The notes under the pieces were generated by a model. That model had not been told where the DNA came from and searched no databases. It worked only from the letters and a program-made list of their open reading frames with translations. Position numbers and translations under genes: made by a program. Shown here one piece after another: positions 1 through 11,011 of a stretch of 11,011 bases of DNA; the first letter of the stretch is position 1, and every line of letters begins with the position of its first letter. Origin of the DNA: Candidatus Rokuibacteriota bacterium (GTDB lineage: Bacteria; Methylomirabilota; Methylomirabilia; Rokubacteriales; JACPHL01); assembly GCA_016188625.1 (NCBI GenBank), contig JACPHL010000279.1, positions 1-11,011 on the forward strand. Reading direction: 5' to 3'.

Positions 1-1
1 C

Positions 2-184
2 GAGGCCGAGCGGCTCATGGCCGAGGGGGTGATCGAGGGCGGGATGCTCCCCAAGGTGGAGTCTTCCCTCCGGGCCCTGGCCGGGGGGACGGTGAAGGCC
101 CACATCATCGACGGCCGCCTCCCCCACGCCCTGCTCCTGGAGATCTTCACCAAGGCGGGGATCGGCACGGAGATCGTCCTATGA
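2..184 (+). CDS. argB: Acetylglutamate kinase, C-terminal part (partial)
   Basis: This is the last 60 codons of an acetylglutamate kinase; the gene begins before the window. The enzyme phosphorylates N-acetylglutamate with ATP in the second step of arginine synthesis in the cytoplasm. The visible residues contain the typical C-terminal signatures [24 protein letters not shown] and GIGTEI. The N-terminal glycine-rich and substrate-binding parts cannot be seen. The stop TGA (182-184) overlaps the ATG of argD by four bases (ATGA), so the two genes are probably translationally coupled. Identification rests on the strong match to the family's C-terminal motif and on the argD-argF-argG neighbours. 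Confidence 0.93.
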
Positions 185-1392
185 CGCCGGAGCGCATGGA
201 CACCAAGACGATCCTGGAGTGGGCGGAGCGACACCTGATGACCACCTACGCCCGGGCCCCCCTCTGCCTGGTGCGGGGCGACGGGGTCCGGGTCTGGGAC
301 GCAGACGGCAAGGAGTACCTCGACTTCGTGGGCGGGATCGCGGTGGACGCCCTCGGGCACTGCCACCCCAAGGTGGTGGCGGCGCTCCGGGAGCAGGCCG
401 GGACCCTGCTCCACGTCTCCAACCTCTTCCACATCGCCCCCCAGGCCCAGCTCGCCAGGCTCCTCGTCGAGCACTCCTTCGCGGACCGGGTCTTCTTCTC
501 GAACTCCGGGGCCGAGGCCAACGAGGCCGCCATCAAGCTCGCCCGGAAGTACGCCAAGGAGGCCTTCGCCTCCGACCGCACCGAGATCATCACCATGCGG
601 GGCGGCTTCCACGGCCGGACCCTGGCCACCCTGACCGCGACCGCGCAGGAGAAGTACCAGCGCGGCTTCGAGCCCCTGGTCCCCGGGTTCAAGTACGTCC
701 CGTACGGGAACCTCCGGGCGGTGGAGCAGGCGGTGGATTCCCGCACCGCCGCCATCCTGGTCGAGCCGATCCAGGGGGAGGGCGGGGTCGTCGTCCCGGA
801 CGACGGCTACCTCCCCGGCCTCCGCCGGCTCTGCGACGAGACCGGCGTCCTCCTGATGCTCGACGAGATCCAGACCGGGGTGGGGCGAACCGGGCGGCTC
901 TGGGCGTACCAGCATTGGGGCGCGGAGCCGGACGTCATGACGCTCGCCAAGGCCCTGGCCGGCGGGCTCCCCATCGGTGCGACGCTGGCCAAGGAGTTCT
1001 GCGCGCGGGCCTTCACGCCGGGGAGCCATGCCTCGACCTTCGGCGGGAACCCCCTGGTGACCCGGGTGGCCCTGGCCGCCCTCGAGACCGTGATCGCGGA
1101 GCGGCTCCCGGAGCGGGCGGCCCGGATGGGGGACTACCTCCTGGCGCGCCTCCGCGAGTTGGCCGCCCGGTTCCCGGCGGTCCGAGCCGTCCGGGGGATG
1201 GGGCTCCTGGTCGCCCTCGAGCTGGACCGCCCGGCCGGGCCGCTGGTGGCGGCGTGCCGGGAGCAGGGCCTCCTCGTCCTGACGGCCGGGGAGCAGGTTC
1301 TCCGGATGACCCCGCCCCTCATCGTGAACGAGGCTGCCGTGGACCGGGCCGCGGAGGTCTTGGAGGACGTGCTGGGTCGGGAGGTGGCATGA
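181..1392 (+). CDS. argD: Acetylornithine aminotransferase (PLP-dependent)
   Basis: A 403-residue class-III aminotransferase that converts N-acetylglutamate semialdehyde to N-acetylornithine with glutamate as amino donor. Visible family motifs are the N-terminal [10 protein letters not shown], the cofactor-phosphate loop [18 protein letters not shown], the FHGRT segment, EPIQGEGG, the aspartate motif [11 protein letters not shown], and the Schiff-base lysine in [14 protein letters not shown]. The length is typical of ArgD. The ATG at 181 overlaps the argB stop; a second in-frame ATG at 196 is a possible alternative start. The stop (1390-1392) overlaps the argF ATG at 1389. ArgD enzymes often also act on succinyl-diaminopimelate, so a second role in lysine synthesis is possible but not shown. 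The arg context favours the arginine role. Confidence 0.96.
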
Positions 1393-2368
1393 GGCACCTC
1401 CTCTCCATCGCCGACCTCCGGCGCGAGGACGTGGAGGCCCTCTTCCGCCTGACCGCCGAGCTGAAGGCGCGGCGGGCCGAGGCCCGGACGGTCCTGACCG
1501 GGAGACCCTCTTCCGCCTGACCGCCGAGCTGAAGGCGCGGCGGGCCGAGGCCCGGACGGCCCTGACCGGCCGGACGCTGGCGCTGCTCTTCGAGAAGCCC
1601 TCGCTCCGGACGCGGGTGACCTTCGAGGTGGGGATGCGGCAGCTCGGCGGCGAGGCGATCTACCTGGGCGCCCAGGAGATCCAGCTCGGGGTGCGCGAGC
1701 CGGTCCCGGACGTGGCGCGGAACCTCGGGCGGTGGGTGGACGCCATCGCGGCCCGCACCTTCCGCCACGCGACCGTCGAGGAGCTGGCCCGCCACGCCGG
1801 GGTGCCGGTGATCAACGCCCTCTCCGACCGCGAGCACCCCTGCCAGGCCCTGGCCGACTTCTTCACCCTCTGGGAGCGCGGGCAGGAGCTCGACAAGTTC
1901 CGGCTCGCCTGGATCGGCGACGGCAACAACGTCTGCCACTCGCTCCTGCTCCTGGCCGGGCTCGTCGGCGCGGAGATCGTCTGCGCCTGCCCGGCCGGGT
2001 ACGAGCCCGATCCCGGCGTGGCGGCCCGGGCCCGCGAGCTGGGCGCGCGCGTCGAGGTGATCCCCGACCCGCGCGAGGCCGCGACGGGCGCCGACGCCCT
2101 CTACACCGATGTCTGGATCAGCATGGGGCAGGAGGCCGAGCAGGAGACCCGGCGACGGGCCTTCCGCGGTTACCAGGTCAACGAGGACCTCCTGGCCTTC
2201 GCCCGCGTCGGCGCGGTGGTGATGCACTGCCTGCCGGCCCACCGGGGCGAGGAGATCAGCGAGGAGACGCTCGATGGGCCGCACTCGGTCGTCTTCGATC
2301 AGGCCGAGAACCGCCTCCACGTCCAGAAGGCCCTCCTCCTGACGCTCCTGGACCGGACAGCCCCATGA
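1389..2368 (+). pseudogene. argF: Ornithine carbamoyltransferase, frameshifted by a 68-bp tandem duplication
   Basis: The gene would join ornithine and carbamoyl phosphate to give citrulline. It starts with the ATG overlapping argD and reads [19 protein letters not shown], then hits TGA at 1518-1520 after 43 residues. The cause is a tandem copy: 1433-1500 is repeated at 1501-1568 with two mismatches (1437/1505 and 1492/1560). Because 68 is not a multiple of three, the frame shifts. The rest continues in another frame and carries the family motifs SLRTR (carbamoyl-phosphate loop), HPCQ, and [10 protein letters not shown] near the end. Deleting one copy leaves exactly 912 nt, or 303 residues, the usual OTC length. 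The stop TGA (2366-2368) overlaps argG. A GTG at 1616 could reinitiate, but that product lacks the SxRTR loop. A misassembly joining two strain variants is the main alternative to a true pseudogene. Confidence 0.88.
1433..1568 (+). repeat. 68-bp tandem duplication inside argF
   Basis: Two abutting 68-bp copies, 1433-1500 and 1501-1568, match at 66 of 68 positions. The differences are g1437/a1505 and t1492/c1560. In the original frame the first copy encodes [18 protein letters not shown] and following residues. The second copy encodes the same stretch with Ala to Thr and Val to Ala changes, but only in the shifted frame. The second copy is the one read in frame with the intact downstream part of the gene. 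Confidence 0.95.
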
Positions 2369-3573
2369 GCGGCCCGAAGAAGATCGTCCTCGCCTACTCC
2401 GGCGGGCTCGACACCTCGGTCATCCTCCGCTGGCTCCTTGCGACCTACGGCGCGGAGGTCGTCGCCTACACCGCCGATCTGGGGCAGGGGGAGGAGCTCG
2501 GGGCGGTCCGGGACAAGGCCCTGGCGACCGGGGCCAGCCGGGTCCGCGTCGAGGACCTCCGCGAGCCCTTCGTCCGGGAGTTCGTCTTCCCCGTCCTCCG
2601 CGCCAACGCCGTCTACGAGTCCGGCTACCTCCTGGGGACCTCCTTCGCGCGCCCCCTCATCGCCCGGCGCCAGGTGGAGGTCGCCCGGGAGGAGGGGGCC
2701 GACGCCGTGGCCCACGGGGCGACCGGGAAGGGGAACGACCAGGTCCGCTTCGAGCTGACCTACGCCGCCCTGGCGCCCGAGCTGCGGGTGGTCGCCCCCT
2801 GGCGGGAGTGGGACCTCCGCTCGCGCTCCGATCTCATCGCCTACGCCGAGCGCCACGGGATCCCCGTCCCCACCTCGCCCGAGCGCCCCTACTCGACGGA
2901 CCGGAACCTCTTCCACGTCTCTTACGAGGGCGGGATCCTCGAGGACCCCTGGGCCGAGCCGCCGCCGGAGATGTTCCTCCTGACGGTGGCCCCCGAGCGG
3001 GCCCCCGACCGCCCCGCCACGGTCGAGCTCGACTTCGAGGGCGGCGACCCCGTGGCCGTGGACGGCGAGCGCCTGGGCCCGGTCGCCCTTCTCGAGCGGC
3101 TCAACCGCCTCGGGGGCGCCCACGGCGTCGGCCGGGCGGACCTGGTGGAGAACCGCTACGTCGGGATGAAGTCGCGGGGGGTCTACGAGACCCCGGGCGG
3201 GACGATCCTCCACCTCGCCCACCGGGCGCTGGAGTCGATCACCCTGGACCGGGAGGTCCTCCACCTGCGGGACTCCCTGGTGGTGCGCTACGCCGAGATG
3301 GTCTACTACGGGTACTGGTACGCCCCGGAGCGGGAGGCCCTCCAGGCGCTCGTGGACGAGGCCCAGCGGGACGTCACCGGGACGGTCCGCCTCAGGCTCT
3401 ACAAGGGGGGCGTGACCGTCACCGGCCGGCGCTCCCCCCGCTCGCTCTACCGGCCCGACTTCGCCACCTTCGAGGAGGATCAGGTCTACCGCCAGCAGGA
3501 CGCGGAGGGGTTCATCCGCCTGAACGCCCTCCGCCTTCGGATCCGCGCCCTCCGCGATCGGGCCCGCGACTGA
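2365..3573 (+). CDS. argG: Argininosuccinate synthase
   Basis: A 402-residue enzyme that condenses citrulline and aspartate with ATP, forming argininosuccinate, the penultimate step of arginine synthesis. The N-terminus has the N-type ATP-pyrophosphatase loop in [17 protein letters not shown]. Further family signatures are [14 protein letters not shown] (aspartate/citrulline binding), [40 protein letters not shown], and the C-terminal [13 protein letters not shown]. The length is typical. The ATG at 2365 overlaps the argF stop by four bases, so this gene belongs to the same coupled operon. The expected next gene, argH, does not follow; an intergenic region with a promoter comes instead. Confidence 0.97.
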
Positions 3574-3607
3574 TCGATGCGGGTGGAGCCGGAAGGGCTT
3601 CTCTCCC

Positions 3608-3637
3608 TTGACAAAATCGGCGTCTCGGGCGCATACT
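3608..3637 (+). promoter_or_regulatory. Sigma70-like promoter for the pgsA operon
   Basis: A perfect -35 hexamer TTGACA (3608-3613) is followed after 18 bases by CATACT (3632-3637), a four-of-six match to TATAAT with the key second A and last T. It lies in the 99-bp gap between argG and pgsA, 35 bases before the pgsA start. The short AT-rich patch around 3632-3650 stands out against the high-GC surroundings. It probably starts a new transcript for pgsA-plsY-gpsA-galT, separating that operon from arg. Confidence 0.7.
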
Positions 3638-3672
3638 AAACACAGTTTTAGCCTGCAGCGCTGAGGGGATGT

Positions 3673-4251
3673 GTGAACCTGCCGACCCAGCTCACCCTGA
3701 TCCGGATCTCCCTGGTCCCCCTCGTCGTGGTCTTCCTCATCTCCTCCGCCTGGGTGCACTCCCTCATCGCCGCGGCGATCTTCGTCGCCGCCTCGCTCAC
3801 CGACTGGCTGGACGGCCTCATCGCGCGCCGGCGCCATCAGGAGACCACCCTCGGCAAGCTCCTCGACCCGGTGGCCGACAAGCTCCTGGTCGCGGCCGCG
3901 CTCATCTCCCTGGTCCAGATCGGCACCGTCCCGGCGTGGATGGTGCTCCTGATCGTCGGGCGGGAGTTCGCGGTCACCGGGCTCCGGGGGGTCGCCGCCT
4001 CGCTGGGGATGCTCGTCCCCTCGAGCGACCTGGCCAAGTACAAGACGGTCCTCCAGTACGTCGCCGTCACCCTCCTGATCCTCGAGCGGAGCCTCCCCGA
4101 CACCGTGATGCCGGACTACGTCTACCTCTCGCGCGGCGTCCTCTGGGCGGCCCTCATCCTCACGGTGGCCTCGGGGATCGATTACTTCATCCGCTTCTTC
4201 CGCAAGAGCGACCTCGAGGCCATGGTGAAGGGAGAGGACCGCTGGCCGTGA
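3673..4251 (+). CDS. pgsA: CDP-diacylglycerol-glycerol-3-phosphate 3-phosphatidyltransferase
   Basis: A 192-residue integral membrane enzyme that transfers the phosphatidyl group from CDP-diacylglycerol to glycerol 3-phosphate, giving phosphatidylglycerol phosphate, the committed step to PG and cardiolipin. The CDP-alcohol phosphatidyltransferase signature is complete: DWLDGLIAR, eight residues, G, three residues, D, three residues, D (LDPVADKLL), including all conserved aspartates. Several hydrophobic segments follow (for example ISLVPLVVVFLISSAWV). The start is the GTG at 3673, preceded by GAGGGG at 3663-3668. The ATG at 3669 is out of frame. The stop TGA (4249-4251) overlaps the plsY GTG. 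PgsA and not PssA is chosen because of the length, the LPTQLTLIRI N-terminus and the G3P-related neighbours. Confidence 0.92.
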   Translation: MNLPTQLTLIRISLVPLVVVFLISSAWVHSLIAAAIFVAASLTDWLDGLIARRRHQETTLGKLLDPVADKLLVAAALISLVQIGTVPAWMVLLIVGREFAVTGLRGVAASLGMLVPSSDLAKYKTVLQYVAVTLLILERSLPDTVMPDYVYLSRGVLWAALILTVASGIDYFIRFFRKSDLEAMVKGEDRWP

Positions 4252-4838
4252 GCTCCCTTCTCCTCCCCCTGATCTACCTCCTGGGCGCGGTCCCCACGGG
4301 GTACCTCCTCGCCCGCCTCCGGGGGATCGACATCCGCCGTCACGGGAGCGGGAACATCGGCAGCACCAACGTCCTCCGCACCCTGGGGCGAGGACCGGCG
4401 GCCCTCACCCTCCTCGCGGATGTCGCCAAGGGGTGGCTGGGGGTCTGGGCGGGCCACTGGGTGGGGGCCGACCCGCTCTGGCCAGCCCTCGCCGCGGTCC
4501 TGGTCGTGCTCGGCAACTGCTGGTCGCCCTTCCTCGGCTTCCGGGGCGGCAAGGGGGTCGCCACCGGCTTCGGGGCCGCCCTGGCCCTGGCGCCATGGGC
4601 CACCCTGCCGGCGGGGCTGGTGTGGGCGATCCTCCTCGCCTCCTGGCGCTACGTCTCGCTCGCCTCACTGTCGGCCGCGGTCTGCCTCCCCCTGGGGGTC
4701 TTCCTCCTGGGGTACCCGCTCCCCGCGGCCGGGGCCGGCCTGGCGATCGCGCTGATCGTGGTCGTGCGCCATCGCGAGAACATCCAGCGCCTCCTGGCCG
4801 GGACGGAGCGGCGCCTCGGGGAGAAGGTGACAGCTTGA
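4248..4838 (+). CDS. plsY: Acyl-phosphate:glycerol-3-phosphate acyltransferase
   Basis: A 196-residue polytopic membrane protein that acylates sn-glycerol 3-phosphate using acyl phosphate, making lysophosphatidic acid, the first step of bacterial phospholipid synthesis. The three conserved loop motifs are visible: GSGNIGSTN (residues 33-41), GFRGGKGVATGFG in the middle, and VRHRENIQRLLAG near the C-terminus. Hydrophobic membrane segments lie between them. The GTG start at 4248 overlaps the pgsA stop, and the ending TGA shares one base with the gpsA ATG (TGATG). The partner PlsX, which makes acyl phosphate, is not in the window. The neighbouring gpsA supplies the substrate. Confidence 0.95.
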   Translation: MSSLLLPLIYLLGAVPTGYLLARLRGIDIRRHGSGNIGSTNVLRTLGRGPAALTLLADVAKGWLGVWAGHWVGADPLWPALAAVLVVLGNCWSPFLGFRGGKGVATGFGAALALAPWATLPAGLVWAILLASWRYVSLASLSAAVCLPLGVFLLGYPLPAAGAGLAIALIVVVRHRENIQRLLAGTERRLGEKVTA

Positions 4839-5911
4839 TGGCCCCCACCGCGGTGGTCGGCGCCGGGGCGTGGGGGAGCGCGCTGGCCATCCACCTGGCC
4901 CGGCTCGGCCGGGCCGTCCGCCTGTGGGTCTTCGAGCCCGAGCTCGCGGCGCTGATCGCCGAGCGGCGGGAGAACCCCTGGTATCTCCCGGGGGTCCCGA
5001 TCCCGCCCGAGGCGACGCCGACCTCGTCCCTCGAGGAGGTCGTGGCCGAGGCCTCCTGTGTCATCGTGGCCGTCCCCTCCCACGTGTTCCGCGGGGTGGC
5101 CACCCGGCTGGTCGCCTGCGCCCCGGACGGGGTCCCGGTGGTGAGCGCGACCAAGGGGCTCGAGGAGGGGACCCAGCAGCGGATGTCCGAGATCCTGGAC
5201 TCGCTCACCGGGGGGACGCGGCCGGTGGCCGCCCTGTCCGGCCCCACCTTCGCCCTGGAGGTGGCCCAGGGGCTCCCGACCGCGGCGGTGCTGGCGGCCC
5301 GGGAGCCCGAGGTGGCGTCCGGGCTCCAACAGGCGCTCTCGAGCCCGAGCCTCCGGTTCTACACCCAGACCGATCTGGTCGGGGTCGAGCTGGGCGGGGC
5401 GCTGAAGAACGTCATGGCGATCGCCGCCGGGCTCTCGGACGGCCTCGAGCTCGGGACCAATGCCCGGGCGGCCCTCCTGACCCGCGGGCTCGCCGAGATC
5501 ACCCGCCTCGGCGTCGCGCTCGGCGCCCGCCCGGCGACCTTCGCCGGCCTCGCCGGGCTCGGCGACCTCGTGCTGACATGCACTGGACCGCTCTCCCGGA
5601 ACCGCCGGCTGGGGATCGAGCTGGGTCAGGGGAGACCCCTGGCGGAGATCCTGGGCGCGACCCGCGCGGTCGTCGAGGGGGTGAGGACGACCGCCGCCGC
5701 CCTGGCGCTCGGCGCGCGGCACGGGGTGAGCCTGCCGATCACCACCGAGGTCGGCGCCGTCCTCTTCGAGGCCAAGCCTCCCCGGCAGGCCCTGGCGAGC
5801 CTGCTCGCCCGCCAGGCCCGCACGGAGGAGGAGCCCGGAGAGGCGCCCGGGGGACCACCACTCATCGCGGCGCCCGGCCGGGGCCGAAGGGGGAGAGAGC
5901 ACCGTGCCTGA
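4838..5911 (+). CDS. gpsA: Glycerol-3-phosphate dehydrogenase [NAD(P)+]
   Basis: A 357-residue cytoplasmic enzyme that reduces dihydroxyacetone phosphate to sn-glycerol 3-phosphate, the backbone for phospholipids. The N-terminal Rossmann motif GAGAWGSALA begins at residue 8. ATKGLE, LSGPTFALEV, the catalytic lysine in GGALKNVMAIAAG (about residue 190), GLGDLVLTCTGPLSRNR and VVEGVRTTAA follow as in the family. The last 31 residues or so (from about 327) are a Glu/Pro/Gly/Arg-rich tail beyond the usual C-terminus, and their DNA also carries the galT ribosome-binding site. The ATG at 4838 shares one base with the plsY stop. A TTG at 4835 is a less likely start. The gene overlaps galT by eight bases. 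Confidence 0.95.
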   Translation: MAPTAVVGAGAWGSALAIHLARLGRAVRLWVFEPELAALIAERRENPWYLPGVPIPPEATPTSSLEEVVAEASCVIVAVPSHVFRGVATRLVACAPDGVPVVSATKGLEEGTQQRMSEILDSLTGGTRPVAALSGPTFALEVAQGLPTAAVLAAREPEVASGLQQALSSPSLRFYTQTDLVGVELGGALKNVMAIAAGLSDGLELGTNARAALLTRGLAEITRLGVALGARPATFAGLAGLGDLVLTCTGPLSRNRRLGIELGQGRPLAEILGATRAVVEGVRTTAAALALGARHGVSLPITTEVGAVLFEAKPPRQALASLLARQARTEEEPGEAPGGPPLIAAPGRGRRGREHRA

Positions 5912-6890
5912 GCTGAGAAAGGATCCCGTGATCGGCCGCTGGGTCATCATCGCCACCGAGCGGGCCCGTCGCCCCTCGGACTTCGTCCCGGAGACGGCGA
6001 AGCCCAAGGGTGCGGCGGAGTGCGTCTTCTGCCCCGGCAACGAGGGCAAGACCCCGCCGGAGGTGCTGGCCTACCGTCCCCACGGCGGACCCTGGACGCT
6101 GCGCGCGGTCCCGAACAAGTTCCCGGCCCTCCAGATCGAGGGCGAGCTCGTCCCGAGCGGGGAGGGGATCTACGATCGCCTGGCGGGGGTGGGGGCGCAC
6201 GAGGTCATCATCGAGACCCCCGATCACGCGGCGACCCTGGCCACCCTCCCCGAGGCGGCGGTCGCCGACGTCTTCTTCGCCTACCGGGACCGCCTGGTGG
6301 ATCTCAAGAAGGACCCCCGCTTCGAGTACATCCTGATCTTCAAGAACCACGGGGCCGCCGCCGGGGCCTCCCTGGAGCACCCCCACTCCCAGCTCATCGC
6401 CACGCCGATCCTCCCCAAGATGGTGATCGAGGAGCTCGACGGCGCCGCCCAGTACTTCCGGTACAAGGAGCGCTGCGTCTGGTGCGACATCGTCCGCCAG
6501 GAGCGGCGCGACGGGCAGCGGATCATCCTGGACGAGGGCGGCTTCCTGGCCCTCGCCCCCTTCGCCCCCCGCTTCCCCTTCGAAACCTGGGTCCTCCCCG
6601 CCGCCCACCAATCGTCCTACGAGCAGATCCAGCCCAACGAGGTGGAGGCCCTGGCCCGGCTCATGCGGCGCCTCACGGGCCGGGTGAACCGAGTCCTCGG
6701 GGAGCCGCCCTACAACTACATCATCCATACGGCCCCGCTCCGGGAGGGCCCGCTCCAGCACTTCCACTGGCATCTGGAGTTCATGCCCAAGCTGACGCGG
6801 GTGGCGGGCTTCGAGTGGGGGACCGGCTTCTTCATCAATCCGACCCCGCCGGAGGCCGCCGCGCGCTTCCTCCGGGAGGGGGGCGATTGA
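5904..6890 (+). CDS. galT: Galactose-1-phosphate uridylyltransferase family protein
   Basis: A 328-residue HIT-superfamily nucleotidylyltransferase. The classic reaction exchanges UMP between UDP-glucose and galactose 1-phosphate. The active-site motif HPHSQ is at residues 159-163, with the nucleophilic histidine at 161. Two CxxC pairs (C40/C43 and C191/C194) are candidate metal sites; the conserved HFHWHLEFMPKLTRVAGFEWGTGFFINP segment is split here by position near the C-terminus (last 70 residues). The GTG start at 5904 has a strong AAGGGGGAG eight bases upstream (5887-5895). No galK or galE is adjacent, so the true sugar phosphate may differ; some homologues use ADP-glucose. The stop codon overlaps the -35 box of the following tRNA promoter. 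Confidence 0.88.
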   Translation: MPELRKDPVIGRWVIIATERARRPSDFVPETAKPKGAAECVFCPGNEGKTPPEVLAYRPHGGPWTLRAVPNKFPALQIEGELVPSGEGIYDRLAGVGAHEVIIETPDHAATLATLPEAAVADVFFAYRDRLVDLKKDPRFEYILIFKNHGAAAGASLEHPHSQLIATPILPKMVIEELDGAAQYFRYKERCVWCDIVRQERRDGQRIILDEGGFLALAPFAPRFPFETWVLPAAHQSSYEQIQPNEVEALARLMRRLTGRVNRVLGEPPYNYIIHTAPLREGPLQHFHWHLEFMPKLTRVAGFEWGTGFFINPTPPEAAARFLREGGD

Positions 6891-6916
6891 CAGCCTTCGC
6901 CGGCCCCTGCTACAAT
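6887..6916 (+). promoter_or_regulatory. Promoter of tRNA-Gly; -35 overlaps the galT stop
   Basis: A perfect TTGACA (6887-6892) and TACAAT (6911-6916, five of six) are separated by 18 bases. The -10 ends eight bases before the first base of tRNA-Gly. The TGA stop of galT (6888-6890) is inside the -35 hexamer. This is a strong match to a housekeeping sigma70 promoter and places the start of transcription at about 6923. Confidence 0.82.
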
Positions 6917-6924
6917 CCGCCAGA

Positions 6925-6999
6925 GCGGGAATAGCTCAGGGGTAGAGCACTACCTTGCCAAGGTAGGGGTCGCGGGTTCAAATCCCGTTTCCCGCTCCA
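6925..6999 (+). tRNA. tRNA-Gly (anticodon GCC)
   Basis: The acceptor stem GCGGGAA pairs perfectly with TTCCCGC (6989-6995), followed by discriminator T and an encoded CCA (6997-6999). The anticodon arm is CTACC-TTGCCAA-GGTAG with anticodon GCC. The D-arm (AGCTCAGGGGTAGAGC) and the T-loop TTCAAAT are canonical. A run of six T follows at once (7001-7006). tRNA-Cys begins 33 bases later and may be cotranscribed. Confidence 0.97.
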
Positions 7000-7032
7000 G
7001 TTTTTTCTGCGTAGCCGACGGCGGCTCGACGG

Positions 7033-7108
7033 GGCGGCGTAGCCAAGTGGTTAAGGCGGAGGTCTGCAAAACCTCTACTCAGCGGTTCGAATCCGCTCGC
7101 CGCCTCCA
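7033..7108 (+). tRNA. tRNA-Cys (anticodon GCA)
   Basis: The acceptor stem GGCGGCG pairs with CGCCGCC (7098-7104), then T and an encoded CCA (7106-7108). The anticodon arm GAGGT-CTGCAAA-ACCTC presents GCA. The D-arm AGCCAAGTGGTTAAGGC and the T-loop TTCGAAT are canonical. It has no clear promoter of its own in the 33-base gap after tRNA-Gly. Confidence 0.97.
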
Positions 7109-7176
7109 TTGACCCCATCTCCAGGCGTCCGGTCCCGGCGGGGACGGGATCCCCATCGCGGTCTCACCCAGAGACG

Positions 7177-7183
7177 AAGGAGG
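7177..7183 (+). promoter_or_regulatory. Strong ribosome-binding site of the bactofilin gene
   Basis: AAGGAGG, a near-perfect Shine-Dalgarno sequence, lies eight bases before the ATG at 7192 and fixes that start. No convincing promoter is seen in the 83-bp leader (7109-7191). The leader has small competing inverted repeats (GTCCC/GGGAC at 7132-7145). Confidence 0.8.
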
Positions 7184-7191
7184 ACCTGACC

Positions 7192-7680
7192 ATGGCCCTG
7201 TGGAAGGAGACGCAGTCGCGGCGGGAGGCCGAGCCGTTCGCGCGCCCGGTTACCGCCCCCGAGTCGCCGTTCCAGTCCGAGCCCCACGACCTCCGGCCTG
7301 TCCCGGGCCCGCACGGGGAGTCGCTGCTCGCGGCGGGGATGAGCATCGAGGGGAAGATCGAGGGGGCCGGGAACGTCCGGATCGCCGGACGCTTCAAGGG
7401 GAGCGTCCACGTCCGGGGGGAGCTGACCATCGAGCCGGGGGCCAGCATCAACGGCGAGGTCAAGGCGGACTCGGTCCTGGTCGGCGGCGAGGTGCAGGGG
7501 AACATCGTCGCCCGCTCGCGGGTGGAGTTCCAGGAGTCGGGGTCCCTGGTCGGGGACCTCAAGGCCGGGAGCCTGACGGTGGCCGCCGGCTCCAAGATGA
7601 AGGCCAAGGTGGAGTTCGGGTGGAAGGAGGGCGAGGTGGCCGGGGAGCCGGAGTCGCTCGGCGAGGGGCAGGGCCGCTGA
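7192..7680 (+). CDS. Bactofilin (polymer-forming cytoskeletal protein)
   Basis: A 162-residue protein of the bactofilin (DUF583) family, which polymerises without nucleotide into filaments that help shape the cell or position wall enzymes. The N-terminal 45 or so residues are Pro-rich and probably disordered. The core from about residue 48 shows the repeated short beta-helix pattern: GMSIEGKIEGAGNVRIAGRF, then KGSVHVRGELTIEPGASING, EVKADSVLVGGEVQGNIVA, and SGSLVGDLKAGSLTVAAGSK. A charged C-terminal tail follows. No transmembrane segment is seen. The stop TGA shares one base with the ATG of the next gene, so the two are coupled. The family is clear, but the exact cellular role in this organism cannot be read from the sequence. 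Confidence 0.93.
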   Translation: MALWKETQSRREAEPFARPVTAPESPFQSEPHDLRPVPGPHGESLLAAGMSIEGKIEGAGNVRIAGRFKGSVHVRGELTIEPGASINGEVKADSVLVGGEVQGNIVARSRVEFQESGSLVGDLKAGSLTVAAGSKMKAKVEFGWKEGEVAGEPESLGEGQGR

Positions 7681-8039
7681 TGCGGGCAGGGGCGAGCCAG
7701 GCGGGTGAGGCCTGGAACTGCCCCCACTGCGGGGAGCGGATCCTCCGGTCGGCGGCGGTGTGTCCGGCCTGTCAGCGCCACCTGCGCGTGGACGCGACCC
7801 GGCCGCGCCCCCAGGCCGGTGAGGCCGCCTGCCCGCTCAGCGTGGAGGGGCTGATCCGGCACCCCGGGTCGAGCGAGCCGTGGGAGTACGCGGTCCTGGT
7901 CGAGGTCCACGACGGTCGCGGCGAGCTGCTGGCCCGGCGGGTGGTCGGGGTCGGGGCCATGCGCTCCGCCGAGAGCCGGAGTTTCAGCCTGCGCGTCGAG
8001 GTCTTCGCCCCGGGCCCGGTCCCGCCGTTTCGTCCTTGA
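7680..8039 (+). CDS. Small zinc-ribbon protein of unknown function
   Basis: A 119-residue protein starting at the ATG that overlaps the bactofilin stop (TGATG). An N-terminal zinc ribbon is formed by CPHC (residues 14-17) and CPAC (28-31). After an Arg/Pro linker, residues about 50-112 look like a compact beta-strand domain (WEYAVLVEVHDGRGELLARR), rather like the small FxLYD-type or DUF3426-type domains that often follow such ribbons; that comparison is an impression only. No membrane segment is seen. The coupling to bactofilin suggests a shared role. The stop TGA (8037-8039) overlaps the -35 box of the tRNA-Leu promoter. Confidence 0.82.
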   Translation: MRAGASQAGEAWNCPHCGERILRSAAVCPACQRHLRVDATRPRPQAGEAACPLSVEGLIRHPGSSEPWEYAVLVEVHDGRGELLARRVVGVGAMRSAESRSFSLRVEVFAPGPVPPFRP

Positions 8040-8064
8040 CCCGGGCGCGCCGGTCCGGGACAAT
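8036..8064 (+). promoter_or_regulatory. Promoter of tRNA-Leu; -35 overlaps the upstream stop codon
   Basis: TTGACC (8036-8041, five of six) and GACAAT (8059-8064) are separated by 17 bases, with the -10 ending eight bases before tRNA-Leu. The TGA stop of the zinc-ribbon gene lies within the -35 hexamer. This is the same arrangement as at tRNA-Gly. Confidence 0.7.
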
Positions 8065-8072
8065 CCACACGG

Positions 8073-8160
8073 GCCGGGGTGGCGGAATCGGGAGACGCGG
8101 CAGACTTAAAATCTGCTGGGGCTCCGCCCCGTGGGGGTTCGACTCCCCCCCTCGGCACCA
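8073..8160 (+). tRNA. tRNA-Leu (anticodon TAA)
   Basis: The acceptor stem GCCGGGG pairs with CCTCGGC (8150-8156) with one G-T pair, then discriminator A and an encoded CCA (8158-8160). The anticodon arm GCAGA-CTTAAAA-TCTGC gives TAA (8107-8109). A long variable arm (GGGGC-TCC-GCCCC) and a T-arm GGGGGTTCGACTCCCCC mark a class II tRNA-Leu. The minus-strand integrase gene ends inside this tRNA, so it is the probable integration site. Confidence 0.97.
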
Positions 8161-9023
8161 AGGATTCCGCGAGGTTGGCCGACACCCCCCCGTGACTCCA
8201 CCCCCGCCGAGGGGCCGACTGTAACCGAAACTGTAGCCGTTTGCCGCCGAGTCGCCGCCTCGGCCAGCTTCTCGGCCGCCACCTGGAGATCCCCCTCGCT
8301 CACGATGTTGTACCGCTCGAACACCGCGCGGGTCTTATGCCCGGAGAGCTGCATCGCTACCCGCTCCGGCACACCGGCCCGGACCATGTTCCTGCTGGCC
8401 GTCCGCCGGAAGTCGTGGGGGATGCGGCCGGGGCAGCCCGCGAGCTTGCAGGCGCTCTCCCAGGACCCCCGGAAATCCTTGATGGGGCGTCCCCGCCGAT
8501 GGAACACCCACGGGATGATCCGCCCGGTCTGCCGCTGGAGGACCTCGGTCGTAGCCCGTTGGGCCTCGAGGAGCGCCCCGAGTTCGGGGGTGAAGGGGAA
8601 GGTCCGGGCCTCGTCGTTCTTCGTGCTGCCCGGCTCAAGGCGGACCACCCCCGCCTCGAAGTTCACCTGAGCCCAGGTCAGGGGGAGCACTTCGGAGGGC
8701 ACTCGCCAGCCCGTGAGATAGGCGAACGTGACGACGGGGCGGAGGGCCTTTGGGAGATGCCGCCGGACGGCCTCAAACTGCTCCGGCTCGAAGAACCCCT
8801 TGCGGGGCGCGGCCTCCTTGAGCCGCGGGATATGCGGGCGGGAGAGGAGACGCCCCGCCTCTATGGCCAGGCGGTACGCCCGGCGGAGCAGGGCCAGGTC
8901 CCGGTTGAGGGTGGCGTTGCTCAGGGCCTCGGGCCCGTCTTGGCGCTCGGTGATGTAGGTCCGGAGGTCGGCCGTGGTCAGCTCGCTGTGGCGTGACATC
9001 GCCTCCCACCGTCCTCCTCCCAC
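8106..9023 (-). CDS. Tyrosine recombinase/integrase, N-terminally shortened
   Basis: A 305-residue phage-type integrase. All catalytic residues are present: Arg107 (LTGWR), Lys135 (STKND), His203 and Arg206 (HDFRR), His229 (GHKT), and nucleophile Tyr238 (FERYNIV). Residues about 14-60 are the end of a core-binding domain (ELTTADLRTYITERQ), but the first 60-100 residues usual for the family are missing. An in-frame stop (9036-9038) lies just upstream. The GTG at 9023 gives the longest reading; an ATG at 8999, next to GGGAGG, is an alternative start. The last 16 residues (AEGGSRTPTGRSPSRF) and the TAA stop are read from the antisense strand of tRNA-Leu. The catalytic domain looks intact, but DNA binding may be impaired. 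Confidence 0.88.
   Translation of the reverse strand: MGGGRWEAMSRHSELTTADLRTYITERQDGPEALSNATLNRDLALLRRAYRLAIEAGRLLSRPHIPRLKEAAPRKGFFEPEQFEAVRRHLPKALRPVVTFAYLTGWRVPSEVLPLTWAQVNFEAGVVRLEPGSTKNDEARTFPFTPELGALLEAQRATTEVLQRQTGRIIPWVFHRRGRPIKDFRGSWESACKLAGCPGRIPHDFRRTASRNMVRAGVPERVAMQLSGHKTRAVFERYNIVSEGDLQVAAEKLAEAATRRQTATVSVTVGPSAGVESRGGVGQPRGILGAEGGSRTPTGRSPSRF
8107..8160. other. Probable attachment site (3' half of tRNA-Leu)
   Basis: The integrase abuts and overlaps the 3' half of tRNA-Leu, the usual crossover region for tRNA-targeting tyrosine recombinases. The tRNA is intact, as expected if the incoming element restored its 3' end. The exact core cannot be set, because no second copy of the tRNA 3' end (for example CTCGGCACCA) is seen to the right in the window. 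Confidence 0.5.
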
Positions 9024-9085
9024 CCTGAGGGGTATTCAGGCCCAGGCCCGGCATGGGAGGATCTCCGGGCTTTTCGGACGCGACC

Positions 9086-9496
9086 CTAGGGCCTGACAGC
9101 TTTTATCGCCTTTCGATGCTCCTCGGTCCAGGGCACGGCCACTTCAACAATTGGCTGGAGATTGTCGCGGATCAACTGGATCTTCAGGGTGGATTGCGTC
9201 TTGAGATATTCGAGGAGACGCGGGTCTCGTGCCTGGACCGTTTTGATATTGAGGCTTTGTCTCCCCGAGAGTTCGAACACAAGATGGAGAGTTCGTACGC
9301 CATTCATCCATTCGACACTCGTAACGGAGACTTCGGGCCGATCCGGCCCACTTCCAGTGGTAGGTGCCTTGACGACGACCCTACACTGGTCCGCCTCCTC
9401 TATTGCAAGGCCGTCGCATGATGGATCTTTCAGCTTCGCTCCTTCCCGATGAGTAAGTGGCCGCACGCGTCTTTCCTCCGCTTCAGCCGGGGTCAA
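9086..9496 (-). CDS. Unknown protein, last gene of the toxin-antitoxin-like operon
   Basis: A 136-residue protein that I do not recognise. Its TTG start (9496-9494) overlaps the toxin stop by four bases (TTGA), which is why this start is chosen; a later in-frame GTG also exists. After a charged N-terminus, residues about 40-80 alternate like beta strands (PEVSVTSVEW, VRTLHLVFEL), then a helical, Lys/Arg-rich C-terminus follows (RDPRLLEYLKTQSTLKIQLI). There is no signal peptide, membrane segment or cysteine cluster. Codon use is mixed, unlike the host genes. The overlapping plus-strand reading (9053-9421) is less likely, because this frame continues a coupled series of minus-strand genes. It could be an accessory of the TA pair or an independent cargo gene. 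Confidence 0.55.
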   Translation of the reverse strand: MTPAEAEERRVRPLTHREGAKLKDPSCDGLAIEEADQCRVVVKAPTTGSGPDRPEVSVTSVEWMNGVRTLHLVFELSGRQSLNIKTVQARDPRLLEYLKTQSTLKIQLIRDNLQPIVEVAVPWTEEHRKAIKAVRP

Positions 9497-9762
9497 TATG
9501 CGCTGCCCCGAGGCGCTATTCGAGCAATTCTGACCTCGCGCCGCTCGGTGTTAAAGGAATAAACGATTCGGTACGTCCCGCAGAAAACTTTTCGCCAGTT
9601 ACAGTGAAGCGATCCAGCGAGATGTGCCCAAGATGGCGGAGGGCCCATCGGGCTTAAGCAGATTTCGGCCAGTGCCCTGCCTAGGTCCTGCGTTTTGTGG
9701 GGATAGCGCTTCCGAAACTTCTGGACGAGGGAAGGATTGGCAATTTTGTAAGACGAGTACAG
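9493..9762 (-). CDS. RelE/ParE-superfamily toxin-like protein, non-canonical start
   Basis: A short frame of 89 residues, not preceded by ATG, GTG or TTG. Its second half matches the RelE/ParE toxin fold: a helical region (LVQKFRKRYPHKTQDLGRAL), a spacer with Pro, AHLAGSLHCNWRKVF, and the hallmark strands GTYRIVYSF and REVRIARIAPRGSAY. Arg/Lys residues occupy positions expected in ribosome- or gyrase-directed toxins, but the target cannot be told. The frame opens one codon after the TAG stop of the upstream antitoxin-like gene and in the same frame. The chosen start is CTG (9762-9760), with GGGGA about eight bases upstream; an alternative is readthrough of the TAG. The stop overlaps the next gene's TTG. 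Confidence 0.68.
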   Translation of the reverse strand: MYSSYKIANPSLVQKFRKRYPHKTQDLGRALAEICLSPMGPPPSWAHLAGSLHCNWRKVFCGTYRIVYSFNTERREVRIARIAPRGSAY

Positions 9763-9765
9763 GGC

Positions 9766-10146
9766 CTAAGTCCCCATATAGCGCTTTAGCTCATCGAGTC
9801 CCATCGGCGTTTCGGGCTCTCCAGTGTCTCGGATTGCCTCCGGGTTCTGGCCGTCTGCGATTTCTTCGGCTGTGGCTTCCCACGAGAGGATTTTTTCGAC
9901 TAGCTGGAAGAGATCGCCAGTTCGGCAGGCCCGTACGGTAGCCCTGAGAAGTTCCACCCCCATGATTGCGCGGTCGTTCTCAGCGAGTGTCTCAATGATC
10001 CAGGTTACCTTTTGATCGCTGGGTAATTCGATCTCTTCCGTGATGGATCGTATGTCAGCCGTGTCGGTGCAGGTTCGCGTCTCGGGTTTGGGAGAAACCT
10101 CAGGTGACCATACCTGGAAAGATGGGGCGCTGGCAGTCGCGATCAT
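9766..10146 (-). CDS. Antitoxin-like protein (tentative)
   Basis: A 126-residue acidic protein coupled to the DUF6941-like gene (its ATG overlaps that gene's stop by four bases). The N-terminal 35 or so residues are Ser/Pro/Thr-rich. Residues about 40-95 look helical. The C-terminal part (ILSWEATAEEIADG, then ETPMGLDELKRYMG) resembles the end of type II antitoxins of the Phd/RelB kind. That resemblance, and the position directly in front of a RelE-like toxin, are the only grounds for the call. No clear N-terminal DNA-binding motif is seen. The gene ends with TAG (9768-9766), in the same frame as the toxin. A different function cannot be excluded. Confidence 0.5.
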   Translation of the reverse strand: MIATASAPSFQVWSPEVSPKPETRTCTDTADIRSITEEIELPSDQKVTWIIETLAENDRAIMGVELLRATVRACRTGDLFQLVEKILSWEATAEEIADGQNPEAIRDTGEPETPMGLDELKRYMGT

Positions 10147-10553
10147 GAAGTTCCACTCCCTTCTTCACTCAACTGGCGAACTTCAAAGACGTGAATTCCT
10201 GCCGGTTCCTCCTTGTCGTCAAGCATTACTAGAAACTCGTGAACTCCCACAGCTTTTAGGGGTAATGGCGCCACTCTCAGGGTTAACGTTCCTATTCCGG
10301 CCCTCGGAGCTGTGACTGTACCCGAGACAATTGCTATCACATTTTGCGAATCTCGATGCCGAAGCTGCGCACGAAACTTGTATGTGCCCGCCTCATCAGC
10401 GTCCCAAATCTGGAAGAAAGATAGCCCCGGAAGAGTGACTGGGATCTCTGGCACAAGAATGTTCGGGGTGTAGACCCCGAGAAGCATGAGCTTGCCGTTG
10501 GCTTCTTTGCGTATGTCATCGCAAATAAGAGTAGCTCTTAATGTCAACGCCAT
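10143..10553 (-). CDS. DUF6941-like protein, first gene of the low-GC operon
   Basis: A 136-residue protein beginning MALTLRATLICDDIRKEANG and continuing KLMLLGVYTPNILVPEIP. The pattern of a short strand, ICDD.R.E..GK..L.GVY and later beta strands (FQIWDADEAGTYKFRAQL, VHEFLVMLDDKEEPAG) matches what I recall of the DUF6941 family, whose function is not known. The reading frame is open upstream to 10895, but that extension is the antisense of a metallo-hydrolase and is very rich in Gly and Asp, so the ATG at 10553 is taken. A purine run (GAGGGGG) lies about 11 bases before it. The stop overlaps the ATG of the antitoxin-like gene. Its place as first gene suggests a sensor or regulator for the operon, which is only a guess. 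Confidence 0.7.
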   Translation of the reverse strand: MALTLRATLICDDIRKEANGKLMLLGVYTPNILVPEIPVTLPGLSFFQIWDADEAGTYKFRAQLRHRDSQNVIAIVSGTVTAPRAGIGTLTLRVAPLPLKAVGVHEFLVMLDDKEEPAGIHVFEVRQLSEEGSGTS

Positions 10554-10582
10554 GAATGGGTCTGCCCCCTCGACCTGGTGAC

Positions 10583-10612
10583 AGTTTAACACGCTTTGAT
10601 TGGCTACTCCAA
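10583..10612 (-). promoter_or_regulatory. Possible promoter of the low-GC operon
   Basis: On the minus strand TTGGAG (10612-10607) and TAAACT (10588-10583) are 18 bases apart, 30 bases before the ATG at 10553. The matches are weak (three and four of six). It lies at the point where G+C changes, and an inverted repeat GCTCCA/TGGAGC (10618-10634) stands just upstream, a possible operator. Confidence 0.3.
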
Positions 10613-10991
10613 CAGCCGCTCCAGCTCGTGGAGCCGGGCCGAGGTCGATCTGGGCGGGCTCCGGGTGGCGCACCTCAGCGACATGGGACATCTCCCGACG
10701 GAGGCGCAGTATCAGGCGCTGGAACGGGTCGATCTCCTCCTCGTCCCGGTCGGCGGGCACTTCTCCATCGATGGCCGCCAGGCGCGGGAGATCGTCGAGC
10801 GGCTCAAGCCTCGGGTCGCCATCCCCATCCACTACAAGACCGCCGCCACCGCCACCTGGCCCATCGAGGACGAGCGCGCGTTCGTCGAGGGCCATCCCAG
10901 GGTCAGCCGCCTTTCCACCTCCCGGGTCGTCCTGGGCCGGGGGGCGCTTCCGTCGGCCACGGAGATCTGGGTCCTCGAGCCGCCGAGATAG
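10596..10991 (+). pseudogene. Metallo-beta-lactamase-fold hydrolase, 5'-truncated
   Basis: This frame encodes the C-terminal part of an MBL-fold, UlaG-like metal-dependent hydrolase. GLRVAHLSDMGH (residues 21-32), VDLLLVPVGGHFSIDG, KPRVAIPIHYKT and the ending VVLGRGALPSATEIWVLEP match this group. Only about 115 residues are homologous; the N-terminal half with the HxHxDH metal site is absent, so the fragment cannot be an active hydrolase. The TTG at 10596 is merely the first start-like codon, and a TAA stands in frame at 10587-10589. Homology appears to begin at about 10641. The break coincides with the right edge of the low-GC block. Base composition is like the host genes at the left of the window. 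Confidence 0.72.
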
Positions 10992-11011
10992 GGCGACGGA
11001 GAGGGCCCCGG

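Follow-up and report, generated by a model that had tools for sequence, protein, structure and literature searches.

Background

Toxins of the RelE/ParE superfamily act by cleaving ribosome-bound mRNA or by poisoning gyrase. In TAC systems, a chaperone encoded in the toxin-antitoxin (TA) operon protects the antitoxin via an extension of the latter; such chaperones serve HigBA, HicAB and MqsRA pairs, and the antitoxin extensions that they recognize show no sequence similarity among themselves (PMC5105189). In HigBAC, the contact between the chaperone and the antitoxin is disrupted by a phage protein (PMC11980606). Another three-gene arrangement is paaR-paaA-parE, in which the first gene encodes the helix-turn-helix repressor PaaR (PMC8630535).

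Here we describe a locus in which a gene for a protein of the DUF6941 family precedes an antitoxin-like gene and a gene for a divergent RelE/ParE-superfamily toxin. The earlier note on this DNA saw in it a TA pair accompanied by further partners, one of the outer genes being that for DUF6941, and the core of this view is supported: the order of the three genes recurs, with ATGA coupling, in another genome (locus L045), and DUF6941 occupies the same slot before two other types of TA-like pairs. The reading that we favor, to which we assign a probability of roughly 0.42, is that of a tripartite type II TA module, where DUF6941 would control the antitoxin in a manner resembling that of the TAC chaperones, with a different fold.

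Genomic setting of the locus

The window, that is, the whole stretch of DNA analyzed (11,011 nucleotides), is the entire contig C95 of a draft Methylomirabilota genome (344 contigs, 84% completeness) and for the most part consists of a high-GC housekeeping region. Between positions 9050 and 10560, approximately, the GC content drops to 53-58%, compared to about 70-75% around this block, which adjoins a gene for a tyrosine integrase located at a tRNA-Leu gene (Table 1), in agreement with the earlier description of a low-GC block next to an integrase. The integrase gene has the same direction as the module, and its 3' end lies inside the tRNA-Leu(TAA) gene, which is the likely integration site; a search for the attachment repeats of the integrase yielded none that was convincing. 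The GC3 value of the integrase gene is 0.85, compared to 0.49-0.62 for the module. This difference in base composition is one of the observations that speak for the possibility that DUF6941 is a common solitary gene behind which TA pairs have been inserted with no functional tie, as part of the clutter of mobile elements; we return to this explanation, which appears unlikely, along with the recurrence data.

On the right flank of the block, a gene for a metallo-beta-lactamase-fold protein is truncated: its match to Lactamase_B_3 starts only at position 99 of the profile, and an 88% match continues on another contig of the assembly, C332, where a related copy lies. PADLOC produced no match for any of five proteins of the window, and a known defence system was rejected on these grounds.

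Table 1. Features of the low-GC block and its flanks in the window
Feature	Coordinates	Strand	Evidence or remark
tRNA-Leu(TAA)	8073..8160	+	ARAGORN
Tyrosine integrase	8106..9023	-	Phage_integrase E 1.4e-19; phrog_1 E 7.9e-43
136-aa ORF, TTG start, overlaps toxin stop	9086..9496	-	Outside the recurring module
RelE/ParE-superfamily toxin, divergent, 89 aa	9493..9762	-	Weak ParE_toxin match; homology to L004 toxin
Antitoxin-like orphan, 126 aa	9766..10146	-	ATGA overlap with DUF6941
DUF6941 protein (136 aa), at the head of the module	10143..10553	-	PF22091 E 1.1e-15
Metallo-beta-lactamase-fold gene without 5' part	10596..10991	+	Right flank of the block

Coupled reading frames and the start of the toxin gene

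The four minus-strand frames of the block (Table 1) were verified, and the positions that had been reported for two overlaps and one gap between them are correct. The DUF6941 and antitoxin-like frames overlap by the four bases ATGA (10143-10146) and the toxin and 136-aa frames by the four bases TTGA (9493-9496), with three bases (9763-9765) separating the antitoxin-like gene from the toxin gene on the same strand. The two latter genes are thus adjacent and coupled, as in type II TA systems, provided that the upstream one encodes, as we infer, an antitoxin. In shuffled sequence, at least three ORFs of at least 85 aa appeared in 19% of the cases, so that the lengths of the frames are unremarkable, and the case for the module depends on homology and recurrence.

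The 5' end of the toxin gene, at position 9762, is a CTG codon, and the frame reaches residue 39 without an ATG, GTG or TTG; the use of its single standard start, the ATG at 9648, would drop the N-terminal half of the protein, leaving 51 aa. The toxin and the antitoxin-like protein are encoded in one frame, parted only by TAG (9766-9768) and GCC. Judging from the sequence, toxin initiation at CTG 9762 is plausible: this codon is located 9 nt downstream of GGGG, a G-rich ribosome-binding-like site, and coincides with the position at which homologous RelE toxins begin. Alternatively, the start codon may have been lost, or the TAG may be read through. Given the CTG start, the window copy may be weakly expressed or decaying, and the missing standard start was counted against the tripartite reading. 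If the window copy were a decaying remnant, with a toxin gene deprived of its start codon and with debris in place of a fourth gene and an intact flank, this would account for the CTG as the only start as well as for the divergence of the toxin, the orphan status of the antitoxin-like protein, the truncation of the flanking gene and the origin of the contig from a fragmented draft genome. Such decay nevertheless seems quite improbable given that all frames are intact over their full length, that the CTG is preceded by the ribosome-binding-like site, and that the toxin has kept its C-terminal motif (GTYRIVY, R, terminal Y).

The toxin, the antitoxin-like protein and the fourth ORF

The match of the toxin to ParE_toxin (E 0.0097, 16.9 bits) is under the curated cut-off of 23. 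Over residues 43-90, that is, in the C-terminal half, the protein is 46% identical to its nearest homologue, the toxin of locus L004, which is a clear ParE_toxin member (E 6e-15, above the cut-off) encoded in an ordinary two-gene pair. Its sole sequence matches in the PDB are the archaeal RelE 1wmi (E 0.008) and PfiT (E 0.018). A structural model from the single sequence is poor (pLDDT 50); the order of its elements, HHEEE, is that of RelE, and its top PDB matches are RelE/HigB toxins, none of them significant (E of at least 0.05, Z about 3).

The antitoxin-like protein has an acidic C-terminus, with GLDELKRYMG as the last residues, and its N-terminal part of about 45 aa is probably an extension. 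It has no match in Pfam, NCBIfam, PADLOC or PHROGs and no homologue in the 95 genomes of the phylum, plasmids and viral contigs searched; its position ahead of a RelE toxin suggests that it is the antitoxin.

The same databases and sequence sets contain neither a match nor a homologue for the 136-aa protein, and the codon-position and amino-acid composition of its ORF is no better than that of the opposite-strand ORF 9053-9421 (+), so that either of the two may be the gene. Because this protein has no homologue in these sets and no equivalent in L045, a four-gene module was rejected, and the four-gene operon of the earlier note shrinks to a three-gene core: the four frames are real and the core recurs, and the fourth ORF drops out. 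The gene order recurs to the same extent: the succession of DUF6941, antitoxin-like and RelE/ParE genes is found outside the genus and GTDB family of the window, with no 136-aa gene. For the note, outer genes that are found only without the toxin would have spoken against the module; DUF6941 does occur with a toxin elsewhere, and so passes this check, which the 136-aa ORF, lacking a homologue in all sets searched, does not.

DUF6941: family, predicted fold and spread

The first protein of the module scores 58.6 bits against PF22091, for which the curated cut-off is 27, and is accordingly a clear member of the DUF6941 family, which is represented in 46 of the 95 genomes of the phylum and is not mentioned in any paper in the literature that we searched. 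A search for solved relatives with the single protein sequence returned none, and the profile produced weak matches to Ig domains (best E 0.05). An AlphaFold2 model built from the window sequence and those of seven homologues from viruses (pLDDT 85, pTM 0.75) is all-beta, with no helix-turn-helix. With E values of about 1e-4 to 1e-3, the best Foldseek matches of this model in the PDB are the carbohydrate-binding domain of Wzt and three ligand- and peptide-binding sandwiches, UNC119, PDE6-delta and RhoGDI, and VIA-align gives Z scores of 9-10 for many Ig-like domains. Because many such domains match equally well, an Ig-like sandwich is the only safe assignment, and DUF6941 is predicted to adopt this fold. 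The Ig-like fold is common and implies nothing specific to chaperone activity, which was counted against the tripartite reading.

Recurrence of the module in Methylomirabilota

We surveyed, along with their surroundings, 52 places in the phylum, besides the window, where DUF6941 is encoded. A two-gene unit directly follows DUF6941, often with an ATGA overlap, in nine of these; the other 43 (about 80%) have no such unit, so DUF6941 cannot be an obligate TA component, and this, too, was counted against the tripartite reading.

The closest counterpart of the window is L045, from another Rokubacteriales genome (G046) that belongs to another genus and another GTDB family. There, the two genes behind DUF6941 encode an antitoxin-like protein of 69 aa and a RelE toxin, which matches ParE_toxin with E 5.6e-15 and scores above the cut-off of NCBIfam RelE_StbE. 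The order and the ATGA coupling are those of the window, and the genes have standard start codons. Neither this 69-aa protein nor the antitoxin of the window matched any DNA-binding family.

In five loci from five genomes (L048, L049, L050, L057 and L069), DUF6941 is followed by an X protein (X150) of about 155 aa and a HEPN protein, which scored above the cut-off in the one locus of the five that was tested. Of six close homologues of this HEPN protein in the 95 genomes, five have the X protein and DUF6941 in front, and the sixth is degenerate. In L060, a HicBA-like pair is found behind DUF6941, and a viral contig (L115) has the order integrase, DUF6941, HicB-like, HicA-like. The pair found in L060 and L115 yielded no match in Pfam, so that 'HicA-like' and 'HicBA-like' are names given here by resemblance; HicBA is confirmed only in L173 (see below). 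The order and ATGA coupling of L045, together with the presence of RelE, HEPN and HicBA-like pairs behind DUF6941, were counted for a tripartite module. L045, L049 and L115 are better copies for experiments than that of the window.

Several other arrangements were observed. In L046 and L079, DUF6941 precedes a pair with no assigned function, the first protein containing WDSYGA and the second YRRI; in L079, DUF6941 continues into the first of these proteins in a single frame. In nine more places, a short basic peptide follows DUF6941. Such peptides, of 40-66 aa and often overlapping DUF6941, are seen in L042 (where the peptide is fused to DUF6941), L047, L054, L055, L064, L076, L085 and L087, and several contain a motif like VRVxxxxIxVRWxxFMLPKPxPATPK; by eye, the start of the L045 antitoxin resembles this stretch. 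In L043 and L044, DUF6941 overlaps, via ATGA, a protein of about 345 aa that resembles a methyltransferase.

DUF6941 in plasmids, phages and other phyla

A gene of about 165 aa, an XRE/HTH gene and DUF6941 follow one another on alphaproteobacterial plasmids (of Rhizobium, including Rhizobium tropici, of Bosea and of Niveispirillum) and in Synechococcus phage MinM1 (loci L090, L091, L111-L114 and L109). DUF6941 was detected in these triplets by the profile, except in Niveispirillum (profile E 5.9), where it was recognized solely from its motif. In R. tropici, the HTH gene (L091, about 3600-4004) carries no annotation. The plasmid triplet is kept even where the identity between its first genes falls to 43%. 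A HigB-like nature of the gene of about 165 aa was considered and rejected, as no Pfam, PHROG or PDB match supports it.

The position of the XRE gene directly before DUF6941 in the plasmids and the phage was counted for a tripartite module. It also bears on the possibility that the first gene of the window module regulates the operon, like that of paaR-paaA-parE or omega-epsilon-zeta: with no DNA-binding domain in the antitoxin, control of transcription or translation would fall to DUF6941. The gene order is indeed that of paaR2-paaA2-parE2, in which the antitoxin likewise lacks a DNA-binding domain (PMC8630535), and the failure of the L045 and window antitoxins to match any DNA-binding family fits this role as well. 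However, the plasmid and phage modules already contain an XRE regulator beside DUF6941, and the predicted all-beta structure has no helix-turn-helix, which makes a regulatory first gene quite improbable.

Other copies of DUF6941 stand apart from TA pairs. Pseudomonas phages encode it without such a pair, and a search around the copies in Desulfobacterota found no TA pairs, most of these genes appearing to be solitary, which was counted against the tripartite reading.

A second family of first genes

Before some of the same pairs, the place of DUF6941 is taken by P85, an unrelated family of 83-91 aa with no Pfam match and with the motif WNEYxLxDGTxLKxK..V. Three further homologues of the HicA-like protein that L060 and L115 share occur in the phylum (L117, L118 and L119), and in all three loci P85 replaces DUF6941 before the HicBA-like pair. 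Two loci with a more distant HEPN protein (L126 and L127) encode a P85 of 83-87 aa, then X and HEPN; the same order of P85, X and HEPN is found in L161, from the phylum of L004, which is not that of the window. In L173, P85 precedes a canonical HicB-HicA pair (HicA_toxin E 2.9e-9), and the domain of this HicB (UPF0150, E 2e-13, residues 45-103) starts at residue 45, leaving an N-terminal extension. In several genomes, P85 is also solitary. Thus, two unrelated first genes, DUF6941 and P85, precede the same pair types. The replacement of DUF6941 by P85 and the extension of the L173 HicB were counted for a tripartite module.

The antitoxins are long in most loci (126-159 aa), which fits the TAC model, but their N-termini did not reveal a signature tied to either first gene: comparison of those of the DUF6941 and P85 groups showed no shared motif (mean z -0.09 within and 0.25 between groups). 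This lack of sequence similarity specific to either first gene was counted against the tripartite reading.

Significance of the associations and the DUF6941 tree

Against a background of 286 ParE matches in 355 Mb, the expectation is that 0.02 same-strand ParE genes start in the 1 kb that follows any of the 52 DUF6941 genes, and one was seen (L045, besides the window; P about 0.02). This excess over expectation and the precedent of the TAC systems were counted for the tripartite module. By count, the HEPN linkage is far above chance, yet the five cases form one clade and hence represent a single event conserved across several genera rather than five. In the DUF6941 tree, the HEPN, HicBA-like and XRE cases each form one group, in separate places, and the DUF6941 proteins of the window and L045 are in different parts and are not sisters, so that the two RelE cases require two changes. 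A clade of 19 members lacks any linked pair, which was counted against the tripartite reading; the bootstrap is not settled.

These data also bear on the possible insertion of TA pairs behind a solitary gene to which they are functionally unrelated. The majority of DUF6941 genes have no TA neighbor and phages carry DUF6941 without a TA pair, both as expected under such clutter. Conversely, at least three pair types recur with DUF6941 in different clades, the genes are coupled via ATGA, the plasmid triplet has persisted to 43% identity of the first gene, and P85 substitutes for DUF6941 ahead of the same pairs, so we consider such clutter unlikely.

Proposed function of DUF6941 and its implications

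In the tripartite module that we favor, DUF6941, the antitoxin and the RelE/ParE toxin would be translationally coupled products of the low-GC block beside the integrase. The toxin would most likely cleave ribosome-bound mRNA or poison gyrase, as suggested by its superfamily, and the C-terminus of the antitoxin would wrap it. DUF6941, made just before the antitoxin, could bind the N-terminal extension of the latter and keep the antitoxin folded or protected; if DUF6941 were titrated or lost, for example when a phage infects the cell or the element is lost, the antitoxin would fail and the toxin would be freed. The parallel would be with the SecB-like chaperone of TAC systems, from which DUF6941 differs in its predicted fold and, in most cases, in the order of the genes.

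A broader and somewhat more tentative proposal is that DUF6941 and P85 are unrelated, interchangeable third components of TA modules that may be combined with RelE, HicA, HEPN and perhaps XRE-regulator pairs. Such a modular class, controlled by small beta-rich proteins rather than SecB, would extend across Methylomirabilota, Desulfobacterota, plasmids of Alphaproteobacteria and phages.

If the tripartite reading is correct, it provides the first functional context for DUF6941, a Pfam family that roughly every second Methylomirabilota genome of our search encodes and that also occurs in plasmids and phages, and chaperone-like control of TA modules is not limited to SecB. The loci L045, L049, L060/L115 and L090 would then be test cases for the coupling of one accessory protein to unrelated toxins, the feature that is used for sensing phage infection in TAC systems.

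Comparison with known systems

The TAC systems (HigBA1-SecB of M. tuberculosis; HigBAC and CmdTAC of E. coli) resemble the window module in that a third small protein is encoded in a type II TA operon and in that one third protein is combined with several pair types, DUF6941 being found beside RelE, HicBA-like and HEPN proteins and XRE regulators. They differ in that the third protein of the window matches, among Pfam and NCBIfam families, DUF6941 only and not SecB, with a predicted Ig-like sandwich, and in that DUF6941 is mostly the first gene rather than the last and the extension appears to be N-terminal. With paaR-paaA-parE, the module shares the extra first gene, the antitoxin without a recognizable DNA-binding domain and the ParE/RelE toxin, whereas PaaR is a helix-turn-helix protein and DUF6941 is predicted to be all-beta. 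As in RelBE and ParDE, a RelE/ParE-superfamily toxin is encoded behind an antitoxin-like gene; the window differs from these in the extra gene in front, the antitoxin that belongs to no known family and the toxin that scores below the Pfam cut-off. Within DUF6941 (PF22091) itself, the window protein is a clear member by sequence and, unlike most members, which are solitary, stands at the head of a coupled TA-like pair.
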